This document shows positions 1 through 64,000 of a stretch of 64,000 nucleotides of DNA, in pieces; position 1 is the first letter of the stretch; each line of letters starts with the position of its first letter. Location of the stretch: NCBI GenBank assembly GCA_013816805.1, contig JACDDS010000012.1:62001-126000 (forward strand). The letters are read 5' to 3'. The notes beneath the pieces are model-generated. The model searched no databases and was not told where the DNA came from. It saw only the letters and a list, made by a program, of their open reading frames with translations. A program made the position numbers and the translations under genes. The DNA is from Chitinophagales bacterium (GTDB taxonomy: Bacteria > Bacteroidota > Bacteroidia > Chitinophagales > UBA10324).

Positions 1-417
1 AAAAGTATGCAGCATCAAATAGATGTATCCGGTGCATTCAAAAACTCAATTCATATTCTTTCGCCGTTCGATAATTTGCTTATTCAACGCAAACGAACAC
101 AGCAATTATTTCAGTTTGAATATATCATTGAATGCTATGTTCCGGAAAATAAACGCAAATACGGTTACTTTATACTTCCGGTAATTTATGAAGACAAGTT
201 TATAGCACGGTTGGATGCGAAGGCAGACCGGGATGATGAAATACTTTTGATTAGGAATCTTTTATTTGAGGATACTGAGTCTTTAACAGATGAAATGCTT
301 TTTTCTTTAGCAGAGAAATTAAAGTTGTTTGCTGTATTTAATGGCTGCAATAATATACTAGTCGGAAAATGCAACAATAAAAAAGGAGAAGCTGGTGTAA
401 AAAAATATTTAAAATGA
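1..417 (+). CDS. YcaQ-type winged-helix DNA glycosylase, C-terminal part
   Basis: This is the last 138 codons of a gene that begins left of the window; the frame is open to base 1. The segment LSPFDNLLIQRKR followed by an F-x-Y-x-IE-x-Y-VPE stretch, KRKYGY, LPVIYEDK and ARLDAKADR is the conserved C-terminal block of the YcaQ / HTH_42 family. Characterised members unhook DNA interstrand crosslinks and excise alkylated bases using winged-helix domains. The catalytic N-terminal part is not visible, so activity cannot be judged. The residues after about 100 are lysine- and asparagine-rich and less family-like. No clear terminator follows; a 6-bp stem near 450-475 is weak. Confidence 0.82.
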   Translation, partial: KSMQHQIDVSGAFKNSIHILSPFDNLLIQRKRTQQLFQFEYIIECYVPENKRKYGYFILPVIYEDKFIARLDAKADRDDEILLIRNLLFEDTESLTDEMLFSLAEKLKLFAVFNGCNNILVGKCNNKKGEAGVKKYLK

Positions 418-503
418 CTCTTTCACTCCATAAAATTCTGTTCTAATTATACCTTAATCGGTTTAAAGCATAAGGTTTATTACCATTCTTTTTGCTCCGT
501 TTT

Positions 504-731
504 TCAAAAGGTACTATGTAATTGTGATAATGTGTTTTGCATAACCTGCCAGGAATTAATCGAAGGCTTTGGATTAATAAATCCGCTGCGGGTACCATCA
601 TCACCTGGATTAATAAGATCACGGTCGTGAACTACCACATGTGATCTTCTTCCGTGTACTCTGACGAAACATGAAGAAAGCAACACAGTCATTAACGTAG
701 CAATCAGGAAAAAATTGATTTTTTCTTTCAT
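504..731 (-). CDS. small predicted lipoprotein
   Basis: I start this at the ATG at 731 because it gives a clean lipoprotein signal: MKEKINFF, a hydrophobic run, then LLSSC with the lipobox cysteine near residue 20. The frame is open for 28 more codons upstream, but those residues would bury the signal peptide. The mature part is about 55 residues, basic and histidine-rich (RVHGRRSHVVVHDRD), then polar. I do not recognise a family. It lies alone between the YcaQ-like gene and an exported protein gene on the other strand. It could be a small envelope protein or a chance frame; the lipobox is the main support. Confidence 0.5.
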   Translation of the reverse strand: MKEKINFFLIATLMTVLLSSCFVRVHGRRSHVVVHDRDLINPGDDGTRSGFINPKPSINSWQVMQNTLSQLHSTF

Positions 732-860
732 AGTGGCTTTTAATGCTTTAATCTCTAAAATAATGCCGATTGTATTACTGGCCTTGTAATATTTCATGAA
801 CTTTAATTTTGGCATATTTTTAGGGTAAGTGGTTAAGCTTAATTTAAAACCTAAATAACC

Positions 861-1274
861 ATGAAAAAGAACTTATGGATAGTGCTTGTTACCATTGCTT
901 CTTTACAGGCAGCAATAGCACAAAAACCTGCGGTTGTAGTAAAAGACAATGCCGGATGGCATAGAATAGCAACCACAGTAGTGGATCTTAAAGGTGATCG
1001 TGATGAAATTGCTGTACTGGGAAACGATCACTTTAAATCTTTGAAATTAAAAGTTACTGATAAGCCTGTTGAAATTACAGATCTTACAGTGGTTTATGAA
1101 AATGACACGCGGCAGGAAATTCCGGTAAGGAATTTTATAAAGGCTGGCGGAGAAACCAGGGTACTTGATTTGGAAGGAAAAGAGCGGGCTATTAAAAAAA
1201 TTATTTTAATGTATAAAACAGTTCCTAATGCTAAGGACGATAAATCTCATGTTGAGATTTTTGGATTGAAATAA
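861..1274 (+). CDS. exported DUF2541-like protein
   Basis: A 137-residue protein with a signal peptide (MKKNLWIVLVTIASLQAAIA, cut before QKP). The mature domain alternates beta-strand-like segments: DRDEIAVLG, SLKLKVTD, ITDLTVVYEND, IPVRNFIKAGGETRVLDL, IKKIILMYK. This order resembles the small DUF2541 family of periplasmic beta-sandwich proteins, whose function is unknown; I assign it by pattern only. It is monocistronic, with a good hairpin and T-run 25 bases after the stop. No catalytic or metal-binding residues stand out. Confidence 0.7.
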   Translation: MKKNLWIVLVTIASLQAAIAQKPAVVVKDNAGWHRIATTVVDLKGDRDEIAVLGNDHFKSLKLKVTDKPVEITDLTVVYENDTRQEIPVRNFIKAGGETRVLDLEGKERAIKKIILMYKTVPNAKDDKSHVEIFGLK

Positions 1275-1295
1275 AGAAAGAATAAACTGTAAACT

Positions 1296-1327
1296 AAAAG
1301 CTGATGCTTAAATCATCGGCTTTTTTT
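1296..1327 (+). terminator. rho-independent terminator of the DUF2541-like gene
   Basis: An 8-bp stem, AGCTGATG at 1299-1306 pairing with CATCGGCT at 1314-1321 (one G-T pair), with a 7-base loop and a run of seven Ts. It lies just after the stop at 1274. Confidence 0.8.
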
Positions 1328-1520
1328 ATTGTAATTGACATACTGTGACCTATTAATACTGCCTAAAAACTAAAAGTAATTTTTTATCAGTTAATTTAAT
1401 TATTTCATTTTAGGCTTGGAATGAATTACTTCCCGTTCAGAATATAAAAAAGCTTGTTAGAAGATTAATATCTCGTTTAGATTTTAATTATATTCAAATT
1501 GTATACTTAAAATCTACAAC

Positions 1521-3185
1521 ATGAAAAAGATTTCACTTCTTTTAATCTTCACCTTATTTTCAGCTACCATGCTGTTTGCCCAAAGCTGGGTTTCGCGTTA
1601 TAATGGTATTAGAAAAGGCATTGATGTTATTAAAGCGCTGGTCGTTGATGATGCAGGTAACGTATACGTAACCGGATATTCATCCAGCACTTCAAATGGA
1701 TTCGATTACCTGACTATTAAATACAATTCAAATGGTGCAACACAATGGACAGCCCGTTACAATGGACCCGCAAATGAAATGGATGAAGCCAAATCCATTT
1801 TTGTTGATCCTTCAGGAAATGTATATGTAACAGGAACAATTGATGCCTTTAGCGGCGATTTTATCAATGGTAATGCAGCCACTATTAAATATAGTCCTCA
1901 GGGACAACAACTTTGGGTGGCGATCTATGATGATGGGTTTGGACGGGAAGACGCCGGAAACTCAGTAAAAGTGGACGCCGCAGGAAACGTTTATATTACA
2001 GGATATACCTCCATTTTTCATCTTGGCTATGCAGACCAGGATTACCTGACCATAAAATATAACTCTGATGGCGTTATGCAGTGGAAAGATACTTATAATG
2101 GTCCGGTTAGTGAAGATGATAATGCAGTGGCTATGTCCCTTGATCCCTCAGGAAATATATATGTAACCGGCTTCAATTTCTCAGGGAATGATCCAATAGG
2201 AGAAAAAAATTATTTTACCATTAAATACAATCCTTCGGGTGTTCGGCAGTGGACGGCAGAATATAATGGACCTATAAGCGAAGTGGATATAGCCACAGCT
2301 CTTGCAGTAGATAATAACGGGAATGCCTATGTAACCGGATACAGTGATGGAACTACAGATTTTGACTATGCTACGATAAAATACAATACTAACGGGAAAC
2401 AAAAATGGGTAGCTCGTTATAATGGACCAGCAAACGGCTTTGACATTGCTTATGCAATAGCGGTGGACGATGCGGGGAATGTTTATGTAACTGGTGGTGA
2501 TGAAAAAACAGCATACAATGGGGATTACCTCACTATTAAATACAGTCCTTCAGGTAACGTGAAATGGACGGCACGATATGCGGGTTCTGGTGGAGACAAC
2601 GATGAAGCTTATGCAATTGCTGTTGATAAAAGTGGAAACGTGTATGTGACTGGAAATGAGAATGGATTTGTTTATAATTCTAATATAGGAACTGTTAAGT
2701 ATTCTTCTTCCGGTGTCGAACAGTGGGTGAAAATCTATGATGGACCAAGGGACAGCGTAGATGCTGGGAATGCCATTGCAGTGGATGCTTTGGGCAATGT
2801 ATATGTGGGTGGGGTTTCTACTGCCAAAAATTCTGTTGACTTTACCACCATAAAATATCCTGCAGGAAGTACTCCTGTTGCTGACAAAATTTCTACGGAG
2901 AAGGAAAATGAACCATTTGCTATTTCCTATAATTATCCTAACCCTTTCAGTCAAAATACAACCATAAAATTCGATGTGAATGCCGGCAGTGATACACCGG
3001 TAAATGTAAAGTTGATGGTTTACAATATACAGGGTAAGGAAGTAGCCTCGTTGATCAATGAATTTTTGAAAAGCGGGAGCTATGAAGTGAATTGGAATGC
3101 TCGTGATTTTCCCGGAGGAATTTATTTCTATAAGCTGTTCTCGGGGGAATCTATTGAGATACAAAAGATGGAGTTAATAAAATAA
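1521..3185 (+). CDS. SBBP beta-propeller repeat protein with T9SS sorting domain
   Basis: A 554-residue secreted protein. The signal peptide is MKKISLLLIFTLFSATMLFA, cut before QSW. Eight repeats of about 50-60 residues follow to about residue 450. Each has a GNVYVTG-like strand, then a TIKYN or TIKYS strand and a QW-x-ARY-x-GP motif; these are SBBP (beta-propeller) repeats. From about 470 there is a type A Por secretion domain: NYPNPFSQNT, then YNIQGKEV, then GGIYFYKL and a lysine at the end. It is expected to be exported by the type IX system and kept at the cell surface or released. SBBP proteins have no common enzymatic role; binding or adhesion is an inference. It is a single gene followed by a terminator. 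Confidence 0.9.
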   Translation: MKKISLLLIFTLFSATMLFAQSWVSRYNGIRKGIDVIKALVVDDAGNVYVTGYSSSTSNGFDYLTIKYNSNGATQWTARYNGPANEMDEAKSIFVDPSGNVYVTGTIDAFSGDFINGNAATIKYSPQGQQLWVAIYDDGFGREDAGNSVKVDAAGNVYITGYTSIFHLGYADQDYLTIKYNSDGVMQWKDTYNGPVSEDDNAVAMSLDPSGNIYVTGFNFSGNDPIGEKNYFTIKYNPSGVRQWTAEYNGPISEVDIATALAVDNNGNAYVTGYSDGTTDFDYATIKYNTNGKQKWVARYNGPANGFDIAYAIAVDDAGNVYVTGGDEKTAYNGDYLTIKYSPSGNVKWTARYAGSGGDNDEAYAIAVDKSGNVYVTGNENGFVYNSNIGTVKYSSSGVEQWVKIYDGPRDSVDAGNAIAVDALGNVYVGGVSTAKNSVDFTTIKYPAGSTPVADKISTEKENEPFAISYNYPNPFSQNTTIKFDVNAGSDTPVNVKLMVYNIQGKEVASLINEFLKSGSYEVNWNARDFPGGIYFYKLFSGESIEIQKMELIK

Positions 3186-3213
3186 ATACCATATATATAT
3201 AAAAATAATTTTA

Positions 3214-3250
3214 AAATGCGCGATCGATATTCGGTTACGCATTTTATTTA
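3214..3250 (+). terminator. terminator after the SBBP gene
   Basis: AAAATGCG at 3214-3221 pairs with CGCATTTT at 3239-3246 around a 17-base loop, and the T-rich 3' arm acts as the U-tract. It lies 28 bases after the stop. Confidence 0.6.
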
Positions 3251-3294
3251 TAACTATTTTTTAAGCAAAAATTAATAAAAAATAACCCTCACTT

Positions 3295-3302
3295 TATTTT
3301 TG
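3295..3302 (+). promoter_or_regulatory. Bacteroidota -7 box TATTTTTG
   Basis: Exact match to TAnnTTTG, the -7 element of the Bacteroidota primary sigma factor. It lies 47 bases before the ATG at 3350. No convincing -33 TTG element is seen. It would drive the broken LamG-like gene. Confidence 0.4.
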
Positions 3303-3349
3303 AGTGTAGTGATAATTATATATAAATAGAATGGTATCTTGTCTTTAAG

Positions 3350-3643
3350 ATGGAGAAGTTTTTCCGAACTTTATTCTTGATTCTTTTTACAAAATTAGCT
3401 CATTCACAAGTGCCTGGCGGAGTTGGGGATACAACCGGAAAATCTATTTTAAGATTATGGTTGACAGCTGACAATGGACCAAGTACAAATATAGACGGCC
3501 ATACGGTAGATATATGGAGAGATCGTTCAGGTGCACAAAATGATATGAGTACTATACAAGGGCGTCAACCTCGTTATTTAGCCAACGCATATAAAGGTCA
3601 TCCCGGAATACAGTTGATGGTAGCAATCAGTATCTTCAGCTGA
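3350..3643 (+). pseudogene. broken LamG-like T9SS protein, 5' fragment
   Basis: The fragment encodes a signal peptide (MEKFFRTLFLILFTKLAHS, then QVPGG) and the start of a concanavalin/LamG-like domain (ILRLWLTADNGP, VDIWRDRSGAQNDM, PRYLANAYKGHPGIQ). It stops early inside a 26-bp tandem duplication. The continuation DGSNQYLQHNPADSNFSNP is readable in another frame from 3642, and the rest returns to the original frame from about 3720. Removing one 26-bp copy, adding one T near 3615 and one A in the A-run at 3719-3723 restores a continuous 333-residue protein. Either the gene is decaying or the assembly is wrong here. Confidence 0.75.
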
Positions 3644-3666
3644 TGGTAGCAATCAGTATCTTCAGC
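3615..3666 (+). repeat. 26-bp perfect tandem duplication
   Basis: Two identical copies of a 26-base unit starting TGATGGTAGC lie head to tail at 3615-3640 and 3641-3666. They sit inside the LamG-like coding region and change the frame. The second copy reads DGSNQYLQ, which is the expected protein sequence there. Confidence 0.95.
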
Positions 3667-3763
3667 ACAATCCCGCCGATTCAAACTTTAGTAATCCGGA
3701 AAGCAGTTTTTTTATTATAAAAACTGGCCGAGCCACAAGAAGGTACCTGACTCAATAGCAGCG

Positions 3764-4375
3764 ATGATTTATGCCAGATATGGACCCACCTCTGACGATC
3801 TCAAATATTTTATAAACGGCCAAAAATCTGATGAAGAAATTCAGTATTCCGGGCCACAAGGAGATACAGCAGATTTTATTAAAACCAATCGAAAAATTAC
3901 AATTGGAATCAGGGATGACTTTAATGCAAAAGAGTATTTTGATGGTACTCTATTAGAAGTAATAGGATACAATAAAAAACTTACGGGTACTGCACGAAAG
4001 TCTGTTGAAAATTACTTACGCTGTAAGTATAATATATTAAGTGAGGGGTGCGGATCAAATAATGATTGTAAAATTTTAAAAGAATATAATTTTAATAGAA
4101 TTGAAAAGTCTTTCGATTTTAGTTTTAGTTGGAAGGTGTATCAATTGCCTTCAGAGCAAAAAATCATTATACAATTTATTAAAGGCCTAACTAATGAAAA
4201 AGGAGAATTGCTTTTTATTAATTCAAAAGGTCAGATGATTTTTAGAAAGGATGTTGACTTTGATATCACCTCAAATTTAAACTTGGAAACATCTAATTTT
4301 CCAAACGGAATATATTTTCTTATATTGAGAGGAAGTAACGCAATTTTTTCTAAAAAGGTAATAGTTAATCATTAG
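3764..4375 (+). pseudogene. broken LamG-like T9SS protein, 3' fragment
   Basis: This fragment continues the protein begun at 3350. Its frame opens upstream of the ATG, near 3712, with the readable residues NWPSHKKVPDSIAA. It holds the second half of the LamG-like fold (YFINGQKSDEE, KITIGIRDDFNAKEYFDGTL, LEVIGYNKKLT, ENYLRCKYNI). A divergent type A Por sorting domain follows, ending NFPNGIYFLILRG and KKVIVNH. The 5' and 3' fragments share a frame, but stops lie between them. A separate functional start at 3764 is unlikely, because the product would lack a signal peptide. Confidence 0.7.
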
Positions 4376-4424
4376 TTCTTAATTGCAATTAATGCTTTCA
4401 ATTGCCTCCATAGATTTTCTTAAT

Positions 4425-5144
4425 TTATTTCAACAAAAACAAGTCATCGAGCCCTGCTTTCCTGTTTGATGTAAACCCTTCAGCATATTTCACTCCTGTC
4501 ATCTTTCCAAATTCTTTTGCGCGCACCATAAGCGTATCCATGAATTCCGGAGTGGCAATATAAGTTATGGGTTCATCAGACTGCGGATTATAAAACTGAG
4601 ATCGGTAAGCACGCACTGATTCCATTTTTTTCTCTATCACTTCTGTAATATCAACCAATATATCAGGCATAATGAATTGATCCTGGATGTAATGGTAAAC
4701 TGCCTTTGGTCTCCATGAGCTTTGCACAACATTATTTTCATTCGTTTCAATTTTACGTAACCCTGCCAGAAAAGATGCATCCTGAACCAGCATTGCGCCC
4801 CTTCCATGGTCCGGATGGCGATCATAAATAGCATTTGCTAAAATGATCTCAGGCTGATATTTCCGTATCATTCTGATTATTTCCCTCTGGTGCTTCTCAT
4901 CATTCACAAAAAAGCCATCGTCCATCCCAAGGTTTTCGCGGATGCTAACACCCAAAATTTGAGCTGCAGCAGCTGATTCCTGTTCACGTATCTCAGGAGT
5001 GCCACGGGTACCAAGCTCCCCTTTGGTTAAATCTATGATCCCAGCTTTCCTGCCAACTAAAATATGCTTGATCAATGTGCCTCCGCATGATAATTCAATA
5101 TCGTCCGGGTGAGATCCAAAAGCAAGAATATCCAGTTTCAACAA
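4425..5144 (-). CDS. bshB1: bacillithiol biosynthesis deacetylase BshB1
   Basis: A 239-residue LmbE/PIG-L family zinc deacetylase. The zinc-binding motif SHPDD is at residues 11-15, with GELGTRGT, NLGMDDGFF and the second metal/catalytic motif RHPDHG in the expected order. This set matches BshB1, which removes the acetyl group from N-acetylglucosaminyl-malate to give glucosaminyl-malate, the second step of bacillithiol synthesis. Length and start are normal for the family. bshA and bshC are not in the window, but a bacilliredoxin is encoded at 11.8 kb. It is the only gene on its strand here and converges with the broken LamG-like gene. Confidence 0.92.
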   Translation of the reverse strand: MLKLDILAFGSHPDDIELSCGGTLIKHILVGRKAGIIDLTKGELGTRGTPEIREQESAAAAQILGVSIRENLGMDDGFFVNDEKHQREIIRMIRKYQPEIILANAIYDRHPDHGRGAMLVQDASFLAGLRKIETNENNVVQSSWRPKAVYHYIQDQFIMPDILVDITEVIEKKMESVRAYRSQFYNPQSDEPITYIATPEFMDTLMVRAKEFGKMTGVKYAEGFTSNRKAGLDDLFLLK

Positions 5145-5589
5145 TGTAATATATTAAGGAAAAAAGAGCTTGAAGATAAAAGAAGTTATTTATCACTGCC
5201 TTAAAACAGTAAAAAAATCACTATAAATCTAATGCACACCCGTTCTGTCCTATATTTAGATACAAAACAATTCGATCGCTAAAAGAAGTGACACTACCAG
5301 TTAAAATTTTTCTGATATATCCAGAGTCAATATTGAAAAATAACAAATAGTGACACCTGGTATTTATTTAATAAAGGCTTCACAGAACCAAAATCAAATT
5401 GTGAAGAAGGTTATTTGCGTGGAATAAATGGCATTTAAAGGATCGTCCGGCAGCTTCTGTACAAGAACTTCGGGATTTTTTATTTCCAAATATCATAGCC
5501 TTCCTTTATAAATTGTGAAGCAAGCTATCAAATCATAATAGACCGTCATTTATATTCTCATTCGAAACTCTTTTTGTGTTTATTATTTT
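5145..5589. other. 445-base non-coding region between bshB1 and mscS-type gene
   Basis: No coding frame was found. It contains CTTCACA at 5378-5384 and its complement TGTGAAG at 5400-5406, and a further AATTGTGAAG at 5511-5520, a short inverted/direct repeat set. The two flanking genes diverge, so both promoters should lie here, but no TAnnTTTG box was seen. Confidence 0.5.
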
Positions 5590-6732
5590 GTGAAAAACTC
5601 AAGATTTATGTATTCTTTTCCGGATTATAGAATATTAGACAACTCCATTAAAAATATATTATGGTTTCTGCTAATAGCCTTTATTGCATTTATTTTTAAA
5701 CGCTATGTTTCCAGGCTTATAGGCAATTTAATTTTCCGATTATTCCGCCGTTACAGGAGCGCTGAATATGCTGCAATATTTGAAGAGAGGATGCTGAAAC
5801 CCATTGAATTATTCATATTGCTTTTAATAATAGAAATGGGCGTGCAACTTACCTATCCTGGACGATGGCACTTGACTATTATGGGCCATTCACTGCATCT
5901 GATACTTAATGAATTAATGGAAAGCGTCTTGCTGCTTTCATTTGCATGGATATTGCTCCGTCTGGTTGACTTTATAAGCTATATCCTAAAGCAGCGAACG
6001 GTGATAACCGGATCGAGGGTTGATGATCAGCTGGTACCCTTCATTAAGGATGCACTTAAAATTTTAATTATAGTGAGTGGTTTTTTTGTAATCCTGAGTG
6101 CTATTTTCGGTTTCGATATTACATCCTTACTTGCTGGGTTAGGTATAGGCGGACTGGCGGTTGCGTTTGCTGCTCAGGAAAGCATAAAAGATCTGTTTGG
6201 ATCATTCACTATTTTTTGGGATAAGCCTTTTGTAACAGGTGATTTAGTAACTATTGAAAACGTAACCGGCACAGTCGAAAAGGTGGGCATCCGAAGCACC
6301 CGCATTCGAACTGCTGATAAAACATTTGTGACGATGCCAAACAAAAAAATGGTCGATTCAAATGTTGATAATCTTACTTTAAGAACGTACAGGAAAGTGG
6401 ATATTACCATAGGAATTACTTATGAAACAAAACACGAAACATTACAAAAAATAATAACGGAGCTGAATGATTATTTTAGTAACAGGAACACGTTCCCTGA
6501 AGAGAATTTTGTGATTTTTGATTCTTTCGGAGAAAGCTCATTGAATATCCGCATCCAATACTTTATACCGATAAATCCATGGCTTGATTTTCTGAAAATG
6601 AAGGAGAACGTTAATTTTAAAATTATGGAAGTGATTGTTGACAATAAAGCAAGCTTTGCATACCCGGTTCGAAATATCAGGTTTAACTCAGAGTCATTTG
6701 ATGGAAATGCCAGTGCTGGATTTGAAAATTAA
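5590..6732 (+). CDS. MscS-family mechanosensitive channel
   Basis: A 380-residue membrane protein. Several transmembrane segments lie between residues 15 and 195. The pore-lining helix and beta domain are clear: ITSLLAGLGIGGLAVAFAAQ, then LFGSFTIFWDKPF and GDLVTIENVTGTVEKVGIRSTRIR, as in MscS. A C-terminal alpha/beta domain follows. The family opens under membrane tension and releases solutes during osmotic downshock. The GTG at 5590 is used as start; an ATG six codons on is equally possible. It stands alone, converging with the GAF protein gene. Confidence 0.9.
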   Translation: MKNSRFMYSFPDYRILDNSIKNILWFLLIAFIAFIFKRYVSRLIGNLIFRLFRRYRSAEYAAIFEERMLKPIELFILLLIIEMGVQLTYPGRWHLTIMGHSLHLILNELMESVLLLSFAWILLRLVDFISYILKQRTVITGSRVDDQLVPFIKDALKILIIVSGFFVILSAIFGFDITSLLAGLGIGGLAVAFAAQESIKDLFGSFTIFWDKPFVTGDLVTIENVTGTVEKVGIRSTRIRTADKTFVTMPNKKMVDSNVDNLTLRTYRKVDITIGITYETKHETLQKIITELNDYFSNRNTFPEENFVIFDSFGESSLNIRIQYFIPINPWLDFLKMKENVNFKIMEVIVDNKASFAYPVRNIRFNSESFDGNASAGFEN

Positions 6733-6760
6733 GCAGGAAAATAAAATTACCTTAACCCGG

Positions 6761-9193
6761 TTAAACCATCACATCTTTTACCTGTTTCCAGAGTTCCTCT
6801 TCATCATAGTTTAAAGGAGCATCAATCATCGGATCATAATTTATTGCTATTCTCATAGCCCGCAAACCATGTAAGCCCTGCAGATCCTCCACTTCCAGGT
6901 ATTCAATTTCCTCAGAAATCAATTTTTTTGATTGCAGGTACTCGAAATATCGTTCATATTCTTTCGCTTCCTTATCCTGTGTATAGATCACAGCAATTTT
7001 ATGGGGTTGTGTCACTCGTTCTTCAGTATCCTTCACATGAGATTTATCGATTCGTTTTTTCACGATTTCATACCGGATGTTATAAGCTCCTGCTACATCA
7101 AAGCGTTTTTCGTCCATACGAAACATAATAGAGAAAGGATTGCTATAACATAAAATTAATTGGGTGGTATCTAAAGGCGTGCTCATGTAGGGTATTAAAC
7201 GATGCGTCTCTCTGGCAATTTTCACCATGGTAATAAGCTGCCATAAACGAAAGCTCCGCAGAAGAATCGGATCAAATGTACCATGCTGCAAAATGGACTG
7301 CCCTATATAAAGGTTATATTCTACACCATCTGTTTTATACTTTTCAAAATAATGGGGTAATAATTCCTGAGTGTAATCTTCTTCCTCATCCAGCACGCGT
7401 GCAACGACTTCATTGATCATAGTTAAGCTATCTTCAAAATTTTTCCGCCGCATATGATAATGCTCGTGATCAGAATCAAGAGAGGCGTGAAAATTATCAA
7501 CAGAAGTCTTTAAAACAGGGTTCTGCTCCGAAATAATTTTCAATGCAGGCTCCACCTCAGTACGCATGAACTCAAGAATACCGGTTTCATCTCCCGAATC
7601 CATGGCTTGGTAAAGCTTACCTAAATACTTGTCTATACGAAAGCTGAGCTCATCAAGAATTACCAATGGCAAATCTTTTTGTGCCTCGTCTAAAATTTTT
7701 TTGGCAGCTATCAGATAATCGATCATATCTAAACGGATGGCTTCGTTTCTTGTATCAGAAGACCCACGGATATCAATCTGACCATAAATAGGCATTACAT
7801 CATTAAATTCAATAGGGCCAATCTCCGCCTCCTCATCGTCCGTACTTTGAGAAATTTTATCCAGTGCTGCCTGCGCAAATTTCCACTCCACGGCAGGGTG
7901 AATGGAAGTAAAATTTTCTTTTATAGTTGCCTGCACCTGCATGTCAAAATCCTTGGCCGCACGCTGAAAAGAGATGGAAATAAGCGGAATAATCTCATTG
8001 AGCTTGAGTAAAGAAATAAAATTGAATGAATTGGGCTCTGCTTCTCCTATTTCAAATGCACCAATCAATTCTCGCTTTTGAAATACCGGAACAATAATTA
8101 TGGTACGGATTCCCTGATTTAATAATTCATCTTCAACAGGTGACCGGTCCGGCAAAGCTGCAATATCCTCCACTAAATAAGGCTTACCTCCCTCGAATGC
8201 TTTCGAATAGATTGATTTTTCAAAATTTCTGAACATCATCTGCTGCTTGTCCCGCGGAATAAAACAGTTCCATTTATCCATCCCGCTTTTCGAAAGCTGC
8301 CCCCGGTAGTTCAGCATAGGCGCTACGCCTATTTTCATTTGTGGCAACCGGAAATAGATTCTCATCTTCTCTTCAATATCCTGCACTATTTCAGGCATTA
8401 TGATAGAACCCGACTGAAGCAGGGTATATTCTAGCTGTGTAATCAATTCCCGGTCTGTTATATCGAACATCCGGTAAATAGCGAAACCTTCAATCTCAAA
8501 TGTATCCGGGGGGAAATTTCTCAGCCAGAATTCAGTATCAAAAAAATCATCTTTTAAAGGGCGCAAATCAATTTCGCTTAATTTTTTAGGAGTTTTTTTT
8601 GTCACGACTCGCGCAAAAGATCCGTTAACTTCCGGTTGAAAGAACGATATCATGCCGGTTGCTTTATCCAGTTCGCGACTCTTTAAAATCCCGGGACGTT
8701 CGATAAAATAACCATAGTATTTGCTGAGAATAGCAATTCCGCATAGTGCTATTAATTCACTTATATTTTTTGCAGGATTGATATTTTGAAGGTTCCACAC
8801 TCCTTCTTCATTAACATGGCACAATTCCTTAAACCTCTTAGAACCATAAATGGTTACCGGTTGAAACGGAATAATGATGCCTACCACAGACGTTTCAATC
8901 ATCGTAGAAGGAACAACAAGGGAGAGCAATAGGTTAACTTCTTTCCGATATTTTTTAAGCAGCGAAAGGTCTTCAATGGGCTGTAACAGTTGCGGAATGG
9001 CCTTTACAGTTTTCAGCACTTCCTGAATAAGGGATGCTTCAGGAACGGATGGATCGCTCGCAGTTTCTTCCAGCTTTTCTATAAGAGGTACAAAGCTGAG
9101 GGTAGTTTTATAAGGAAAACCAAACTGGTTATGAAACCCAAATTCCGGCAAATCCTGGTTGACCGGAGAACCATTCTCTGAATTTTTTTCCAT
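6761..9193 (-). CDS. large GAF-domain protein of unknown function
   Basis: An 810-residue soluble protein with no signal peptide or transmembrane segment. A GAF-like domain lies at about residues 265-425 (FRLPQMKIGVAPMLNY, RTIIIVPVFQKRELIGAFEIGE, NEIIPLISISFQRAAKDF). The remaining regions are alpha-helical and unassigned. I believe similar long GAF proteins are widespread in Bacteroidota without a known role. GAF domains usually bind small ligands or mediate dimerisation; no kinase, cyclase or phosphodiesterase motif is visible. It converges with the mscS-type gene and lies upstream of nothing obviously related, so it is probably transcribed alone. Confidence 0.8.
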   Translation of the reverse strand: MEKNSENGSPVNQDLPEFGFHNQFGFPYKTTLSFVPLIEKLEETASDPSVPEASLIQEVLKTVKAIPQLLQPIEDLSLLKKYRKEVNLLLSLVVPSTMIETSVVGIIIPFQPVTIYGSKRFKELCHVNEEGVWNLQNINPAKNISELIALCGIAILSKYYGYFIERPGILKSRELDKATGMISFFQPEVNGSFARVVTKKTPKKLSEIDLRPLKDDFFDTEFWLRNFPPDTFEIEGFAIYRMFDITDRELITQLEYTLLQSGSIIMPEIVQDIEEKMRIYFRLPQMKIGVAPMLNYRGQLSKSGMDKWNCFIPRDKQQMMFRNFEKSIYSKAFEGGKPYLVEDIAALPDRSPVEDELLNQGIRTIIIVPVFQKRELIGAFEIGEAEPNSFNFISLLKLNEIIPLISISFQRAAKDFDMQVQATIKENFTSIHPAVEWKFAQAALDKISQSTDDEEAEIGPIEFNDVMPIYGQIDIRGSSDTRNEAIRLDMIDYLIAAKKILDEAQKDLPLVILDELSFRIDKYLGKLYQAMDSGDETGILEFMRTEVEPALKIISEQNPVLKTSVDNFHASLDSDHEHYHMRRKNFEDSLTMINEVVARVLDEEEDYTQELLPHYFEKYKTDGVEYNLYIGQSILQHGTFDPILLRSFRLWQLITMVKIARETHRLIPYMSTPLDTTQLILCYSNPFSIMFRMDEKRFDVAGAYNIRYEIVKKRIDKSHVKDTEERVTQPHKIAVIYTQDKEAKEYERYFEYLQSKKLISEEIEYLEVEDLQGLHGLRAMRIAINYDPMIDAPLNYDEEELWKQVKDVMV

Positions 9194-9362
9194 GAAAAAT
9201 TATTAACATTTAAAATTACATAACGTTTCAGATTTAAGAATATTTATCAATCTGAACACAAATTAGATTTCAAAGCCGGCTGAGAGCTAATCACCACAGA
9301 CTTATAACCTTAGAGTTACATCAATTTACATGCAAGAGTTGCGCCGCATTGGCGATGGTGCA

Positions 9363-10106
9363 TTATTGATATGCTTCAGGTATTATTAATTGTCGGAGGT
9401 AAATCTGGATAGCATTTTCGAGGCCCAGATAAAGTGCATCACAGATTAACGCATGCCCAATGGAAACTTCCAAAAGGTTTGGTATAGTTTCCTTAAAAAA
9501 CCGCAGATTTTTTAAATTGAGATCATGACCTGCATTTACACCCAGGCCTAATTTTTCAGCACGCTCTGCAGCAGTTCTATATCTCCCGATCGCTTTTCCA
9601 ATATCATCTTTAAACCACTCTGCATAAGGCCCGGTATAAAATTCTATTCGCTGTGCATTAACTGCTTTAGCTCCCTCAATATATTGTTCAATAGGGTCAA
9701 CAAAAAGAGAAGTGCGGATGCCCGCCCGGTTCAATTCCCTAATGCGCTCCATTAAAAAAGATTCATTTTTAACTGTGTCCCAACCCTGGTTACTGGTGAC
9801 CACGCCGGGTGCATCGGGCACCAAAGTACACTGCTCGGGCTTTACACGCAGCACCAGCAGCATAAAACGATCATCTGGAAAACCTTCAATATTAAATTCT
9901 GTGGTAACTACTTCCTTTAATTCGATTACATCCTGATAGCGAATATGGCGCTCGTCCGGTCTTGGATGGACTGTAATTCCCTCAGCGCCAAACCGTTCAC
10001 AGTCTTTTGCCGTTTCAAGTATATCAGGAATATTTCCTCCACGTGCATTGCGCAGGGTGGCGAATTTGTTAATATTGACTGAAAGCCTGGTCGTGAATGT
10101 TTTCAA
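9363..10106 (-). CDS. pdxJ: pyridoxine 5'-phosphate synthase
   Basis: A 247-residue TIM-barrel enzyme. The N-terminal LSVNINKFATLRNARG, GITVHPRPDERHI, the TLVPDAP segment with VTSNQGWD, SLFVDP, and the C-terminal GHALICDALYLGLENAI are PdxJ signatures. PdxJ condenses 3-amino-2-oxopropyl phosphate with 1-deoxyxylulose 5-phosphate to give pyridoxine phosphate, the last ring-forming step of the DXP-dependent vitamin B6 pathway. Length is typical. It sits between the GAF gene and ahcY on the same strand, with gaps of about 150 bases that suggest separate transcripts. Several PLP enzymes are encoded later in the window. Confidence 0.95.
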   Translation of the reverse strand: MKTFTTRLSVNINKFATLRNARGGNIPDILETAKDCERFGAEGITVHPRPDERHIRYQDVIELKEVVTTEFNIEGFPDDRFMLLVLRVKPEQCTLVPDAPGVVTSNQGWDTVKNESFLMERIRELNRAGIRTSLFVDPIEQYIEGAKAVNAQRIEFYTGPYAEWFKDDIGKAIGRYRTAAERAEKLGLGVNAGHDLNLKNLRFFKETIPNLLEVSIGHALICDALYLGLENAIQIYLRQLIIPEAYQ

Positions 10107-10256
10107 TAAAGTAATCTAACGGGTGAACGGATTAATAATATCAAACTTTTTATTTCTTCACCCATTGATCTTTTCTACTGTATTTTCTAAGATACCTAAT
10201 ACGGTTTATGGCCCCATCAAATAGGATGCTTCCATATAATCAGGTTTATCGTTCAA

Positions 10257-11597
10257 TCAGTACCTATAATATTCTGGTTTGAAAGGCCCATTTTTAGGAA
10301 TACCGAGGTACCTTGACTGATCTTCTGAAAGTTCGTCCAGTTCAACACCAATCTTAGCTAAATGTAATCGGGCGACCTTTTCATCGAGATGCTTGGGAAG
10401 CGTATATACTTTATTCTCGTAAAAGTCCGGATGATTCCATAATTCAATTTGTGCAAGCACCTGATTAGAAAAAGAATTTGACATTACAAAAGATGGATGA
10501 CCCATTGCAACACCCAGGTTTACAAGACGCCCTTCAGCCAAAACAATAATATCTTTTCCCCGTGTTCCATTTTCGTTTCCACCTATGGTATATTTATCTA
10601 CCTGTGGTTTAATAACATTTTTGGTGTGGCCATAATTTTCATTCAGCCATGCCATATCAATCTCCACATCAAAGTGACCAATATTGCAAACAACTGCCTT
10701 ATCCTTCATTAGCCTGAAATGCTCTTCTCTTATTACACCCTCGCATCCGGTAGCAGTAACAATGATATCAGCCTCTTTTACTGCATCAGCCATTTTTTTT
10801 ACTTCATAGCCTTCCATAGCAGCCTGTAAGGCACAAATAGGATCAATTTCGGTAACTATTACCCGGCAATGGGCACCGCGTAAAGACTCTGCAGATCCTT
10901 TACCTACATCACCAAAACCCGCCACCACCGCAACTTTTCCAGCCAGCATTAGATCGGTTCCACGGCGAATAGCATCCACTAAAGATTCGCGGCAACCATA
11001 TTTATTATCAAATTTTGATTTTGTTACTGAATCATTCACATTAATAGCAGGTATGGGTAAGGTGCCTTTTACCATTCTCTCATATAAGCGATGAACCCCG
11101 GTAGTAGTTTCTTCTGACAGTCCTTTTATGCCTGCAATTAATTCCGGATAAACGTCAAAAACCATATTAGTAAGATCTCCACCGTCATCAAGAATCATGT
11201 TCAACGGGCGGGATGAATCTCCAAAAAAAAGTGTCTGTTCTATACACCAGTTAAAATCAGGTTCATTCATTCCTTTCCATGCAAATACGGGAATATGAGC
11301 AGCAGCAATGGCTGCAGCGGCATGATCCTGTGTAGAAAAAATATTACATGAAGACCATCGAACTTCCGCGCCCAGCTCCACCAGTGTTTCAATGAGCACT
11401 GCGGTTTGTATGGTCATGTGTAAACAGCCCGCTATCCTTGCATCTTTTAAAGGCTTTGTCATTGCATATTCTTCCCGCATTGCCATTAAACCAGGCATCT
11501 CTGCTTCGGCAAGCTCAATTTCTTTTCTTCCCCATTCCGCCAATGAAATATCTTTTATTTTATATGGAAGGGTTAATTTCAAGGAACTTTTTATCAT
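10257..11597 (-). CDS. ahcY: adenosylhomocysteinase
   Basis: A 446-residue S-adenosylhomocysteine hydrolase, which splits SAH reversibly into adenosine and homocysteine and so supports methylation. It shows the substrate region ([20 protein letters not shown]), the NAD-binding Rossmann motif ([20 protein letters not shown]), [12 protein letters not shown] and the family C-terminus [10 protein letters not shown], which reaches the partner active site. Length and termini are complete. The leader of about 120 bases before the ATG was read for a SAM/SAH riboswitch, and none was recognised. It is divergent from the bacilliredoxin gene. Confidence 0.96.
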
Positions 11598-11777
11598 GGT
11601 AATTTTAATTTAAAACTGTAAAAATACAAATAGGGGACCGAAATGTTCACAGACCCAACAAAAAAAGGAAGCACCTGAAAGAAAAATATTTGCCGTTATT
11701 AAAATAACACGCGAACTTTTTTGTCACTTCAATCATTATTACAATGTTTCAATTATTTTTACAAAAACCAAAATCTA

Positions 11778-12191
11778 ATGTATCCTCAGGAAATGGTAAT
11801 GCCTATGAGCCGTGAACTCACCAATGAAGGGTTTAAAGAATTAAAAACATCTGAAGAAGTTAATAATGCCATTAAAAATAATCAGGGCACTATGCTATTA
11901 ATGGTGAATTCTGTTTGCGGTTGCGCAGCAGGTACAGCACGGCCCGGAGTTATAGAATCACTCCACGGAAATAAAAAGCCTGACAACCTGTTTACAGTAT
12001 TTGCAGGCGTTGATACAGATGCCACTGCTAAAGCGCGGGAATTTATGTTGCCTTATCCTCCCTCCTCTCCTTCTATTGCTTTATTTAAGGATAATAAAGT
12101 GGTGCATATGATTGAAAGACATCAAATTGAAGGCCGGCCTGCAGTAGTGATTGCCAAACATCTTGAACAGGTTTATGAGCATTTCTGCTGA
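11778..12191 (+). CDS. BrxA/BrxB-family bacilliredoxin
   Basis: A 137-residue thioredoxin-fold protein. The ATG at 11778 (MYPQEMVMPM) matches the usual family start; a frame from 11721 adds 19 unlikely residues. The active-site motif VNSVCGCAAG holds the CGC typical of YphP/YqiW bacilliredoxins, followed by the family-typical ARPG and a conserved block starting VFAGVDTDATAKAR, then YPPSSPSIALF. Bacilliredoxins remove bacillithiol from mixed disulfides on proteins. With bshB1 at 4.4 kb this supports bacillithiol use in this organism. It is a single gene with its own terminator, divergent from ahcY. Confidence 0.92.
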   Translation: MYPQEMVMPMSRELTNEGFKELKTSEEVNNAIKNNQGTMLLMVNSVCGCAAGTARPGVIESLHGNKKPDNLFTVFAGVDTDATAKAREFMLPYPPSSPSIALFKDNKVVHMIERHQIEGRPAVVIAKHLEQVYEHFC

Positions 12192-12210
12192 AAAATATTT
12201 TCTTTAGTTT

Positions 12211-12245
12211 AAAGAGTTGGTTGTAAAATCAACTCTTTTTTTATT
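12211..12245 (+). terminator. terminator of the bacilliredoxin gene
   Basis: AAAGAGTTG pairs with CAACTCTTT around a loop of about ten bases and runs into seven Ts. It starts 19 bases after the stop. Confidence 0.8.
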
Positions 12246-12364
12246 TAATTAAATCCGGATGATAAAAAATAACGTAAAATATTTGTTAAGATTGGTCTGA
12301 ATTAGTACGATTACGCCAGATCAAATTTTTATATTTCTGCGAAATAGATTTTAGCTTTTTAATC

Positions 12365-12372
12365 AGGAGGGG
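12365..12372 (+). promoter_or_regulatory. strong Shine-Dalgarno AGGAGGGG
   Basis: A purine-rich site six bases before the ATG at 12379. It fixes that start. Nearly all other genes in the window lack such a site, as is usual in Bacteroidota. Confidence 0.6.
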
Positions 12373-12378
12373 TAAGAT

Positions 12379-13923
12379 ATGGAACAGAAAGACAGATTAT
12401 TTGAGTTAATTGAATCTCTCAATAAATCCGAAAAGGGTTATTTTAAAAAGACAAATGCATTCCATGTAAAGGGTGGCCAGAATGCGTATATGAGGCTGTT
12501 CAATATTTTTGAAAAGCTTGAGAATTATGATGAACAAAAGATCGCTGATCAATTATCACTCAAGGATGCCAAACAGCTGCCTTATCTTAAATTTTATCTG
12601 TATGAGCGAATTTTAGATTCTTTAGATCAATATTATCAAAGCAGCAAAGTCATTATTAATAAACTGATCTGCAAAGCAGATATTCTCTTTAATAAAGGAT
12701 TAAAGCTGCAGGCTTATAAGCTTATTGACAGAGCGAGGGAATACGCCAAGGCCCATGAAAAATTTGGACATCACCTGGTTTTGATACGTATTGAGGAGGA
12801 GTATCTTTTTCAGGAAGAGAATAGGAAAATTGCTTCAGCATATTTAATAAACCTACAACAGGAATTGCAACTTGTTCAAAGCAAATACCAGAACCTTCTG
12901 GAATATCTTAATCTAAAAAATGAAGTTGCTTCAGCAATAATTCCCTATGGAACGGTTAGAAGCGACAATGACCGGGAAAGAATTCAGTTATTCTTTGCAC
13001 GCCCTTTATTAAATGATGTGCAGCAACCCTCGTCAACGATAGCACTTTTTCACTTTCATGTAATGCGATCGAACCTATATTTCAGCCTTAAAGATTTTAA
13101 TAATGCTTATAAATGCATTAACAATGCCTGTGACCTTATTCATAGCCGGACTGAAATATTTGAAGAATATGTGATAGAGCGAATTCAAACGATCTATCAT
13201 AGCGGGCTCGTTGCAATAAGCTTAGGAAAGCAGGACGAAACGCAGAATCAAATTGATTACTTAAAAACTTTAAAGGTAAATTTTGAAGCACAGCGGTATG
13301 AAATATCACTTCGGATTATTCACCTGGAAATATTGAAGCATACATCTTTAAAAATGTACGATAATGCGCTTGCTATATCAGAGGCATTTAATAAGCAGCC
13401 GTTTGGAGAACTAACACAGATTTCTGAATTAATTGAGTTGCAAATTATTTCTTCCATCAGCCATCTCCATTTCATAGCAGGCCATTACAGCGAAGCTTTA
13501 GAATGGAATAATAAGGTTTTAAACGGATCTATAACATTTGATAATATTGATATTATTTGTGCAGGGAGAATCCTTGATTTGTTCATCCATACTGAATTAG
13601 AAAACTTCCGCTTACTAACCCCTAAAATAAACTCGGCTCAAAAATTCCTTCTTTCAAAAAACAGGTTGTTTAAACATGAAAAATTAATACTTATTTTCTT
13701 AGGGAAATATGTAAATACCAATTCAAAGCTGCGTGTTAACAACCTTAAAATATTATATAAGGCATTACATAATGGAGACAAAAAAAATGCAATTTTTTCT
13801 CCATTAGAGGCAGAATATGTGAACTTGTGGATGGAAAATAAATTAAATAATATAATGGTACCTGTATCTTCAGGTGAGGTCTTTAATAGAAGTATACATC
13901 CTGGAATGCCTGCCAAATTATAG
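12379..13923 (+). CDS. helical repeat protein of unknown function
   Basis: A 514-residue, leucine- and lysine-rich protein that looks entirely alpha-helical, with no signal peptide or membrane segment. Residues 1-100 (FELIESLNKSEKGYFKK, LPYLKFYLYERILDSL) are the best-conserved-looking part. The rest resembles degenerate TPR/SEL-like helical pairs (KLQAYKLIDRAREYAK, FNNAYKCINNACDLI, YSEALEWNNKVL). A scaffold or regulatory role is inference only. The unusually strong ribosome-binding site suggests efficient translation. It is single, with about 400 non-coding bases downstream. Confidence 0.8.
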   Translation: MEQKDRLFELIESLNKSEKGYFKKTNAFHVKGGQNAYMRLFNIFEKLENYDEQKIADQLSLKDAKQLPYLKFYLYERILDSLDQYYQSSKVIINKLICKADILFNKGLKLQAYKLIDRAREYAKAHEKFGHHLVLIRIEEEYLFQEENRKIASAYLINLQQELQLVQSKYQNLLEYLNLKNEVASAIIPYGTVRSDNDRERIQLFFARPLLNDVQQPSSTIALFHFHVMRSNLYFSLKDFNNAYKCINNACDLIHSRTEIFEEYVIERIQTIYHSGLVAISLGKQDETQNQIDYLKTLKVNFEAQRYEISLRIIHLEILKHTSLKMYDNALAISEAFNKQPFGELTQISELIELQIISSISHLHFIAGHYSEALEWNNKVLNGSITFDNIDIICAGRILDLFIHTELENFRLLTPKINSAQKFLLSKNRLFKHEKLILIFLGKYVNTNSKLRVNNLKILYKALHNGDKKNAIFSPLEAEYVNLWMENKLNNIMVPVSSGEVFNRSIHPGMPAKL

Positions 13924-14161
13924 TGCTCTCTACAATAATCAGCACCTTTAAAAAATGAGATGGCTCTGCAATTAATAATTACAGGAGGCGGGTGAAATAA
14001 ACGTAACTCATTGATTAAAAAGTTAGATAGTCGAAGTAATTATTCACGCCGTGGAATGGTTGTTTTGGTGATGCAAGTTGCACCTATACTGTTATACTTA
14101 ATTGAGTTAAGCATAATACTTTTTTTAGCCTTAATCTCATTTTGATCAAGTCATTTTTATT

Positions 14162-14190
14162 TATAAGTAATTGACCATTAATTACTTATA
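14162..14190. repeat. perfect 11-bp inverted repeat
   Basis: TATAAGTAATT at 14162-14172 and AATTACTTATA at 14180-14190 are separated by seven bases. No T-run follows directly. It may be a late terminator for the gene ending at 13923, or a protein-binding site. Confidence 0.7.
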
Positions 14191-14276
14191 ATCAGAATTT
14201 ATTTTTTTCGATTAGGGATTACAAGTTTGTTATCATATATAGCTTCGTATACGCCTGTTTCACAGTTGCATAAAGC

Positions 14277-14303
14277 AAAAGCCGTCCTTATCAGACGGCT
14301 TTA
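14277..14303 (-). terminator. terminator of the first hydrolase paralog
   Basis: AAAGCCGTC and GACGGCTTT pair around a short loop, 26-52 bases after the stop on the minus strand. The A/T-rich flanks make it usable from both sides. Confidence 0.75.
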
Positions 14304-14328
14304 AGCAAAGGATTAAATCGGTATACTA

Positions 14329-16506
14329 TCAGTTCTTCATTATTTTATATGAAAGGATGTTTTTGCCAGCGTGTAATTCAACAATGTACATATTGCTGGC
14401 GAAAGAGCTCAGATTAAAAGAAATAGTATGGTCACCTTCCGCCATTACGCCTTCATTCATCTGTAAAACGGATTGACCAAGAATGTTCTTAACCACGATA
14501 CTTACATTCTCCTCATTTTGTGTAGAAAAATACAATTGCATTTGCCCTGTTGTTGGGTTAGGATATACTTTTTCAATAGCTGCAGTGGGCAATCCGGCAT
14601 CAGTTGAAAAGTTTTCCCTGGACGAGCTTCCGCATTCATATATCTTTATCAGGTCACCTGCTCCCTGGTTAATTTTTACCCCTTTGAAAGTTATTAACCC
14701 TGTGCTGGTGCTATAAGTAATGGATTTTGTCTGGATAATTTTTCCATTTTTATAATTATCCATACAAATTTTCGTATTGTTTGCAACGTTCTTAAACTTT
14801 TGCAGGCGACGCAGGGTAATGTCCGTTGTAGATGTTTGTGGTAAATTAAAGGGAAACATCTGTCCGTTTTTCAACTTAAACTGATGAGAATAAATAATGC
14901 CCTGCCAGCTGGTTTTAGTTTCATGAATGGATGTATCAATCCAATCAAGTGTGCCATACTTTGTTCCTATTGAGTCACCATCATAATAAGGAGGGTTAGG
15001 ATTAATTGTATCTCCGGGATAACCATCGGCTGAACAATTGCTAAATGCAGGGTAAGAAAGATCAGTACGGTAACGTAAGAATGTAGCAGTAGATTGGTCG
15101 GGTATCATTTCAGACCCGCTGTTATGACTTCTTAAATCCCAGAAATAAAAACCGCCGCTTTGATTATTGTTCACAGTCTCATAGTATGGAATTTTTTCAT
15201 CCCAGCAGGTAACATCATCATTTTTCCCGGAAACCATGGTTACAATTGGAAGTGATGTTTTCTGCTGATCTTTCAACAGCACATTGAAATCCATCATATC
15301 ATACATCTTATAGTTCCCCGATCCTTTCAGCTTAGGATAGTCAGTAGGTAGATTATGTATGTAATCGCCTATGAAAATGTTTTGTTTTTTTCTTGTAGTA
15401 CCATTTAGATTCCATTTACAGGATGGATTATCATCATATAAAAAATGCCCGTTTACCTTAGCAACGGTTACGCTTACTGCAGCAACTAAATCGGGGAAAT
15501 TATAAGCGAATAACAACGCACCCGTGGTTCCTTCTGAAGAACCCTGTCCATACACTTTAGTAAAATCGATTTCAGTAGGAAAAGTCGCCACAAGCCAGTC
15601 GTAAGTCCACTTTATCCTTGACAAAGCATAAAGATGGTCAGTTCCTGTGGTAGGCCACGGAGTACTGGGACCCGCCGTATAAACATCAAAATTTTCATTA
15701 TAACCGATCCACTTAGTGTTTTCTCCATTGGTTGCATCCCAGTTAAAGTTAGGAATGTCATCTTCTAACGAAAGCTTCCACATTCCATCTATCACTTCAT
15801 CATTGCAATTTGTATAGGCATTTCCTCCTCCTCCGTAATAAAAAAAAGTAATACCATTGGGATTAGCCGCTTTTTTATCCTTTACAATTCCATAGTTAAA
15901 ATCAAGGCAGCCTTCATTAGTCATTGTGGGTGTATAGGTGGTAGTCACATTACCCCCAAAAACAACGTAAGCATCATATAACAAGCTCGGCTCATTAATG
16001 AGAGGGGTTCCGGCTATTTGCAAAATACCTTTAATAGGTGCTATGGATTCAGCAACGCCGTTGGTAGTAGCATTAGCTCCGGGTGTTATGGTACGATCTT
16101 CATTACCGTTTGCATTATCAGAAGTAACCGCGTAATAATAGGTTTTATTTTGACCACAGGTAGCGACAAATAGTCCCTGAGTGGCATCCAGCTTTTGTGT
16201 CGGATTATTATTGATTACTAAATACCGGCTTGGAGCGCTCTGAATATTTTTAAAGCTGAGATCTAAATAATAATTAAAAGAGAAATCATACGGTGTACGG
16301 CCAAGATAAGTTGCATTATCAATGTTCGCATTAGTTATAGGTGACGTGGATCTATAAACATAGTAAAACCCCGTATACCCGGTAATTATTTTCCAGACGG
16401 CAAAGGTTTGACCGTTTCTATATGTAGTTACCAGGTTAGTAACTTTGGCAGCCTGTGCAGAAACAAGCACAAAAGCCAACACCGCAAGTAGGAATATTCT
16501 TTTCAT
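14329..16506 (-). CDS. secreted serine-hydrolase-like T9SS protein, copy 1
   Basis: 725 residues. Signal peptide (MKRIFLLAVLAFVLVSAQA), then an Fn3-like domain (VTNLVTTYRNGQTFAVWK) to about residue 140. An alpha/beta-hydrolase-like core follows. FFYYGGGG (Gly 225-228) resembles a GGGX oxyanion hole, Ser324 lies in QGSSEGTTGA (a G-x-S-x-G elbow), Asp430 in SGKNDDVTCW, and His461 in WDLRSHNSG. These are in the right order for a Ser-Asp-His triad. A type A Por sorting domain ends the protein (VYPNPTTGQ to IVELHAGKN). It is probably an extracellular esterase or peptidase; the substrate is unknown. It is the most downstream of three full-length tandem paralogs. Confidence 0.85.
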   Translation of the reverse strand: MKRIFLLAVLAFVLVSAQAAKVTNLVTTYRNGQTFAVWKIITGYTGFYYVYRSTSPITNANIDNATYLGRTPYDFSFNYYLDLSFKNIQSAPSRYLVINNNPTQKLDATQGLFVATCGQNKTYYYAVTSDNANGNEDRTITPGANATTNGVAESIAPIKGILQIAGTPLINEPSLLYDAYVVFGGNVTTTYTPTMTNEGCLDFNYGIVKDKKAANPNGITFFYYGGGGNAYTNCNDEVIDGMWKLSLEDDIPNFNWDATNGENTKWIGYNENFDVYTAGPSTPWPTTGTDHLYALSRIKWTYDWLVATFPTEIDFTKVYGQGSSEGTTGALLFAYNFPDLVAAVSVTVAKVNGHFLYDDNPSCKWNLNGTTRKKQNIFIGDYIHNLPTDYPKLKGSGNYKMYDMMDFNVLLKDQQKTSLPIVTMVSGKNDDVTCWDEKIPYYETVNNNQSGGFYFWDLRSHNSGSEMIPDQSTATFLRYRTDLSYPAFSNCSADGYPGDTINPNPPYYDGDSIGTKYGTLDWIDTSIHETKTSWQGIIYSHQFKLKNGQMFPFNLPQTSTTDITLRRLQKFKNVANNTKICMDNYKNGKIIQTKSITYSTSTGLITFKGVKINQGAGDLIKIYECGSSSRENFSTDAGLPTAAIEKVYPNPTTGQMQLYFSTQNEENVSIVVKNILGQSVLQMNEGVMAEGDHTISFNLSSFASNMYIVELHAGKNILSYKIMKN

Positions 16507-16529
16507 GAGTATTTTTAAATGGAAATTTT

Positions 16530-16569
16530 AGTTGAAAGCAATGATTTGTAGTTAAAAGCAATAATTTGT
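16530..16569 (-). repeat. 20-bp imperfect tandem repeat upstream of paralog 1
   Basis: Two adjacent 20-base units at 16530-16549 and 16550-16569 differ at two positions. They lie 24-63 bases upstream of the ATG at 16506, where a promoter or operator would be expected. Confidence 0.7.
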
Positions 16570-16622
16570 GATAACTCTATCTGATAGGTATTAGTTTCAT
16601 ATTCAGGAAATAAAAAAATGCA

Positions 16623-18797
16623 TTAGTTCCGGAATAATTTGTAAGGAATCACCTCATTTCCGGCATGTAATTCCGCTACGTAAATGCCGCTCATAAAGTT
16701 ACCTATATCGAAAGAAATGGCATGATCTCCGCTTTCCTTAATCCCTTCATCGACAATAAGCAGTTTGTTTCCTAATACATCCTTTACAATTAAAATAACG
16801 TGCATATCACTTTTCAGTGAAAAACTAATTTGAGCTGATCCAAAGGTTGGATTTGGATAAATATTTTCTATAGCTGCTTTTTGTGTTTCACTATGTATTT
16901 GTGTATAGTCCTTAAATGGGGAAATGCATTCGTAGACTTTGATTTGGCTGCCCGTCCCATTAAAAATATCAATCTGATTAAATGTAATTATAGGATCAGA
17001 AGTGGAGTAATTAATTGATTGGGTTTGGATCAATTTACCATCGTGATAGTTATCAAGACATAGTATAGTGTTATCCGGTATATTAATGAATTGCTGTAAA
17101 CGGCGCAGCGTTATATCAGTCCTCACGCTCGGCGGAAGATTATAAGGATACAATTGACCATTATTCAGTTCAATCTGGTGTGAATATACAGTGGCCTGCC
17201 AGCTACCAGCAGTTTCATGAATAGAGGTATCAATCCAGTCTAACGTACCGTACCTGGTGCCAACTGTATCACCGTCAAAATAGGGAGGTTGCGGATTAAC
17301 GGTATCACCAGGATAGCTGTCCCCTGAACAATTCTGAAATGCAGGATAAGAGAGGTCAGTACGGTAACGGAGAAAGTTGCCCAGGTTACGGTCTTGAATT
17401 TCTTTAGTGCCGCTCTTGTGTTCCCGCTGATCCCAATAATAGAATCCGCCGTTTCTGCTTGCATTCAGGGAATTGTAAAATCCAATTTTTTCTTCCCAGC
17501 ACGTCACATAATCACTCTGGCCGGAAGTAAGAAATATCAAAGGAAGCGAATTGTACTTATTATCTTTTAATAACGTACTAAAATTACCGAAATCATAAGT
17601 TCTGTAATAATCAGTGCTGTTGTATTTTGGAACATCACTTGGCAGGTTATGAATGTAATCTCCGATAAAAATATTTTCCTTCGTACGTGCTCCACCATCT
17701 TCTGACCATTTACAGTCGGGATTATCGTCTGTAAGGTAATCCAGGTTTACTTTGGCGTTGGTGACATCTATGGCAGCTACAACATGAGGGTACAGAAGAC
17801 CAAACAGCAAGGCGCCGGTAGTGCCTTCTGATGAGCCCTGAGTATAAATTTTATGCAGGTCAATATCAATAGGAAAGGTTCTCAGGAGCCAATCGTACGT
17901 CCATTTAATGCGTGTAATAGAATAAGCATGGTTTATTCCGGTTGTGGGCCATGCGGAACTATCATTTGTGGAATAAACATCAAAGTTTTCGTTATAACCA
18001 ATCCATTTGGTATTTTCTCCGCTTATTGAATCCCAGTTAAAATTTGGAATATCGTCCTCCATAGAAATTTTCCACATACCCGGCTGATTAACAGAATTGC
18101 AGCTTCCATAGGCATTACCACCGCCTCCATAAAAAAAGAAAGTAGCCGCATTAGGACTGCCCGGATCAATATCCTTAACAATACCAAAGTTATAAACCAG
18201 ACATCCTTCATTGGTTAAAGCAGGAGTAAGGTCTGTTTTTACATTACCCCCGAATACTGCATAAGCATTATACAATAAGTTTCGGTTATCCCTTAAAGGA
18301 ATATCTGCTATCTGAAGGTATGCCTGTACAAAGTCTACCGATTCCGCTATTGCAGTCGTTAATGCATTAGCCCCCGGTACTATGTTTCTGTTTTCAACAT
18401 TTAATGAATCGGTAGTTATTGCATAATAATATATCTTCCCATTTGCAGCGCAGGTAATCACAAATAGTCCCTGAGACGCGGTGAGTTGCTCTGTGGGGTT
18501 ATTATTTATAACCAGGTACGGGGTTGGCTGGCCCGAGCCTTGAAGGCCAAGATTTAAAAAATAATTAAGTGAAAAATTTCCGGGTACCCGTCCCATATAT
18601 TTTGCACTATCGATATTTAAAGCGGTTATCGGACGATTATAGCGGTAAGCATAATAAAAACCCTTATAATCAGGAATCACCGTCCATGTTATAAACGTCT
18701 GTCCATCATGATAACTGCCGGAAATGTCTGTTACAGTAGAAGCCTTTGTTTTTACTGTAAGCAATATTACTAGCAGAATAAAAAAACTAATTTTCAT
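16623..18797 (-). CDS. secreted serine-hydrolase-like T9SS protein, copy 2
   Basis: 724 residues, alignable by eye along its whole length with the neighbours on both sides. It has a signal peptide (MKISFFILLVILLTVKTKAS), Fn3-like start, FFFYGGGG oxyanion-type motif, nucleophile Ser323 in QGSSEGTTGA, Asp in SGQSDYVTCW and His in WDQREHKSG. All triad positions of copy 1 are kept. The sorting domain runs from IYPNPTFGS to YVAELHAGN. Differences are spread evenly rather than clustered, as expected for an old duplication under selection. About 115 bases separate it from copy 1 and 86 from copy 3; no terminator is seen in either gap, so the three may be co-transcribed from copy 3 onward. Confidence 0.85.
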   Translation of the reverse strand: MKISFFILLVILLTVKTKASTVTDISGSYHDGQTFITWTVIPDYKGFYYAYRYNRPITALNIDSAKYMGRVPGNFSLNYFLNLGLQGSGQPTPYLVINNNPTEQLTASQGLFVITCAANGKIYYYAITTDSLNVENRNIVPGANALTTAIAESVDFVQAYLQIADIPLRDNRNLLYNAYAVFGGNVKTDLTPALTNEGCLVYNFGIVKDIDPGSPNAATFFFYGGGGNAYGSCNSVNQPGMWKISMEDDIPNFNWDSISGENTKWIGYNENFDVYSTNDSSAWPTTGINHAYSITRIKWTYDWLLRTFPIDIDLHKIYTQGSSEGTTGALLFGLLYPHVVAAIDVTNAKVNLDYLTDDNPDCKWSEDGGARTKENIFIGDYIHNLPSDVPKYNSTDYYRTYDFGNFSTLLKDNKYNSLPLIFLTSGQSDYVTCWEEKIGFYNSLNASRNGGFYYWDQREHKSGTKEIQDRNLGNFLRYRTDLSYPAFQNCSGDSYPGDTVNPQPPYFDGDTVGTRYGTLDWIDTSIHETAGSWQATVYSHQIELNNGQLYPYNLPPSVRTDITLRRLQQFINIPDNTILCLDNYHDGKLIQTQSINYSTSDPIITFNQIDIFNGTGSQIKVYECISPFKDYTQIHSETQKAAIENIYPNPTFGSAQISFSLKSDMHVILIVKDVLGNKLLIVDEGIKESGDHAISFDIGNFMSGIYVAELHAGNEVIPYKLFRN

Positions 18798-18883
18798 TTC
18801 AACTAAAAGATTCTACCTGAAAAAAAATAACCATTTCCATAACTATAAAAAAAATTAAAAGCAATTGGTATTAACCTATAGGT

Positions 18884-21061
18884 CTAATTTTTTAAGACCT
18901 TAACCAATGAAACCCGATCCCCAGCCCGAAGTTCAACAATATAGATTCCTGAATTAAAGGATGAGACATCAAAATGAATGCTGTGTTCGCCTTCCAAAAG
19001 CTCGCCCTGATTTGTATAAGATAGCTGCCTTCCTGCCATATCCCTAATCCTTAACACTACTTGTTTGCTCTCGGGAAGAAAAAAATTGATAGTTGATAAC
19101 CCACTGGTTGGATTAGGATAAATGATATCTGCCGCAGGATTGGTTATCTCATTGATACCGGTTAATTCCGAAGACCTTCCTGAAGCGCAGATATAAACTT
19201 TCACCAGGTTCGATTCCTGACTCACCTTTACTTTTTTGAAAGTTATTAACCCACTGCTACTATGATAGATTATAGATTGCGACTGAATTAATACTCCGTT
19301 TTGATAATTGTCCATACAGATTTTAGCCTTATCGGGTATATTTATGAACTGCTGCAAGCGCCGGAGAGTAATGTCAGTTTCTATTGTGTTTGGCAGCTGG
19401 ACAGGCAATAAAGATCCATCCAGCAAAACTATTTGATGGGCGTATAAAATAGCTTGCCAGCTAACCGGTGTTTCATGAATTGATGAATCAACCCAATCCA
19501 GTGTTCCGAATTTAGTGCCTACTGTATCGCCGTCATAATAAGGAGGTGCAGGATTGATGGTGTCACCAGAGTAGCTGTCTGCAGAACAATACTGGAAAGC
19601 CGGATAAGAAAGATTGGTGTGATATCTGGTAAGATCGCTGAGAGAACGATCCTGAATTTCATGAGTACCACCCTTATGAATTCTTAAATCCCAATAATAA
19701 AATCCACCGCTCTTGTAAATGTTTACACTATTGTAGAAAGGAATTTTTTCATCCCAGCACGTTACATTGTCGAGCTTTCCTGAAGTCATAAAATAAATAG
19801 GTAGTGAAATATTTTTGTCATCAGCAAGAAGCACATTAAAATCTGCCATATCATACATATGATAATATCCATCCCCATTAATTTTTGGCATATCGGTTGG
19901 CAGATTAGCAATATAATCTCCAATAAAAATGTTTTGCTTAATCCGGGTAGCTCCATCAACATTCCATTTACAGGTAGGGTTATCATCATGCAGGTAATTG
20001 ATGTCCACCTTCGCATTAGTAACATCCACTGCTGCCACTTTATCGGGAAACAAGTAACCAAAAAGCATTGCGCCGGTGCAGCCTGAAGAACTGCCCTGTG
20101 TATAGATGCTATGCGGATCAATATCACTGGGAAAAGTGCGAAGCAACCAGTCGTAAGTCCACTTGACACGTTGTATTGTATATGTTTTATCGACTCCGGT
20201 TGTAGGCCATGGAGTATCATTATTAGCATTATAAACATCAAAATTTTCGTGATAACCGATCCACTTGGTATTTTCTCCATAGATCGGGTCCCAGCTGAAA
20301 TTCGGTATATCATCTTCCATAGATATCTTCCAATTTCCCGGCAGATCTACGGAATTACAATTTGCATAAGCATTGCCGCCACCCCCATAAAATAAAAATG
20401 TGGCTCCGTTAGGGCCGGAAGGATCAGCATCTTTAACAATGCCGAAATTGAATGATAGGCATCCTTCATTAGTCATTTCAGGAGTAAATGGTGTCTGAAT
20501 ATTCCCCCCAAATACTACATAAGCATTATAAAATAGGTCAGGGTTGTCCAGAAGCGGAAGACCTGATACCTGTAAGATTGCTTTTACAGGTGCAACCTGT
20601 TCCGCCACACCATTGATTAGCGAATTAGCACCGGATTTTATATGCCGGTTTTCCATCCCGCCCGAGTCAGCAGTTACTGCATAGTAACGGGTTTTATTAT
20701 CGCTGCAGGTAGTAACAAAAACCCCTTGTTCCGGGGTTAAGGTCTGAATAGGATTATCATTGATAACAAAATAGAAAGTATTTGCACCGCCTTCTCCATT
20801 TACGCCAATATTTAAGAAATAATTAAAAGATGAGTTATTGGGAATACGTCCTATATATTTTGAACTGTCAAGATTAGATGAGGTGATAGCTCTACTGTAA
20901 CGGTAGATGTAGTAAAAACCGGAATCATAAGATGATATGTTATTCCAAACTAAAAAAGTCTGACCATTTCTGTAATTAGCAACCAGGTTAGTAACTACTT
21001 GCGCCTTCAGATAGCAAACGGAAAAAAGAATGGTAATTAACAGTAATAAAAATTTTCTCAT
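18884..21061 (-). CDS. secreted serine-hydrolase-like T9SS protein, copy 3
   Basis: 725 residues and first in the transcription order of the triplet. Signal peptide MRKFLLLLITILFSVCYLKA, cut before QVV. Fn3-like start, FLFYGGGG, nucleophile Ser326 in QGSSSGCTGA (Glu of the other copies is Ser here and Thr is Cys), Asp in SGKLDNVTCW and His in WDLRIHKGG. The changed residues beside the nucleophile hint at a different substrate, which is inference. The sorting domain runs from IYPNPTSGL to YIVELRAGD. No regulator or transporter lies beside the triplet to reveal its role. Confidence 0.85.
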   Translation of the reverse strand: MRKFLLLLITILFSVCYLKAQVVTNLVANYRNGQTFLVWNNISSYDSGFYYIYRYSRAITSSNLDSSKYIGRIPNNSSFNYFLNIGVNGEGGANTFYFVINDNPIQTLTPEQGVFVTTCSDNKTRYYAVTADSGGMENRHIKSGANSLINGVAEQVAPVKAILQVSGLPLLDNPDLFYNAYVVFGGNIQTPFTPEMTNEGCLSFNFGIVKDADPSGPNGATFLFYGGGGNAYANCNSVDLPGNWKISMEDDIPNFSWDPIYGENTKWIGYHENFDVYNANNDTPWPTTGVDKTYTIQRVKWTYDWLLRTFPSDIDPHSIYTQGSSSGCTGAMLFGYLFPDKVAAVDVTNAKVDINYLHDDNPTCKWNVDGATRIKQNIFIGDYIANLPTDMPKINGDGYYHMYDMADFNVLLADDKNISLPIYFMTSGKLDNVTCWDEKIPFYNSVNIYKSGGFYYWDLRIHKGGTHEIQDRSLSDLTRYHTNLSYPAFQYCSADSYSGDTINPAPPYYDGDTVGTKFGTLDWVDSSIHETPVSWQAILYAHQIVLLDGSLLPVQLPNTIETDITLRRLQQFINIPDKAKICMDNYQNGVLIQSQSIIYHSSSGLITFKKVKVSQESNLVKVYICASGRSSELTGINEITNPAADIIYPNPTSGLSTINFFLPESKQVVLRIRDMAGRQLSYTNQGELLEGEHSIHFDVSSFNSGIYIVELRAGDRVSLVKVLKN

Positions 21062-21236
21062 AAAAGGAAAAGAGATTGAATTTTGGCGCGTAAAATTAGA
21101 TAACTATAGTGAGAATACCTTACGAAAGACTGCTGTCAAATATTTAATTTTCACCGTTAAACTAAGTTCCAATTGTAATGTCTTATTTGATTTTTGTATC
21201 TGCCCCTTATTATTTGAATAGAGCATTAGTGACAAT

Positions 21237-21836
21237 TTAGTTCCAATCCTTTTGATCTTCTTTATTCAGTTCATTTAGTAAAGAAGGCGTAATATTTATC
21301 TTAACAAGCGAATAAAGAATATCATAAACTTCCTTTACGTTTGGCAACATCGCCAGGCCGGGTAAGGCCTCCTGCACAAAATAAAAACCCCCAAGCAACC
21401 ATGGATAAAGAGGATTGGTATTCCCCAATATGATAAACCCGGAGCCATCCTTTTCTTCTGTAAGATCAAGCCGTTCAATATTTTTAAGCGGCAGGGTTTT
21501 CAGGTTTAATTTTTTTCTTTCATTTTTCAACAGCACTCTTTTATTAGTAATGCAGTAAAAAGTCCGTGCCCTTTTTCGGGCACTAAGAAAAAATCTGAGG
21601 ATGCACATGTAAACACTGGCTAATGCAAGCATAACCCCGATTATTTTTAAGGTAAAAGGAGATTCGTAATAGAGCAGTGTATAATTGAGAATGAGTGAAA
21701 AACCCACCAGTATAATGCTCATGGGTATCAGAAGCATATCTGCATCGCGGAGTTGTACACCACGCTTGGGCTGCCCGGTCCATATAATTTTCTCATCTTC
21801 CTTCAAATAGGGAATAAATAAGGGCTCTAAAAGCAT
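21237..21836 (-). CDS. membrane protein with bacterial PH domain
   Basis: 199 residues. The N-terminus EDEKIIWTGQPKRG precedes two hydrophobic segments at about 33-55 and 62-80. A soluble part with FYCITNKRVLLKNERK and LPLKNIERLDL follows. This is the arrangement of bPH_2 (YdbS/YdbT-like) proteins, where a pleckstrin-like domain sits on the cytoplasmic face. The role of the family is poorly known. It stands alone between the hydrolase triplet and ppk1, which is divergent. The start is the first in-frame ATG. Confidence 0.7.
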   Translation of the reverse strand: MLLEPLFIPYLKEDEKIIWTGQPKRGVQLRDADMLLIPMSIILVGFSLILNYTLLYYESPFTLKIIGVMLALASVYMCILRFFLSARKRARTFYCITNKRVLLKNERKKLNLKTLPLKNIERLDLTEEKDGSGFIILGNTNPLYPWLLGGFYFVQEALPGLAMLPNVKEVYDILYSLVKINITPSLLNELNKEDQKDWN

Positions 21837-22004
21837 AAATGGAAACCCGGGTTGAGTGGCACTAAAATAGCAATCACATAGGATTCGTAAATTTAGGGCG
21901 AATTAAAGTTGTTCTTACTTTTACGTTTTTTTAGCAATTTCTATCATGCGGTTTAATTAAAAATATTCGGGCCGATATATATATTCCAAAATAAAGAAGA
22001 TACT

Positions 22005-24110
22005 GTGAGATTTATTAACAGAGAAATAAGCTGGCTTTCATTTAATGAGCGGGTGTTGCAGGAAGCGGAAGATCTTAATGTCCCTCTGCTTGAACGATTG
22101 CGATTTCTTGGAATTTTTTCGTCAAATCTTGATGAATTTTTCCGGGTCCGCGTGGCCACTCTTAAGCGCATGATGCCGCTGGGGAAAAAGGCGAAGAAAA
22201 CAATTGGTGATACTCCTAAAAAGATATTGAGTGAAATTTTTAACACGGTTGTTACTCAGCAAAACAGGTTCAATCAGATCTATCAGCAATTGTTACAAGC
22301 CTTAGAGCAGGAGAATATATTTATCATTAATGAAAAGCAGCTTAGTCCCGAACAGGGAGCATTTGTGAGGAACTATTTTCACCGTGAAGTGCGTGCAGCT
22401 CTTGTACCTATAATGATAGATTCAATAGAAGAATTCCCCTATCTGAGGGACCATGCAATTTATCTGGCGGTACATCTCTCCGACAGTACCGGTGAGCATA
22501 AAGCAAAATATTCCATTATTGAAGTACCTACGGATGTAGTATCCCGATTTCTGGTTTTACCTAAAGAAGGCGATAAAAACTCTGTAATACTTCTCGATGA
22601 TATTATTCGCTATTGCCTTGACGATGTATTTTATATGTTTTCGTTCGATACATTTAAAGCAGCTATGGTAAAAATGACCCGCGATGCTGAATTGGATTTA
22701 CTGGAAGATTATACAGAGAGCTTTGTGGGTAAGGTGGAGAAAGGATTAAAGCAGCGAAAGCGTGGTAAGCCCGTGCGGTTTATCTATGATGCCGCTATTG
22801 ATTCAGACCTGCTTGATTACATGTTAAAGAGAATGCATCTCAAAAAAGGAGATGATAATATCGTGGCCGGAGCACGCTACCATAACTTCAAAGACTTTGT
22901 CAGCTTTCCCTCCTTGGGCAAAATGTATTTATTATACCCGCAAAACGAGCGGTTGCTGCATCCCGATCTTCCTGTAAATAAGCGCATGCTTCCCGTAATT
23001 GCTCAAAAGGATGTGCTGCTTCATTTCCCTTATCACTCCTTTGATTATTTTATTGATTTCCTTCGGGAAGCAGCCATCGATCCTAAAGTTTCAGAGATTA
23101 AGATTACCCTGTATCGCCTTGCAAAAAATTCCAAAGTTGCCAACTCACTTATTAATGCGGTACGTAACGGAAAGAAAGTAGTGGTGGTAATGGAACTGCA
23201 GGCACGGTTTGATGAGGAACATAATATTTTCTGGAGCGACCGCCTTACAGAAGAAGGAGCGCATATAATTTTTGGTGTTCAGGGATTGAAAGTGCATAGT
23301 AAAATATGTTTAATTACCAGGAAAGAAAAAGGAAAGGATGTATTGTATGCAAACGTTTCCACAGGTAACTATAATGAGTCTACAGCCAAAATTTACTCAG
23401 ACCATAGCCTGTTTACAGCAGATAGTAAAATAACCAATGAGCTGGAAGAAATGTTTACTTTTTTTCAGAATACCTACAAGGTTCCTGAATATAAACATTT
23501 GATTGTTGCTCCTACCTATATGCGAAAGCGGCTTGAGAAACTGATCGATCGTGAAATACAGGCAGCGAAGAACGGAAGATTAGCCAGGATCGATATTAAG
23601 CTGAATAATTTTGCCGATTTGGCGATGGTAGAAAAAGTTCTCGAGGCTGCAAGGGCCGGAGTTACAGTGCGCATGCTTATCAGGGGCACTTGTGCTATTG
23701 GAGCCATTTCAGACGAAGTAAAAAAGAATATCCATATTATCAGCATTGTAGATAAATTCCTTGAACATTCCAGAATTTTTGTTTTCTATAATGAAGGTAA
23801 AGAAGCTATATATATTTCCTCTGCCGATTGGATGATGCGTAATTTAAACAGCCGGGTTGAAATGGCTCTTCCAATCTATGATACCAATATCAGAAAAGAA
23901 ATCCTTGAATTTCTTGATATTCAGTTCCATGATAATGTTAAAGCGCGCATTCTGGATGACCAGCAGCAAAATTATTATCTTAGAAACGATAAACCACCAT
24001 TCCGTTCACAGGAAGAAATATATTTCTATCTAAAGAATAAGCTTGAAAAGAGTCGGGAAATACATGAATCGGTGTTGAATAAGCCGGTGATAGAACCTGT
24101 GGAGCTGTAA
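22005..24110 (+). CDS. ppk1: polyphosphate kinase 1
   Basis: 701 residues, complete. The N-terminal domain begins FINREISWLSFNERVLQEA and has FLGIFSSNLDEFFRVR, both PPK1 hallmarks. The catalytic region has the phosphate-accepting His431 in LKVHSKICLI, then NVSTGNYNESTAKIYSDHSLF and, near the C-terminus, SSADWMMRNLNSRVE. PPK1 reversibly transfers the gamma phosphate of ATP to inorganic polyphosphate, at the inner membrane or in the cytosol. The start is a GTG with no ribosome-binding site. It is a single gene; no exopolyphosphatase is adjacent. Confidence 0.95.
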   Translation: MRFINREISWLSFNERVLQEAEDLNVPLLERLRFLGIFSSNLDEFFRVRVATLKRMMPLGKKAKKTIGDTPKKILSEIFNTVVTQQNRFNQIYQQLLQALEQENIFIINEKQLSPEQGAFVRNYFHREVRAALVPIMIDSIEEFPYLRDHAIYLAVHLSDSTGEHKAKYSIIEVPTDVVSRFLVLPKEGDKNSVILLDDIIRYCLDDVFYMFSFDTFKAAMVKMTRDAELDLLEDYTESFVGKVEKGLKQRKRGKPVRFIYDAAIDSDLLDYMLKRMHLKKGDDNIVAGARYHNFKDFVSFPSLGKMYLLYPQNERLLHPDLPVNKRMLPVIAQKDVLLHFPYHSFDYFIDFLREAAIDPKVSEIKITLYRLAKNSKVANSLINAVRNGKKVVVVMELQARFDEEHNIFWSDRLTEEGAHIIFGVQGLKVHSKICLITRKEKGKDVLYANVSTGNYNESTAKIYSDHSLFTADSKITNELEEMFTFFQNTYKVPEYKHLIVAPTYMRKRLEKLIDREIQAAKNGRLARIDIKLNNFADLAMVEKVLEAARAGVTVRMLIRGTCAIGAISDEVKKNIHIISIVDKFLEHSRIFVFYNEGKEAIYISSADWMMRNLNSRVEMALPIYDTNIRKEILEFLDIQFHDNVKARILDDQQQNYYLRNDKPPFRSQEEIYFYLKNKLEKSREIHESVLNKPVIEPVEL

Positions 24111-24158
24111 TAATTCAATACAGCATGGCGCATCCTATTATACTAAATCCATTTTGCT

Positions 24159-24704
24159 TTATTCCACAATAAATTTTCCATTCATTTTTTGCCAATGTCC
24201 GGGGTAAGTACAGACAAACTGATAGTTACCGAAAGGTGGAGCGGCGAAAACCAAATCTGCAGATTGTCCTGGATTTAACAGAGGAGAGTGATATAAAACA
24301 TTGGATCGGTCATCAGGAACAAATTCTTTTGCAGGACCAGCAGCATTACCGGCGGTTGCCACTTGTTCCATTGTCCCGGTTTTTACAATAAAAAAATTAT
24401 GCTTCAGAGCAGAATCTTTTGCTGTATTGCTGAAATGGATCTTAATAGTAGAACCTGATTTTACGTGAATATCTGCCATTGAATAAGACATTACATCCAT
24501 AGAATTTCCAATGGCATTTAATGTAAATTCCATTACTGGCGCACTGGCATCAATTTTATCCGGGTCGTATACTAATGGCTGCGAATGATAGGAAGAAGTA
24601 TCCTGTGCATCAGAAGAAGTTTGTTGCTGATTGCTGTTACAAGCAGTAAAGTATAACAATGCAATGTAAGTGGAAAATACCGGAAAGGCTGATTTAATGG
24701 TCAT
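24159..24704 (-). CDS. azurin/plastocyanin-like cupredoxin lipoprotein
   Basis: 181 residues. The N-terminus ends in the lipobox LYFTAC, followed by a polar Ser/Gln linker, so it is probably anchored to the outer membrane or periplasmic face. The cupredoxin domain spans about 55-181. Copper ligands are visible in the azurin order: His in LKHNFF, then Cys, His and Met in VCTYPGHWQKM. It should be a small blue-copper electron carrier. Length beyond azurin is due to the linker. It is convergent with ppk1 and lies alone. Confidence 0.88.
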   Translation of the reverse strand: MTIKSAFPVFSTYIALLYFTACNSNQQQTSSDAQDTSSYHSQPLVYDPDKIDASAPVMEFTLNAIGNSMDVMSYSMADIHVKSGSTIKIHFSNTAKDSALKHNFFIVKTGTMEQVATAGNAAGPAKEFVPDDRSNVLYHSPLLNPGQSADLVFAAPPFGNYQFVCTYPGHWQKMNGKFIVE

Positions 24705-24833
24705 TGTAATAATTTTGAGAATTATAAAAGAAACAACTGATATAAAAATTTGTTCACTGAATGTTTTTCATTAAATAAATGCAACTATAAACAGATTTAG
24801 CTTCATTAACTTCGAATTGTGTTTATAAAGGAA

Positions 24834-25223
24834 ATGAAAGGGCCTCTGCTATTCATTTGCTTCCAGCTATTTACTTTATATAGTGGCGCTCAGGCTATTT
24901 ATTTTTGTGATAATGTAAGTGATGATGGCTATCCTGTTTATTCGGTTACATCATTTATCATTTCAAAAAATGGCGGTGCTTTAAAAACTTAGTACGTGCT
25001 AAGGATAATACTCAATCAGGAATTGTGAGGTATAATATGTATCGTATTGAGCGAGGTTAAGAATATTTGATATTGAACTTGTACAGGAGGAAGATTCAGA
25101 CTTTGCCTGGTTTACAAGGAATGTCGTATTCTATAAAGAAGCTTTCATCGCATAAAGGTTTGGGATGAAAACAATATCCTGGTTGTAACCGGAGATTTGG
25201 AAATCCGATATTCGGGTTACTGA
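24834..25223 (+). pseudogene. frameshifted small exported protein
   Basis: This is not visible as one reading frame. The ATG at 24834 opens a signal peptide (MKGPLLFICFQLFTLYSGAQA), then IYFCDNVSDDGYPVYSVTS, and hits a stop at 24990. The protein continues in other frames: NLVRAKDNTQSGIVRYNMYRI, then FDIELVQEEDSDFAWFTRN, then KVWDENNILVVTGDLEIRY, ending at 25223. Adding one A in the A-run at 24983-24987, one T at 25057-25058 and one A at 25152 rebuilds a continuous 130-residue protein. I do not recognise the family. The three lesions in 390 bases are either decay or a bad stretch of assembly. Confidence 0.7.
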
Positions 25224-25255
25224 TTACAACGCCTGTCTCAAAGATCGGCTTATCT

Positions 25256-25600
25256 CTATCCTTCTCTATATTTTTTAGGAAGATTATTTAAAACAAGGTT
25301 ATAAGAATCATCGATCATGCCCAATATCTCACTTTGAGGAATGGTTCCGTTATCCTCTACGCTGTTCCAATGCCTTTTATTCATATGATATGCCGGATAT
25401 ACTGCCGTATATTTTTCACGCAGCTCTATCGCCCTTTCCGGATCACATTTTAAATTTAACCGGAAAGGCCGGTACTCCAGACTGGTAAGTAAAAAAATTT
25501 TACCCATTACCCTATAGACCAGGGTATCATTATCAAAAGGAAAATCTTCAGTAACACCCTTTTTTCTTTTGCAATATTCCCGCAGCATTTCATGGTTCAT
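25256..25600 (-). CDS. MmcQ/YjbR family protein
   Basis: 114 residues with the family pattern: an N-terminal REYCKRKKGVTEDFPFD, then LVYRVMGKIFLL, LNLKCDPERAIELRE, YPAYHMNKRHWNSV and a C-terminal DDSYNLVLNNLPKK. These are small double-wing DNA-binding-type proteins of unclear function. It lies 38 bases after the TPR gene on the same strand and is probably co-transcribed with it. Confidence 0.88.
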   Translation of the reverse strand: MNHEMLREYCKRKKGVTEDFPFDNDTLVYRVMGKIFLLTSLEYRPFRLNLKCDPERAIELREKYTAVYPAYHMNKRHWNSVEDNGTIPQSEILGMIDDSYNLVLNNLPKKYREG

Positions 25601-25638
25601 GCTACCTTATAATTTTTTTATCTGCGGTTATCATGTTA

Positions 25639-25956
25639 TTATTCGATGGTAAGCTGATTAATCGCTTCCTCCAGCTCTCTGTGCGCATGTACATCTTTAC
25701 CTGAGGTCCTCCATAAACCTTCCTTGTAAGTTTCCTCTGCCTCCTCCAGCATATTCAATTTCTCATACAATTTTCCGAGGTGGTAATATAACCCTGTGTA
25801 ATCGGGATCATGCCTCAGTATATCTTTAAAATACTCAAGTGCCTTGTCATTATCTCCACCATTGATGTATTCAAGGGCCAGCGCAAACTTTACAAAACTA
25901 TCACCAGGATTTTGCTTAAGAAAAGAGTTCAGCTGTTCTATACGCTTTGTATTCAT
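25639..25956 (-). CDS. small tetratricopeptide-repeat protein
   Basis: 105 residues made of about two and a half TPR units: FVKFALALEYINGGDNDKAL, then YTGLYYHLGKLYEKLNMLEE and a partial third. There is no signal peptide, so it is a cytosolic interaction module. It shares an 83-base divergent intergenic region with etfB and is followed closely by the MmcQ-like gene. Confidence 0.85.
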   Translation of the reverse strand: MNTKRIEQLNSFLKQNPGDSFVKFALALEYINGGDNDKALEYFKDILRHDPDYTGLYYHLGKLYEKLNMLEEAEETYKEGLWRTSGKDVHAHRELEEAINQLTIE

Positions 25957-25980
25957 GCCTTCAGGAAAAAGTTTTTTGGC

Positions 25981-25988
25981 TACCTTTG
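25981..25988 (+). promoter_or_regulatory. Bacteroidota -7 box TACCTTTG
   Basis: Exact TAnnTTTG match 51 bases before the etfB ATG, giving a leader of about 45 bases. A TTTTTTGG run lies just upstream, but at the wrong spacing for a -33 element. Confidence 0.5.
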
Positions 25989-26039
25989 CGCCTCACAAAA
26001 AGGGCTTTTTCATTCACCCTTTAATTATACTAAAGATAG

Positions 26040-26780
26040 ATGAAGATTTTAGTTTGCATTTCTAAAACGCCCGACACTACAACGAAAATTTCATTTATTA
26101 ATGGTAACACCCGGTTCAACAGTGATAAAGTTCAGTTTATTATTAATCCGTATGATGAATGGTACGCATTAGTGCGTGCTGTAGAGTTAAAGGAAAAATT
26201 AGGAGCACAGGTTACAATAATAAATGTTGGCTTATCCGACAGCGAATCTATTATCCGTAAAGCGCTTGCAATAGGCGGCGATGATGCGGTGCGAATTGAT
26301 GCAGAGCCGGATGATGCATTTTTTGTAGCAGATCAAATTGCCCAATACGCGAAACAGGAAAATTTTGAAATCATTTTTCTGGGTAAAGAAACCATCGACT
26401 ACAATGGATCGCAGGTAGGGGGTATGGTTGCAGGACTTTTGGAAATTCCATTCATTTCTCTGGCTTCGAGGCTGGATTTAGAAGGAAATATGGCTACAGT
26501 GGAAAGAGATATTGCTGGTGGTCATGAAATTATTAGCGTTAAAACACCATTTGTTATAAGTGCATCGAAAGGAATGGCTGAAGCCAGAATTCCAAACATG
26601 CGTGGCATTATGGCCGCGCGAACAAAACCCGTAAAAGTGTTGCCGCCCTATCAATCCGAAAAATTGACATCAGTAAAAGAATATCAGTTACCTAAAGAAA
26701 AAGGTGGTCCTAAAATGATTTCAGCTGAACATCCTGAAGAATTAGTAAAGCTGCTTCATGAAGAGGCAAAGGTTATTTAA
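26040..26780 (+). CDS. etfB: electron transfer flavoprotein, beta subunit
   Basis: 246 residues. The N-terminal MKILVCISKTPDTTTKI, INPYDEWYALVRAVELKE, FLGKETIDYNGSQVGGMVA and the C-terminal segment with PNMRGIMAARTKPVKV are EtfB features. EtfB binds AMP and forms the heterodimer with EtfA that carries electrons from acyl-CoA and other dehydrogenases to the quinone pool. It is directly followed by etfA on the same strand after 139 bases, with no terminator between. An electron-bifurcating type is not indicated by anything seen here. Confidence 0.95.
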   Translation: MKILVCISKTPDTTTKISFINGNTRFNSDKVQFIINPYDEWYALVRAVELKEKLGAQVTIINVGLSDSESIIRKALAIGGDDAVRIDAEPDDAFFVADQIAQYAKQENFEIIFLGKETIDYNGSQVGGMVAGLLEIPFISLASRLDLEGNMATVERDIAGGHEIISVKTPFVISASKGMAEARIPNMRGIMAARTKPVKVLPPYQSEKLTSVKEYQLPKEKGGPKMISAEHPEELVKLLHEEAKVI

Positions 26781-26919
26781 CCATATTCAATTTCATGTGT
26801 AATCATACCATAGAGATAAATGAAAATTTTATAAATGTTTAGCCATTATATTCATAATAAATTATAGTAACTAAGATTTTTACGCACCAATCCTTTAAAT
26901 TTTATTATTTCTTATTTCT

Positions 26920-27897
26920 ATGAGCATACTTGTTTTTGTGGAACCATCGAATGGAGCATTTAAAAAACAGGCTTTTGAAGCCGTTACCTATGCAGCGAAA
27001 ATCGGTGCGATGCTTAAAGTGGAAATACACGCATTGTGCATAGATAAACCAGGCGAAAATGAACTGCAGGTTCTTGGAGAATACGGTGCAAATAAAGTCT
27101 GGTATGTAAATGATTCCCGGTTAAAAAGTGTTGATCCCATGGTTTATGCCAAAGTGATTGCACAACTGGAATCAAAAATAGATTCAGATGTATTGGTCTT
27201 AATACAGAATTTTGATGGTAAAGCCATAGCACCTATCCTGGCAGCCAGACTTCATGCCGGATTGGTGTCGGGAGCAATTGATCTTCCGCGCATCGAAGGA
27301 GCATCTTTTCTCGTTAAGAAAAATGTGTTCTCGGGAAAAGCTTTTGCTACCTATGAAATGCATTCTCCCAAAAAGATCATTTCACTGATGCCGAATTCTA
27401 TTATTCCTGAAAAAATTTCAAATACAGCCTCCATTGCCGAGTTTCAACCCGAGCTCGATGACGCTGATTTTAAATTGCAGGTGAAAGAAGTAAAAAAAGC
27501 CTCAGAAAAAATTTCTCTTTCCGATGCAGAGATTATAATTTCGGGAGGCAGGGGATTAAAGGGACCTGAGAACTGGAAGATGATTGAAGAGATGGCGGAC
27601 ATACTGGGAGGGGCAACTGCCTGTTCAAGACCAGTAGCTGATATACACTGGCGCCCGCACGAGGAACACGTAGGTCAGACAGGACTTACCGTACGGCCTA
27701 ATTTGTATATTGCTATTGGCATTTCAGGAGCAATTCAGCACTTAGCAGGAGTGAATGGAAGTAAAGTAATGGTTGTAGTAAATAAAGATGCAGAAGCACC
27801 TTTTTTTAAAGCTGCTGACTATGGTATTGTGGGCGATGCACTTGAAGTAGTACCGAAATTAAATGCTGCATTTCGAAAATTTAAAGAAGGTGCTTAA
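26920..27897 (+). CDS. etfA: electron transfer flavoprotein, alpha subunit
   Basis: 325 residues. The C-terminal FAD-binding domain is clear: IISGGRGLKGPENW, ATACSRPVADIHWRP, HVGQTGLTVRPNLYIAIG, ISGAIQHLAGV and VNKDAEAPFF. The N-terminal alpha/beta domain (MSILVFVEPSNGAFKKQAFE) fits EtfB. It holds the FAD that shuttles single electrons in the EtfAB dimer. Length is normal. The next gene starts 20 bases after its stop, so the three genes from 26040 to 28532 are probably one operon. Confidence 0.95.
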   Translation: MSILVFVEPSNGAFKKQAFEAVTYAAKIGAMLKVEIHALCIDKPGENELQVLGEYGANKVWYVNDSRLKSVDPMVYAKVIAQLESKIDSDVLVLIQNFDGKAIAPILAARLHAGLVSGAIDLPRIEGASFLVKKNVFSGKAFATYEMHSPKKIISLMPNSIIPEKISNTASIAEFQPELDDADFKLQVKEVKKASEKISLSDAEIIISGGRGLKGPENWKMIEEMADILGGATACSRPVADIHWRPHEEHVGQTGLTVRPNLYIAIGISGAIQHLAGVNGSKVMVVVNKDAEAPFFKAADYGIVGDALEVVPKLNAAFRKFKEGA

Positions 27898-27917
27898 ACC
27901 ATGCTAATGAAATTTTA

Positions 27918-28532
27918 ATGAAGAAGATTGAACTCGAAATTGTTGCTTTGTCTCACAGCATCACGCAATCACACAGCTATGCAGTGGTGTTGGGAGAAGT
28001 GAATGGTATTCGAAGGCTGCCAATTGTTATTGGGGGTTTTGAGGCCCAGGCAATTGCAGTAGCACTGGAGAAAATGAATCCTACGCGGCCGCTCACTCAT
28101 GATTTAATGAGAAGCATTTGTCAATCATTTCATATTGAAGTAAAGGAAATTATTATCAACAACCTGCTGGATGGTATTTTTTATTCGCAGCTAATTTGTA
28201 AAAAGGGCAATGAGCTAATAGAAGTTGACTCTCGCACATCGGATGCTCTTGCTTTGGCGGTTCGTTTTGAATGCCCTATTTATACCTATGAATTTATTCT
28301 TGATTCTGCCGGCCTGATCCTGGAAGAGCCTGCTGCTGAAGAAAAATTAGAGATTAAAGAAAGAAAAGCGGAGAAAAAATCAACGGTTACAGCCAGCCTG
28401 AAATCGATTGACCTTGCGAAGCAATCCCTTCCGGAATTAAATCAGATGCTGCAGTCATTCCTGGAGAAAGAAGATTACGAGCAGGCAATAATAGTAAGGG
28501 ATGAAATATCCAGAAGGAAGAAACAATCCTAA
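27918..28532 (+). CDS. bifunctional nuclease (BFN) domain protein with C-terminal UVR motif
   Basis: 204 residues. Residues 1-140 are a BFN/DUF151 domain: YAVVLGEVNGIRRLPIVIGG, EAQAIAVALE, RPLTHDLM, VDSRTSDALALAVRFECPIY. After a charged linker, residues 160-204 form a UvrB/UvrC-type motif (LNQMLQSFLEKEDYEQAIIV, then RDEISRR). Plant BFN members have RNase and DNase activity; the role in Bacteroidota is not established. The BFN-UVR pairing is, to my knowledge, common in this phylum. It follows etfA by 20 bases. Confidence 0.9.
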   Translation: MKKIELEIVALSHSITQSHSYAVVLGEVNGIRRLPIVIGGFEAQAIAVALEKMNPTRPLTHDLMRSICQSFHIEVKEIIINNLLDGIFYSQLICKKGNELIEVDSRTSDALALAVRFECPIYTYEFILDSAGLILEEPAAEEKLEIKERKAEKKSTVTASLKSIDLAKQSLPELNQMLQSFLEKEDYEQAIIVRDEISRRKKQS

Positions 28533-28565
28533 ACCTCCAGTCTTTTACAATATTGCGAGTGATCT

Positions 28566-28976
28566 TTAAGTTAAAAATCGTGTTTTCAACTCAGCCGTTG
28601 GTACCATGCATTCATCCTTTTTCCCAAAAATCCTATATCTGTATTTTGAGACCATGCTATATGCAAAATCACGAATGAACTTAGGAAATATGCGGAAAAA
28701 ATAAAACAATTTCCAGCCGCCATTTAACCGTCTTGCAATTCTTAAAACAGCAGACGATTGTAAAAAGACTTTACCATTCTCCACCAGTACCACCGTTGAA
28801 ATATTTTTAATAGGTAAATTATAACGCGATAAAATTTCTTTCCCCTTATCAGACTGTAATGCACTGAAAACAAATCGCTCTTTGCTGTCGTGTTTTATAA
28901 TAAACCGTACAAAGCCATTACACAGGTTACAAACACCGTCGAAAAGAATAATCGATTTTAAGTTACCCGTATTCAA
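28566..28976 (-). CDS. DCC-family thiol-disulfide oxidoreductase-like protein
   Basis: 136 residues of the DUF393/DCC family: IILFDGVCNLCNGFVRFIIK, then FSALQSDKGKEILSRY, STVVLVENGKVF and a basic C-terminal half. The CNLC pair forms the predicted redox motif of the family. The substrate is unknown. It converges with the etf operon and is divergent from the nucleoside transporter gene. Confidence 0.88.
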   Translation of the reverse strand: MNTGNLKSIILFDGVCNLCNGFVRFIIKHDSKERFVFSALQSDKGKEILSRYNLPIKNISTVVLVENGKVFLQSSAVLRIARRLNGGWKLFYFFRIFPKFIRDFAYSMVSKYRYRIFGKKDECMVPTAELKTRFLT

Positions 28977-29099
28977 AAACTGATCGTTTGTATTACAGAT
29001 ACATTTTTCACGTAAAGAAAATTCACAAGTTAGAAATCATTAATAGTTGCATTTTCAAATTCACAAATAAATCTGCATCTTACCTGCAAACTTTGATGA

Positions 29100-30395
29100 A
29101 TGGAAATCTTACGTGGGCTGTTGGGTCTTTCATCATTAATTTTTATCTGTTTCCTGTTCAGCAACAACCGCCGCGGTATTGACTGGAAATTAGTTGCTGC
29201 AGGACTTGCACTTCAAATGATTTTCGCAGTAGGGATTCTTTATGTACCTTTTTTTAAAGACGCCTTTCAATTCATAAGCGATGGATTTGTAAAACTTATA
29301 GGACTATCGCACCGTGGCACTGAATTCCTGTTTGGCAACCTGGCAGACCAGACAAAATCGTGGGGCTATGTTTTTGCTATACAGGTATTGCCGAATATTG
29401 TATTTTTTGCAGCGCTCTCATCACTCATGTATTATTTGGGGGTTCTTCAATTTATTGTCGTTGGCTTTGCCTGGATAATGAGTAAAACCATGAAACAGAT
29501 CTCTGGGGCCGAAAGCTTATCCACTGCCGCAAATATTTTCCTGGGTCAAACGGAAGCACCATTGATGATTCGTCCATACCTGGCGGGAATGACCCGGTCA
29601 GAAATTCTCTGCATCATGATCGGCGGGATGGCAAATACAGCAGGAAGCGTGCTCGCAGCTTATGTTAGCTTTCTGGGGGGCGCAGATATTCAGCAGCAGC
29701 AGTTTTATGCTTTACATATGCTTTCGCAATCTATAATGAGTGCTCCTGCTGCTATTGTCTGTGCGAAAATTTTGTTTCCCCAGACACATCCCGAACAGGT
29801 CAACAGGGATTTGAAAGTACCAAAAGAAAACATTGGCAGTAACGTACTAGACGCCATTGCCAATGGAACTACTGATGGTTTAAAGCTTGCAGTGAACGTG
29901 GCCGGAATGCTGGTGGTTTTCATTGCACTGATGGCTGTGGTAAATTCTCTGTTTCATTTGATCGGCAGAATTGGAGGACTCAATATCTATATAGAAGCAG
30001 TAACAAATAACCGCTATGATGCACTTTCTCTGGAATTTATTTTCGGATATCTCTTTGCGCCGCTTGCCTGGCTTATGGGAGTTTCGATACACGACATGCT
30101 TTCCATTGGGCAATTGCTTGGTGAAAAAACGGTAATCAATGAATTTGTAGCCTATGTTACAATGGGCGATATGCTTAAAAGTGGTTTGCTTTCAGATCCA
30201 CGATCCATTGTAATTGCAACATATGCATTGTGCGGCTTCTCTAATTTTTCTTCAATAGGGATACAGATTGGAGGTATAGGTGCGCTGGCTCCTAACCAGC
30301 GAACCAATCTCTCTGAACTTGGCTTAAAGGCCCTGATCGGCGGAACGGTTGCCTGCCTGATGACGGCTGTAATAGCAGGCATGTTGTATCATTGA
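29100..30395 (+). CDS. concentrative nucleoside transporter (CNT/NupC family)
   Basis: 431 residues with about ten hydrophobic segments. The CNT core motif GQTEAPLMIRPYL is present, with GGMANTAGSVLAAYV, a block starting NVLDAIANGTTDGLKLAVNV, and GFSNFSSIGIQIGGIG near the C-terminus. CNT proteins import nucleosides with sodium or protons across the inner membrane. Length and motifs are complete. The terC-type gene follows 40 bases later on the same strand; whether they are functionally linked is unknown. Confidence 0.93.
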   Translation: MEILRGLLGLSSLIFICFLFSNNRRGIDWKLVAAGLALQMIFAVGILYVPFFKDAFQFISDGFVKLIGLSHRGTEFLFGNLADQTKSWGYVFAIQVLPNIVFFAALSSLMYYLGVLQFIVVGFAWIMSKTMKQISGAESLSTAANIFLGQTEAPLMIRPYLAGMTRSEILCIMIGGMANTAGSVLAAYVSFLGGADIQQQQFYALHMLSQSIMSAPAAIVCAKILFPQTHPEQVNRDLKVPKENIGSNVLDAIANGTTDGLKLAVNVAGMLVVFIALMAVVNSLFHLIGRIGGLNIYIEAVTNNRYDALSLEFIFGYLFAPLAWLMGVSIHDMLSIGQLLGEKTVINEFVAYVTMGDMLKSGLLSDPRSIVIATYALCGFSNFSSIGIQIGGIGALAPNQRTNLSELGLKALIGGTVACLMTAVIAGMLYH

Positions 30396-30435
30396 CCCTT
30401 AATTTGTTCCCTAGTCTTAAGTAATTCCCTGCACC

Positions 30436-31179
30436 ATGTTTGATTTTATTGCATCTGCCGAAGGCTGGGTGAGTCTTGTAACTCTTATTGTAATGGAGAT
30501 TGTGCTTGGTATCGACAACATCATTTTTATTTCCCTTATTACCGATCGCCTTAAAAAAGAAGAGCAGCAACGCGGAAGATTAGTGGGGCTTAGTATTGCT
30601 TTACTGGTTAGAATTGGCTTGCTCTTTTCCATTTCCTCACTCACAAAGCTTACCAATCCGGTAACCAGCTTCGGGGAATTTGCATTAAGCATCCATGATC
30701 TTATTTTATTTGCTGGAGGAATATTCCTTTTATACAAAACCACTCGTGAGATACATAATCGTATTGAAGGAAAAGACGAGCACCTGTCTTCAAAAGGAAA
30801 AGTATCTCTGCAAAGCGTAATCATGCAGATCGTATTGATTGATGTAATTTTTTCTGTAGATTCAATATTAACGGCGGTTGGCCTGGTAGATTATTTAAGC
30901 ATCATGGTGATTGCGGTAATAGCTGCAATGTTGTTTATGATCTCTTTTAGCAGGTTTGTAAGTGAATTCATTAACAAGCATCCTACCATAAAAATGCTGG
31001 CTCTTGCCTTTTTACTCATGATCGGGTTTTTGCTGGTGGCAGATGGACTTCACTATCACATCGAGAAAAAGTATCTGTATTTCGCTATGGCTTTTTCGTT
31101 TCTCGTGGAGTTTTTAAATATGAAGCAACGTAGAAAGACGAAAGGAATAGAAAACAATGAAATGGAAGATATAAAATAA
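30436..31179 (+). CDS. TerC-family integral membrane protein
   Basis: 247 residues with about seven transmembrane helices. Acidic intramembrane motifs typical of TerC are present: VTLIVMEIVLGIDNIIFIS and IVLIDVIFSVDSILTAVGL. The family is linked with tellurite resistance and, more generally, with metal (manganese) homeostasis; which applies here is unknown. No other ter gene is nearby, so a stand-alone housekeeping role is more likely. A lysine-rich tail ends the protein. Confidence 0.92.
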   Translation: MFDFIASAEGWVSLVTLIVMEIVLGIDNIIFISLITDRLKKEEQQRGRLVGLSIALLVRIGLLFSISSLTKLTNPVTSFGEFALSIHDLILFAGGIFLLYKTTREIHNRIEGKDEHLSSKGKVSLQSVIMQIVLIDVIFSVDSILTAVGLVDYLSIMVIAVIAAMLFMISFSRFVSEFINKHPTIKMLALAFLLMIGFLLVADGLHYHIEKKYLYFAMAFSFLVEFLNMKQRRKTKGIENNEMEDIK

Positions 31180-31323
31180 TAATGTACAATACCTTTAATA
31201 CTTTCGATAATATGTACTGAAATTCTATGTTACAGTTGACTAAAATTAATCTGCCGGTAGAAAAATTTATAAAGCAATAATCACCTACATATTTCCTCAA
31301 ACCATTATTGAGTCATCTTTACT

Positions 31324-33876
31324 ATGAAGATATACGGAACGAATCCTTATTTTCGTAAAGCAAACTATTTTATGAAATCAACCATTCCATACCTCAGTCT
31401 TACTATTCTCCTTTTATCGGGCTTTTTATTTTTTAAATACCCAACCATTAAAACTGCCGCTCATAATGAACAGGAGGATGTGAGTGAAGATTATTTTTTA
31501 ATGCGTGCTTACCCCGATGCAGCTGTAGATATGCAAGCGTACGATGCAGCTTTAAAAGACGCAATGACACCAAAAAGCGCTCAACGCGAAAGTGCAGCGT
31601 GGACTGTGGAAGGTCCGGGAAATATCGGCGGCAGAATTAATTGCATGGCAATAGAACCCGGCAACCCTGATGTAATTTATGAAGGGAATGCAGCAGGTGG
31701 GATCTTTAAAACTACAGATGGTGGTATTACGTGGAATGCCATTTTTGATAACGAGCCTTATCTTTCTATTGGAGCCATTACTGTTGATCCCAATAATCCT
31801 CAAACCATTTGGGCCGGTACAGGAGATGTTAATATCAGCGGTTATGTATTTATTGGAGATGGTATTTATAAAAGCACCGATGGTGGTGGAACCTGGAAGA
31901 ATATGGGATTGAGTGAAACGAAGATCATTTCAAAAATTATAGTGGATTCCTCTAATTCAAATATTGTGTACGCAGCCACTATGGGGCTTCCCTTCGAAAC
32001 CAATACTGATCGCGGGCTTTACAAATCCATAGATGGCGGAGAAACGTGGAGCAAAATTCTTTTTGTGGATGTAGATGCTGGAATTATTGACATGGTGATA
32101 GACCCTGTAAATCCAAACATAATTTATGCTGCAAGCTGGAACCGCATACGGAATAATTATTTTAGTGAAGTATATGGGCCAGATGCGCACATTTATAAAA
32201 CCACTGATGGTGGCTCGACCTGGAACATCCTTAACAATGGATTACCAGATTTTACAACCTGCAGAATAGGCCTTGCTATATCAAAACAAAATCCCGAAAA
32301 GCTCTATGCAATAATTGTGGATACCATTCAATTCGGCGTTCAGGGTATTTACAAAACGATTAATGGAGGAACAACATGGACAAATGCACTTGGAAATTTT
32401 GATCAGGAAACTTTTGGAACACAAGGCTGGTACTTTGGAAAAATCTATGTAAACCCGGCTAATGATGAACAAATCTATGTGCCCGGAGTAGAACTGCAAA
32501 CCTCTACAGACGGAGGTAACAAATGGAACCCTGCTACACCATCCTGGTACTCTTATTTAGTGCATGCCGACGGTCATTATATGGAATTTGTTGATCAAAA
32601 TAATTTTTACTATTGCACCGATGGCGGCATGTATAAGACCACTGATAATTGTAATACATGGACAGATTGTGAAAATATTCCGAATACACAATTTTATCAT
32701 GTCACATTTAATGAAAATGATCCTTCCGATTATTTTGGAGGAGCCCAGGATAATGGAACGCTCTCCGGCAGTAACGCTTCATTCAATGGATGGAACCGCA
32801 CCTTCGGAGGTGATGGGTTTAAACCGTATTTCAATCCAAACAATGCTATGGTTCAATATGCAGAAACACAAAATGGAGGATTGTGGTACACCACTGATGC
32901 GGGTAATTCCTATACTCCATTCACCAATAATCTGGACCTGGAGCGTCAAAGCTGGGACATGCCTTATCTGATGAGTCCGCTTGATCCTACGGTCTTTTAT
33001 TGCGGCACATACCAGATGAATAAGCTTACCGATGCTCCTTTCGGATCCTGGTTACCCATTAGCGAGGATCTGACAGATGGAACTGATGACCGGTTTCACG
33101 TGATTACAACGCTGACTCAATCACCTCTTAATGGATTAATCTTATACAGCGGTACCAGTGATGGAAATGTATGGTCAACTACAGATGACGGCAACACATG
33201 GAACCTCGTTTCCTCGAATTTACCGGATAGATATGTAACATCCGTCCAGGCATCACCTAATGAGGTTAATACCGTTTATGTTACCCATAGCGGGTATCGG
33301 GATAATGATTATATACCTCATGTTCATAAGAGTATTGACAATGGAAAAAACTGGTTGGACATTTCCGGCGATCTTCCGCAATTAGCCGCAAATGATATTC
33401 TTATTTCGCCGGCAGATGAAACCATAATATATGTTGCTACAGACGGCGGAGTTTATAAAACTGAAAATGGAGGCGTAAACTGGAACAGGCTTGGCAGTAA
33501 TATGCCTTTTATTCCTGTTTATGATATAGAGTTTAACCTTTCAAACAATAAAGTAATTGCCGGAACATTTGCCCGGAGCATCTGGACAATTGATGCAGAA
33601 ACAGAAGTAGGTATAGCTTCGGTAGATAAAAGCCTGAAAGCGATGTCGATTTTTCCGAATCCGGCTTCCAATGTTATTACTATTGATTTAGAGGAAAATT
33701 CAGCAAACAAAATTAGTTTCTATGATGCAGCGGGGCAATTGATGCTTCCTGAACGAGTAGGGAGCTCAGCTGGTTTAGTATCTTTTTCGTTAAAAGATTT
33801 TATGCCTGGAATCTATTACATCCATATTCTATCAGGAAAAGAAAATGTTGTTCAAAAGTTTGTGAAGGTGATGTAA
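31324..33876 (+). CDS. BNR/Asp-box (sialidase-like propeller) T9SS protein
   Basis: 850 residues. A hydrophobic segment (YLSLTILLLSGFLFF) near the N-terminus serves as signal peptide; the ATG at 31372 (MKSTIPYLS) gives a more usual signal than the one at 31324. Residues 90-760 hold about eleven Asp-box-like motifs such as KTTDGGITW, KSTDGGGTW, KTTDGGSTW and STTDDGNTW, the pattern of VPS10/BNR beta-propellers. A type A Por domain follows (IFPNPASNVI, GIYYIHILSGKENVVQK). Catalytic residues of true sialidases were not identified, so glycosidase activity should not be assumed. It is an exported, surface or released protein. Confidence 0.88.
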   Translation: MKIYGTNPYFRKANYFMKSTIPYLSLTILLLSGFLFFKYPTIKTAAHNEQEDVSEDYFLMRAYPDAAVDMQAYDAALKDAMTPKSAQRESAAWTVEGPGNIGGRINCMAIEPGNPDVIYEGNAAGGIFKTTDGGITWNAIFDNEPYLSIGAITVDPNNPQTIWAGTGDVNISGYVFIGDGIYKSTDGGGTWKNMGLSETKIISKIIVDSSNSNIVYAATMGLPFETNTDRGLYKSIDGGETWSKILFVDVDAGIIDMVIDPVNPNIIYAASWNRIRNNYFSEVYGPDAHIYKTTDGGSTWNILNNGLPDFTTCRIGLAISKQNPEKLYAIIVDTIQFGVQGIYKTINGGTTWTNALGNFDQETFGTQGWYFGKIYVNPANDEQIYVPGVELQTSTDGGNKWNPATPSWYSYLVHADGHYMEFVDQNNFYYCTDGGMYKTTDNCNTWTDCENIPNTQFYHVTFNENDPSDYFGGAQDNGTLSGSNASFNGWNRTFGGDGFKPYFNPNNAMVQYAETQNGGLWYTTDAGNSYTPFTNNLDLERQSWDMPYLMSPLDPTVFYCGTYQMNKLTDAPFGSWLPISEDLTDGTDDRFHVITTLTQSPLNGLILYSGTSDGNVWSTTDDGNTWNLVSSNLPDRYVTSVQASPNEVNTVYVTHSGYRDNDYIPHVHKSIDNGKNWLDISGDLPQLAANDILISPADETIIYVATDGGVYKTENGGVNWNRLGSNMPFIPVYDIEFNLSNNKVIAGTFARSIWTIDAETEVGIASVDKSLKAMSIFPNPASNVITIDLEENSANKISFYDAAGQLMLPERVGSSAGLVSFSLKDFMPGIYYIHILSGKENVVQKFVKVM

Positions 33877-33887
33877 TTCGAAGTTCG

Positions 33888-34553
33888 TTATTTTTTGTCG
33901 CTCGCTTCGTCTTCGGTGATTACGGTTTTAAATGCCAGGGCAGCGAGCAAAGCTCCTATGAAAGGCCCGACAACATAGAGCCACATATGTGTTAAGGTAC
34001 TTGTGCCGTTCATAAGCGTTTCAGTAATATTTCTTCCTAATCCTACTGCCGGATTAAATGCTCCGCCACTTATAGGTCCTAAGCCAACTGCCATAGCAAA
34101 CACGGTAAAGCCAATTGCCATCCCATAAAATGAATTTCCTGCATTGGCTTTTGCCGTTGCCACATTTAATACCACATAACACAATGCAAATGTTCCGAAG
34201 ATTTCCGCAAGTAATGCATTCATCACTGTAACGTCAGCACCGGGTGCATGTGTTATGGCAACCTGGTTATAACCGGTAACTACGTAGCTCATTATCCCGC
34301 CAAATATTCCTCCAAAAATCTGAACGACCCAATATTGAAACATTTGCAATGCCGTCATACTTCCGCGGATATATATTGCAAGGGAAACCGCCGGATTATA
34401 ATGGGCACCTGAGATGTGACCTCCGGCATACACCATTACCATTAACGTTGAGCCAAAAGCCAAGCCTGCTATGGCACTTCCCGATCCCACCGTACAGCCA
34501 ATCGCAAAAACAAGAAAGAATGTACCGATAAATTCCACGATCATTTTTTTCAT
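33888..34553 (-). CDS. MIP-family aquaporin
   Basis: 221 residues, six transmembrane helices and the two half-helix NPA motifs in HYNPAVSLAIYI and GGAFNPAVGLGRN. The N-terminus VEFIGTFFLVFAIGC is typical. It forms a channel for water or small neutral solutes in the inner membrane; the filter residues were not assigned, so water versus glycerol selectivity is open. It converges tightly with the BNR-repeat gene (12 bases between stops). Confidence 0.92.
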   Translation of the reverse strand: MKKMIVEFIGTFFLVFAIGCTVGSGSAIAGLAFGSTLMVMVYAGGHISGAHYNPAVSLAIYIRGSMTALQMFQYWVVQIFGGIFGGIMSYVVTGYNQVAITHAPGADVTVMNALLAEIFGTFALCYVVLNVATAKANAGNSFYGMAIGFTVFAMAVGLGPISGGAFNPAVGLGRNITETLMNGTSTLTHMWLYVVGPFIGALLAALAFKTVITEDEASDKK

Positions 34554-34644
34554 TCCAAAAATTTTTAATGTTCGGGAAAAATAGAAAAATATATTAAGTG
34601 AGCGAGAGTGATTATTATAATTTTACCAACATCGATTTAAATAA

Positions 34645-35124
34645 ATGCTTATGCCAGTTGTTGTAGGAGAGCTTGCTCCGGATTTCGCACTTTATGATAC
34701 GGATAAGAAAAAAGTTTCTTTAAAAGATTATCGTGGTAAAAATATAGTGCTGCTATTTTTTCCTTTTGCATTTTCCAGTGTTTGTTCGAAAGAATTATGT
34801 GAGGTCCGCGACAATTATAGCTTTTACGAAAAGCTGAATGCGCCAATTATTGCAATCAGCGTGGATTCCCTTTACACGAATGCAAAATTCAAAGAATTAA
34901 ATAAATTCAATTTCTTATTGCTTTCAGATTTCAATAAGGAAGTATCCCGAAAATATGATTCACTCATAGAAAATTTTAACTTCGACTATCAGGGAGTTTC
35001 TAAGCGATCAACATTTGTAATAGACAAGAAAGGTAAAATTGTATATGCCGAAATTCTTGCCAATCCTGGAGATTATCCTGATATGCAGAAATTGAAAGAT
35101 GCCGTTACCTCTCTTAATTATTAA
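34645..35124 (+). CDS. AhpC/TSA-type peroxiredoxin
   Basis: 159 residues with a thioredoxin fold. The peroxidatic cysteine lies in FPFAFSSVCSKELC, with GELAPDFALYDTDKK before and a STFVIDKKGKIVY strand after. A second cysteine follows five residues after the first, in KELC. The pattern fits a small single-domain peroxiredoxin (AhpE or BCP-like) that reduces hydrogen peroxide or organic hydroperoxides. It is divergent from the aquaporin gene. The T9SS gene downstream is 23 bases away on the same strand. Confidence 0.88.
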   Translation: MLMPVVVGELAPDFALYDTDKKKVSLKDYRGKNIVLLFFPFAFSSVCSKELCEVRDNYSFYEKLNAPIIAISVDSLYTNAKFKELNKFNFLLLSDFNKEVSRKYDSLIENFNFDYQGVSKRSTFVIDKKGKIVYAEILANPGDYPDMQKLKDAVTSLNY

Positions 35125-35147
35125 TTTATGTAATTTGAATATCATAT

Positions 35148-36035
35148 ATGAAACAGGTTACCTTACTTATCATTCTATCCATTCAAATTTCATTTCAAAT
35201 AAAAAGCAGTGCCCAATGCATTGCCGATGCAGGCGCAGATACTATAGTGTGTCTAGATTTTAATTATGAACCCATTACTATAGGAGGCCATCCATCGGCT
35301 TCCGGAGGTTCTGGTGTATACAGGTATGAATGGAAAACACTGACGCCATATGGCTTCTTTCAAAACATTACTGCCTCAGAAATACTCGATGACACTACTG
35401 AATCGAATCCAAAAATTATAAATCTTGTCACCAGTGAATATCTTCATTTTATTTTGAATGTTACCGATTCAAAAGGTCACTTCTGTACCGATACAGTGAT
35501 GGTTGTCATCGACGGATGGCTCAGTGATCTCGGCGACGACCGGGTATATATTATGGAAGGTGACACAGTACAGCTGTCTTCAGGAATTGGCAGCAGTTTT
35601 CCTCCCTTTTCATACCATTGGGAACCGGACTATAATCTGTCCAATCAAAATATTGAAACACCTTTTGCATGGCCGGATACATCTATCGCTTATACTTGCG
35701 TGGTAACAGATTCACTTGGCTGCGCTGTGGAAGATCAGGACCATTTCGAAGTGTTCGTTACTCCAATAGGAATACATACAATCACATATCTTAAGCAAAA
35801 TATTTTCATTAACCCTAATCTTGTTTCAGATCAAGCCATTCTGCGTTTTGATAATCCGAATTTTCTGGAATGTCAAATGATCATCGTGAATGATCTTGGA
35901 ACAATTATTAATCAAAGTAAAATTTGGCAAAATTTTTTTGAAATAGGAAAACTGCCCATGCAGCCTGGTATCTTTTTCTGTTTTATTTCGCAAAATCGCA
36001 AGCCAGTTTCGTCCATTAAATTTGTGAAAGAATAA
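35148..36035 (+). CDS. secreted PKD/Ig-like protein with divergent sorting domain
   Basis: 295 residues. Signal peptide ending KSSAQC. Two Ig-like or PKD-like domains follow at about 25-120 (ADAGADTIVCLDF, GSGVYRYEWKT, FILNVTDSKGHFC) and 125-205 (YIMEGDTVQLSSG, FSYHWEPDYNLS, YTCVVTDSLGC). This is the style of SprB/gliding-associated surface proteins. The C-terminal 80 residues look like a weak Por sorting domain (NIFINPNLVSDQ, NDLGTIINQ, MQPGIFFCFIS). Function is probably surface adhesion or binding, by analogy only. Confidence 0.75.
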   Translation: MKQVTLLIILSIQISFQIKSSAQCIADAGADTIVCLDFNYEPITIGGHPSASGGSGVYRYEWKTLTPYGFFQNITASEILDDTTESNPKIINLVTSEYLHFILNVTDSKGHFCTDTVMVVIDGWLSDLGDDRVYIMEGDTVQLSSGIGSSFPPFSYHWEPDYNLSNQNIETPFAWPDTSIAYTCVVTDSLGCAVEDQDHFEVFVTPIGIHTITYLKQNIFINPNLVSDQAILRFDNPNFLECQMIIVNDLGTIINQSKIWQNFFEIGKLPMQPGIFFCFISQNRKPVSSIKFVKE

Positions 36036-36170
36036 TTTATTATTGTAACTGCAGCTCTCTCATTGGTATTGGGTTTGATCACCCTTTAATTATACCTCTC
36101 CAATTCTTCTGAGCACATGAAGCAGGTTTAGCTGTTATATAAAGTATTTAAGGTTTCATCCTTTTCCATT

Positions 36171-36178
36171 TATTTTTG
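36171..36178 (+). promoter_or_regulatory. Bacteroidota -7 box TATTTTTG, very close to start
   Basis: Exact TAnnTTTG match ending 10 bases before the ATG at 36189. Transcription would begin about 5 bases before the start codon, giving an almost leaderless message. It lies before the DNA repair exonuclease gene. Confidence 0.45.
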
Positions 36179-36188
36179 TTTAAAGATC

Positions 36189-37235
36189 ATGTCACCATTA
36201 CTCCAATTTACAAACAGGGGAATCTATTGTGAAGCCGGCGATTTTTATATCGATCCGTGGAAACCCGTAAACAGAGCTTTCATTACTCATGCACATAGTG
36301 ACCATGCCTATCGCGGGCATGATCTGTACCTTGCACATCGCCAATCCATTCCTGTTTTACAATACAGGCTGGGAGAAGACATTAATGTTCAATCAATGGA
36401 CTATAATGAAACGATCTTTCATAACGGCGTAAAAATTTCATTGCATCCTGCAGGGCACATTATCGGCTCGGCTCAGGTACGGGTTGAAAAGGATGGCGAA
36501 GTATGGGTAATGAGCGGTGATTACAAACTTGAAAACGATTGCCTTTCTCCTAGATTTGAACCGGTTCAATGCAATGTATTTATTACAGAATCTACTTTTG
36601 GCTTACCAATATATCAATGGAAACCCCAGTCACAGATCTTTGATCACATAAAAAGATGGTGGCAAAAAAACCAGGAAGAGAATGTATGTTCGATAATTAT
36701 GTGTTATGCTCTGGGAAAAGCACAGAGGATTCTATGCGGTATTGATTTGGGTATAGGACCTGTGTATGCGCATGGTGCAATCGAGAACATTAATGAGATT
36801 TTAAGAAAAGCAGGTGAACCGATTCCGCCTGTGCGAAGGATTACTCCGGAAACTACCAAAGACGATTTACGAAAAGCTCTTGTGCTCGCTACATCATCGG
36901 TGTTGAACACTTCGTGGCTAAGAAAGCTTGCCCCGTTTTCAATTGGATACGCCTCTGGATGGATGCAGGTTCGCGGCAACAAAAGAAGAAGAGCTGCAGA
37001 TGCAGGCTTTGTCTTAAGTGATCATGCAGATTGGAGCGGATTAAACGAAACAGTTAAAGCAACCGGTGCACAGAAAGTTTTTGTGACGCATGGCTTTACT
37101 TATCAGTTTGCAAAATGGCTACGTGAGCAGGGATTAGATGCACATGAAGTCAAAACGGCTTTTAAAGGAGAAAGCATTGATGAAACAACAGATGAAACTG
37201 GAACCGAAAGCATCATTGAAAATACTGCCTCATGA
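36189..37235 (+). CDS. ligase-associated DNA exonuclease (metallo-beta-lactamase fold)
   Basis: 348 residues. The metal-binding motif HAHSDH is at residues 34-39, with LHPAGHIIGSAQVRVE, VMSGDYKLENDCL, FITESTFGLP, then VLSDHADW and FVTHGF near the end. This is the beta-lactamase-fold/beta-CASP nuclease of the family found next to ATP-dependent DNA ligase. The family acts with the ligase, helicase and PdeM enzymes in DNA repair. The ligase gene follows after 60 bases on the same strand, so the pair is an operon. A close -7 box at 36171 suggests a very short leader. Confidence 0.93.
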   Translation: MSPLLQFTNRGIYCEAGDFYIDPWKPVNRAFITHAHSDHAYRGHDLYLAHRQSIPVLQYRLGEDINVQSMDYNETIFHNGVKISLHPAGHIIGSAQVRVEKDGEVWVMSGDYKLENDCLSPRFEPVQCNVFITESTFGLPIYQWKPQSQIFDHIKRWWQKNQEENVCSIIMCYALGKAQRILCGIDLGIGPVYAHGAIENINEILRKAGEPIPPVRRITPETTKDDLRKALVLATSSVLNTSWLRKLAPFSIGYASGWMQVRGNKRRRAADAGFVLSDHADWSGLNETVKATGAQKVFVTHGFTYQFAKWLREQGLDAHEVKTAFKGESIDETTDETGTESIIENTAS

Positions 37236-37295
37236 TAACTGATTGCTAAAGGCTGATAATTGAAAGCTGACATCTGATACCTCACACCTTTCCAA

Positions 37296-38882
37296 ATGAA
37301 ACGCTTCGCACAACTATTTTACGACCTGGATCAAACGAACAGTACCAATGATAAGATCCAGTTGATGCGTGAATATTTTGACCGTGTAGAAGATGCAGAT
37401 AAGCTCTGGACACTTGCTTTATTTACGGGCCGAAGGCCTAAAAGGACAGTGAACAGCAGAAAACTTTGGGAATGGGCTGCCGAGTGTTCACAGCTTCCTG
37501 GCTGGTTATTGGAAGAGTCGTATAGCCAGGTAGGAGATTTTTCAGAATTGGTAGCATTGGTAGTTCCAAAAAAAAATAGTGCGGAGGATTTTTCTGTTGC
37601 CCAGATGATGCAGCGGCTAATAACAATGAAAGATACCAATGATGATGAAAAAAAACGCTTCATCACTGAAACGTGGTTTCAATTGGATCAGCAGGAAAAG
37701 TTTGTGTTTAATAAGCTGATGTCTGCTGCATTTCGTATTGGTGTTTCCAAAAATAATTTGATTAAAGCGCTCGCTTTGCATACAAATCTTCCGGAAACAT
37801 TTTTGGCGCACCGCCTTATGGGTAACTGGGATCCTCAAAAAATTTCATTCAGCGACCTTATTTCTTACAATGCTGAAACAGAAGATATTTCAAAGCCTTA
37901 TCCATTTTGTCTTGCTTATGCATTAGAGGTGCCTTTAGAAGAACTGGGGAATGTTCAGGATTGGCAGGTGGAATGGAAATGGGATGGAATACGTGCGCAG
38001 ATAATTATGAGGAAGGGAAATTTATTCATATGGTCACGCGGTGAAGAGTTGGTGACTGAAAAATTTCCGGAGCTTCATTTAATTGCAAAAACACTTACTG
38101 ATGGAACAGCTTTAGACGGAGAAATACTTCCGTATCGCGATGGAAAGCCGCTTGGATTCCAGGTTCTGCAAACTCGCATCGGAAGAAAAAATGTCACGCC
38201 AAAAATCCTTAAAGATGCGCCGGTTGCTTTTTTAGCTTATGATTTAATTGAATGGAGTCATGAAGACTACAGGGAAAAACCATTACAAGTAAGAAGAAAA
38301 AAATTAGAGGAAATAATAACAACATCAAATTTAAAAGAGTTATTTATTGCCTCTCCAATTGTATCTTTTCAAAGCTGGAGTGAATTGACTGTAATAAGAA
38401 ACTTATCCAGAGAAAATATCAGCGAAGGATTGATGCTGAAGAAACAAGATTCGCCTTATCTGGTGGGTAGAAAAAAAGGAGCTTGGTGGAAATGGAAAAT
38501 CGATCCTTACACTATCGATGCTGTATTAATTTACGCACAAACAGGTTCCGGCATCAGGTCAGGCTTATTTACCGATTACACATTTGCCCTTTGGGACGAC
38601 GGAAAGCTGATTCCATTTGCCAAGGCCTATTCCGGACTAACCAATGAGGAAATCAAGCAGGTAGACCGTTTTGTAAAGCAACACACATTAGAAAGATTCG
38701 GCCCGGTGAGAACTGTAAAGCCGGAGTTGGTTTTCGAACTTGCCTTTGAAGGCATCGCGCTATCATCACGCCATAAATCAGGTCTTGCCGTCCGCTTCCC
38801 CCGAATCCATCGCTGGAGACTGGATAAAAAAGCGGAAGATGCCGATACATTGGAAACTCTAAAAAAGTTAATACGTAAATAA
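37296..38882 (+). CDS. ATP-dependent DNA ligase of the repair cassette
   Basis: 528 residues. An N-terminal helical DNA-binding domain (to about 200) precedes the nucleotidyltransferase domain. The lysine that takes AMP is Lys228 in EWKWDGIRAQI (motif KxDG), followed by SRGEELVTEKFPEL, LDGEIL and GLMLKKQDSPYLVGRKKGAW with WKWK (motifs IIIa to V). An OB-fold domain ends the protein. It seals nicks using ATP, in addition to the usual NAD-dependent LigA of bacteria. It directly follows the exonuclease gene. In other genomes the helicase is close by; here a glycosidase and a protease gene intervene. Confidence 0.94.
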   Translation: MKRFAQLFYDLDQTNSTNDKIQLMREYFDRVEDADKLWTLALFTGRRPKRTVNSRKLWEWAAECSQLPGWLLEESYSQVGDFSELVALVVPKKNSAEDFSVAQMMQRLITMKDTNDDEKKRFITETWFQLDQQEKFVFNKLMSAAFRIGVSKNNLIKALALHTNLPETFLAHRLMGNWDPQKISFSDLISYNAETEDISKPYPFCLAYALEVPLEELGNVQDWQVEWKWDGIRAQIIMRKGNLFIWSRGEELVTEKFPELHLIAKTLTDGTALDGEILPYRDGKPLGFQVLQTRIGRKNVTPKILKDAPVAFLAYDLIEWSHEDYREKPLQVRRKKLEEIITTSNLKELFIASPIVSFQSWSELTVIRNLSRENISEGLMLKKQDSPYLVGRKKGAWWKWKIDPYTIDAVLIYAQTGSGIRSGLFTDYTFALWDDGKLIPFAKAYSGLTNEEIKQVDRFVKQHTLERFGPVRTVKPELVFELAFEGIALSSRHKSGLAVRFPRIHRWRLDKKAEDADTLETLKKLIRK

Positions 38883-38947
38883 TAAAAAGATCTTGTATGG
38901 ATTTAAATAATTTTAAATCACTGGATATTTATTCTAAAAAGAAACAT

Positions 38948-39952
38948 ATGAAACCATTTACCATTTTTCTGTTTACATATATCTTCTTTCAGCAGGCTAC
39001 TGCGCAGTGCTGGAATTTAGTCTGGAAAGATGAATTCAAAGGCAGCGCTCTTAACTCATCAAAATGGTCGGCGTCAGATGACCCGATGACTTACAGCGCT
39101 GAGGAGGAATACTATACCAGCCGAAGTCAAAACGTAAGCGTTGTAAATAATAAGCTTCAGCTCACTGCGCTTCACGAAATGTTTAGCGGTAAAAACTATA
39201 CATCCGGAAAAATCATCAGCAAGGAAAAATTTTCTTTTTCTTATGGAAAGATAGAAGCCCGCATGAAGCTACCCACAGGCAAAGGGTGCTGGCCCGCTTT
39301 CTGGCTATTGCCGCAGGATCTATATTACGGCTCATGGCCTGAAAGCGGTGGAATCGATATCATGGAAATGATCAGCCAAAATCCTTCTACGCTGTACAGC
39401 ACTATTCACTGTACTGATGTTGATAATGGGACACACGGTTCCACGCAATCATCTGCTACCCTTTCATCCGGTAAATTTTCTGACGGGTATCATGTTTTTA
39501 CATGCGAATGGGATCCTGATCAATTCCGGTTTTATCTGGATGGAGTTTTATTTGGAACAAAAAATAAAACATCCTATCCGAATTTTAATTGGCCTTTTGA
39601 CCGGCCGTTTTATATCATCCTGAATCTTGCAATCGGCGGCGGATGGGCAGAGCCTGCTGATCCAAATGATTACCCTCAAACCATGTATGTCGATTATGTG
39701 AAAGTTTATCAGCTGAATAATCAGCTTGCTATTACAGGAAATAACCTTGCGCAGCCAGATGTGAAAGCTTCGTACTCATTACCTTCCATTTCCGGTGCGA
39801 CATACAACTGGTCAGTTTCAGGTGGCGGCACTATAGCATCAGGCGGAACCGGTTCAACAGTAAAATTAACTGGGATACTACTACAGGAAGCAGAACCATT
39901 TCGTCGGCAATTACCACTACCTGTGGTAATTCTGTTATCACTTTTCCCATAA
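38948..39952 (+). CDS. GH16 glycosidase, frameshifted 5' part with altered nucleophile
   Basis: The ATG at 38948 gives a clean signal peptide (MKPFTIFLFTYIFFQQATA, cut before QCW). The frame opens earlier at 38897, but that would hide it. A GH16 jelly-roll domain follows: WKDEFKGSALNSSKW, YTSGKIISK, SYGKIEARMKLP, CWPAFWLLP and IILNLAIGGGWA. The catalytic motif, normally E-I-D-I-M-E, reads G-I-D-I-M-E, so the nucleophile is Gly135 (codon GGA at 39350-39352). The second Glu (acid/base) and Asp remain. After about residue 308 the frame is lost near 39870 and the last residues are out of frame. It is probably non-hydrolytic as it stands. Confidence 0.8.
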   Translation: MKPFTIFLFTYIFFQQATAQCWNLVWKDEFKGSALNSSKWSASDDPMTYSAEEEYYTSRSQNVSVVNNKLQLTALHEMFSGKNYTSGKIISKEKFSFSYGKIEARMKLPTGKGCWPAFWLLPQDLYYGSWPESGGIDIMEMISQNPSTLYSTIHCTDVDNGTHGSTQSSATLSSGKFSDGYHVFTCEWDPDQFRFYLDGVLFGTKNKTSYPNFNWPFDRPFYIILNLAIGGGWAEPADPNDYPQTMYVDYVKVYQLNNQLAITGNNLAQPDVKASYSLPSISGATYNWSVSGGGTIASGGTGSTVKLTGILLQEAEPFRRQLPLPVVILLSLFP

Positions 39953-39966
39953 CTGTTACACCGAAC

Positions 39967-40701
39967 ATGCTTGTAAATCCTGATTTTGAGGATGACCTGC
40001 ACTGGTGGCAGACACAATATAATTCCGGGGCGGCAGCAACTTTTAGCAGTACTACAAACGCCTCTGAATCGGGCAGTAAATCTTTCAGAACGAATGTAAG
40101 TGCCATAGGACCCGATCCATGGAACGTTCAGCTGATGCGACAGGATTTTTCACTTAAGAAACAACATCAGTACAGGATGTCTTTCTGGGCAAAAGCAGAT
40201 GCCACCGGTAAAGTTTTTAATTGCAGTGTATTGAACCCGGAGGGTTATTCACAAATTGGTGCCACTTCTGTGATACTTAGCACCTCCTGGCAATATTTCA
40301 GCTATGTATTTACTTCCGCTTTAAGCATTACCGGGCTGCTGACTTTTGATTTCGGCGCTCAAACAGGTACCATTTGGGTTGACAACACTTCTCTTGTTGA
40401 TTTAACTTTAAATCCCGGAGCAAAAGATGAAGGAATGCTGGAACAAAAGGATATTGATAATAATTTCGAAATACTATCTTATCCAAATCCTTTTAATAGA
40501 TCAGTGATGCTTCATGAAAGTAAAGGATTATTGCCATTGCATCTTTTATTATATAATCTGAATGGAAAAATTGTTTTGAACCAAATGCAATTCCATCAAA
40601 ATTTTTCTCTGACATTGGATAACCTCCCATCGGGATCTTATCTTTTAGTAGCAACAGATAATTGCGGTAACACAATTGAGCAGAAGCTGGTAAAGCAATA
40701 G
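39967..40701 (+). CDS. GH16 protein, frameshifted 3' part: carbohydrate-binding and sorting domains
   Basis: This is the continuation of the protein begun at 38948. Adding one T at 39870-39871 joins KLTW to DTTTGSRTISSAITTTCGN, leading directly to the ATG at 39967 and giving a 584-residue protein. Residues of this part: a CBM4/9-like domain (LVNPDFEDDLHWW, SFRTNVSAIGPDPWNVQL, YRMSFWAKADA, GTIWVDNTSLVDL), then a type A Por domain (SYPNPFNRSVML, YNLNGKIVLN, LPSGSYLLVAT). Alone it has no signal peptide and would not be exported. Confidence 0.75.
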   Translation: MLVNPDFEDDLHWWQTQYNSGAAATFSSTTNASESGSKSFRTNVSAIGPDPWNVQLMRQDFSLKKQHQYRMSFWAKADATGKVFNCSVLNPEGYSQIGATSVILSTSWQYFSYVFTSALSITGLLTFDFGAQTGTIWVDNTSLVDLTLNPGAKDEGMLEQKDIDNNFEILSYPNPFNRSVMLHESKGLLPLHLLLYNLNGKIVLNQMQFHQNFSLTLDNLPSGSYLLVATDNCGNTIEQKLVKQ

Positions 40702-40727
40702 GAAAGGTTTTTAATTCCGTAATAGAT

Positions 40728-41147
40728 CTATTTCAGAATTGTTTGAGCTATTATGGGATGATCCGGATTTATATCGATGGTTTGCTTCAGCGGTTGTAAA
40801 ACAACATCTAAGTCTTCCATTGGAATGGAACCCAACAAAGGTTGAGCGTTTCCAGGTAAAACTAAGGCCCGGCATGCCGTATTCCTATTTTTAAAATTAA
40901 TAGTAACGGGGCCTACAACTTCGATTGTTGTCACGCTACCATCACCTAACTCAGCATTTTGGTACCCGATATGTCGTAAACCAAGCTGCTTATTAATTGA
41001 ATGGTTTATACATAACATATATGCTCCTGTATCTACCAGTGCGGTAATCTTCATTTTTCGCACTTCTTCGGATTTTTTCTTTCCCTCATCCTGCAATACC
41101 AGGTCATAAGGATTTACTAATTCAATCTCAGCTTTTATAGTACCCAT
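40728..41147 (-). CDS. clan AA retropepsin-like aspartic protease
   Basis: 139 residues, one retroviral-protease-like domain. The catalytic motif is ALVDTGAYMLCI (D-T-G), followed by the flap region (AELGDGSVTTIEVVGPV) and the family ending LLGSIPMEDLDVVL, where an L-L-G motif precedes the conserved helix. There is no signal peptide or transmembrane segment, so it is cytosolic. Such single-domain proteins act as dimers. It lies between the ligase and helicase of the repair cassette, on the other strand, with its 3' end 26 bases from the GH16 gene and its 5' end 58 bases from the helicase. Substrate and role are unknown. Confidence 0.8.
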   Translation of the reverse strand: MGTIKAEIELVNPYDLVLQDEGKKKSEEVRKMKITALVDTGAYMLCINHSINKQLGLRHIGYQNAELGDGSVTTIEVVGPVTINFKNRNTACRALVLPGNAQPLLGSIPMEDLDVVLQPLKQTIDINPDHPIIAQTILK

Positions 41148-41173
41148 TGCGTATTGTTTGTTGTGATTAAGAA

Positions 41174-41181
41174 CAAATTTA
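41174..41181 (-). promoter_or_regulatory. minus-strand -7 box TAAATTTG
   Basis: CAAATTTA on the plus strand, an exact TAnnTTTG on the minus strand, 27 bases before the retropepsin ATG. It would give a leader of about 20 bases. Confidence 0.45.
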
Positions 41182-41193
41182 CTGAATAGCAGG

Positions 41194-41201
41194 TAAGTTT
41201 G
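41194..41201 (+). promoter_or_regulatory. -7 box TAAGTTTG next to helicase start
   Basis: Exact TAnnTTTG match ending 4 bases before the GTG at 41206. It sits back to back with the minus-strand box at 41174. If real, the helicase message would be leaderless or nearly so. Confidence 0.35.
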
Positions 41202-41205
41202 CCTG

Positions 41206-43677
41206 GTGAATCCTTCAGAATTAACTATTGAATCCTGGTTTCAATTTAAAAATTGGGCACCATTCCCTTTTCAATATGAATGCTGGGACAAATATGCCGA
41301 AGGATATTCAGGACTACTGAATGCACCAACCGGAAGCGGCAAAACACTTGCACTCTGGATGCCCGCGCTAATAGACTGGATGCAGCATGAAAAAAAACCA
41401 AAAGGTTTACAGTTTCTCTGGATCACTCCTTTAAAGGCTCTTGCAAAAGATATTTATCAGAATGTACAGCAGGTTAGTAAAGATTTAAACATTTCCTGGA
41501 AAGTGGAATTAAGAACCGGTGATGTTTCTGCAGCTAAAAAAAAGAAGCAACTGGAAAAGCTGCCGGAAGCATTGATCATTACGCCGGAAAGCTTGCACGT
41601 GCTTCTTTCACTTGGTAATTCTGAAAAAATATTTTCCAGCCTCAGCGCCATTATTGTGGATGAATGGCATGAATTATTTGGATCCAAAAGAGGTGTACTG
41701 GTGGAATTGGCTTTATCACGGATTAAGGCAATAAAACCGCATTTGAAGATCTGGGGCATTTCCGCCACCATAGGAAATTTACAGCAATCGCTTGAAGTAC
41801 TTTTGGGAAATGACTTCAAAGGAAAAAAAACAATCGTGGTTGCAGACCTGCATAAAAAGATCTGCATTCACTCTGTTATTCCGGATGAGATCGAGCGTTT
41901 TCCATGGGCCGGTCATCTGGGTATAAAATTAATTCCGAACATTCTACCGATTGTAGAAAAAAGCAAGTCTACTCTTCTCTTTACGAATACACGCGGACAG
42001 GCAGAGATCTGGTATCAGAAACTATTGGAATTCGATCCTGATTTAGCGGGAACCATTGCCATCCACCACGGCTCCTTGAGCAAAGAGGTGCGCACCTGGG
42101 TAGAAAATTCAATACATAATGAAAAGCTTAAGCTCGTAGTATGCACTTCTTCGCTTGATTTAGGAGTTGATTTTACACCTGTTGAATTGGTGATACAGGT
42201 AGGAAGCCCTAAAGGCGTTGCACGCTTTCTCCAGCGTGCGGGCAGAAGCGGCCATCAGCCCGATGCAGAAAGCACTATTTATTTTGTACCCACTCATTCC
42301 CTTGAACTTATTGAAGGCGCCGCCTTAAAAGATGCAATAGAGCACAAAATCTTAGAAGACCGGATTCCGTTTCATAAGCCGTTTGATGTATTGGTGCAAT
42401 ACCTGGTTACTCTTGCTGTAGGGGATGGATTTCATCATAAGGATATTTACAGGGAAGTGAGAACCACCTATGCTTTTCATGATTTGGATGAAGAAGAATG
42501 GGACTGGGTATTGCAATTTATCACCACGGGAGGAAGCTCGTTGGAACATTATAATGAGTTTTCTAAAGTTGATGAAGCAGATGGAATTTTTAAAGTGAAT
42601 GACCGTCGTATAGCGCTTCGGCACCGGCTTTCCATTGGAACTATTGTAGCCGATATCAGCATGGCTATCAAATACCTGACTGGCGGTTCTATTGGAAGTA
42701 TAGAAGAAAATTTTATCTCAAGATTAAATCCGGGTGACGTTTTTTGGTTTGCAGGTAGGTGTCTTTCGCTGGTACGAGTAAGAAATAATGTTGCGTACGT
42801 TAGAAAAATTAAGCCGACCAAAGGCCAGATTCCCTCCTGGCAAGGAGGCCGCATGCCGCTCTCTTCTCAGCTAAGTGCCATGATCCGGAAAAAAATCGAT
42901 GAGGCGAAAAGACATGAATCAAAAGAGATAGAAGTAAAAGTGCTGAAGCCCTTATTTGATCTGCAGGAACTGCGTTCAGCACTTCCTGCCCTCGATGAAT
43001 TTCTGATCGAAAAGCTGGAGACCGATGAAGGCTATCATTGTTTTTTCTTTCCTTTCGAAGGAAGACTGGTGCATGAGGGAATGGCCGCTTTACTTGCGTA
43101 CCGCATTGCATTGATAAAACCCATTTCATTTTCAATAGCCATGAATGATTATGGTTTCGAACTGCTCTCCGATCACGAAATACCACTGGAAGAAGCGTTG
43201 CAACAGGAGTTATTTTCAACAGAAAGCTTACTGGATTACATACAGGCAAGCAACAACTCTACGGAAATGGCCATGAAAAAATTCAGGGAAATTGCGCGTG
43301 TGGCAGGATTAGTATTCGCGGGTTATCCAGGAAAAATGCAAAAAGACCGGCACCTGCAATCTTCTGCATCATTGCTCTTTAAGGTCTTTTCTGAATATGA
43401 TCCTAAAAATCTATTACTGCGGCAATGTTATCAGGAAGTGCTTGATTTTCAGCTTGAGGAATTGCGCCTGAGAAAAGCGCTGATGCGCATCAATACACAA
43501 AAAATAATTTTGAAATATCCTCAGCGACCTACTCCTTTTGCATTTCCGATTATGGTAGATCGCATGCGGGAAAAGCTTACGAGTGAAAAACTGGAAGAGC
43601 GAGTAAAGAAGATGCAATTGAAGTTCGGTGAAGAACCTGGCAGTAGAAAATTGAATGAGAAAAAAATTTTTAAGTAA
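41206..43677 (+). CDS. ligase-associated Lhr-type DEXH helicase
   Basis: 823 residues. Walker A NAPTGSGKT ends at about residue 47; the DEXH box is DEWH at 152-155; motif SATIGN and TRGQAEIWY follow; motif VI is FLQRAGRSGHQPDA. After about 450 there is the winged-helix and Lhr-core-type domain (RLNPGDVFWFAGR, PSWQGGRMPLS). This is the ATP-dependent 3'-5' helicase of the ligase-exonuclease-PdeM repair set. Only the GTG at 41206 fits the start of the conserved domain. PdeM follows after 59 bases on the same strand. The normal neighbours exo and lig are 2.3 kb upstream, separated by two unrelated genes. Confidence 0.94.
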   Translation: MNPSELTIESWFQFKNWAPFPFQYECWDKYAEGYSGLLNAPTGSGKTLALWMPALIDWMQHEKKPKGLQFLWITPLKALAKDIYQNVQQVSKDLNISWKVELRTGDVSAAKKKKQLEKLPEALIITPESLHVLLSLGNSEKIFSSLSAIIVDEWHELFGSKRGVLVELALSRIKAIKPHLKIWGISATIGNLQQSLEVLLGNDFKGKKTIVVADLHKKICIHSVIPDEIERFPWAGHLGIKLIPNILPIVEKSKSTLLFTNTRGQAEIWYQKLLEFDPDLAGTIAIHHGSLSKEVRTWVENSIHNEKLKLVVCTSSLDLGVDFTPVELVIQVGSPKGVARFLQRAGRSGHQPDAESTIYFVPTHSLELIEGAALKDAIEHKILEDRIPFHKPFDVLVQYLVTLAVGDGFHHKDIYREVRTTYAFHDLDEEEWDWVLQFITTGGSSLEHYNEFSKVDEADGIFKVNDRRIALRHRLSIGTIVADISMAIKYLTGGSIGSIEENFISRLNPGDVFWFAGRCLSLVRVRNNVAYVRKIKPTKGQIPSWQGGRMPLSSQLSAMIRKKIDEAKRHESKEIEVKVLKPLFDLQELRSALPALDEFLIEKLETDEGYHCFFFPFEGRLVHEGMAALLAYRIALIKPISFSIAMNDYGFELLSDHEIPLEEALQQELFSTESLLDYIQASNNSTEMAMKKFREIARVAGLVFAGYPGKMQKDRHLQSSASLLFKVFSEYDPKNLLLRQCYQEVLDFQLEELRLRKALMRINTQKIILKYPQRPTPFAFPIMVDRMREKLTSEKLEERVKKMQLKFGEEPGSRKLNEKKIFK

Positions 43678-43736
43678 GAATCTATTTTATTTAATCTTCA
43701 AACTTTTTTAACCCTGTTTGGTTTATTGAAAGTATT

Positions 43737-44399
43737 GTGGGTGAACATTTGACCATTCAGCTTCAGGGAGAAAATTTAGTACTGTTACCGCAAAGGGCGA
43801 TTTATTGGGAACAACAGCAAATTTTACTTGCTTCTGATTTGCATTTAGGAAAGAGCGGGCACTTCAGGAAAGCCGGTATTGCGGTTTCTTCCGAAATCCA
43901 CCACGATGATTTGAAACGTCTGTCGGCAATTCTTAAAGAATTCCCTGTAAAAAAAATATTTTTCCTTGGCGATCTTTTTCACAGTGATCAAAACTATGAA
44001 TGGACTCAATTCTTGACGTGGCGAAAAAGCATTTTACCGATTGAAATCCACTGGATCAAAGGCAACCATGATGCTCCGGATAGTGAATGGATAATCACTT
44101 CTGAAATTCATTACCATACATCACACTTTGAACACCAGCCTTTTTTCTTCACACATCAGATGATCCTGCAAGAGCACCTTTCGAAATATCAGATGGCTGG
44201 TCACCTCCACCCTGCCATCAGGTTAACAGGAAAGGGAAAACAATCTATAAAGCTGCCTTGCTTTTATTTCAGCGACAATTATTGTGTTTTACCTGCCTTT
44301 GGCAATTTTACAGCGGGCGCTGTTATCCGACCTAAAATAAATGATAAGGTATTTATGATCCTGGAAAATAAAGTGCTGCCAATGAAAGGCTATAAATAA
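43737..44399 (+). CDS. pdeM: ligase-associated DNA damage response phosphoesterase PdeM
   Basis: 220-residue calcineurin-type metallophosphoesterase. The five motifs are visible: SDLHLGK, GDLFHSD, KGNHD, THQM and GHLHP. It ends with the family C-terminal strand (AFGNFTAGAVIRP). The family gives the nuclease activity of the Lhr-ligase repair set and needs manganese. The start is a GTG. It is downstream of the helicase and the last gene of the cassette; yqgE follows convergently. Confidence 0.93.
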   Translation: MGEHLTIQLQGENLVLLPQRAIYWEQQQILLASDLHLGKSGHFRKAGIAVSSEIHHDDLKRLSAILKEFPVKKIFFLGDLFHSDQNYEWTQFLTWRKSILPIEIHWIKGNHDAPDSEWIITSEIHYHTSHFEHQPFFFTHQMILQEHLSKYQMAGHLHPAIRLTGKGKQSIKLPCFYFSDNYCVLPAFGNFTAGAVIRPKINDKVFMILENKVLPMKGYK

Positions 44400-44438
44400 T
44401 TTGATAAGTGCTGCGCAAAAATATCAGTGTTGATTTCA

Positions 44439-44990
44439 TTAGTTAAGGCTTGGATTTTCAGGAAAATTAGCAATTACTTTATAGCGATCACCCATATCGC
44501 GAAGTGCGGTGCGCCAAAGCTGCTGAGGCTCTTCCCTAAAAAGATATTCGGAAGAACCTTTACCAATAAACCATGAATTTCCTTTTAATTCCTGTGTTAA
44601 TTGATCCTGATCCCAACCGGAATAACCAAAGAAAAAACGGATATCGTCAGGGCTGATTTGCTTTGTATCAAGCAGAAATATTAATTTTTCAAAATCTCCA
44701 CCCCAATAAATTCCATCCGATATCTCAATGCTGTCATTTAAAAGATCACCTCTCTTGTGTAAATAATGCAGCGTATTCGGCTGAACAGGACCACCGTAGA
44801 AAATCACATTCTCAACAGCGGGAAAATCCTCAACTACCTCATGAACTTTCATTTCAGTAGGCTTATTGACGATTAATCCAAAAGCTCCTTCCGACTTGTA
44901 CTCACAAAGCAAAACCACCGATCCTTTAAAAAACGGATCTTCCATAAAGGGTTCGGCAATTAAAATTTTTCCTGATGAAAGTGATTCCAT
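44439..44990 (-). CDS. YqgE/AlgH family protein
   Basis: 183 residues. Family pattern: SGKILIAEPFMEDPFFKGSV, VLLCEYKSEGAFGLIVNKPT, VIFYGGPVQPNTLHYLH, then FFFGYSGWDQDQL and the C-terminal WRTALRDMGDRY. The family was named for an alginate regulator in Pseudomonas, but its molecular role is unknown. Length is normal. It is alone on its strand and converges with pdeM; a -7 box lies 49 bases upstream. Confidence 0.93.
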   Translation of the reverse strand: MESLSSGKILIAEPFMEDPFFKGSVVLLCEYKSEGAFGLIVNKPTEMKVHEVVEDFPAVENVIFYGGPVQPNTLHYLHKRGDLLNDSIEISDGIYWGGDFEKLIFLLDTKQISPDDIRFFFGYSGWDQDQLTQELKGNSWFIGKGSSEYLFREEPQQLWRTALRDMGDRYKVIANFPENPSLN

Positions 44991-45038
44991 TCCTCGTTTA
45001 ATTAACGTGATAAAATAACATCATAACCGTTGAACCTC

Positions 45039-45046
45039 CAAAAATA
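45039..45046 (-). promoter_or_regulatory. minus-strand -7 box TATTTTTG for yqgE
   Basis: CAAAAATA on the plus strand, an exact TAnnTTTG on the minus strand, 49 bases before the yqgE ATG. Confidence 0.45.
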
Positions 45047-45111
45047 TACTACTCATTTTAAGAGGAAGAATAATAACGGAAGGAGAAGATTTTTCTTTCA
45101 GAAAGAAGACC

Positions 45112-45119
45112 TATTTTTG
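45112..45119 (+). promoter_or_regulatory. -7 box TATTTTTG for tRNA-Arg
   Basis: Exact TAnnTTTG match ending 53 bases before the tRNA. It would give a precursor with a leader of about 45 bases. Confidence 0.45.
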
Positions 45120-45172
45120 CGCCTTTATAATGGTATTTTTGATTTCTGTTAATTGACTATTGAAAGATTAAT

Positions 45173-45246
45173 GGTCCCGTAGCTTAACTGAATAGAGCAT
45201 CTGACTACGGATCAGAAGGTTGGGGGTTTGACTCCCTCCGGGATCA
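45173..45246 (+). tRNA. tRNA-Arg (anticodon ACG)
   Basis: A full cloverleaf of 74 bases. Acceptor GGTCCCG pairs with CGGGATC at 45239-45245 (one G-T pair), with discriminator A. The D-arm is GCTTAACTGAATAGAGC. The anticodon stem TCTGA/TCAGA closes a loop with ACG at 45207-45209. The T-stem GGGGG/CCCTC has one G-T pair. CCA is not encoded, so the cca gene at 49-50.5 kb must add it. A34 should be deaminated to inosine to read CGU, CGC and CGA. Confidence 0.95.
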
Positions 45247-45432
45247 CTTTTACATATGGGCAAAGTACAGAATTCGCTCTCCACAAGAGTTTGAACTGTC
45301 TCACAATATCGAACCTCAATTCGCTTATTCTTTCAAACGGTGTCTATCGCTTTGCAATTATCAGCAATTCGCTTATAAAAGCAGGTATATGAATGCAGAG
45401 AAATAAAACTTTTATTCTGCTCATCAGAATAC

Positions 45433-45864
45433 TTAAAGATTCAATTCAGTTTTGATAAAATCCTTTGCTTCGGGCACACCTGTAAGTTCAAGCCATACAC
45501 TACTGGTATCACCGGAAATAATGATATTGAAGGTAAAAAAATCACAGCATTGCCGTTCCGTTTTTGCAAATTCAGTGAGCTCATCAATCATCTTATCACT
45601 CCCATTGAATTTAAAAGCATAACCATTTTTCAACTCTTTCTTCTCAAGAACCTGCTGTTGCAAGCTTGCAATCACAGTGGCTTTGCGTTTTTGTAATTCC
45701 GGGGTTGTTAACTTACAAGTCAGGTTTGCCGGCTGATTCTTTACTTCGCAATTGTCATTACAAATGGAAGAAGCTGTGTAGGTCGTCATCAAATTATGGG
45801 ATTTATTATTACAACTGCAGAGGGTTGCGACTGTAAGTATTGTAACGAATAATTTTGTATTCAT
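45433..45864 (-). CDS. cysteine-rich lipoprotein of the ars operon
   Basis: 143 residues. The signal peptide ends in the lipobox LCSC, then a Ser/Asn linker and a domain from about 48 on. The domain has NLTCKLTTPELQKRKATVIA, then LKNGYAFKFNGSDKMIDEL and FAKTERQCCDFFTFNI, with paired cysteines. To my knowledge, unnamed proteins with this E-x-Q-C-C-x-F-F motif occur beside arsenic and mercury genes. A thiol that binds the metalloid outside the membrane is inference. It starts 21 bases after arsM and is surely co-transcribed. Confidence 0.75.
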   Translation of the reverse strand: MNTKLFVTILTVATLCSCNNKSHNLMTTYTASSICNDNCEVKNQPANLTCKLTTPELQKRKATVIASLQQQVLEKKELKNGYAFKFNGSDKMIDELTEFAKTERQCCDFFTFNIIISGDTSSVWLELTGVPEAKDFIKTELNL

Positions 45865-45885
45865 TTGGTATGAATTAAGATTCGC

Positions 45886-46728
45886 TTATTTACAACGGGT
45901 TTCTTTGTCGCAGCAAATCTCATTTGCTTTTTCGGCATACACGGTAATGCTAAAAATTCCTGCACCGCTTTCTTTATACAGCTTGTTCTCATCAGAACTG
46001 AGATAGCTGGAAAGAATATCATCCGGCACGGTTATTACCTTTTCTTTTTGCAAAGAGATGTTTATAAAACCTGATTCACGGATTATAGCTAGATATTCGC
46101 CTTTTTGTATTGCACCTGAGATACATCCTGCATACATTTCTGCGGCATGCAAAATTTTAGAAGGTAAAGCACCTGCTAAAACAATATCCGATATGGAGAA
46201 ATGACCGCCTGGTTTTAAAACCCGGTATATCTCTTCAAACGCTTTCCGCTTATCCGTAACCAAATTGAGGACGCAGTTACTAACTATCACATCAGCAACA
46301 TTTGAAGTAACCGGCATTTTTTCTATTTCTCCAAGGCGAAACTCTACATTATGAAAATTTAATTTCTCCGCGTTGATTCTTGCCCGATTGATCATTGCTT
46401 CCGTCATATCAATACCTATTATTTTTCCCGTTTCACCGGTTTCTGCTCTTGCGATAAAACAATCATTGCCTGCACCTGAGCCAAGGTCAATCACTATATC
46501 CCCCTTTTTAATCTTTGCAAACTGAGTAGGCAAGCCGCAACCCAGGCCAAGATCAGCTTCGGCTTTGTAACCTTCGATATCATTATAATCATCCGTCATG
46601 ATGTTGTACACCTCATCAGAGCAACATGAACTTCCGCAACAAGATGATTCGTTAGTAACTTTGTCCTGCAGTGCTATTTCAGTATACTTTTCTCTAACCA
46701 TTTTTTTAATTTCTTCTGCTGTTTCCAT
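45886..46728 (-). CDS. arsM: arsenite S-adenosylmethyltransferase
   Basis: 280 residues. The N-terminus holds a CC-rich cluster (SSCCGSSCCSDE). The SAM-binding motif is VIDLGSGAGNDCFIAR at about residue 80, then IGIDMTEAMINRAR, IVSNCVLNL and LKPGGHFSISDI. The three conserved arsenic-binding cysteines of ArsM are in GLGCGLP, SNCVLN and YAGCISG. The C-terminus also carries cysteines. ArsM methylates arsenite to volatile or less retained species in the cytosol. An operator-like palindrome lies 39 bases upstream, inside the gap to arsR. Confidence 0.92.
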   Translation of the reverse strand: METAEEIKKMVREKYTEIALQDKVTNESSCCGSSCCSDEVYNIMTDDYNDIEGYKAEADLGLGCGLPTQFAKIKKGDIVIDLGSGAGNDCFIARAETGETGKIIGIDMTEAMINRARINAEKLNFHNVEFRLGEIEKMPVTSNVADVIVSNCVLNLVTDKRKAFEEIYRVLKPGGHFSISDIVLAGALPSKILHAAEMYAGCISGAIQKGEYLAIIRESGFINISLQKEKVITVPDDILSSYLSSDENKLYKESGAGIFSITVYAEKANEICCDKETRCK

Positions 46729-46766
46729 TTTATTAAGTTTTAAAAGTGATTTTCCAGATTCTAATA

Positions 46767-46782
46767 ATCGTAATCATGCGAT
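46767..46782 (-). promoter_or_regulatory. second ArsR-type operator candidate, before arsM
   Basis: A 16-base palindrome-like site, ATCG-N8-CGAT, in the 71-base gap between arsR and arsM. Its reverse complement (ATCGCATGATTACGAT) matches the site before arsR at 14 of 16 positions. Confidence 0.6.
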
Positions 46783-46799
46783 AGTAATCAAAAATTATT

Positions 46800-47129
46800 T
46801 TAACAACACTCTTTATCTTTAACCGTAACACTAAGCAATGTACCCAGGTATTGCTTGGCCAGCAACCATTCCTTTTCATCAATGCAGTAGCAGATGCTAG
46901 CTCCTTCAATTTCTCCTTTGATGAGTCCGGCGTTCTTAAGCTCTTTCAAGTGTTGGGATACTGTAGATTGGGACAACGGAAGCTCTTCCACTATGCCGCC
47001 GCAAACGCATGATTGTCTTTTGAGAAGAAGTTCTATGATTGCGACCCGCGCAGGATGCGCCAATGCCTTGGCATAAGTAGCGATTTTATTTTCCCTTATC
47101 GTAAACTCTTCAATTTTGGCAAAACCCAT
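46800..47129 (-). CDS. arsR: ArsR-family metalloregulator
   Basis: 109 residues, a winged-helix ArsR/SmtB repressor. HPARVAIIELLLKRQSCVCG holds the helix alpha-3 Cys-x-Cys pair expected to sense arsenite or antimonite. The recognition helix is PLSQSTVSQHLKELKNAGL, followed by the wing GEIEGASICYCI. A terminal CC may add ligands. It is first in an operon with arsM and the lipoprotein. Two ATCG-N8-CGAT sites, 12 bases upstream of its start and again before arsM, look like its operators. Confidence 0.93.
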   Translation of the reverse strand: MGFAKIEEFTIRENKIATYAKALAHPARVAIIELLLKRQSCVCGGIVEELPLSQSTVSQHLKELKNAGLIKGEIEGASICYCIDEKEWLLAKQYLGTLLSVTVKDKECC

Positions 47130-47141
47130 TTCTATAATTAT

Positions 47142-47157
47142 ATCGCAATATTACGAT
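47142..47157 (-). promoter_or_regulatory. ArsR-type operator candidate before arsR
   Basis: ATCGCAATATTACGAT, symmetric at 14 of 16 positions, 12 bases upstream of the arsR ATG and downstream of the -7 box at 47182. Binding there would block transcription, an autorepression layout. Confidence 0.65.
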
Positions 47158-47181
47158 TAACTTTTCTAATTACAACTTTTT

Positions 47182-47189
47182 CAAACCTA
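47182..47189 (-). promoter_or_regulatory. minus-strand -7 box TAGGTTTG for ars operon
   Basis: CAAACCTA on the plus strand, an exact TAnnTTTG on the minus strand. Transcription would start about 20 bases before the operator candidate and 47 before arsR. Confidence 0.5.
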
Positions 47190-47301
47190 AGAAATTTAAA
47201 AAGGAAAGCAAGCACTATCTTCAGCTGCCAACAAAATCGAAAATTAAGAATGATCAGAGAATCGTTAAATCAGTTTCAAGAGAAATAAAAAATGATGAGC
47301 A

Positions 47302-48207
47302 CTAAGCCGTAACTCGCTCGATGTGCATGATTATATTATCAATCTCATTTGGTGCAAACCAATTAATTTCTTTATCTTTTTTAAACCATGTCATTTGCCG
47401 TTTTGCGTAATTTCTGGTGCGCTGCTTTATCTTTAGTACTGCTTCATCCAGGGTGCAATTGTGATTTAAATATGAAATGAGTTCCCGGTAACCTACTGTT
47501 TGCAAGGAATTACGGTGCTGGTGAGCTAATAAAAATTTTACCTCTTCCAGTAATCCTTCATTCATCATACGATCGGTGCGCTCATCAATTCTGGAATATA
47601 AATCCTTTCGTTCCAACTGTAGTCCGATTTTAACAGGAATAAAATTACGGTTCTTCACTTTTGACGTGAGGAAAGAAGAAAAAGGCTTGCCGCTTGATAT
47701 GGAAACAGAAAGCGCACGAATCAGGCGATGCGGATTATTGAGGTCGACTGCTTTATAATAATCAGGATCATGCTGCTTCAATAACAGCTGTAACGCTTCT
47801 ATTCCTTTATCCCGGAACAAAATTTTCAAATGCTCTTCGGTATCATTACTAACTTCCGGAATGGAATCCAGACCCTCCAGTATGGCTTTAATGAATAACC
47901 CGGAACCGCCGGTAACTACTAATATATTTTTGTGTAAAAACAACCTTTCGATTACGGCTAAAGCTTCTTTTTCGAAATCAGCAACACTATATCTATCAAT
48001 AATAGAAAGGTTATTGATGAAGTGATGATCAATCTGTTTTAATTCATAGCCAAGAGGCTTGGCAGTTCCTATATTTAATTCGCGGTAAAATTGCCGTGCA
48101 TCCGCAGAAATAACTTCAGTACTAAAATATTTTGCTATTTCGATGCTGACCTGTGTTTTACCTACTGCGGTCGGACCAACTAAAACAATCAGGTAATTTT
48201 GCTGCAC
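47302..48207 (-). CDS. miaA: tRNA dimethylallyltransferase
   Basis: 301 residues. P-loop VGPTAVGKTQVSIEIAK near residue 11, then ISADARQFYRELNIGTAKP, INNLSIIDRYSVADFEKEAL, VVTGGSGLFIKAILEG and the C-terminal zone SLQTVGYRELISYL and RTRNYAKRQMTWFKKD. MiaA puts an isopentenyl group on A37 of tRNAs that read codons starting with U. Length is normal. It lies in a minus-strand run with the pRiA4b-like gene and cca, so tRNA maturation genes cluster here. Confidence 0.95.
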   Translation of the reverse strand: MQQNYLIVLVGPTAVGKTQVSIEIAKYFSTEVISADARQFYRELNIGTAKPLGYELKQIDHHFINNLSIIDRYSVADFEKEALAVIERLFLHKNILVVTGGSGLFIKAILEGLDSIPEVSNDTEEHLKILFRDKGIEALQLLLKQHDPDYYKAVDLNNPHRLIRALSVSISSGKPFSSFLTSKVKNRNFIPVKIGLQLERKDLYSRIDERTDRMMNEGLLEEVKFLLAHQHRNSLQTVGYRELISYLNHNCTLDEAVLKIKQRTRNYAKRQMTWFKKDKEINWFAPNEIDNIIMHIERVTA

Positions 48208-48279
48208 CTGCTATAAATCTTTCCGGTAAAGTTTAATTAAATACAGCTGATAGCAGCCAGCACTTTATCATTTAACTGA

Positions 48280-48972
48280 TTACAACGCATCCTCCTCGCT
48301 GAACCCTTCTCCAAATCCATCATCCGGTATGTCTTCCTCTTTTATAAACCCTTCCTCCTCCTGATCGTCCGTTTCATCTGCTATATCTGTGTCTTCTTTT
48401 TCAGTTTTTTCTGTTTCATCATCTGCTTCTATCGCAGTATCCTCTTCTCCAATAAGGCTCATTTCTTCAATATCCACCTCCTCTTCGTCTACCACTTGCT
48501 CCTCTCTAATACTCTCACGTTTACGTCCGTAATGCGCCATCAGGTCTTCCTTTTTAAATGGGGAAAGTCCCTGTTGCTTCACGCAAAAAGGATATGCGAT
48601 ATGAGATTTTTCTGAACCAGAAAGTGACATTAATTCCAGGAGAAAAACAAATTCCTGGCTGCCTTTGTATTCATAAACAAATTTTTGATGCGGGTCGTCG
48701 ATATAGGTTACCAAAAGTGGAAAAGATTGTGCCTTGGCCTTAGTACGTCCCTTCATTTTTTGTTCATCCGGCCTGGCAGCAATATCAATCTGCTTTACCC
48801 GCTGCCAGCTGTCATTAGCTTTATAGAATAAACCTTTATAAGGTGAAGGAAGGCTATAGGCGGTGACAATGGAGCCCTCAAAATCAATCATTGTATTGGA
48901 AGGCTTCACTTCAATATCTCTGAAGATGCTATCATCTTCTTCGTAAACTACCCGGAATTTGTACAGAGCCAT
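48280..48972 (-). CDS. plasmid pRiA4b ORF-3-like protein with acidic tail
   Basis: 230 residues. Residues 1-150 follow the IS1096-passenger/pRiA4b ORF-3 family pattern (YKFRVVYEEDDSIFRDIEV, SSYTF-like middle, FVYEYKGSQEFVFLLEL). Function is unknown. From about 160 to the end the protein is a low-complexity acidic tail, mostly Glu and Asp, ending FGEGFSEEDAL. Despite the family name nothing mobile lies near it. It is between miaA and cca on the same strand, with 63- and 72-base gaps, so an operon is possible. Confidence 0.8.
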   Translation of the reverse strand: MALYKFRVVYEEDDSIFRDIEVKPSNTMIDFEGSIVTAYSLPSPYKGLFYKANDSWQRVKQIDIAARPDEQKMKGRTKAKAQSFPLLVTYIDDPHQKFVYEYKGSQEFVFLLELMSLSGSEKSHIAYPFCVKQQGLSPFKKEDLMAHYGRKRESIREEQVVDEEEVDIEEMSLIGEEDTAIEADDETEKTEKEDTDIADETDDQEEEGFIKEEDIPDDGFGEGFSEEDAL

Positions 48973-49035
48973 ATTAGCTAATCTTGGAATTTATTATTAA
49001 CATTAAATCTCCTGCAGTACATTCTTATCTTAAAT

Positions 49036-50502
49036 TTATGTTTCATTCATCAATATATCCTTTTTATTAACTGCCTCCCACCCTGCTTCCTTTGCCTTTT
49101 CCAACATAAAGTTAAATGCTTCCTGATAATTATTGCCGATTCTGCCATCCAGAATTGCCTCTCTCACTGCGTCTTTTATAGTGCCAATTTCTCTACCGGG
49201 TAATTTATTAAAAGTCTTCATAATAATTTCACCGGTAATTGGTGGCTGCCAATTGCGCATTCGATCTTTATCTTCTACCTCTCTAAGCTTTGCGCGAACT
49301 AATTTAAAATTTTCAAAATAGTTTCTAACCTTATGCTGATTTTTAGAAGTAATATCTGACTCGCACAAAATCATCAGTGAATCAATATCATCTCCAGCAT
49401 CAAACAACAAGCGACGTATTGCAGAATCGGTTACTTCCTCTTTACTGACATTAATCGGCCTAAGGTGCAATAGCACCATTTTCTGAACGAACTTCATTTT
49501 ATCATTCAAAGGCAGATGAAATTTTCTAAAAAGTCCGGATACTTTTTTAGCACCTAAAACCTCATGCCCATGGAATGTCCATCCTTTTTGCTTTTCAAAT
49601 CGTTTGGTTTCCGGCTTTGCAATATCATGTAAAAGAGCAGCCCATCGAAGCCATAGGCTATCACTGCGCTGTGCCACATTATCAAGTACCTGCAAAGTAT
49701 GGTAAAAATTATCCTTGTGGCCTTTACCTTCATAGTTTTCCACCCCAAACAACTTTACAAATTCAGGAAAAATAATCTCCAGTAATCCGCACTTAAATAA
49801 GAGATCGAAACCTATAGATGGCTTCGGAGCCAGTAATATTTTATTTAATTCTTCGGAAATACGCTCCGCAGAAATAATTTGTATGCGTTCTTTATTACTG
49901 GAAATTGAAAAAAAAGTGCTGGAATTAATTTTGAAATTTAATTGTGTTGCAAAACGGATGGCGCGCATCATTCTTAAAGGATCATCAGAAAAAGTGATGT
50001 CAGGATCAAGTGGTGTACGAATCACTTTATTATGCAGGTCTTCTAACCCGTTAAATGCGTCAAGCACTATTGTTTCGCCGTTGCGCTTCAGCGGTATTGC
50101 CAAAGCATTTATAGTAAAATCACGCCTGGAGAGATCATCTGGCAGGTTACCATTTTCAATAATGGGTTTTCGGGAATTTGCACGGTACGATTCTTTTCTC
50201 GCTCCCACAAACTCAATCTGAAAATCCTTATACTTAAGTAAAGCAGTACCAAAATTTTTATACACTGCAATGGGTGGCAATGGCGTGAATTGCATGGCTA
50301 CCGTTTCTGCAAGTTCAATTCCACTTCCAATTACGGTAACATCCATATCCTTTGAATCGCGTTTCAATATTTTATCACGCACATAGCCCCCCACCAGAAA
50401 GGCCTCCATTTTCAGTTGACCTGCAGCCAATGAAATCTTTTCTAAAATTTCACTTTCCTCAGAAGAAAAAGGAAGTGAAACGCGGTGTTTATTGATTTCC
50501 AT
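49036..50502 (-). CDS. cca: CCA tRNA nucleotidyltransferase with HD domain
   Basis: 488 residues. The nucleotidyltransferase head has FLVGGYVRDKIL, KDMDVTVIG and RRDFTINALAIP, with DDPLRMMRAIRFATQLNF. An HD domain follows at about 265-330 (WAALLHDIAKPETKRF, FHGHEVLGA). It adds or repairs the 3' CCA of tRNAs, needed because neither tRNA gene in the window encodes it. A minus-strand -7 box lies 46 bases before the ATG, opposite the tRNA-Met gene, which is divergent. Confidence 0.94.
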   Translation of the reverse strand: MEINKHRVSLPFSSEESEILEKISLAAGQLKMEAFLVGGYVRDKILKRDSKDMDVTVIGSGIELAETVAMQFTPLPPIAVYKNFGTALLKYKDFQIEFVGARKESYRANSRKPIIENGNLPDDLSRRDFTINALAIPLKRNGETIVLDAFNGLEDLHNKVIRTPLDPDITFSDDPLRMMRAIRFATQLNFKINSSTFFSISSNKERIQIISAERISEELNKILLAPKPSIGFDLLFKCGLLEIIFPEFVKLFGVENYEGKGHKDNFYHTLQVLDNVAQRSDSLWLRWAALLHDIAKPETKRFEKQKGWTFHGHEVLGAKKVSGLFRKFHLPLNDKMKFVQKMVLLHLRPINVSKEEVTDSAIRRLLFDAGDDIDSLMILCESDITSKNQHKVRNYFENFKLVRAKLREVEDKDRMRNWQPPITGEIIMKTFNKLPGREIGTIKDAVREAILDGRIGNNYQEAFNFMLEKAKEAGWEAVNKKDILMNET

Positions 50503-50547
50503 TTGTTACTGTTCTTCAGCGAATTGCTCTGAGATATAGGTTCTGTG

Positions 50548-50555
50548 CAAAGTTA
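50548..50555 (-). promoter_or_regulatory. minus-strand -7 box TAACTTTG for cca
   Basis: CAAAGTTA on the plus strand, an exact TAnnTTTG on the minus strand, giving a leader of about 40 bases before the cca ATG. Confidence 0.45.
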
Positions 50556-50603
50556 CCCTGAAACTTCATAAGCTGACTGTGAATTCAAAATAGAAAGTGT
50601 CCT

Positions 50604-50611
50604 TATATTTG
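50604..50611 (+). promoter_or_regulatory. -7 box TATATTTG for tRNA-Met
   Basis: Exact TAnnTTTG match ending 17 bases before the tRNA, the normal distance for a short pre-tRNA leader. Confidence 0.6.
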
Positions 50612-50628
50612 CGCTCTCTTTTAATTAT

Positions 50629-50702
50629 GGCGAGGTAGCTCAGTTGGTAAGAGCGTCGGATTCATAACCCGGAGGTCGAGGGTTCAACTCCCTCTCTCGC
50701 TA
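50629..50702 (+). tRNA. tRNA-Met-type (anticodon CAT)
   Basis: A 74-base cloverleaf. Acceptor GGCGAGG pairs with TCTCGCT at 50695-50701 with G-T pairs at both ends, discriminator A. The D-arm is GCTCAGTTGGTAAGAGC. The anticodon loop TTCATAA holds CAT at 50663-50665, and the T-arm is GAGGGTTCAACTCCCTC. The anticodon stem TCGGA/CCCGG ends in an A-C mismatch at 31:39. It lacks the GGG/CCC anticodon stem of initiator tRNA, so it is elongator Met or the Ile2 (lysidine) type; these cannot be told apart here. CCA is not encoded. Confidence 0.93.
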
Positions 50703-50904
50703 CATTGCTTAGCTATTATTTAAAGTAAACAGCACCATATAAGCAACAAGCTTATTGTCAAAGGCTATGGCTAAATGCCTGTGTATACAGTGCTTGAGAC
50801 AATAATCATAAGCGTTCGATAAAGCACTTAACTAGCCCATTGCACTTTGCTCCTCTAAAAACAGAGTATTTTATTTGCTTATTTTCGTCGCTTTAATTTA
50901 TTGT

Positions 50905-52098
50905 ATGGAGCATCCTTCCCAACGCATTATTCAGCTTGCTGAATCGGAGACGCTGCAGATGGCGAAGCTTAGTCGTGAATATAAAGCAAAGGGATTTGAC
51001 ATTATAGATCTTTCACTGGGTGAGCCTGATTTTCAAACTCCTCAGCATATTATGGATGCCGCAAAAAGGGCCATAGATGAAGGGTATACAAAGTATTCAC
51101 CGGTGGCCGGCTTTTTTGATTTGAGGCAGGCTATTTCCGATAAATTTTTGCGCGACAATAACCTGAGCTTTACAGCTGAACAGGTAATTGTATCTACAGG
51201 TGCCAAACAATCTCTTGCAAATGTGATGATGGTTCTGCTTAATCCCGGTGATGAAGTAATTGTTCCAAGCCCATACTGGGTGAGCTACCGGGAGATAATT
51301 AAACTGGCGGAAGGAAAAATGATAGCAATACCATCTTCTGTCGAATCCAACTTTAAGATTACTGCAGAACAGTTAGAGGCTGCAATAACGCCACAAACAA
51401 AAATATTTTGCTTTTCCTCTCCGTGTAATCCCACGGGGTCCGTCTTTACAAAACAGGAATTAAAGGATTTTTCTCAAGTGCTTAAAAGACACCCGGGGAT
51501 AATTGTTGTTGCTGATGAGATCTATGAGTATATTTCCTATATAGGAAAACATGAAAGCATTGCTCAGTTTGAGGTGTTAAAAGACCGCGTGGTGGTGGTT
51601 AATGGCTGTTCCAAGGGTTATGCGATGACAGGCTGGCGCATCGGGTACATGGCGGCCCCTTTATGGATTGCTAAAGCATGCGATAAAATGCAAGGGCAAA
51701 TTACATCCGGAACTTGTACTATCTCGCAGAGGGCTGCCCTTACCGCTATAACTTCTGACCAGCACAAAACCTGGGAAATGCGGGATGCCTTTCAAAAAAG
51801 AAGAGATCTTGTATTACAATTACTTAATGATATTCCAGGCATCAAAGCCAACTATCCACACGGGGCCTTTTATGTATTTCCTGATATAAGTTCTTTTTTT
51901 GGAAAATCAAACGGACACATCACTATTACCAATGCAGATGATTTAAGCTTCTATCTTATTGAACAGGCCAACGTAAGTGTCGTTACCGGCAAAGCTTTTG
52001 GAGACGCTGAATGCATTCGTATTTCATATGCTACTTCTGAAGAAAAAATAACTGAAGCACTCAGGCGGATTAAAAAAGCGCTTGCTATGCTTAACTAA
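50905..52098 (+). CDS. PLP-dependent aminotransferase (aspartate aminotransferase class I)
   Basis: 397 residues from the ATG at 50905; the open frame starts 10 codons earlier with TTG, which is unlikely. The fold-type I motifs are clear: LSLGEPDFQTP, YTKYSPVAGFFDLR, SSPCNPTGSVF, VVADEIYEYI and the PLP-lysine Lys237 in GCSKGYAMTGWRIGYM. It is likely an aspartate or broad-range aminotransferase. The sugar kinase gene follows 43 bases later and starts a run of five same-strand genes. Confidence 0.92.
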   Translation: MEHPSQRIIQLAESETLQMAKLSREYKAKGFDIIDLSLGEPDFQTPQHIMDAAKRAIDEGYTKYSPVAGFFDLRQAISDKFLRDNNLSFTAEQVIVSTGAKQSLANVMMVLLNPGDEVIVPSPYWVSYREIIKLAEGKMIAIPSSVESNFKITAEQLEAAITPQTKIFCFSSPCNPTGSVFTKQELKDFSQVLKRHPGIIVVADEIYEYISYIGKHESIAQFEVLKDRVVVVNGCSKGYAMTGWRIGYMAAPLWIAKACDKMQGQITSGTCTISQRAALTAITSDQHKTWEMRDAFQKRRDLVLQLLNDIPGIKANYPHGAFYVFPDISSFFGKSNGHITITNADDLSFYLIEQANVSVVTGKAFGDAECIRISYATSEEKITEALRRIKKALAMLN

Positions 52099-52141
52099 AC
52101 AATTGTAAGATTTAAAAGTACAATTGTAAATTTTTATTCTA

Positions 52142-53119
52142 TTGAAAGCAATTGATTTTTTTAAGAAAATAAAGCCTTTGAAAGTTGTAGTAGTCGGCGA
52201 TGTGATGCTGGATACTTATTTATGGGGGCAGGTTAACCGCATTTCCCCTGAAGCGCCTGTGCCGGTGGTGTCTATAGAAAAAAAAGATGAACGACCCGGA
52301 GGTGCTGCAAATGTGGCCCTAAATGTTAAACTGCTTGGAGCTACTCCTTTTCTCTGTTCTGTTATTGGTAATGACGAATCGGGTAGATCATTCTTAAAGA
52401 TGCTTAATGCCTATCAAATTGGAACTGAAGGCATTTTTTCTAGTAATACCAGAGTAACTACCGTAAAATCGCGTATCATCAGCCGTAACCAGCAAATGAT
52501 GCGATTTGATTCTGAAACAGAGGCTGATTTAAACAGTGGCGATGAAAAGAAATTATTAAATATTATCAGAAATACTATTATGCGGGAAAAACCTCATGCA
52601 CTGATCTTTGAAGATTACAATAAGGGTGTATTAACCGAACCTATTATAAATGAAGTTATCGGTTTCTGCAGGAAAAGTAAAGTTCTTTGTTCAGTTGATC
52701 CAAAGAAAAAAAGGTTTTTTTCTTATAAGAATGTTAATGTCTTCAAACCTAATTTGCGGGAGCTGAGAGATGCTCTGAAGATGGATCACCTGGAGACTGA
52801 TACGAATCAACTGGATAAGGCAGTGGATGTTCTAAAAATACAATTACATCAGCAAATTACGCTGATCACATTATCGGAAGATGGAATATATTATCATAAC
52901 GGTGCTAAGGGATCTATTCTTGCAGCGCACATGCGTGATATAGCAGATGTCTCCGGCGCTGGTGACACGGTGATTGCAACTGCAACACTTGCTCTGGCAG
53001 CAGGGATGCCACTGGAATATGCTGCTTCCATTGCAAATATTGCAGGGGGTTTAGTATGTGAACATGTGGGTGTGATACCCATAACACGGGAAATGCTGAT
53101 AGAGCAATGGAACAGTTAA
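52142..53119 (+). CDS. heptose-7-phosphate kinase-type sugar kinase (RfaE domain I)
   Basis: 325 residues, PfkB/ribokinase fold. VVVGDVMLDTYLWGQVNRISP, then EAPVPVV, RPGGAANVALNVKLLGA, and the ATP/anion-hole motif SGAGDTVIATATLALAAG match the N-terminal (kinase) domain of RfaE/HldE. The kinase would make heptose 1,7-bisphosphate for LPS core or related glycans. Only the kinase is encoded; the adenylyltransferase domain is absent, as in split hldA/hldC systems. The start is TTG. A glycosyltransferase gene follows, supporting an envelope glycan role. Confidence 0.88.
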   Translation: MKAIDFFKKIKPLKVVVVGDVMLDTYLWGQVNRISPEAPVPVVSIEKKDERPGGAANVALNVKLLGATPFLCSVIGNDESGRSFLKMLNAYQIGTEGIFSSNTRVTTVKSRIISRNQQMMRFDSETEADLNSGDEKKLLNIIRNTIMREKPHALIFEDYNKGVLTEPIINEVIGFCRKSKVLCSVDPKKKRFFSYKNVNVFKPNLRELRDALKMDHLETDTNQLDKAVDVLKIQLHQQITLITLSEDGIYYHNGAKGSILAAHMRDIADVSGAGDTVIATATLALAAGMPLEYAASIANIAGGLVCEHVGVIPITREMLIEQWNS

Positions 53120-53197
53120 TTGATTTAATACACTTCTAATGAAATCGTCTGATCTTATAACTTAACTGATCTACACAAGCGATCATTTAAAAACGCT

Positions 53198-56068
53198 ATG
53201 GCTGTTCAGAAAAAACCATCCGGCATATCAAAATTCTCCGGAAAATTATCGCTGATTATACCTTGTTACAATGAAGAACAGCGTATAAAAGATATGATTT
53301 CAGGGTTACAGGAATTTGAATTGAAATGTTCTTTCGATTATGAAATAATTGTAGTTAACGATGGCAGCACAGATGGAACTTATGAAACTATACTTTCAGA
53401 TCCATTTTTCAGACAGCTGAAAATATCTGGTAAGTTTACGCTGATACAGCTTCCTGAAAACCATGGGAAGGGTTATGCCCTAAAAAAAGGGATCGAAGCT
53501 GCAACCGGAACGCATTTACTCACCCTCGATGCAGACATGTCTGCGCGACCAGCGGAAATTTTAAACTGGATGTCAGCTAACAATAACAAGCTACCACAGG
53601 ATGAAATCTGGATAGCTTCGCGTGAACATTCTTCTTCAAAGATCAAAGAGATTCCATCTCGCCGCCGGACAGGAAGGATCTTTAATTTGTTAGTACGTTT
53701 TTTTACTCCCCTTAAGTTGCGTGACACGCAATGTGGCTTTAAGCTATATCCTTCAAGCATCGGAAAGCAAATTTTTTCTGAACAGCGTTCTGTTAGCTGG
53801 GCTCATGATGTAGAGCTACTGTATCATGCAAGTTTAAAAGGCATAACTATACGCGATATGCCCATAGTATGGGAAGCCAAACCAGGCAGTAAAATTTCTC
53901 CTGTAAAAGATGCACTTCCAATGCTACTTAGCGTAATGGCAGTTTCCATCCGGCTTAAACTGGAGTACTTTGTTTTAACACCTATAAGAATTATTACGAA
54001 TAAAGATTCGGCTGCTTCCCTACCAGATTTAGAAAAAAGAGATTCAATTTTCAGGCTGCTGTTCTTTGCTACCAGTTTGTTACTTTTTTTAATGATGACT
54101 TCGCTGAGTTTTAACTATGGAATCACGGGAGATGATTTAGATCAGAAGGTGTATGGCGAAACGGTATTAAACTTTTACACTTCATTTGGAAAAGATGCTT
54201 CTTGTCTTAACCTGAAAGTTGGCAATAAAGAAAACCTCTATATCTATGGAGGACTTTTTAATGTTATATCTGCCGCAGCGAACCGGTATGTTGGTGGATT
54301 GGATGAGTATGATATGCGTCATCTAATAAACTCCATGGCAGGATTTCTTGCTATTCTATTCGCAGGGCTTCTTGCTAAAGCAATTGGTAACTGGATGACA
54401 GGTTTTTTGGCAATTATTTTTTTGGCAACATGGCCACAGTTTTTTGGGCAATCCATGAACAATTCAAAAGATATTCCTTTTGCGCTCGGGTATGTGTTTA
54501 CTATTTATTATCTCATAAAATCAGTGAAGGAACTGCCCCGCCCTTCTTTACGGACCTGGATAATGGTAGCAATTGGTATTGCATTTACAATAAATATCCG
54601 CATTGGAGGATTGCTGCTGGTTGGCATGATGTACACCTTTGTTATTGGAGCATATATTCTTTCACCTGAAAAGAGAAAAGCGATCCAAAACACCAAATCC
54701 GGGGGCCCGCTTTTAATACGTTTGCTTATTGTAACCGTTGCTGGCTATTTCGGAGGATTGATCTTCTGGCCATACGGACTTCTTCATCCCCTATCAAATC
54801 CATTTATTGCTTTAAAAGAGATGTCTAATTTCTCGGTGGGTATTCAGGTTTTGTTCGGCGGAAAGCTGCTTTCTTCAAAAGAAATACCCTGGTACTATAT
54901 TCCTCAATGGCTCTGGATTACAACTCCTGTTATTGTTTTGTTTGCTGCAATTGCCTATAGCGTGATTTGGTATCCGGCAAGAAAAAAATTCTCGCTCATG
55001 CTAAGCTTGCTAATTCTGTTTGCTGCCCTGTTTCCCTGGGCATACACAGTATATCAAAAGTCTCCTTTGTATGATGGAATGCGTCAAATGTTATTTATTG
55101 TTCCAATACTGGCAGTTATGGCCGCTCTAACGTGGCAATTTATTCTTACTATTCCGAAACAAAAATTTATTTTATACATAATCACTACAGTGATTATAAT
55201 TGGAGCAGTATTACCCATACGTTTTTCATTGGCAAATCATCCTAATGAATATGTTTATTTTAATGAATTGATTGGCGGTATAAAAGGTGCATATGGAAAA
55301 TACGATACAGACTACTATATGAACAGTATTCGCAAAACATCAGATTGGTTAAAGCAAACAAGTGCATACAACACGTCATCCAAAGAGAAAAAAATTTTAA
55401 TAGGAACCAATGCTTTGGATCCGGTGAATTGGTATTTCCGGAATGATAGTAGCAAAGTCAAAATTGTTTATGTAAAATGGGATGCACCCGGAAATCCTAA
55501 AACACGCAGTGCACGTGACTGGGATTATGGAATTTTTTTTTCCAGAAATATTGACCCTTCCATGCTTACCAAAGGAACATGGCCTTCCCAAAAAGCTATT
55601 TATAAAAATGAGGCAGATGGTATTCCTCTCTCGGCAATAATTGAAAGAAAGGATAAGTCCGACATGATTGGCTACAATGCTATGCAGAAAGACAGCAATC
55701 AACTTGCGGAAAAATATTTTGAACAAGCCCTGAAGGATAATCCGCAAAATGAAGAAGTGGCTTTATGGATGGCTCAGGTGAAATTGAGTTTACATAAGTA
55801 TGAGGATGCCATTAAATATGCCCAACAGTATATTGAATTATTTCCAGGAAGCGATGAAGGGTACATGCTTCTAGGGGTTGCAAATGCCTATACCAATAAT
55901 TTTAATAATGCAGTGAACAATTTAAACAAAGCCATTCAATTAAATGCAATGAATTACCAGGCTTATACAATTCTTGGGCAATTGTACCAGCAAAGCGGTG
56001 ATGCTCAAACGGCGCAACAATATTTTTCCCAGGCAAAGCAGATACAGCAAACACTGAACTCGCAATAG
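53198..56068 (+). CDS. three-part fusion: GT2 glycosyltransferase, membrane glycosyltransferase, TPR
   Basis: 956 residues. Residues 15-255 are a GT-A domain of the dolichyl-phosphate sugar synthase type: SLIIPCYNEEQRI, IIVVNDGSTDGTYE, LTLDADMSARP, CGFKLYPSS. Residues about 285-680 hold many membrane helices in the pattern of the PMT/ArnT (GT-C) class, with a loop acidic pair in GITGDDLDQK. Residues 850-956 are TPR units (ALKDNPQNEEVALWMAQVKL, NAVNNLNKAIQLNAMNYQAY). This suggests one protein that makes a lipid-linked sugar and then uses it on the outer face. The methyltransferase gene starts 2 bases after its stop. Confidence 0.85.
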   Translation: MAVQKKPSGISKFSGKLSLIIPCYNEEQRIKDMISGLQEFELKCSFDYEIIVVNDGSTDGTYETILSDPFFRQLKISGKFTLIQLPENHGKGYALKKGIEAATGTHLLTLDADMSARPAEILNWMSANNNKLPQDEIWIASREHSSSKIKEIPSRRRTGRIFNLLVRFFTPLKLRDTQCGFKLYPSSIGKQIFSEQRSVSWAHDVELLYHASLKGITIRDMPIVWEAKPGSKISPVKDALPMLLSVMAVSIRLKLEYFVLTPIRIITNKDSAASLPDLEKRDSIFRLLFFATSLLLFLMMTSLSFNYGITGDDLDQKVYGETVLNFYTSFGKDASCLNLKVGNKENLYIYGGLFNVISAAANRYVGGLDEYDMRHLINSMAGFLAILFAGLLAKAIGNWMTGFLAIIFLATWPQFFGQSMNNSKDIPFALGYVFTIYYLIKSVKELPRPSLRTWIMVAIGIAFTINIRIGGLLLVGMMYTFVIGAYILSPEKRKAIQNTKSGGPLLIRLLIVTVAGYFGGLIFWPYGLLHPLSNPFIALKEMSNFSVGIQVLFGGKLLSSKEIPWYYIPQWLWITTPVIVLFAAIAYSVIWYPARKKFSLMLSLLILFAALFPWAYTVYQKSPLYDGMRQMLFIVPILAVMAALTWQFILTIPKQKFILYIITTVIIIGAVLPIRFSLANHPNEYVYFNELIGGIKGAYGKYDTDYYMNSIRKTSDWLKQTSAYNTSSKEKKILIGTNALDPVNWYFRNDSSKVKIVYVKWDAPGNPKTRSARDWDYGIFFSRNIDPSMLTKGTWPSQKAIYKNEADGIPLSAIIERKDKSDMIGYNAMQKDSNQLAEKYFEQALKDNPQNEEVALWMAQVKLSLHKYEDAIKYAQQYIELFPGSDEGYMLLGVANAYTNNFNNAVNNLNKAIQLNAMNYQAYTILGQLYQQSGDAQTAQQYFSQAKQIQQTLNSQ

Positions 56069-56070
56069 CC

Positions 56071-56805
56071 ATGGACCTGAAAGAATTAGAAAGTGGTGTT
56101 GATCCTGAAAAACATTGGTATTACCAATCAAAAAAAATCCCCTTAGTCCAATTTTTAAAATCTAAATTCTTATTAAGAAAAAAACCGCTGACCCTTATAG
56201 ATGTTGGGTCCGGGTCTGGATTTTTTATGTATGAATTGATAAAAGATAATCCGGAGATGATCGAAAAGATATGGCTTGTAGATACCGGCTATACGCAGCA
56301 AGAAATTTTAATGACTAAGAATCAGCTTATTGAAAAGTCGTTGTCTCTACCCTCTAAAATCAACGATGCGGTTGTAGTAATGATGGATGTTCTGGAACAT
56401 CTGATAAGCGATGCGGAAATGCTGGAATCGATTAAAAAAAAGTGCGTGGGTGAAAATTATTTCTTCATCACTGTTCCGGCATTTATGAATCTATGGAGCG
56501 GACATGACATCTATCTGGGTCACTACAGGCGATATGTTAAGAACTCATTAAACAACTTGCTTAGAGATTCTCTTTACAGAACAGAGAAAATTTATTACAT
56601 CTATGGAATGATTTTTCCCCTGGTTTGGATGTCCCGAAAACTCGAAAGTAAAAATGCCATCCCACAATCAGATATGAAAAGAATCAACAGCTGGGCAAAT
56701 ACTTTACTAACCAGGATTTGTTCCTTTGAAATGCATTTCAGGAAGTTAAATAAATTCGCTGGTGTTACCTGTGTTGCTGAAGGAAAAATAGATCAGTCAA
56801 ATTAA
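56071..56805 (+). CDS. class I SAM-dependent methyltransferase
   Basis: 244 residues. The SAM motif LIDVGSGSGFFMYELI is at about 47-62, with VVMMDVLEHLISDAEML (motif II region) and YFFITVPAFMNLWSGHD, HYRRYV. The pattern is that of small methyltransferases found beside glycan genes. The substrate is unknown. The 2-base spacing to the glycosyltransferase fusion indicates translational coupling, so it may modify the same glycan or lipid. Confidence 0.88.
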   Translation: MDLKELESGVDPEKHWYYQSKKIPLVQFLKSKFLLRKKPLTLIDVGSGSGFFMYELIKDNPEMIEKIWLVDTGYTQQEILMTKNQLIEKSLSLPSKINDAVVVMMDVLEHLISDAEMLESIKKKCVGENYFFITVPAFMNLWSGHDIYLGHYRRYVKNSLNNLLRDSLYRTEKIYYIYGMIFPLVWMSRKLESKNAIPQSDMKRINSWANTLLTRICSFEMHFRKLNKFAGVTCVAEGKIDQSN

Positions 56806-56852
56806 TACTCATAATTGCCTCGCTTCTTATAGATAACTTTTCTAAGAATATT

Positions 56853-57518
56853 ATGCACCAGCTACATCCTAAAACTTTAAAATTTCTTTCTGGTCTTAAA
56901 AAAAATAACAACAAGGAATGGTTTGAAAAGAACCGTGAGACATATGCAGAAATCCGGAATACTTTTATAAACGTAGTGCAGGAAGTAATTAATGAAATAA
57001 ATTTCTTCGATACATCCTTAGGAACCCCAGACGCAAAAAAATGTTTATTTAGGATAAACCGAGATATCCGTTTTTCAAAGGATAAATCTCCATATAAAAT
57101 AAATATGGGAGCTTCGATGGCAAAGGGAGGTAAGAACCTGCCCTCAGCGGGTTATTACCTGCATGTGCAGCCACACCGTTGCTTTATAGGCGGAGGAATC
57201 TGGATGCCACCATCAGATAATGTAAATAAGATTCGGCAAGAGATTGACTATAATTTTAGTGATTTCAAAAAAATTATAGAATCCGCTGCTTTCAAAAAAG
57301 AATTTGAATCTCTGAGTACTGAAGAAAAACTGGCGCGGCCTCCAAAAAATTATGCGCCAGATAACCCTGCTATCGAATACCTGAAACTTAAGAGCTTTAT
57401 CGCTACCAGGGATATAAAAGATGAGATTGTACTTTCAAAAAATTACCTTAGGGAGGTCATATTAACTTTCCGGCAATTGCATCCGCTCATATCTTTTATA
57501 AACAGGGCCGTCGCATAA
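56853..57518 (+). CDS. DUF2461 family protein
   Basis: 221 residues. Family pattern: LKFLSGLKKNNNKEWFEKNR, RINRDIRFSKDKSPYK, AGYYLHVQPHRCFIGGGIWMP and PPKNYAPDNPAIEYLKLKSF. The function of the family is not known. It follows the methyltransferase by 47 bases on the same strand and is probably the last gene of the run from 50905. Confidence 0.9.
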   Translation: MHQLHPKTLKFLSGLKKNNNKEWFEKNRETYAEIRNTFINVVQEVINEINFFDTSLGTPDAKKCLFRINRDIRFSKDKSPYKINMGASMAKGGKNLPSAGYYLHVQPHRCFIGGGIWMPPSDNVNKIRQEIDYNFSDFKKIIESAAFKKEFESLSTEEKLARPPKNYAPDNPAIEYLKLKSFIATRDIKDEIVLSKNYLREVILTFRQLHPLISFINRAVA

Positions 57519-57679
57519 GGTCTGAAGCTGCTACACTGGTGATTATCGGAAATAATTTCATAAATATTTTTATTTTCTGACTTTGTGACTTTAATTATTG
57601 ATTATAATGGAAATATTGACTGATCAGGGTGTCTGGTACGCACCTTGATTTAATTAGCCGAAACTAAAAATTTATAACT

Positions 57680-58126
57680 ATGTCACTCGTAAAATTTAAA
57701 AATAACACAAGCCCCGTTGAACGTGGATTCAACGATCTCTTTAATAATTTTTTAAATGATGATTTAGGTTTTTTTATGAAACCATTTAGCGGCTTTCAAA
57801 GCCCTGCGGTAAATTCTGTAGAAACTAAAGATCACTTCAGGCTTGAACTGGCGGTGCCGGGATTTAACAAGAATGATTTTTCAGTTAAGATCGAGGGAAA
57901 TCTTTTAACAGTGAGCGGAGAAAAGAAAAATGAATCAAACCGGGAAGATGAAACATTTACAATGCGGGAATTTAACCACACATCTTTCAGCCGTTCCTTT
58001 ACGCTTCCTAACACTGTGGATTCTACTAAGATAAGCGGTGAATATGTTGATGGACTTTTGAAAATTTTTATTCCAAAGAAGGAAGAAGCTAAGCAAAAGC
58101 CTGCAATGGAAGTTAAAATTTATTAA
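57680..58126 (+). CDS. Hsp20/alpha-crystallin small heat shock protein
   Basis: 148 residues. N-terminal arm (DLFNNFLNDDL), then the alpha-crystallin domain: VETKDHFRLELAVPGFNKND, VKIEGNLLTVSGEKK, NHTSFSRSFTLPNTVD and GEYVDGLLKIFIPKK. The I-x-I-type tail motif is not obvious. It is an ATP-independent holdase that binds unfolding proteins. It is monocistronic and has the strongest terminator in the window. Confidence 0.95.
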   Translation: MSLVKFKNNTSPVERGFNDLFNNFLNDDLGFFMKPFSGFQSPAVNSVETKDHFRLELAVPGFNKNDFSVKIEGNLLTVSGEKKNESNREDETFTMREFNHTSFSRSFTLPNTVDSTKISGEYVDGLLKIFIPKKEEAKQKPAMEVKIY

Positions 58127-58140
58127 TTGAAGCAGCACAT

Positions 58141-58180
58141 AAAAGCCGGCATCTGAAATAGATGCCGGCTTTTTTTTTAA
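58141..58180 (+). terminator. strong terminator of the Hsp20 gene
   Basis: AGCCGGCATCT pairs with AGATGCCGGCT over 11 bp around a loop of about seven bases, followed by nine Ts. Confidence 0.92.
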
Positions 58181-58239
58181 TGTCGCAGCCTTCTTTATAA
58201 GTTTTCCTTTCAAATTATGAGCCTTCCTTCCAAAAGCAT

Positions 58240-58247
58240 TATTTTTG
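58240..58247 (+). promoter_or_regulatory. -7 box TATTTTTG close to the YceI start
   Basis: Exact TAnnTTTG match ending 8 bases before the ATG at 58256. It supports that ATG rather than the one at 58217 and implies an almost leaderless message. Confidence 0.4.
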
Positions 58248-58255
58248 AAATACCC

Positions 58256-58831
58256 ATGCGCCACCACCAACCAAAATACCTTGGATTATTTTTCATTTGT
58301 TCTCTGTTCCTGGTTGCTGCAAACGTTCCGGCTCATAATGAACTATTTACTTCCCACAATGGTGAAATAACATTTTTGTCCTATGCTCCCCTGGAAGTCA
58401 TTACGGCCAGGTCAAATGAAATGCAGGGAGCTATAGATCCTGTAACCCGAACTTTTCTTTTCACAGTAAATGTAAATACCTTTCACGGCTTCAACAGCGG
58501 GCTGCAACAAATACATTTTAATGAGAATTATCTTGAAACAGATGTATATCCTAAGGCCACCTTCGATGGAAAGATTATTGAATCTGTGGACTTTAATATT
58601 CCGGGTAAATATGAGGTGAGAGCCAAGGGTAAGCTAACCATACATGGCATTCCGCAGGAAAGAATTATAAACGGAGCAATTGAAGTGTTCCAGGATCATA
58701 TAGTAGTGCAATCTAAATTTCCTGTTTTGCTTGAAGATCATCAGATTAAAGTTCCTAAAGTGGTATATCAAAAAATTGCTCCTGAAATAGATGTTACGCT
58801 ACATGCCGATTTAAAGAAGGTGAGTGATTAA
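58256..58831 (+). CDS. YceI-family exported protein
   Basis: 191 residues from the ATG at 58256, whose signal peptide (YLGLFFICSLFLVAANVPA) is clean; an upstream ATG at 58217 adds 13 residues and would be untranscribed if the box at 58240 is the promoter. The mature part follows the YceI lipocalin-like beta-barrel pattern: GEITFLSYAPLEVITA, FTVNVNTFHGFNSGL, YPKATFDGKI, KGKLTIHGI. YceI proteins bind long isoprenoid or lipid chains in the periplasm. Orphan gene. Confidence 0.85.
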   Translation: MRHHQPKYLGLFFICSLFLVAANVPAHNELFTSHNGEITFLSYAPLEVITARSNEMQGAIDPVTRTFLFTVNVNTFHGFNSGLQQIHFNENYLETDVYPKATFDGKIIESVDFNIPGKYEVRAKGKLTIHGIPQERIINGAIEVFQDHIVVQSKFPVLLEDHQIKVPKVVYQKIAPEIDVTLHADLKKVSD

Positions 58832-58926
58832 GAAATAACCAAACCAGATAGCTTAATTTCATATGCAAAAGATTTTCTTTCTTAGTATCATAAAACACCC
58901 TCCGTCACCCGAGCAATAAGCTGGCT

Positions 58927-59688
58927 ATGAATGTGATCATTATAGAAGATGAAGAACCTGCTGTAAAGCGGTTAGAAAAGTTACTTAAGAGCATAGGGCC
59001 TGATTACAGGATAGTTGCATCTCTGGATAGTATAGAAGGCTCAGTTAACTGGCTTTCCACGCATGATCATCCGGATCTGATGCTTATGGATATTCATCTA
59101 GCTGATGGTTCCAGCTTTGATATTTTCCGACATCAGAAAATTACCTGCCCGATAATTTTTATCACTGCCTATGATGAATATGCAGTAAAAGCATTTAAAG
59201 TAAACGGCATCGATTATTTACTTAAGCCAATCAAAAAAGAAGAGTTAAGATCCGCTCTCGATAAATTCGAAAAGATGCATTATCAGCAAGCCAGTTCCCT
59301 GGATTATTCTAAAGTGGCACAATTACTTTCCAAAGATCAGGATCAGTACATTAAACGCCTGGTAGTACATTATGGTCAAAACATACGGGCTATAGAAGTG
59401 GAAGACGTAGCTTATTTTTATACAGAAGAAAAAGTAATCTTTCTATGCACTAAAGATGACAGAAGGTTTTCAATTGACTTGAATCTTGATAAGCTCGAAA
59501 ATACCCTGAATCCAAAAAAGTTCTTCAGGATAAACCGCCAATTTATAGTCAATATCAAAGCCATCGAAAAAATGCTTGCCTATTCAAAATCACGGGTAAA
59601 AATTCTTCTGAACCCACCCTCAAGCCATGAAACCATTACCAGCGTTGAGCGATCCTCTGATTTTAAGAAATGGCTTGCCGGTGAATAA
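58927..59688 (+). CDS. LytTR-family response regulator
   Basis: 253 residues. Receiver domain 1-120: acidic pocket IIIEDEEPA, phospho-acceptor Asp in LMLMDIHLADG, ITAYDEYAVKAF and the Lys in DYLLKPIKK. A LytTR DNA-binding domain fills about 145-253 (RLVVHYGQNIRAIEVEDVAY, FFRINRQFIVNIKAIEKM). Such regulators normally pair with a 7TM- or 5TM-linked histidine kinase; none is in the neighbourhood, so it is an orphan here. Targets are unknown. Confidence 0.94.
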   Translation: MNVIIIEDEEPAVKRLEKLLKSIGPDYRIVASLDSIEGSVNWLSTHDHPDLMLMDIHLADGSSFDIFRHQKITCPIIFITAYDEYAVKAFKVNGIDYLLKPIKKEELRSALDKFEKMHYQQASSLDYSKVAQLLSKDQDQYIKRLVVHYGQNIRAIEVEDVAYFYTEEKVIFLCTKDDRRFSIDLNLDKLENTLNPKKFFRINRQFIVNIKAIEKMLAYSKSRVKILLNPPSSHETITSVERSSDFKKWLAGE

Positions 59689-59789
59689 GAAATCAATCTT
59701 AAATCGAACTTATAATTGCAGATAAGAAATTCTTTATGTTAATGTGATTAGGATAAAATTTACCAGGCAGAAATACAAATTACCTCTCA

Positions 59790-61184
59790 TCATTTATAAC
59801 CCAATATCTTCAGCATGCTTGCGGACGATTGCTGCTTGGCAAATAGCCAATCTTCCATTTCACCCTTTTTATTTTTATTGAGTAACACAACTTTTGGGGA
59901 TGGAATAAGGCAGTGTTTAATTCCACCATATCCGCTCAACTGATCCTGGTATGCACCCGTATGAAAAAACCCAATGTACAATGGTTCCCCGTTGCTGTTT
60001 TTAGGAAGAAAAACCTGGTTGATGTGTACTTCTGAGTTATAATAATCCTGGCTATCGCAGGTTAATCCTCCAAGGTTTACTTTTTGATAATCTACATCCC
60101 ACTTGTTGATGGGGAGCATTAAAAATCGCTGCCCTATACCCCAGGTATCAGGCAAAGTGGTTATAAAAGAGCTGTCGATCATATACCAGAGCTCAGCATC
60201 GTTCTGTTGTTTCTGCCCTATTATTTTATAGATATTGGCACCCGCTTCCCCTACCGTGAAACTTCCAAACTCTGTAAAAATATTAGGTACCGGGATCTTA
60301 TTTTTTTTGCAGGCATTCTTAATCTGCAGTACTATTTCGCGAATCATGTAATCATAATCGTAGTCGAAGCCAAGAGAATTTTTTACAGGAAAGCCTCCTC
60401 CAATATTAATAGAATCCAGTGTTGGACAAATTTTTCTTAATTGGCAATAAACGTTTAGAGCTTTATTCAGTTCACTCCAATAGTATGCATTATCACGGAT
60501 GCCGGTATTTATAAAAAAGTGAAGCATCTTCAGCATAAACTTTTTGTTGTTGTGGATTTTCTGGACATAAAATTCCAGAATATCGCGCCAGCGTATTCCA
60601 AGCCGTGAGGTATAAAATTCAAAGGTTGGCTCTTCCTCGGCGGCTATTCGTATGCCTATATTACACGTGCCGCGTACAGTACGCTGATATGCATGTATTT
60701 CATCCATATTATCAAGCACAGGAATTACATTAGTATATCCGTCATTGATAAGTGCAGCAATCTTAGTTGTATAAACTCTTGTTTTAAAACCGTTACAGAT
60801 TATAAACCGGTCCTTGTCTATCGCTTTTTTCTCATAGAGCTTTCGAATGATATTAATATCATAGGCAAAAGAAGTTTCAAGATGAACATCATTGCTGACA
60901 ACCTCTTCAAGTATGTGTGCAAAATGAGAGCTTTTTGTACAATAGCAGTAATAGTATTTTCCTCCGTACTTGTGTTCCTTAAAGGCCTTTTTAAAGAGCG
61001 ATTTTGCTTTCTGTATTTGGGAAAAGATCTTAGGCAGATAGATCAGCTTAAATGGGGTGCCGTATTTCCGCACCAGATTCATTATGGAAACACCGTTAAA
61101 GTAAAGCTCGTTGTCTATTACCTCAAAGCCATCCTGCGGAAAGTCAAACGTTTGTTGAATGAGGTCCTTATAGGTGTTAGTCAT
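59790..61184 (-). CDS. fold-type III PLP decarboxylase (arginine decarboxylase-like)
   Basis: 464 residues. An alanine-racemase-like barrel with the PLP lysine Lys84 in YYCYCTKSSHFAHIL, then LDSINIGGGFPVKN (phosphate-binding glycine loop), ITEFG-like IFTEFGSFTVGEAGANI and a catalytic-loop CDSQDYY. This is the Orn/DAP/Arg decarboxylase group 2 fold; Bacteroidota homologs of this size are commonly called arginine decarboxylases of polyamine synthesis. Lysine or carboxynorspermidine activity is not excluded. It has its own -7 box 47 bases upstream. Confidence 0.85.
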   Translation of the reverse strand: MTNTYKDLIQQTFDFPQDGFEVIDNELYFNGVSIMNLVRKYGTPFKLIYLPKIFSQIQKAKSLFKKAFKEHKYGGKYYYCYCTKSSHFAHILEEVVSNDVHLETSFAYDINIIRKLYEKKAIDKDRFIICNGFKTRVYTTKIAALINDGYTNVIPVLDNMDEIHAYQRTVRGTCNIGIRIAAEEEPTFEFYTSRLGIRWRDILEFYVQKIHNNKKFMLKMLHFFINTGIRDNAYYWSELNKALNVYCQLRKICPTLDSINIGGGFPVKNSLGFDYDYDYMIREIVLQIKNACKKNKIPVPNIFTEFGSFTVGEAGANIYKIIGQKQQNDAELWYMIDSSFITTLPDTWGIGQRFLMLPINKWDVDYQKVNLGGLTCDSQDYYNSEVHINQVFLPKNSNGEPLYIGFFHTGAYQDQLSGYGGIKHCLIPSPKVVLLNKNKKGEMEDWLFAKQQSSASMLKILGYK

Positions 61185-61230
61185 CTTTATATACGGAAGC
61201 TAATAGGGCATGTTATTTTTTAGCGGTGTG

Positions 61231-61238
61231 CAAACGTA
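61231..61238 (-). promoter_or_regulatory. minus-strand -7 box TACGTTTG for the decarboxylase
   Basis: CAAACGTA on the plus strand, an exact TAnnTTTG on the minus strand, giving a leader of about 40 bases. Confidence 0.45.
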
Positions 61239-61303
61239 CATGATTTTGGAATTCTAAAGGCATTTTTCTCCAGTGCAATAGAAGCAAGTCTATGGCTTAA
61301 ATT

Positions 61304-61334
61304 AAAAACCCCCGCGATTTGCAGGGGCTTTTAA
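61304..61334 (-). terminator. terminator of the Fn3/GEVED protein gene
   Basis: A G/C-rich hairpin (CCCC pairing with GGGG, with mismatches) flanked by A- and T-runs, 15 bases after the stop on the minus strand. Confidence 0.6.
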
Positions 61335-61348
61335 GTTTCATTCGCCTG

Positions 61349-64000
61349 CTATTCTGCAATTACAAATTTGTTACGTGCTATCAGCTGATTGTTTTCAAAA
61401 AGTAAGATAACATAATTACCGGCTGCCAGTTCATCCAGGTGGGCTATCTCGTACTGGCGTTTTCCCTCACTTTGATTACCCGTGTTAATAGCTTGTACCT
61501 GTTTACCATAGAGGTCAAATATTTCAAGCCTGACATTTCCCTCCGTGATCAATTGAAATTCAGCAACTGAAATTGCTGCTGACACCGGATTCGGTGAAAC
61601 AGAGATTGATATAGTCTTAGCAATCAGATCAGTATTTTCTAATCGTTGCCCGCCGGTTATACTTACCGTATAGTCTTCTACCTCCCCATAGTCGAGCGTT
61701 GCGCATGGATTAGTGCTCGAGCTATTATAATGCATCTGGATGCGCATGCGGGTAGCGCCATTTAAAGCTGTAGATGGAACTGTAAAAGACTTTGAAACTG
61801 CTGCCGTACCACTACCTGTTGCCACGGTTTCACCCGCATCATTTAAGATGCCATTGTGATTATAATCAATATATAGGGTCCAGTATTCAGTATAAGAGCT
61901 GCTTGCAAATCCGGGAGTCATTGTAATGGTATTTGACACTCCAGCAGCAAGACTGGTGCTCAGGTTTGTATAATTCCCATAGCCATTGTTATTTCCACTG
62001 GTATTATTGATGCTTCCCAATAGAATTTTACTTATGTATTCATATGCTGTACTACTTCCTTTAGACGCACAATAGGTTACAGTACCGCTCAAAGTAGTGA
62101 AAGAAGATTGTGAGGAATAGGAAGAAGAGCCACCCGAACAAACCGCCTGCACCTGGTAATTATAGGTAGTGCCTGCAGTTAATCCCGTAAGATTGTAAGA
62201 AGTACTGCTGGTGGAAACAGTAGTCCAGGTAGAAGTAGTAGATACTTTATACTGTAAATTGTATGAAGTAGCTCCGCTTACGGCGCCCCAGCTCACTGTT
62301 GCACCTGATGAAGTTATGGATGAAGAAGAGAGTCCGGAGGGAATTCCGCAAGATGTTCCTCCTGATGAAACCACCACAGAATAATCTTCTACTTCGCCAT
62401 CGAATGAGGCACTACAAGGTGTTGGGTTTGCATTATACTGTGTAGAAACACGCATGCGCGTAGTACCAACCACAGCAGTTGATGGGACTAAAACTGATAC
62501 AGGTGAAAGACTGGTGGTGCCGCTAGTAACGTTTACAGCCGTTCCCAGATTATATTCTTCATTGGTTGTAGTGCTGAAAGTCCCGTCGTGGTTCCAGTCT
62601 ATCCATGCTTTCGTATAATTGGTATAGTTACCACCGGTGTTGATCTTAACAGATAATGTGTACGTGCTGTTTTGACTTACCGTAGTTGATTGCGTTCCAG
62701 TATAATCAGTATAACCCGAAGTGGTTCCCGAGGTGGTATTGTTAATGGTATTAAAAGTAACATTGGTAATTCCATCCAGAGTCTTTCCAACGGAGCTGCA
62801 ATAAGTAATTCCGGTAGTTGTAAAGGTGGTGGATGCTGTGAATGATGAAGTGCCGCCACCTGAACAAACCGTTTGAACCTGCCATTCATAGGTAGTGCCC
62901 GTTGTTAAACCGGTTGCATTGTATGAAGCAGAACTTGTTGAAGCAGTTGACCATGTAGTAGTGCCTGTTTTACGATACTGAACATTGTAGCTAGGGGCAC
63001 CAGATACAGCACCCCATGAAAAAGTGGCTGAAGTGCTTGTAATGCTGCTGGTTGTTAGTCCGGTTGGAGCATTGCATGGCGCCGTACCGGTAGTTGTAAA
63101 AGTGGTGGATGCTGTAAAGACAGAAGTTCCTCCACCGGAACATACGGTCTGGACCTGCCATTCGTAATTAGTGCCGGCAGTCAGTCCGCTTGCACTATAA
63201 GAAGTTGACAAGGATGATGCTGTTGTCCAGGTGGAAGTTCCTACTTTCCGGTATTGTACATTGTAGCTGCTGGCACCGCTTACTGCGGTCCAGGAAAATG
63301 TTGCGGACGTGTTTGTTATTCCTGAGGTGGACATTCCTGTGGGAGCGTTACATGTTACGCCTCCGGTAGCCGGCACATTGGCGATTTGAGTGGCCCAATT
63401 GTTTGAGGTATTTGCCCATTCCTGGAAAGTCCAGAAAGAATTATTTGAAGGATCAAAAGCAGTACCGGAGTAGTCTCCAAAGCGGTTGCGGCCACTGCCG
63501 AATGTTTTGTAATAACTCGCCACTCCTGCTTTATAAATAACCGGCGACTGTAAGGTATTCAGGGCATCAGTCGAAGCACGGTATGCATAGACAGCGCTTG
63601 CATAATTGCTTGTACCCGACATGGAATATCCAATCATCATGTCTCCATTGGCATTCACATCCAGACTTGGATAATAATAAAAAGTGCTGCCATTAGTATC
63701 TTCAATCCGGCCAAACTGCGTAACGGTTGAGTTAGATGGATTCACCTGCCACCAATCATTAGCTGTATGCGTGGGGGAAGATGCAGGAAGAAATACGGAA
63801 TGGCAAAACCATAAGGAACCACTCCTGTAAATACAACTATGTATGCGGGTATCACCATCCTCAATCGTGTTCGAGCTGCCTAACTGTTTGGCACCTACCG
63901 TAGATTCACTCCATGGTTGATTCACCCCTATGGTATTTCCTGCACTGTATACAGGAGCAGTTGCCGAACCTGTAATTGTAAAGATTTTAACATAACCGTT
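61349..64000 (-). CDS. Fn3/GEVED-repeat T9SS protein, N-terminus beyond the window
   Basis: At least 883 residues; the frame is open to base 64000 (NGYVKIFTITGSATAPVYS lies before the GTG at 63925), so the true start is outside. About 220 residues of a propeller-like domain (DGDTRIHSCIYRSGSLWFCH, GDYSGTAFDP, FWTFQEWANTSNNW) come first. Two nearly identical Fn3 modules follow, then a GEVED domain (WIDWNHDGTF, FDGEVEDYSV), a third Fn3, a second GEVED (YIDYNHNGIL, DYGEVEDYTV) and a type A Por domain (SVSPNPVSAA to GNYVILLFENN). It is a large surface-exposed or released protein, perhaps an adhesin or a polymer-binding enzyme accessory. Confidence 0.85.
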   Translation of the reverse strand, partial: NGYVKIFTITGSATAPVYSAGNTIGVNQPWSESTVGAKQLGSSNTIEDGDTRIHSCIYRSGSLWFCHSVFLPASSPTHTANDWWQVNPSNSTVTQFGRIEDTNGSTFYYYPSLDVNANGDMMIGYSMSGTSNYASAVYAYRASTDALNTLQSPVIYKAGVASYYKTFGSGRNRFGDYSGTAFDPSNNSFWTFQEWANTSNNWATQIANVPATGGVTCNAPTGMSTSGITNTSATFSWTAVSGASSYNVQYRKVGTSTWTTASSLSTSYSASGLTAGTNYEWQVQTVCSGGGTSVFTASTTFTTTGTAPCNAPTGLTTSSITSTSATFSWGAVSGAPSYNVQYRKTGTTTWSTASTSSASYNATGLTTGTTYEWQVQTVCSGGGTSSFTASTTFTTTGITYCSSVGKTLDGITNVTFNTINNTTSGTTSGYTDYTGTQSTTVSQNSTYTLSVKINTGGNYTNYTKAWIDWNHDGTFSTTTNEEYNLGTAVNVTSGTTSLSPVSVLVPSTAVVGTTRMRVSTQYNANPTPCSASFDGEVEDYSVVVSSGGTSCGIPSGLSSSSITSSGATVSWGAVSGATSYNLQYKVSTTSTWTTVSTSSTSYNLTGLTAGTTYNYQVQAVCSGGSSSYSSQSSFTTLSGTVTYCASKGSSTAYEYISKILLGSINNTSGNNNGYGNYTNLSTSLAAGVSNTITMTPGFASSSYTEYWTLYIDYNHNGILNDAGETVATGSGTAAVSKSFTVPSTALNGATRMRIQMHYNSSSTNPCATLDYGEVEDYTVSITGGQRLENTDLIAKTISISVSPNPVSAAISVAEFQLITEGNVRLEIFDLYGKQVQAINTGNQSEGKRQYEIAHLDELAAGNYVILLFENNQLIARNKFVIAE
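62801..63352 (-). repeat. two tandem 276-bp Fn3 coding units
   Basis: The modules starting CNAPTGMSTSG (Cys codon at 63350-63352) and CNAPTGLTTSS (Cys codon at 63074-63076) are 276 bases apart and remain similar at the DNA level. They are a recent internal duplication. Confidence 0.8.

Follow-up and report, generated by a model that had tools for sequence, protein, structure and literature searches.

A tandem triplet of predicted T9SS-exported alpha/beta hydrolases from an expanded protein family of uncultured Chitinophagales

Three adjacent, similar genes lie in the window, the whole 64,000-nucleotide stretch of a Chitinophagales genome that we analysed. What do they encode, and what would their products act on outside the cell? 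We consider it likely, with a probability of about 0.75, that the products are Ser-Asp-His alpha/beta hydrolases exported by the type IX secretion system (T9SS), most likely esterases acting on an insoluble or polymeric extracellular substrate.

The triplet and its domain layout

The proposal of three full-length paralogs on one strand was borne out: all three open reading frames are intact, at 725, 724 and 725 aa.

14329..16506, minus strand: copy 1, secreted alpha/beta-hydrolase-like protein, 725 aa, nucleophile motif GSSEGTTG
16623..18797, minus strand: copy 2, 724 aa, nucleophile motif GSSEGTTG
18884..21061, minus strand: copy 3, 725 aa, nucleophile motif GSSSGCTG, with Cys at the position where most single-copy orthologs have it

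The gaps between the genes are 116 and 86 bp. Copy 1 shares 56% identity with copy 2 and likewise with copy 3. Pairwise dN among the copies is 0.36-0.38 versus a dS of 2.4-2.9, which is near saturation, and the copies are under protein-level constraint. In the tree, copies 1-3 form a clade of their own genome, while the residues after the nucleophile Ser in orthologs of other genomes are SGC, NGC or, in one case, NGT. The earlier note had correctly seen that copy 3 differs beside the nucleophile, but its view that copy 3 is the one that diverged looks reversed and was rejected on the tree and the ortholog motifs. Since the copy 3 motif resembles the single-copy orthologs, it is copies 1 and 2 that look derived at this site. 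The triplet arose by tandem duplication in the host lineage, from an ancestor gene that is single-copy in relatives.

Each protein can be divided into four parts, given here for copy 1:

16057..16443, minus strand: N-terminal domain (residues 22-150), Fn3-like by eye (GQTF..W...YxxYR), from a 40-member alignment
15007..16056, minus strand: putative hydrolase core (residues 151-500) with GGGG 225-228, Ser324, Asp430 and His461
14617..15006, minus strand: conserved C-terminal domain (residues 501-630), motif D[IVL]TxRRxQxF, strands in a low-confidence model
14332..14568, minus strand: T9SS type A sorting domain (residues 647-725), PF18962 and TIGR04183

Both the signal peptide and the Fn3-like start were identified by eye, and Pfam reports no Fn3 match in the triplet. 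A weak match of the N-terminal domain to the Pfam RGI_lyase beta-sheet model was found in 7 of 40 members (best 9.6e-4), no convincing Pfam family was found for the C-terminal domain, and neither domain matched PDB sequences at E 1. The N-terminal domain alignment (A15) comprised 40 members and alignment A14 comprised 41, each taking roughly every other member and leaving out the divergent L114. Substrate binding or shaping of the active site is the probable role of the two extra domains.

The sorting domain was retained as proposed, with PF18962 scoring 39.7, 30.7 and 44.4 bits in copies 1, 2 and 3 (cut-off 27). TIGR04183 (cut-off 23) is passed by copies 1 and 3 (37.4 and 43.3 bits), and copy 2 falls short at 20.7. 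In all 16 genomes of the host's family, the T9SS sortase PorU exceeds its cut-off. With both a sorting domain and a sortase in the genome, the proteins are predicted T9SS type A cargo, which would use their signal peptide to pass the inner membrane and the type IX system to pass the outer one.

Catalytic residues and predicted fold

Ser324, Asp430, His461 and GGGG 225-228 (copy 1 numbering) are identical in all three copies. In all, 93 open reading frames matched the family, and 84 near-full-length members from 17 genomes, including the triplet and L114, were kept for the triad count after nine partial ones were dropped. Ser, Asp and His are each unchanged in 84/84 members, and the 83-row core alignment without L114 has just nine columns that do not vary (S, D, W, R, H, P, G, G, G). 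Among members with the full triad, core identity to copy 1 falls as low as about 21%. This retention argues against the proteins being inactive hydrolase-like adhesins or binding proteins, which we consider highly improbable, although Ig_7 in two and MopE-type metal-binding motifs in four of 32 scanned members would fit binding roles. The counts out of 32 here and below come from Pfam and NCBIfam scans of a set of 34 members from which two truncated proteins had been removed.

The motifs around the triad are less strictly kept. The earlier note had proposed a GGGG oxyanion-type motif and a GxSxG nucleophile. The former holds for the triplet and sits at the oxyanion-loop position, where 9/9 distant relatives have HGG[GQ]G, but it is not kept family-wide, its four columns being Gly in 54, 50, 46 and 31 of 84 members. 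Likewise, the nucleophile Ser stands, but the strict motif fails across the family, where the second Gly is Gly in 60 and Asn in 18 of 84. In the proposed mechanism, Ser324, activated by Asp430 and His461, would attack the carbonyl, and the oxyanion would be held by the loop (GGGG here) that follows a strand ending near residue 223.

The AlphaFold models are of low confidence (full length, pLDDT 40.6; core, pLDDT 35.1 and pTM 0.41), for the core also around Asp and His. The order of elements in the core model is strand, GGGG, helix, strand, helix, strand, Ser, helix, strand, later strand and Asp, and in two low-confidence models a strand at 313-323 is followed by a helix from 324 or 326. These modelled elements follow the alpha/beta-hydrolase order and would support that fold. 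A Foldseek search with the core model gave a best E of 1.6e-4, with low query-normalised TM-scores of 0.17-0.27 among the 50 matches listed. VIA with the same low-confidence model gave a best Z of 11.2 (FrsA), followed by a B. intestinalis acetylxylan esterase (11.1). The structure prediction and fold search suggested earlier returned, for a query of pLDDT 35.1, 50 Foldseek and 50 VIA listed matches that are alpha/beta hydrolases judging by their titles, but the model is poor, the TM-scores are low, and the scores are those of the query model alone.

Relatives, distribution and candidate substrates

The triplet stays under the cut-off of every enzyme model in Pfam and NCBIfam, and a PDB phmmer search with copy 1 alone gave a best E of 0.048, none of its four matches being plausible as a relative. 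The core profile matched PDB entries of S-formylglutathione hydrolase (3fcx, 1.5e-8), LC-Est1C (7.4e-8) and acetylxylan esterase A (5.3e-7); esterase matches of the family profiles centre on the oxyanion loop and the nucleophile. PF00756 (Esterase, gathering score 22) matches 14 of 32 members (best 7.4e-5), none of the three window copies at E 1, and passes its cut-off in two of nine distant relatives (30.6 and 25.6). The PETase-like PF12740 (gathering score 28) has no match in the triplet and matches one of 32 members at E 0.1. In an hhalign comparison of the nine distant relatives with ten Pfam-recognised esterases (97.4%), Ser aligned to Ser and Asp to Asp, the catalytic His being unpaired with the esterase His; the matches of two further hhalign comparisons stop short of Asp. 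The esterase set comprised 10 of 13 frames from L058-L071, three of 843-1014 aa being omitted. Together, the invariant triad, the esterase profile matches and the fold searches with a low-confidence model support the claim that the Ser-Asp-His order fits an alpha/beta hydrolase.

Esterase models also match more members, and better, than peptidase models. S9/S33-type secreted peptidases, themselves alpha/beta hydrolases, would share the fold and the triad, and Peptidase_S9 matches one of 32 members (1.9e-5) and, weakly, four of nine distant relatives (best 0.0061), but we regard a peptidase as decidedly unlikely.

Of the 16 genomes in one group of uncultured Chitinophagales, eight carry the family, each with 6-14 matches, an expansion to roughly that many copies per genome. 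In a search of 396 genomes of the order, a single distant copy was found in each of nine genomes of another family (f17). Beside the distant copy in L080 lies a 739-aa frame with a start like a TonB-dependent receptor, by eye. When the tail was part of the query, a phylum search matched nothing beyond the C-terminal part outside the own genome, so the search was repeated without the tail; in 395 genomes of the phylum, no match outside the own genome covers more than one third of the model. With no more than three candidates scored in any genome of the phylum and order searches, and with all nine f17 copies falling outside the phylum draw, sparse members elsewhere may be missed. No relative was found on plasmids (tblastn) or viral contigs. 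Among genome contigs, copy 1 alone found no relative and alignment A4 found four loci.

Our best guess for the substrate is a polymer ester, such that ester bonds of an acylated polysaccharide or a polyester would be cleaved outside the cell. The own-genome copies examined adjoin unrelated-looking genes, and genome context gave nothing conclusive as a substrate clue. CE1-like carbohydrate esterases (acetylxylan or feruloyl), which remove acyl groups from polysaccharides, are a reasonable though tentative possibility. Acetylxylan and feruloyl esterases account for many listed VIA matches of the low-confidence model (6ne9, Z 11.1; 8jh8, 10.8; 7b6b, 10.6), PDB profile matches include both types, and SusD occurs in 6/8 genomes with the family versus 1/8 without. 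However, the SusD pattern leans on one genus of 6 genomes, the genomes of the two carriers without SusD are incomplete (86% and 74%), and no polysaccharide locus was recognised near the examined copies, whose neighbours were read mostly by eye, with nine proteins searched.

Extracellular polyester (PHA-like) depolymerases are less probable, and on balance unlikely. The PHA depolymerase model NF050058 is the enzyme model with the most members matched (weakly, 26/32, best 1.2e-9, plus 9/9 distant relatives), but scores are far under its cut-off of 150 (copy 1, 11.9 bits; best distant relative, 39.7), and copies 2 and 3 have no reported match. A 3-hydroxybutyryl-CoA dehydrogenase gene lies next upstream on the same strand of the triplet ortholog in four genomes (G001, G003, G004 and G008). 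The gaps are about 160-270 bp, and thus the shared gene order may mean nothing. There is no such gene beside the triplet, the own hbd being distant from the copies at C1:75095, or beside the G009 ortholog, and no hbd was found in G009 or G011, both incomplete. This dehydrogenase acts on the other stereoisomer of 3-hydroxybutyrate.

Comparison with known enzymes

The enzyme type is ordinary, whereas the protein family and its expansion look undescribed: what is new is the family, which belongs to a known kind, and not the mechanism. A literature search of partial coverage found no paper on such a family, which is weak evidence of novelty. It is tempting to speculate that each genome of the group is equipped with some 6-14 diversified surface esterases of this family, which has two undescribed domains, and that they fill the role of the canonical extracellular polyester or glycan esterases of sister genera. 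Within the host's family, an over-cut-off PHA depolymerase occurs in 5/6 genomes of g7, which lack the new family, versus 0/8 carriers. However, g7 is one genus and carrier G004 has a 122-bit PHA depolymerase match, not far under 150, and we regard this reading as quite unlikely.

The analysis assigns a function class to secreted proteins in which Pfam and NCBIfam name the export tail only, and points to two conserved domains that no named family convincingly matches. It also describes how secreted hydrolases have expanded greatly within one lineage of uncultured bacteria; the 84 near-full-length members offer a natural-variant set around one triad for substrate screening.

Among known enzymes, the acetylxylan and feruloyl esterases (6ne9, 5x6s) and S-formylglutathione hydrolase (3fcx) are the best profile and structure neighbours, but identity to 6ne9 and 5x6s in the structure matches is 8% and 16%, and the triplet has no PF00756 match at E 1. 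Enzymes of NF050058 (PHA depolymerase type 1) and TIGR01840 (8daj) match the new family in the nucleophile segment and, for some of its members, in the oxyanion segment, and are fold-search neighbours. The triplet proteins are larger, and the listed bit scores are far under both cut-offs; for TIGR01840 (107.85), the best of nine distant relatives reaches 22.2 bits and the triplet has no match at E 1. PET27/PET30-type esterases of Bacteroidetes are reported to be T9SS-exported and PETase-like, with candidates of 36-48 kDa (PMC8767016). Like these, the triplet would represent secreted Ser-Asp-His alpha/beta hydrolases of Bacteroidota with a PorC/TIGR04183 tail; unlike these, its proteins are ~725 aa long and carry two further conserved domains.

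Constraint and distribution of the tandem genes

The three paralogous open reading frames are each intact and lie on the minus strand at the positions assigned to them in the earlier note, and their neighbours in the window encode a small membrane protein, a polyphosphate kinase and a product with weak similarity to BT2802.

Features at and around the triplet
14329-21061, minus strand: copies 1, 2 and 3
21237-21836, upstream of the triplet: small protein with weak, sub-cut-off similarity to PuhB / bacterial PH domain
24159-24704: azurin-like protein scoring 62.8 bits, under the azurin cut-off of 105.1
G000:C12:130099-130662 (own genome, just outside the window): separate 264-aa frame with a weak match to the PHA depolymerase model NF050058 (55.8 bits)

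Copies 2 and 3 each share 56% identity with copy 1. Pairwise dN is 0.36-0.38 with dS near saturation, and therefore all three copies have been maintained as proteins.

Pairwise identity among the copies, by region
Hydrolase part: 60-67%
Domain after the hydrolase part: 57-61%
N-terminal domain: 52-55%
Tail: 38-43%
Signal: 24-33%
Linker: 6-25%

Our own genome (3.57 Mb) holds 12 family matches at 11 places, one match being split across two frames. This eleventh member occupies two overlapping same-strand frames of 471 and 163 aa (G000:C1:125808-127501; L014, L124), and is either an assembly error or a broken gene. Eight of the 16 genomes in its family are carriers, with 6-14 matches each, contig fragments included; within the same 16, the hydrolase family was not found in the six genomes of genus g7, nor in those of g3 and g6. 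A search of the order (396 genomes, 1e-12) matched 17 genomes, namely the same eight carriers and nine of f17, another Chitinophagales family, each yielding a single distant copy (open frame 696-766 aa). Across the phylum (395 genomes, 1e-5), 72 matched; matches outside our own genome reach at most 195 of the model's 588 positions, almost all of them being confined to a short segment at the nucleophile. Four contigs named Chitinophagales bacterium (metagenome bins) belong to the carrier group.

Among 32 aligned members, additional Pfam domains occur in a few (Cu-binding_MopE in 4, best 1.7e-36; Ig_7 in 2; PKD in 1), and these seem to have been swapped during family expansion. Two relatives (G001:C3, L089; G008:C41, L095) share a four-member array with frames of 907-1035 aa and one-to-one counterparts. 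The frames at L029 (676 aa) and L030 (645 aa) stop directly after the conserved part, lacking the type IX secretion (T9SS) tail; the L030 match contains one internal TGA.

Putative catalytic residues and fold

Ser324, Asp430 and His461 (copy 1 numbering), proposed earlier as a triad, are constant in 84 of 84 near-full-length members and account for one each of the nine invariant columns in the core alignment (83 rows). The GGGG oxyanion-type motif held up in part: the f17 copies (n=9) carry the textbook form, with HGG[GQ]G in the oxyanion loop and, around the nucleophile, either GHSMG or GYSMG, but the stretch has drifted in the expanded family to GGGG, HGGG or no glycine run.

Family profiles compared with PDB sequences matched alpha/beta-hydrolase esterases. 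In profile-profile comparison with ten Pfam-recognised esterases, the f17 group aligned with Ser and Asp correctly paired and His unpaired, while the wider family (99.1%) and the triplet alone (82.0%) covered the nucleophile region and stopped short of Asp. AlphaFold with seven sequences gave poor models. In the poor core model (model residue = copy 1 residue minus 149), strand 68-75 leads to GGGG at 76-79 and strand 164-174 to Ser175, after which comes helix 177-187; Asp281 follows strand 272-276. The fold search gave a mixed answer: the best 50 Foldseek and best 50 VIA matches are, judged by title, esterases or other alpha/beta hydrolases, and the best VIA Z is 10-11 (by VIA's own guidance, models with no clear match typically reach a best Z of 7 to 8), but the model is poor and Foldseek TM-scores by query are low (0.17-0.27 among the matches listed). 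Two entries titled pyruvate decarboxylase, 3mve and 3our, are FrsA, a protein of alpha/beta-hydrolase fold. Among the matches listed, VIA aligned 126-188 residues at 2.7-5.2 Å, with ranges reaching model residue 329-335, beyond His312.

Duplication history and the nucleophile flank

In the tree, copies 1-3 form a single own-genome clade (SH-aLRT 99), nested in an ortholog clade with one member each from G001, G003, G008 and G009.

Residues after the nucleophile Ser
G003: SGC
G001, G008, L056 (CAN_BIN04): NGC
G009: NGT
Copy 3: SGC
Copies 1 and 2: EGT

Since the orthologs read SGC, NGC or NGT and copies 1 and 2 read EGT, copy 3 most likely retains the older state. The difference noted earlier beside the copy 3 nucleophile is real, but the change probably took place in copies 1 and 2; among the aligned sequences of the ortholog clade, Glu325 occurs in these two copies alone. 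A second tandem triplet of this family in our own genome (L010:2754-9276, contig C15), with nucleophile GxSHNGFG, forms a separate clade with modest support (88).

Export, reaction and relation to known enzymes

Above cut-off, the T9SS tail is the only Pfam or NCBIfam match in the triplet, and no model for the triplet family was found in either database. Predicted export is well supported by this tail, a signal peptide recognised by eye and a sortase in 16/16 genomes of the family. Esterase activity is the most plausible reaction, since models for esterases match more members than other enzyme models do.

Three leads concern the substrate. In four relatives, the gene immediately upstream of the single-copy ortholog encodes a 3-hydroxybutyryl-CoA dehydrogenase.

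3-Hydroxybutyryl-CoA dehydrogenase genes
L053:4948-5835, preceded by an aminopeptidase-like gene
L055:4437-5324, preceded by an aminopeptidase-like gene
L056:1626-2513, preceded by an aminopeptidase-like gene
L015:3949-4836

SusD occurs in 7/16 genomes of the family, six of the seven being carriers. PHA depolymerase exceeds the 150-bit cut-off in 5/6 g7 genomes and 0/8 carriers; carrier G004 (122 bits) and non-carrier G002 (133 bits) fall below it. All three leads are confounded by kinship, and none bears directly on the triplet in the window.

Bacteroidota are already known to export alpha/beta-hydrolase esterases through the T9SS, namely PET27 and PET30 (PMC8767016; PMC11509169), and the triplet family differs from both in length and domain make-up. 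We regard the triplet family as new and expanded within its lineage, and of an already known enzyme kind.
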